From NCBI GenBank assembly GCA_007127395.1, contig SKZL01000331.1:1-10138 (forward strand): DNA of 10,138 nucleotides. Reading direction: 5' to 3'. Below the pieces are notes generated by a model. The model searched no databases and was not told where the DNA came from. It saw only the letters and a program-made list of their open reading frames with translations. Below, piece after piece: positions 1 to 10,138 of this stretch. The translations under genes were made by a program, and so were the position numbers. Position 1 is the first letter of the stretch. Each line of letters begins with the position of its first letter. The stretch is from Balneolaceae bacterium. Its GTDB lineage: Bacteria > Bacteroidota > Rhodothermia > Balneolales > Balneolaceae.

Positions 1-485
1 AGCAGTGAAGCGGCAGCCGGAGGATGGCCTGAACGAGCGCTTCGTTCAAACGCCCATTTAATATCCCTGGCATGAATACGCCTGCCAAGCCCGGCCGTAA
101 AAACGGGGCTTTCATGAAAGAAAAGATCCCGGTTGATGGTAATCAGGTACTCCCGTCCATCCTCTGACATCTCAAATTCGGCAGCAATATTAGGGACCGG
201 TTCGCCTTCGCGGTTCAACATAAACAACCCATCATAGATGAGCGAGAGCACTCTTTTGGTACTCAGATTGTCTGCATAGAGCGGATCAAAGTTGGTAACG
301 GGATCAATCACACCGACAGTTAAGTGTATAAACTCCTCCTCTTCGGCCTCTTCAGCTTCTTCAATAACTACCGTACGAGGTGCTTCCTGAACAACTGTGA
401 TGGTATCCCCTGTGGTGCTGCATGCTTTTAAGGCAAAAGCCATCAAGATCAGCAGGGTTGGTATTAAATTTTTTTGCATGTTCAT
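1..485 (-). CDS. Family-5 (oligopeptide/OppA-type) solute-binding lipoprotein, 5' part only
   Basis: This is the first 161 codons of a minus-strand gene that runs off the window at base 1. The N-terminus is a lipoprotein signal: a short basic start (MNMQKN), a hydrophobic stretch at about residues 7-19, and a lipobox-like LKAC with the acceptor cysteine at residue 22. Lys at -2 of the lipobox is unusual. An acidic tether follows (EEAEEAEEEE, residues 42-51). From about residue 53 it matches the start of the SBP_bac_5 fold: TVGVIDPVTNFDPL, then LIYDGLF, NIAAEF, and HARDIKWAFER near residues 140-150. Proteins of this family capture peptides or other solutes for an ABC importer; the ligand cannot be told from this part. 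The ATG at 485 directly follows the ddl stop, so translational coupling is likely; a second in-frame ATG lies at 479. AAAGGA-type Shine-Dalgarno sequence lies within the end of ddl. Confidence 0.85.
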   Translation of the reverse strand, partial: MNMQKNLIPTLLILMAFALKACSTTGDTITVVQEAPRTVVIEEAEEAEEEEFIHLTVGVIDPVTNFDPLYADNLSTKRVLSLIYDGLFMLNREGEPVPNIAAEFEMSEDGREYLITINRDLFFHESPVFTAGLGRRIHARDIKWAFERSARSGHPPAAASL

Positions 486-1676
486 CTATTTGGTTCCTTT
501 GAGTCCTTTTATCCCTTTAACAGCTTTGGTGCTCAATAAGTTTGTTTCATAACTCTGAATCCGCCTGTTTTTCTGTTGAGCCTCCTCAAGTGCAAGGTCT
601 ATCAATTTTATCAGAAGTTCCCGGAATCCCAGACCGGATTCTTTCCAGAGATAAAACGAAAATGACCCCGGAATGGTGTTTATCTCATTGAAATAAAATG
701 TTTCGGTTCCGGGCCTCACAAGAAAATCGAGCCTTGCCAGTCCGCTGCAATTCAACAACTTGAATATGGTAGCGGAGCAGTCCCGAATCGACTCAGAGAG
801 TGATTCAGGAATGTCTGCGGGGATAACCCTCTCTGCAGAAGCCATTCCTTTTCCCCCCTCATCAGATAGATATTTATCCTGAAATGTGAGTAGCTCTTGC
901 GCACCGATCGGGCGTTCACAGACACTTGTCATAACCTCCTCCGAAGAACCCAAAACAGAACAGTTAATCTCTATCAGGGGCTTCACCAGCTCTTCTATTA
1001 AGAGATGATGGTCATACTTGAATGCCACTTCAACACCATGGATCAGCTTTTCTCTGGACTCTGCTATTTGTACTCCAATGCTGCTGCCCAGATGTACCGG
1101 TTTCACGATGACCGGATAACCCAATGTTTCAATTTTTTCAATCCATTCTGCTCTTGAATTAACCCATTCTTTTTCAAAAAAATCAACTCCATCTACAACC
1201 GGGATAGCGTGGGCCCTGCAGATTGTTTTGGATGTAACTTTGTCCATTCCGATGGCTGAACCCATCACGCCACTGCCTGTGCATGGAAGGCGGAACATTT
1301 CACAAACACCCTGAAAAGCCCCATTTTCACCACTTGAGCCATGAAATGCAGCGAGTGCTACATGGAGAGGTGTCTCTTTTGGTTTGCCCGGCAGCCAACT
1401 CTCCTTTTTTTCCAGAAGTACGGTGAGGCCATATTCATTTTGTGAAAAGGTGCATGGTGTGGCAGCCGCTTCAATTTTTTTCAGATCCTCAAAATTACTG
1501 AGTTCCATCAGCGGTTCACCCGTGAACCATTTCCCCGATTTAGCGATGTATAGAGGGATGAACCTGTACTCTTCCCTCTCTTCGAGTGCAGCGATCGCCT
1601 GGTGAGCCGTTATCACCGACACTTCATGCTCCGGTGAAGCTCCTCCAAACGCAATTAATACATTTTTCTTTTCCAT
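486..1676 (-). CDS. ddl: D-alanine--D-alanine ligase
   Basis: This cytoplasmic ATP-grasp enzyme joins two D-alanines for the peptidoglycan stem peptide. It has 396 residues, longer than typical DdlB (about 306) or DdlA (about 364). The N-terminal GGASPEHEVSVIT (11-23) carries the substrate glutamate (E18, equivalent to DdlB E15). HGSSGENGAFQG (112-123) and TGSGVMGSAIGMDK (133-146) are family motifs. KPVHLGSSIGV (192-202) is the ATP-grasp loop. R315 and D317 (GLARLDF) and NEINTIPG (330-337) supply the oxyanion and metal ligands. The omega loop reads FQDKYLS (265-271), so the DdlB K215/Y216 pair is kept as K268/Y269; this favours D-Ala-D-Ala over D-Ala-D-lactate. PGSFSFYLW (336-344) in place of the usual PGxT marks a divergent subfamily. 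The C-terminus ends in a basic repeat, VKGIKGLKGTK. The gene lies 106 bases after hemW and abuts the downstream lipoprotein gene. Confidence 0.95.
   Translation of the reverse strand: MEKKNVLIAFGGASPEHEVSVITAHQAIAALEEREEYRFIPLYIAKSGKWFTGEPLMELSNFEDLKKIEAAATPCTFSQNEYGLTVLLEKKESWLPGKPKETPLHVALAAFHGSSGENGAFQGVCEMFRLPCTGSGVMGSAIGMDKVTSKTICRAHAIPVVDGVDFFEKEWVNSRAEWIEKIETLGYPVIVKPVHLGSSIGVQIAESREKLIHGVEVAFKYDHHLLIEELVKPLIEINCSVLGSSEEVMTSVCERPIGAQELLTFQDKYLSDEGGKGMASAERVIPADIPESLSESIRDCSATIFKLLNCSGLARLDFLVRPGTETFYFNEINTIPGSFSFYLWKESGLGFRELLIKLIDLALEEAQQKNRRIQSYETNLLSTKAVKGIKGLKGTK
492..527 (-). repeat. Four 9-base repeats at the ddl 3' end, doubling as Shine-Dalgarno-like sites
   Basis: Read on the minus strand, the last codons of ddl are AAAGCTGTT, AAAGGGATA, AAAGGACTC and AAAGGAACC, followed by AAATAG and then the ATG of the lipoprotein gene. 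The three copies nearest the ATG each contain AAAGGR, a Shine-Dalgarno core; the last one sits about 9 bases from that ATG. The same repeat encodes the basic KA/KG-x tail of Ddl. A duplication origin and a ribosome-loading role are inferences. Confidence 0.6.
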
Positions 1677-1782
1677 ATAACCAATATCGTTATCCGTTCA
1701 ATGATAGACAGTTAACCTCAAATATGCTACTGCTTCGCCTGCCTGCTTTTATTCTCTGTCAAAGAGTGCTGATCCCTTTTAT

Positions 1783-2922
1783 CTACTTCTTACTCAGCAG
1801 ATCCACTACCAGTAAATCGGAAATTTTTAATCCGGTTCCGGTCATTTTCAAAATCTTGTCATCAAATGTAACTACACCCCTGCCGGTTTGCTGATGAATC
1901 CACTCAAGCTGCAAATCGGATAGTTCGTATTGATATCGGTCTTTGAGTTCGGTTTCAGAAACTCCCCAAATGGTGCGCAATCCCAGAAAGAGACGCTCTT
2001 CAGCGAGTGAATGTAGCGGAATGATCTCACTCTCTTCGACAACATCGGCTGCAGGGCTTGCGAGATACTTTTTTAAATCTGCACGGTTATTCCAGCGTCT
2101 TGCGGCCGTATTGTCCCACCAAAAGGAGTGTGCAGACGGACCAAAACCGATATAGTTCCGGTGGTTCCAGTAGTTGCTGTTATGATGGGCTTCTCTGCCC
2201 GATTTGGCAAAATTACTCACTTCATATCGTTGGAGTCCGCCATCTCTCAAGTTCGATTCCACACAATCAAAATGTTCAGCAACTACTTCATCATCGGGCG
2301 GACGAATTCGCCCCAACTCTACCTGTTTGCCCAGGCGCGTTTTTGGTTCAACCGTTAACGAGTAGGCACTGACGTGAGGCGGATCAAAAAGAAGCAGCTG
2401 TTGAATATCTTTTTCCAGCATCTGAACGGACTGCCCCGGATTTCCATAGATCAGATCCGCTGTGAATGCAGGGAATCCGGTTTTTTGAATTGATTCCAGT
2501 GCCTTTAAGGCCTCTTCTCTGCTGTGAGCCCTGTGCATAAAGGTGAGCAGCTCCTGTTGAAAGGATTGAATTCCCATGCTTAAACGGTCAACGTCAAGGC
2601 GGATCAGCATCTTGAGGTATTCATCACTCACATCATCCGGGTTCACCTCGATCGTTACCTCCTCCGGATCTGTATCAAAGACAGAGTGAAGGGCCTCAAA
2701 AATAGATGCCAGATGCTGTTCATTCAGCAGTGAGGGTGTGCCGCCTCCCAGATAGATCGTTTTGACAGGGTTTTTGGTAAATGGAGTGTCACGATAGCTC
2801 TCGATTTCAATAATCAGAGCCTTAACAAATGGGGCGATCAGCTGTTTTCGGGTGGAGAAGTAGAAGTCACAGTAGCTGCACGCCTGCTTGCAAAATGGGA
2901 TATGTATATAGATACCGGTCAT
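1783..2922 (-). CDS. hemW: HemW-type radical SAM heme chaperone (coproporphyrinogen III oxidase-like)
   Basis: The 379-residue product has the usual HemW length. It begins with the radical-SAM 4Fe-4S motif CKQACSYCDF: C11, C15 and C18 with F20, the CxxxCxxCxF form of the HemN/HemW group. GGGTPSLL (59-66) is the SAM-binding glycine motif. Further hallmarks are TIEVNPDD, RLSMGIQSF, TADLIYGNPGQ, YEVSNFAKSG, the HNSNYW stretch and IGFGPSAHSF. HemW proteins bind heme and pass it to haem enzymes such as respiratory ones; they are often misnamed oxygen-independent coproporphyrinogen oxidase. The N-terminal extension with the extra cysteine seen in true HemN is absent, which supports HemW. The ATG at 2922 starts directly at the conserved GIYIHIPFC, so the start is firm. 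It lies 81 bases after the carbonic anhydrase gene on the same strand. Confidence 0.92.
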   Translation of the reverse strand: MTGIYIHIPFCKQACSYCDFYFSTRKQLIAPFVKALIIEIESYRDTPFTKNPVKTIYLGGGTPSLLNEQHLASIFEALHSVFDTDPEEVTIEVNPDDVSDEYLKMLIRLDVDRLSMGIQSFQQELLTFMHRAHSREEALKALESIQKTGFPAFTADLIYGNPGQSVQMLEKDIQQLLLFDPPHVSAYSLTVEPKTRLGKQVELGRIRPPDDEVVAEHFDCVESNLRDGGLQRYEVSNFAKSGREAHHNSNYWNHRNYIGFGPSAHSFWWDNTAARRWNNRADLKKYLASPAADVVEESEIIPLHSLAEERLFLGLRTIWGVSETELKDRYQYELSDLQLEWIHQQTGRGVVTFDDKILKMTGTGLKISDLLVVDLLSKK

Positions 2923-3003
2923 AATATTCTGATCACCGGGAGGGTTCGATTAATTGAGAGGTCAAAATGAACCGTAAAAAGCTTTGCAAAGATCTGTCAG
3001 CAA

Positions 3004-3552
3004 TCACTGATCCGCATCATAAAACGGATTTTTATCGTATCTGTCCACCATTCGATAGGTTCGCTGATATTTAACGTAATTGGCAGAGTACTGTTTGATG
3101 GATGCGACCTCCTCATCACTCAATTTACGAACCTGTTTTACCGGTGAGCCCATATAGAGATACCCTGATTCCAATGTTTTATCCGGAGGAACCAGGCTGC
3201 CGGCAGCAACGATAACATCAGGCTGTATAACCGCCCTGTCAAGAACAGTTGCATGAATACCGATCAACACCCGTTCATGGATGGTGCAGCCATGAATCAT
3301 TGCGTTGTGGCCAATGGTAACATCATCACCGATATGAGTGGGCCCGTCACCATTCATCACATGAATAGAGGAATTGTCCTGCACATTGGAGCGATTACCG
3401 ATCACGATACGATTCACATCGCCGCGGATAGTAACATTGAACCAGACTGAACTCTCAGCTCCGATCGTCACATCTCCGATGATATCGGCACTGGGTGCTA
3501 CAAAGACCGTTTCATCAAACTGCGGAGTGCGATTCAGAAATTCATAAATCAT
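3004..3552 (-). CDS. Gamma-class carbonic anhydrase-like protein (YrdA/PaaY/CamH family)
   Basis: This 182-residue left-handed beta-helix protein is built of hexapeptide repeats (for example IIGDVTIGAESSVWF and THIGDDVTIGHNAMIHG). The three expected zinc histidines are present as H64, H82 and H87, with the H-x4-H spacing of the family. The conserved R43, D45 and Q58 match R59, D61 and Q75 of archaeal Cam. The acidic loop with the proton-shuttle glutamates of Cam is missing, as in the CamH/YrdA group, so CO2 hydration activity is plausible but unproven. The C-terminal helix (LSDEEVASIKQYSANYVKYQ) is typical of the trimer. I chose the ATG at 3552 because MIYEF is where family members begin. An upstream TTG at 3591 would only add a non-conserved 13-residue stretch. 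No clear Shine-Dalgarno precedes it. Confidence 0.88.
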   Translation of the reverse strand: MIYEFLNRTPQFDETVFVAPSADIIGDVTIGAESSVWFNVTIRGDVNRIVIGNRSNVQDNSSIHVMNGDGPTHIGDDVTIGHNAMIHGCTIHERVLIGIHATVLDRAVIQPDVIVAAGSLVPPDKTLESGYLYMGSPVKQVRKLSDEEVASIKQYSANYVKYQRTYRMVDRYDKNPFYDADQ

Positions 3553-3618
3553 GATTGGCGAATAGGGTTGTCCGAATGATGTGCACTGCAATTCATTGAC
3601 AGGCTGAATTCGGAAAAG

Positions 3619-4251
3619 TTAATTTCTATACATGTAGAGTTCCACAATCGATTTAAACTGCTCGTAAGATTGCGGGTTTTGTCTCAATTTGTGACCGTCA
3701 ACAAAGAAAGACGGTGTTGCATTTACAGTACGTCTGATTCCTTCCTGCCGGTGGGATTCCAGTATCTGTCCGATCTCATCTGAGTCCAGATCGGCAAGAA
3801 ACTGATCCATATCAAGGCCAATGCCCTCAGCTAACTCTGTAAAAAATGCACGGGCGTTTACATGTGACGGTGACCATTCTGCCTGAAACTCGTAAGCCAG
3901 ATCATGCATATCTAAAAATTTATCCTGCCGTTTGGCTGCTTCAACGGCTCTGTGTGCGATCTCACTATTGGGGAATGAGCCAAGGACAAAGTGCCGGTGC
4001 CTTAAAATCACATTTTCACCATACTCTCTTCCGAGCTGCTGAGTGAGTGGATCATAGAATCTGCAAGCAGGGCAGGCATAGTCACTGTATACCAATATTT
4101 CCACCGTCCGGGCACTCCAGTCTGTAGCTACTGTTTCATTTGATCCGCTGCCGGCATTGTTTCCGCTGAAAACACCGGAGTAGTAGAGAGCCGCTATTGC
4201 AATTGCGATTACAATAAAAAAGCCGATAATCTGAGTTGTTAACTTGTTCAT
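3619..4251 (-). CDS. Membrane-anchored DsbA-family (thioredoxin-fold) thiol oxidoreductase
   Basis: The 210-residue product has one N-terminal membrane helix (about residues 8-24, TQIIGFFIVIAIAIAAL), then a Gly/Ser/Asn-rich tether and a periplasm-facing thioredoxin fold of the DsbA/DSBA_thioredoxin_4 type. The active site is CPAC (C60-C63 from this start) after ILVYSDYA. A helical insert follows (about 90-165), then the cis-proline loop NATPSFFVDG (P180). It probably forms, breaks or isomerises disulfides in exported proteins. No DsbB or VKOR partner is visible in the window. The start is the ATG at 4251 (MNKLTTQ); the TTG at 4272 would add seven polar residues and is less likely. The gene sits 67 bases before the carbonic anhydrase gene and 111 after sufE, on the same strand. 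A role in cytochrome c or respiratory-protein folding would fit hemW nearby, but this is only inference. Confidence 0.87.
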   Translation of the reverse strand: MNKLTTQIIGFFIVIAIAIAALYYSGVFSGNNAGSGSNETVATDWSARTVEILVYSDYACPACRFYDPLTQQLGREYGENVILRHRHFVLGSFPNSEIAHRAVEAAKRQDKFLDMHDLAYEFQAEWSPSHVNARAFFTELAEGIGLDMDQFLADLDSDEIGQILESHRQEGIRRTVNATPSFFVDGHKLRQNPQSYEQFKSIVELYMYRN

Positions 4252-4362
4252 ACGAGAATTATGTTGGTTCAATCTGATTTAATGCATTAAGATAAAAATC
4301 TTTGGCTGAAGAAAATACCACTTTACAATTTTGTCAATATTCGATGGGTGAGCTGTTCCGGA

Positions 4363-4797
4363 TCAGGATTGTAACTGCTCCAGTTTGCTCTTATAGGCCA
4401 TGGCATAAATCTTCATCTGCTTTACCATCGATGCAAGTCCATTAGAACGTGTTGGGGAGAGGTGCTCCTCCATGCCAATTTTCTTGATGAAATGAGGTTG
4501 GGTATTTAATATTGTATCCGGGGATTCACCAGAGTAGAAGTTTACCAGCATTGCTACCAAACCTTTTGTGATGGCTGCATCACTATCTGCATGGAATTCG
4601 ATTTTGTCACCATCAAGCCGGGTGATTAACCAAACTTGCGACTGACACCCTCTAACGAGATTCTCTTCTATTTTATGTTCATCATCAAGCGGTGGTAATT
4701 TCTGCCCAAGTTTGATGATATATTTGTAGCGCTCCGTCCACTCTCCAAGGAGCTGAAATTGCCGGATGATCCGATCCTGTTTTTCACTGATAGTCAT
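4363..4797 (-). CDS. sufE: SufE cysteine-desulfurase sulfur acceptor
   Basis: The 144-residue protein matches SufE (E. coli, 138 residues) along its whole length. The sulfur-accepting cysteine is C51 in NLVRGCQSQVW, the same position as E. coli C51. Other family marks are the N-terminal helix with RYKYIIKLGQKLPPL, the AAITKGLVAMLV segment, and the C-terminal LSPTRSNGLASMVKQMK helix. SufE takes persulfide sulfur from the desulfurase SufS and passes it to the SufBCD scaffold for Fe-S cluster assembly in the cytoplasm. No other suf gene is in the window, so sufE is separated here from any sufBCDS operon. The clusters it helps to make would serve enzymes such as the neighbouring HemW. Confidence 0.95.
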   Translation of the reverse strand: MTISEKQDRIIRQFQLLGEWTERYKYIIKLGQKLPPLDDEHKIEENLVRGCQSQVWLITRLDGDKIEFHADSDAAITKGLVAMLVNFYSGESPDTILNTQPHFIKKIGMEEHLSPTRSNGLASMVKQMKIYAMAYKSKLEQLQS

Positions 4798-4815
4798 AAT
4801 GTTAAGCTCTGTTGA

Positions 4816-4841
4816 ATTATATGCAGAAGATACGCGATCAA
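4816..4841 (-). promoter_or_regulatory. Possible promoter of sufE
   Basis: On the minus strand a perfect TATAAT (4821-4816) lies about 18 bases before the sufE ATG. A TTGATC at 4841-4836 could act as a -35 box, but the 14-base spacing is short. If Bacteroidota-type sigma preferences apply, this hexamer match may mean little. It is weak evidence that sufE starts its own transcript rather than reading through from the PAS gene. Confidence 0.25.
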
Positions 4842-4865
4842 CGGAAGAGATGACAAAGAGAAATA

Positions 4866-6167
4866 TCAGTTGCTAGAATTACTCATCACGGATGAGATCT
4901 GAGTAGATGTCGATCCCTTAATTTTTTCCACCTCGGTTCGGCTACTGTTCCATACCGGTTTGGCATAATCGATCACTTCGATATAATTTCCATTTTTACC
5001 GAGAATACGATATTGTTCAGTATTCGGTTTACCTTCTAAAACGCGGTTAAGATGGCCGCGTACTTTTTCATGATCGTCAGGATGAACCAGGTCTCTGAGT
5101 GACATTTTAACCGCTTCTGATGAATCTATTCCGGTGATGTTCTGAAAAGTTTCGGAGAAATAGTTGAAAGAAAAATCGCCATCCTTATCCGGCACAAGTG
5201 CGTATCTGTAATCCTTATCGAAATCAAACATCTTCTCCATGTCGGATTTCCGTGTTTGCAGCATAGCCATAATTCTCTTTTGAAGTGATCTGTTTTCAAA
5301 GGATGCGCGGATCACTGTTTGCCCATCAATTTTGAGCAATCTTGTTTTTACATTTACTTCAACAGGATTATTCATTCTGTTGATAATGGTCAGATCATAA
5401 CTGTTATCACCAAAATCACTTGGTTTAAATTGCTCGAATTTGTGTTTGAAATTTTCGATCTGTACATCTACAAGTAAGTCCCAGAATTTTTTCGTTTTCA
5501 ACTCCTCATCATCATATCCGATCAGGTCACGGAATGCTTTATTTGAGGTGATCAAGTTGCCCTGAGAGTCGATATCGACCAGCGTTTTTTTAGACTCCTC
5601 TACGAGCCGGTCGAACTCGATTTGAGAATCGACCACTTTTTTTTCAGAACGTTTTCTTTCGGTGATATCATGTTGGTAGGAGACCCAATGAGTGATTTCA
5701 CCATCTTCATCTGTAAGTGGGTGTATATCCCACTGGTTGATAAACTCTGTCCCATCTTTTCGGTAGTTCACAGTATGGCCAAAAAATGATTGTCCTTCTT
5801 TGAGCCGATCCTTCAATTTGTCAGTAACTGCCCGATCTGTTTTAGGGCCTTGAAGTATCCGTGGAGTTTGTCCGATCGCTTCCTCACGGGTATAACCGGT
5901 CATTTTAGTAAACCCATCGTTAACATAGACAATTTTGGGTCCTGGCTCTTCAAGGTCGAGTGTGGTAATCACAATAGAGTCATAATCGCTGCTGATGGCT
6001 CTTTCCAGTAATTTTAATCTTTTTTGATACTCATCTTTCTCTTGAAGCGTCTCTTGAATAGTCTTTTCAACAAACTTCATCAGTTCGCTGAACGATTCTT
6101 CATCTTTAGAATTTTTCTTTAAGAAGTCTTTTAAATCATTCATGATAGCAATATTCTGTAGGCCCAT
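4866..6167 (-). CDS. Multi-PAS sensory protein with an N-terminal LOV-like PAS lacking the photoactive cysteine
   Basis: This 433-residue soluble protein has no membrane segment and no recognisable kinase, GGDEF, HTH or other output domain. An N-terminal, probably coiled-coil stretch (about 20-58) is followed by PAS 1 (about 59-170), PAS 2 (about 185-295), a short helical linker, and PAS 3 (about 312-423), then a Ser-rich tail. PAS 1 is strikingly LOV-like: GF-TKMTGY (85-92), GQTPRILQGPKTD (99-111), NYRKDG (134-139), N144 and Q165 before HDITE. The residue aligned with the flavin-adduct cysteine is P102. PAS 2 is less conserved (IGYDDEEL, KFWDLL). PAS 3 has NITGID and a PAS_3-like LVHPDDHEKV. 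The protein may sense redox or a ligand and relay this by protein contact. An ATG at 6143 (MNDLKDF) is an equally possible start. The 247 bases before it hold no promoter I can defend. Confidence 0.85.
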   Translation of the reverse strand: MGLQNIAIMNDLKDFLKKNSKDEESFSELMKFVEKTIQETLQEKDEYQKRLKLLERAISSDYDSIVITTLDLEEPGPKIVYVNDGFTKMTGYTREEAIGQTPRILQGPKTDRAVTDKLKDRLKEGQSFFGHTVNYRKDGTEFINQWDIHPLTDEDGEITHWVSYQHDITERKRSEKKVVDSQIEFDRLVEESKKTLVDIDSQGNLITSNKAFRDLIGYDDEELKTKKFWDLLVDVQIENFKHKFEQFKPSDFGDNSYDLTIINRMNNPVEVNVKTRLLKIDGQTVIRASFENRSLQKRIMAMLQTRKSDMEKMFDFDKDYRYALVPDKDGDFSFNYFSETFQNITGIDSSEAVKMSLRDLVHPDDHEKVRGHLNRVLEGKPNTEQYRILGKNGNYIEVIDYAKPVWNSSRTEVEKIKGSTSTQISSVMSNSSN

Positions 6168-6414
6168 ACCGACTGGTAATGGATTATTAAATCTGTTTTT
6201 TTTGATCTATAGTGATAGTCGTCTAATAGATACTTCTTCTGTTGAACAATTGAGTAACATCCAAAACTTCTTAAATCATTCCCGGAAAATATACAATCTT
6301 GAAATAAGTTTTTGAAATCCTAAATTGATCCGTTTTGAGGATTAGCCAAGCCTATACATATTGAAATCATTGGATGAGTATTGAATCTCATTTATTACTG
6401 TTAGAGCCGGATTT

Positions 6415-7581
6415 TCAGCCATTCAAAATAATTTTCGAAATGGTTTGAAGCTGCATATTGGATGTACCTTCATAAATTTTTCCGATTTTGGCATCTCTGT
6501 AGAATTTTTCGACCGGGTACTCTTTTACGTATCCGTAACCGCCAAAGAGGTCGATCGCGAGTGAGCTCAGTTTTTCAGCAACATCAGCGCTGTAGTATTT
6601 GTCCATTGCAGCTTCTTTCAGAAATGGCTGACCCGCCTCTTTGATCCTTGCCGCATTATAGACCAACAAGCGGCACAGTTCGAGTTCTGTAGCCATTTGT
6701 GCCAGCTGGAATTGTACTCCCTGAAATTCAGAGACGGCTTTACCAAACTGCTTTCTTTCCTGAGTGTAGGCGAGTGCGGCATCAAATGAACCCTGCGCGA
6801 TACCAAGCATTTGTGCACCGATTCCTATTCGGCCTTCATTCAATGTTTCAATAGCTACTTTATACCCCTTTCCGACTTCGCCAAGGAGATTCTCTTTTGG
6901 TACGCGTACATCCTCCAGTAGCAACTCACAGGTTGAGCTGGCCCTGATGCCCAGTTTATTCTCTTTTTTTGAGATCGAAAAACCCTCCATTCCCCGTTCA
7001 ACGATAAAACCGGTGATGCCACGATAACCGGCATCCGGATCAACTGTAGCAAAAACCAGGAAGATATCCGCTTCATTGGCATTGGTGATCCACAATTTTG
7101 TGCCATTCAGGATAAAGCCATCTCCATCCTCTTTTGCCGAGCATTTCAGGGCAAAAGCATCACTGCCCGATCCGGCTTCCGATAGACAGTAAGCTCCCAC
7201 TTTTTGGGTGGCGAGCTGTGGAAGAAAGCGCTCTTTGACCTCATCAGAGCCCCATCGGAGAAAAGCATTATTGACGAGTGTGTTTTGAACATCCATAAAA
7301 ACTCCGACAGAGGCATCAACCCTGGAGATCTGTTCAATTGCAAGAATACTCATGAAAAAGCTTCCTCCGCCACCGTTATACTGTTCCGGTACTTCAATTC
7401 CCATAAAACCCATCTCAAAAAACATCTTGATCAATTCGGGGTCCAGTTTCGCGGCCTCATCCATTTCATGAACTTTTGGCTTGATAACAGTGTCTGCAAA
7501 TTCAGCTGCAGCATCCTTTAACATCTGTTCATCTTCGGTCAATTGTGTAAGGGGCGCAATTCGTTCACCGGATTCCATCAT
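6415..7581 (-). CDS. Acyl-CoA dehydrogenase, probably short/branched-chain (2-methylbutyryl-CoA) type
   Basis: This 388-residue flavoenzyme has the full ACAD fold. AYCLSEAGSGSDAFALK is signature 1 (FAD and substrate), and LWITNA is the FAD-contact strand. KENKLGIRASSTCEL, LNEGRIGIGAQMLGIAQG and QFGKAVSEFQGVQ follow, then the C-terminal GGYGYVKEYPVEKFYRDAKI. The catalytic base is E371 in KIYEGTSNMQLQTI. These stretches resemble human ACADSB, which oxidises 2-methylbutyryl-CoA to tiglyl-CoA in isoleucine breakdown and passes electrons to ETF. A butyryl-CoA or isobutyryl-CoA dehydrogenase role remains possible, since substrate range cannot be read reliably from sequence. Two ATGs in tandem (7581, 7578) open the frame. 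It is transcribed divergently from the methylmalonyl-CoA mutase gene across 194 bases, which fits a shared branched-chain/propionate catabolic role. No U-tract terminator follows its stop. Confidence 0.92.
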   Translation of the reverse strand: MMESGERIAPLTQLTEDEQMLKDAAAEFADTVIKPKVHEMDEAAKLDPELIKMFFEMGFMGIEVPEQYNGGGGSFFMSILAIEQISRVDASVGVFMDVQNTLVNNAFLRWGSDEVKERFLPQLATQKVGAYCLSEAGSGSDAFALKCSAKEDGDGFILNGTKLWITNANEADIFLVFATVDPDAGYRGITGFIVERGMEGFSISKKENKLGIRASSTCELLLEDVRVPKENLLGEVGKGYKVAIETLNEGRIGIGAQMLGIAQGSFDAALAYTQERKQFGKAVSEFQGVQFQLAQMATELELCRLLVYNAARIKEAGQPFLKEAAMDKYYSADVAEKLSSLAIDLFGGYGYVKEYPVEKFYRDAKIGKIYEGTSNMQLQTISKIILNG

Positions 7582-7626
7582 GAAAGTTACTTTTTAATTA
7601 ATTTTGGATAGTTTTTGTCAGCCGAC

Positions 7627-7657
7627 AATATACGAAGTTGAAAGCGCTTTTCCGCAA
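7627..7657 (-). promoter_or_regulatory. Possible promoter of the acyl-CoA dehydrogenase gene
   Basis: On the minus strand TTGCGG (7657-7652) and TATATT (7632-7627) are separated by 19 bases, longer than the usual 17. The -10-like box ends about 45 bases before the ATG at 7581. Its spacer contains the LacI-type palindrome at 7639-7652, an arrangement that would allow repression. The match to consensus is modest. Confidence 0.3.
7639..7652. promoter_or_regulatory. LacI/CcpA-type operator-like palindrome
   Basis: The bases TGAAAGCGCTTTTC centre on a perfect 10-bp palindrome (AAAGCGCTTT, 7641-7650) with the central CG typical of LacI-family operators. It matches 12 of 14 bases of an ideal Firmicute cre site, TGAAAGCGCTTTCA. 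CcpA itself would not be expected in this kind of organism, so any LacI-family regulator, or none, could be involved. Confidence 0.35.
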
Positions 7658-7693
7658 CAGAGTAGGCTGAAAAGGTTAGGTTGGCAAGAATGC

Positions 7694-7718
7694 GTTTCAT
7701 ATTTTTTAAAAATGAAAC
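7694..7718. promoter_or_regulatory. 25-bp near-perfect inverted repeat, candidate operator
   Basis: Arms GTTTCAT (7694-7700) and ATGAAAC (7712-7718) flank an AT-rich centre that continues the symmetry (TTT at 7702-7704 with AAA at 7708-7710). In all, 10 of the 12 base pairs around the central base 7706 match. It lies near the middle of the divergent region, about 58 bases before the mutase GTG and 113 bases before the dehydrogenase ATG. Size and symmetry fit a dimeric regulator such as a TetR-family acyl-CoA sensor. No gene ends here, so a terminator role is unlikely. Confidence 0.45.
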
Positions 7719-7775
7719 TTACTGCCGATAGCTGAAAGTCATTGGAAAAATTAAATAACCTGTAAGTGAGGGATT

Positions 7776-10138
7776 GTGGCAAAGGAAGAAAACCGAAAAG
7801 AGAATCTTTTTTTTGAATTTCCACCTGTTGAAAAGGAAGAGTGGGAGAGTCTGATTGAAAAGGAGCTGAAATCTTCTGATTACAAAGAGCAGCTTCGGTG
7901 GGATACAGGTGAAGGCTTCTCTGCACCTCTCTTTCTTATGCGAAATGATCTGGACCGGGATCGCCTGCCGGAACTTTTTCATGAAAAAAAGAGCGGCAAC
8001 TGGACAGCTTGTGAATGGATTGAGGGCGGCGATTTGGTTCAGACCGGTGAAAGGGTCAGGAGGGCATCAGAGGGTGGCTCTGACTCCTGCCTGATACCGA
8101 CAGCTTCAACTGGCAAAGAGGAGGGTGTATGGGTGATCGGCTCAATCGGCCAACTTCACCGGCTCAACGGTTTTACTGATGATAAAAGTGAAATACTTAT
8201 AGACTGGATGGATTCCGCCCGGAATTATCTCAAAATGAGAAATGAAGATGAGCAAAAAAACCTCCAGGCTATTCGTGTATTGATCGATCTTCCGCGTCTT
8301 TTTCTGAAACAACAGGAAGACGGGATCTCAGACCTGCTGAAGGAGCTTTGTGAATATGATGAAATTTGGCCTTCAATTCGCATTTCAGATGCCGTTCAAG
8401 GAGAGCTGAATATGGCTGAAGAGCTGGGTCTGTCACTGGCTCTGGCAGCAGAATTTCTGCTCTGTTTGAAACCATCGGAAAGAGAACGGATGGCAGGTAA
8501 GCTGGTGATCCGTTTGCACTGCGGATCACTAACCTTCCCCGAACTTGCCAAAATTCGCGCAGCCCGATGGCTGTTTGACCAGCTCTATTCTGAATTTGAG
8601 TTTTCATCCAATATTGCTTCCGAGTTATTTGGTGAAATTCATTTTGATGATTCCGATTCTGAAGTATCCGAAATGAATCTGCTGAAAAGTGTCACGGCTG
8701 CGATGAGTGCCGTATCGGGCGGTGCCGGCACGGTTGTCATTCACCCATACAGTCAAAAAGACTCCGAAAACCGTGAACGGACTGCACGGATCACCCGGAA
8801 CATTCACCACATACTTCGGCATGAAGCACATTTTGATAAGGTGATCGATCCTGCAGCTGGCTCCTATTATGTGGAGCATCTGACTCAAACCATTGCAGAG
8901 AGCTCACTGGATCATTACCGGAATGTGGGATCAGAAGGTGGCTTCATTGAGTCTGTAGTGAGCGGGTCGCTCAAAAACAGATTCAAAGGCGTTGATTCGC
9001 AAGGGATAAGAAGAGAGCCTATATCAGATTCCGGCGCAAGGCCGAAGATGGATGTGTTGAGAAAACCGAATTCTACCGGCAGAAAAACCGGTTCAGAGGA
9101 GTGGTTGTCACCCGAAAAAATATCAATTAAAAACAGGTTCAGACCGGGTGATTTAGATGAGGCCACCCATCTGGATTTCGGTGCAGGGACCCCGCCATAT
9201 TTGCGCGGACCCTATGCAACCATGTACACACAGAGGCCCTGGACAATCCGTCAATATGCCGGATTTTCGACGGCTGAAGAGTCGAATGCATTCTACAGGA
9301 GAAATCTGGATGCCGGACAGAAGGGGTTGTCGGTCGCGTTTGACCTCCCCACACATCGAGGGTATGATTCTGACCATCCGCGGGTGAGCGGGGATGTGGG
9401 TAAGGCGGGTGTTGCGGTCGATTCAATCCTGGATATGAAAATCCTTTTTGATGGTATACCGCTGGATCAAATGTCGGTATCTATGACCATGAACGGAGCA
9501 GTTATTCCGGTGATGGCTTTTTATATTGTAGCTGCTGAAGAGCAGGGAGTGTCGCCTGAGAAGCTAAGCGGGACCATTCAGAATGATATCCTGAAAGAGT
9601 TTATGGTTCGAAATACCTATATCTATCCACCCGAGCCATCCATGAGAATTATCGGCGATATTTTTGAATATACAAGCAAGAAGATGCCGCGATTCAACTC
9701 GATCAGTGTGAGTGGATATCATATGCATGAGGCGGGTGCTACCGCTGATCTGGAGCTCGCTTATACCCTGGCAGATGGACTGCAATATGTGCGTCAGGGG
9801 ATCGAAGCGGGCCTCGATATTGATGATTTTGCCCCGCGAATATCGTTCTTCTGGGCGATCGGAATGAATTACCATATGGAGATTGCGAAACTGCGAGCCG
9901 GACGCCTTTTGTGGGCAAAACTGATGAAGCAGTTTGACCCGAAAAACCCGAAATCGCTCTCCCTCAGAGCGCATTGCCAGACATCCGGTTATAGTTTAAC
10001 GGAACAGGATCCAACGAACAATATTACCCGCACCTGTATTGAAGCGATGGCGGCAGCCCTCGGGCATACACAATCGCTGCATACCAATGCGCTGGATGAG
10101 GCGATTGCCCTTCCAACCGATTTCTCCGCAAAGATTGC
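7776..10138 (+). CDS. mutAB: Methylmalonyl-CoA mutase, small- and large-subunit halves fused in one frame; 3' end outside window
   Basis: The frame is open for 787 codons from GTG 7776 to the window edge. An in-frame TGA at 7767 makes this GTG (GAGGG just upstream) the only good start. Residues 1 to about 390 resemble MutA of Bacteroidota: [21 protein letters not shown] near the start, then [17 protein letters not shown], a degenerate [15 protein letters not shown] and [10 protein letters not shown] (358-367). No B12 domain follows. A polar linker (about 391-440) leads into a MutB half from about residue 440. It has [68 protein letters not shown] and GHTQSLHTN. By alignment with P. shermanii MutB (Y89, R207, H244), the catalytic residues are Y494, R612 and H649. 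The enzyme interconverts methylmalonyl-CoA and succinyl-CoA with adenosylcobalamin. The C-terminal cobalamin domain (DxHxxG) should lie beyond the window. Confidence 0.9.
9038..9050 (+). promoter_or_regulatory. Possible internal ribosome-binding site and ATG for a separate large subunit
   Basis: Within the fusion linker, AAGG (9038-9041) precedes an in-frame ATG (9048, residue 425) by six bases. Starting here would give a large subunit beginning MDVLRKPNS, about 15 residues before the conserved MutB-like sequence, which is roughly where stand-alone MutB proteins begin. It may be a relic of the original mutB start or an active second start. Confidence 0.2.

Follow-up and report, generated by a model that had tools for sequence, protein, structure and literature searches.

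Among the closest described counterparts of the protein considered here are the heterodimeric methylmalonyl-CoA mutases (MCM) of Propionibacterium shermanii (1REQ) and Mycobacterium tuberculosis (6OXC), in which the non-catalytic MutA and the catalytic MutB are two chains. Three forms of the enzyme, homodimer, heterodimer and heterotetramer, are given in an excerpt from PMC6759758. In excerpts from two further papers, mutA-mutB is operon notation (PMC7344785) and mutA and mutB are separate (PMC11575231), and an excerpt from a comparison of Balneolaceae genomes has MUT and icmF present and the cobalamin synthesis pathway absent (PMC9909488). No paper on a MutA-MutB fusion was found in the open-access literature, judged mostly from titles and the beginnings of abstracts and, where result lists were long, from their top. 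Sequence databases already contain fused proteins as plain methylmalonyl-CoA mutase, a single name with which automatic annotation masks their distinct architecture. With such proteins known from databases, the value of the present analysis lies in the recurrence of the fusion and in the apparent erosion of its MutA half.

A fused mutA-mutB frame and its complete copy

The window, i.e. the whole stretch of 10,138 nucleotides that was analysed, is the entire contig C221 of a draft Balneolaceae genome (400 contigs, 64% complete). The initial annotation had described an open frame running from a GTG at 7776 to the end of the window, and indeed no stop occurs from there to 10136 on the + strand (787 codons), where the frame leaves the contig end. 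The features of the region are:

7776..10136, + strand, fused mutA-mutB frame; GTG start, 3' end past the contig; the complete relative P0002 has 1125 aa
7776..8969, + strand, MutA-like half, residues 1-398; N-terminal arm and barrel, without the B12-like C-terminal domain
8970..9095, + strand, polar linker, residues 399-440 (42 residues)
9051..9053, + strand, in-frame ATG, residue 426; sole methionine of the linker and possible internal MutB start
9096..10136, + strand, first 347 residues of the MutB catalytic barrel; remainder lost at the contig end
6415..7581, - strand, acyl-CoA dehydrogenase, divergent neighbour; adjoins fused and split mutA-mutB in relatives

The C-terminal part of the frame matches methylmalonyl-CoA mutase in Pfam and NCBIfam, and residues 213-395 in the N-terminal part match a mutase small-subunit model (E 2.4e-34), under that model's cutoff. 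The proposal that MutA and MutB form a single chain is borne out by the open frame together with P0002, a complete near-identical protein on another contig, which is identical to the window over residues 1-440 and 99% identical in the MutB part. Pfam detects no domains in P0002 other than mutase and B12 domains, with the B12 domain at 999-1110 and DGHDRG (DxHxxG) at 1008; the window's own B12 domain, along with K604, D608 and H610, lies past the contig end and was read from P0002. The other parts of the initial description also stand, namely a small-subunit-like N-terminal part (residues 1-398), with no B12-binding match in the MutA half of the window or P0002, and a polar linker (residues 399-440) that joins the two halves.

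The catalytic residues Y89, R207, H244 and Q330 of the P. shermanii enzyme correspond to residues 494, 612, 649 and 735 of P0002, where Y, R, H and Q are conserved; all four positions fall within the window. The sole position compared in the MutA half, D291, lies opposite the catalytic Gln735 in a BLASTP alignment. The N-terminal half is a MutA barrel, probably non-catalytic, and the C-terminal half is the barrel of the catalytic subunit with these four residues kept.

A scan of 7500-9200 for promoters and terminators gave one promoter-like site, on the opposite strand (vs 1.9 in shuffles), and no terminator, and no family reached the gathering score in an Rfam search. The minus strand of the window also encodes, at 4866-6167, a PAS-domain protein that resembles YtvA-type LOV photoreceptors, under the NCBIfam cutoff. 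LOV domains carry the motif NCRFLQ, and this protein reads GQTPRILQ at that site, without the photoactive cysteine. Contig C232 of the same genome (G000) carries a second acyl-CoA mutase, in an IcmF-like frame some 1177 aa long (L002, L003).

Occurrence of fused and split genes

Among the 28 genomes of the window's genus, its own included, the genes are fused in four (G000, G006, G010 and G023), split in 23, and undecided in one (G017), where the contig stops ahead of MutB. Separate genes with overlapping stop and start in all close relatives, the pattern that the initial annotation had set against a fusion, is thus not what the genus shows. For the 21 split pairs of the genus with a listed start, the overlap of the MutB start with the MutA stop is 4 bases in 15 pairs, 14 in four and 1 in two, figures that use the MutB start codon nearest the MutA stop, not a proven start. 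Where contigs reach, the divergent acyl-CoA dehydrogenase gene, often with PAS, SufE and DsbA-like genes, lies beside both arrangements. In G008 a MeaB gene comes after the split pair, and in G023 one overlaps the fusion's end; in G021 a further long frame separates MeaB from the pair.

In a sample of the family, six of 92 genomes are fused, i.e. the four just named together with two from a different genus (G112 and G113), a count that rests on frames of at least 800 aa in a sample where some genomes are without a whole MutB. The MutB branch of the two latter proteins (L181, L182) is very long, at 1.26 changes per column, and their MutA is diverged. Of 148 genomes sampled across the phylum, 112 have a MutB-like match of at least 62% identity (a hand count, two of them partial), and among these G000, G176 and G238 are fused. 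The small number of fused genomes in the two samples argues that fusion is a minority state. A long open frame was tried as a sign of fusion and rejected: of the seven phylum-sample frames of at least 800 aa that were read, two are fused (G176, G238) and five are split (G135, G142, G148, G197, G215), and the family sample's other such frame, in G103, is split as well.

Among the 227 homologues listed (P0002-P0228, window excluded, from two rankings by likeness to the fused query that give the best 120 each), 109 are MutA-MutB fusions. Fusions are also seen at five of the 80 named loci listed, in Flavobacteriales (L033), Flammeovirgaceae (L042) and Marinimicrobia (L096) and at two loci cut at a contig edge (L036, L038). 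The novelty inferred in the initial annotation therefore changes: the fusion is no one-off but turns up again in many Bacteroidota and their relatives, and it is already in databases. As to whether it is conserved among relatives, it recurs in the genus, in the family and beyond, but it is the minority form within the genus.

A combined set of 117 fused rows was formed from the 109 homologues and eight loci, in each of which a single chain has a MutA match ahead of MutB; at least three proteins are present twice (P0132/G006, P0125/G023 and P0127/G010), and in several rows the MutA profile is matched in its later part only. All seven catalytic and cofactor residues are kept in 115 of the 117, with the catalytic Y and H present in every row and R and Q in 116. 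One exception, P0223, ends early; in P0213 the MutB-like part ends early, and G and A replace the catalytic R and Q, respectively. The 962 residues of P0213 comprise a MutA-like part, 250 further residues and the MutB-like part.

On a FastTree phylogeny of 225 MutB rows (116 fused), 26 changes of the fused label are required, 15 of them forced by starred branches, and on an IQ-TREE phylogeny of 65 hand-picked rows 21 are required, with 12 forced. A single clade of the 32 fused rows in the latter was rejected (AU p 1.5e-5). Since a change can be a gain or a loss, these counts bound events rather than fusions; the fused/split state has changed at least 12-15 times (forced, starred branches).

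Within the Balneolaceae-type rows, the MutA tree places 14 of 15 fused rows in one clade (100/99), adjoining a split clade of five genomes in which MutA is a barrel of about 380 residues only (97/87). In the MutB tree this split clade is not beside the fused clade, so that the nearest split relatives differ between trees. The position of G006 also varies: FastTree makes it the sister of the remaining fused Balneolaceae-type rows (support 92), the IQ-TREE phylogeny, a quick tree, groups it with the split G011 and G021 (94), and in the MutA tree it falls outside the fused clade, though a single clade withstood the test there (AU p 0.106). Nor was one clade of P0002, G023, G112 and G113 rejected (p 0.26).

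Divergence of the MutA half and the linker

The median identity to P0002 is 23% for MutA (83 rows) and 72% for MutB (84 rows), so the MutA half evolves fast and its role could be loose. A comparison of G010 with G023 gave pN/pS values of 0.32 for the MutA half, 0.37 for the linker and 0.04 for MutB, so that the MutA half is constrained, though less than MutB.

The C-terminal domain that can follow the barrel of a separate MutA chain is absent here, where 41 residues lie between the barrel match and MutB. At most 110 residues follow the MutA barrel in 109 of 116 fused rows and in 38 of 86 split MutA proteins, and the domain is therefore not universal in split MutA either. A tie between tail loss and fusion was not significant in independent pairs, which correct for relatedness (4.6 pairs for, 0.2 against, median p 0.125). 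Seven fused rows, that of G006 among them, keep at least 147 residues between barrel and MutB. The G006 protein (L118) keeps 147 residues, weakly similar to split MutA tails. It is possible that the G006 fusion is an intermediate, or a separate fusion.

Of the 102 rows with a MutA match that begins close to the N-terminus, six retain just 215-276 residues of the barrel. These proteins (P0147, P0165, P0168, P0173, P0180 and P0200) match the profile at its two ends within a MutA region of that length, and the barrel is apparently eroded. P0173 is a 972-aa protein annotated as Dyadobacter fermentans.

The linker has a median length of 22 residues in other groups (99 rows) and is at least 41 residues long in Balneolaceae-type rows, and the linkers of fused relatives vary in both length and sequence. 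When linkers were searched against split MutA tails and MutB starts, a small set, those of the window, G010 and G023 gave no match at E 0.05, and the sole match was that of the G006 tail to split MutA tails (best E 5.3e-5). The G023 linker (L135, 6192-6340) contains a 42-base in-frame tandem repeat of 3.5 copies, and its length may change by slippage.

Proposed organization and comparison with known mutases

Structure prediction of the whole chain, which the initial annotation had suggested, gave a confident two-barrel AlphaFold2 model of a single chain (pTM 0.92), from which the MutA fold and the packing of the halves against each other are predicted. A fold search compared single chains with the model. 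For most of the MutB chains listed the alignment does not begin until model residue 433-440 and is uninformative on the arm, and in two listed alignments the second half of the linker coincides with the N-terminal arm of MutB in solved structures. With the IcmF rows and 3bic_A it begins at model residue 8-11, using some of the MutA arm.

Most probably the protein functions as an AdoCbl-dependent methylmalonyl-CoA mutase in the form of a covalent pseudo-heterodimer, served by a separate MeaB; its activity, stoichiometry, oligomeric state and cofactor loading are what we infer. In this reading, a MutA trimmed to its barrel continues in the same chain into the N-terminal arm of the catalytic MutB, and the two halves would pack within one chain like MutA and MutB of the known heterodimer. 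The enzyme would then have its stoichiometry fixed at 1:1 and fold as one unit, and the confident model lends backing to the earlier suggestion that fusion could fix this ratio and turn a heterodimer into one polypeptide. In propionyl-CoA metabolism, the MutB half would convert (R)-methylmalonyl-CoA to succinyl-CoA and back, with AdoCbl loaded by the separate MeaB protein.

It is exceedingly improbable that a frameshift or an assembly artefact fused two genes. The genome is a fragmented draft, and the genes of split congeners overlap in different frames (-4 in 15 of 21), so a single indel could mimic a fusion; this explanation was nevertheless rejected, because the near-identical complete P0002 lies on another contig and the same join occurs in diverged relatives (e.g. 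P0003-P0008, P0010 and P0122-P0127). Furthermore, the linkers of relatives differ in length and sequence, and an indel at the junction would leave the absence of the MutA C-terminal domain unexplained. Internal initiation at ATG 9051 could add free MutB, giving a cell with both forms, and the linker of P0003 also contains a methionine; we consider this quite unlikely, as a simple count of methionines finds none in eight of the 15 fused Balneolaceae-type linkers.

The chains might instead assemble differently, either by swapping halves, as a 42-residue polar linker could allow, or by pairing of the MutB halves as in the human enzyme, a homodimer according to an excerpt from PMC9974510, with MutA as an appendage. 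Such an assembly may fit the six fused proteins that retain just 215-276 MutA residues. For the window protein it is unlikely: the MutA barrel is near full length, the MutA half is under purifying selection in two relatives, and the model, albeit of a single chain and not of a dimer, confidently shows one packed chain.

The proposed covalent pseudo-heterodimer can be set beside the known enzymes. The two chains of the 1REQ and 6OXC heterodimers match the halves of the fusion in sequence and predicted fold; there, however, the small chain has 616-637 residues, whereas here one chain carries a MutA cut to its barrel. Like the fusion, the homodimeric MCM of humans (MMUT) and Sinorhizobium meliloti is an enzyme from one gene, and the MutB half is 64% identical to MMUT in the fold alignment with 2xiq_A, but the homodimer consists of two identical active chains whereas each chain here would hold one active and one inactive half. 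Heterotetrameric MCM performs the same chemistry with its B12 domain on a separate subunit, in contrast to the attached domain of P0002. IcmF (isobutyryl-CoA mutase fused, 4XC6) is another acyl-CoA mutase that occurs naturally fused to a partner; there the partner is a GTPase chaperone, whereas in the window protein it is the non-catalytic subunit. Membership in IcmF was rejected, as P0002 has no MeaB-like GTPase domain and the IcmF model gave 213 bits (cutoff 1500).

Natural single-chain forms with graded MutA reduction would make the role of the inactive subunit testable by cutting or swapping within one polypeptide, and they suggest a way to fix stoichiometry in propionate or polyketide precursor pathways. 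As a tentative proposal, for which the odds seem to us slightly short of even, covalent MutA-MutB would be a fourth MCM organization beside homodimer, heterodimer and heterotetramer, with at least a dozen independent origins, mostly accompanied by loss of the B12-like domain; a tethered MutA could then shrink, to 215-276 residues in some lineages, and fusion may be a route by which the inactive subunit is discarded to yield a one-gene enzyme.
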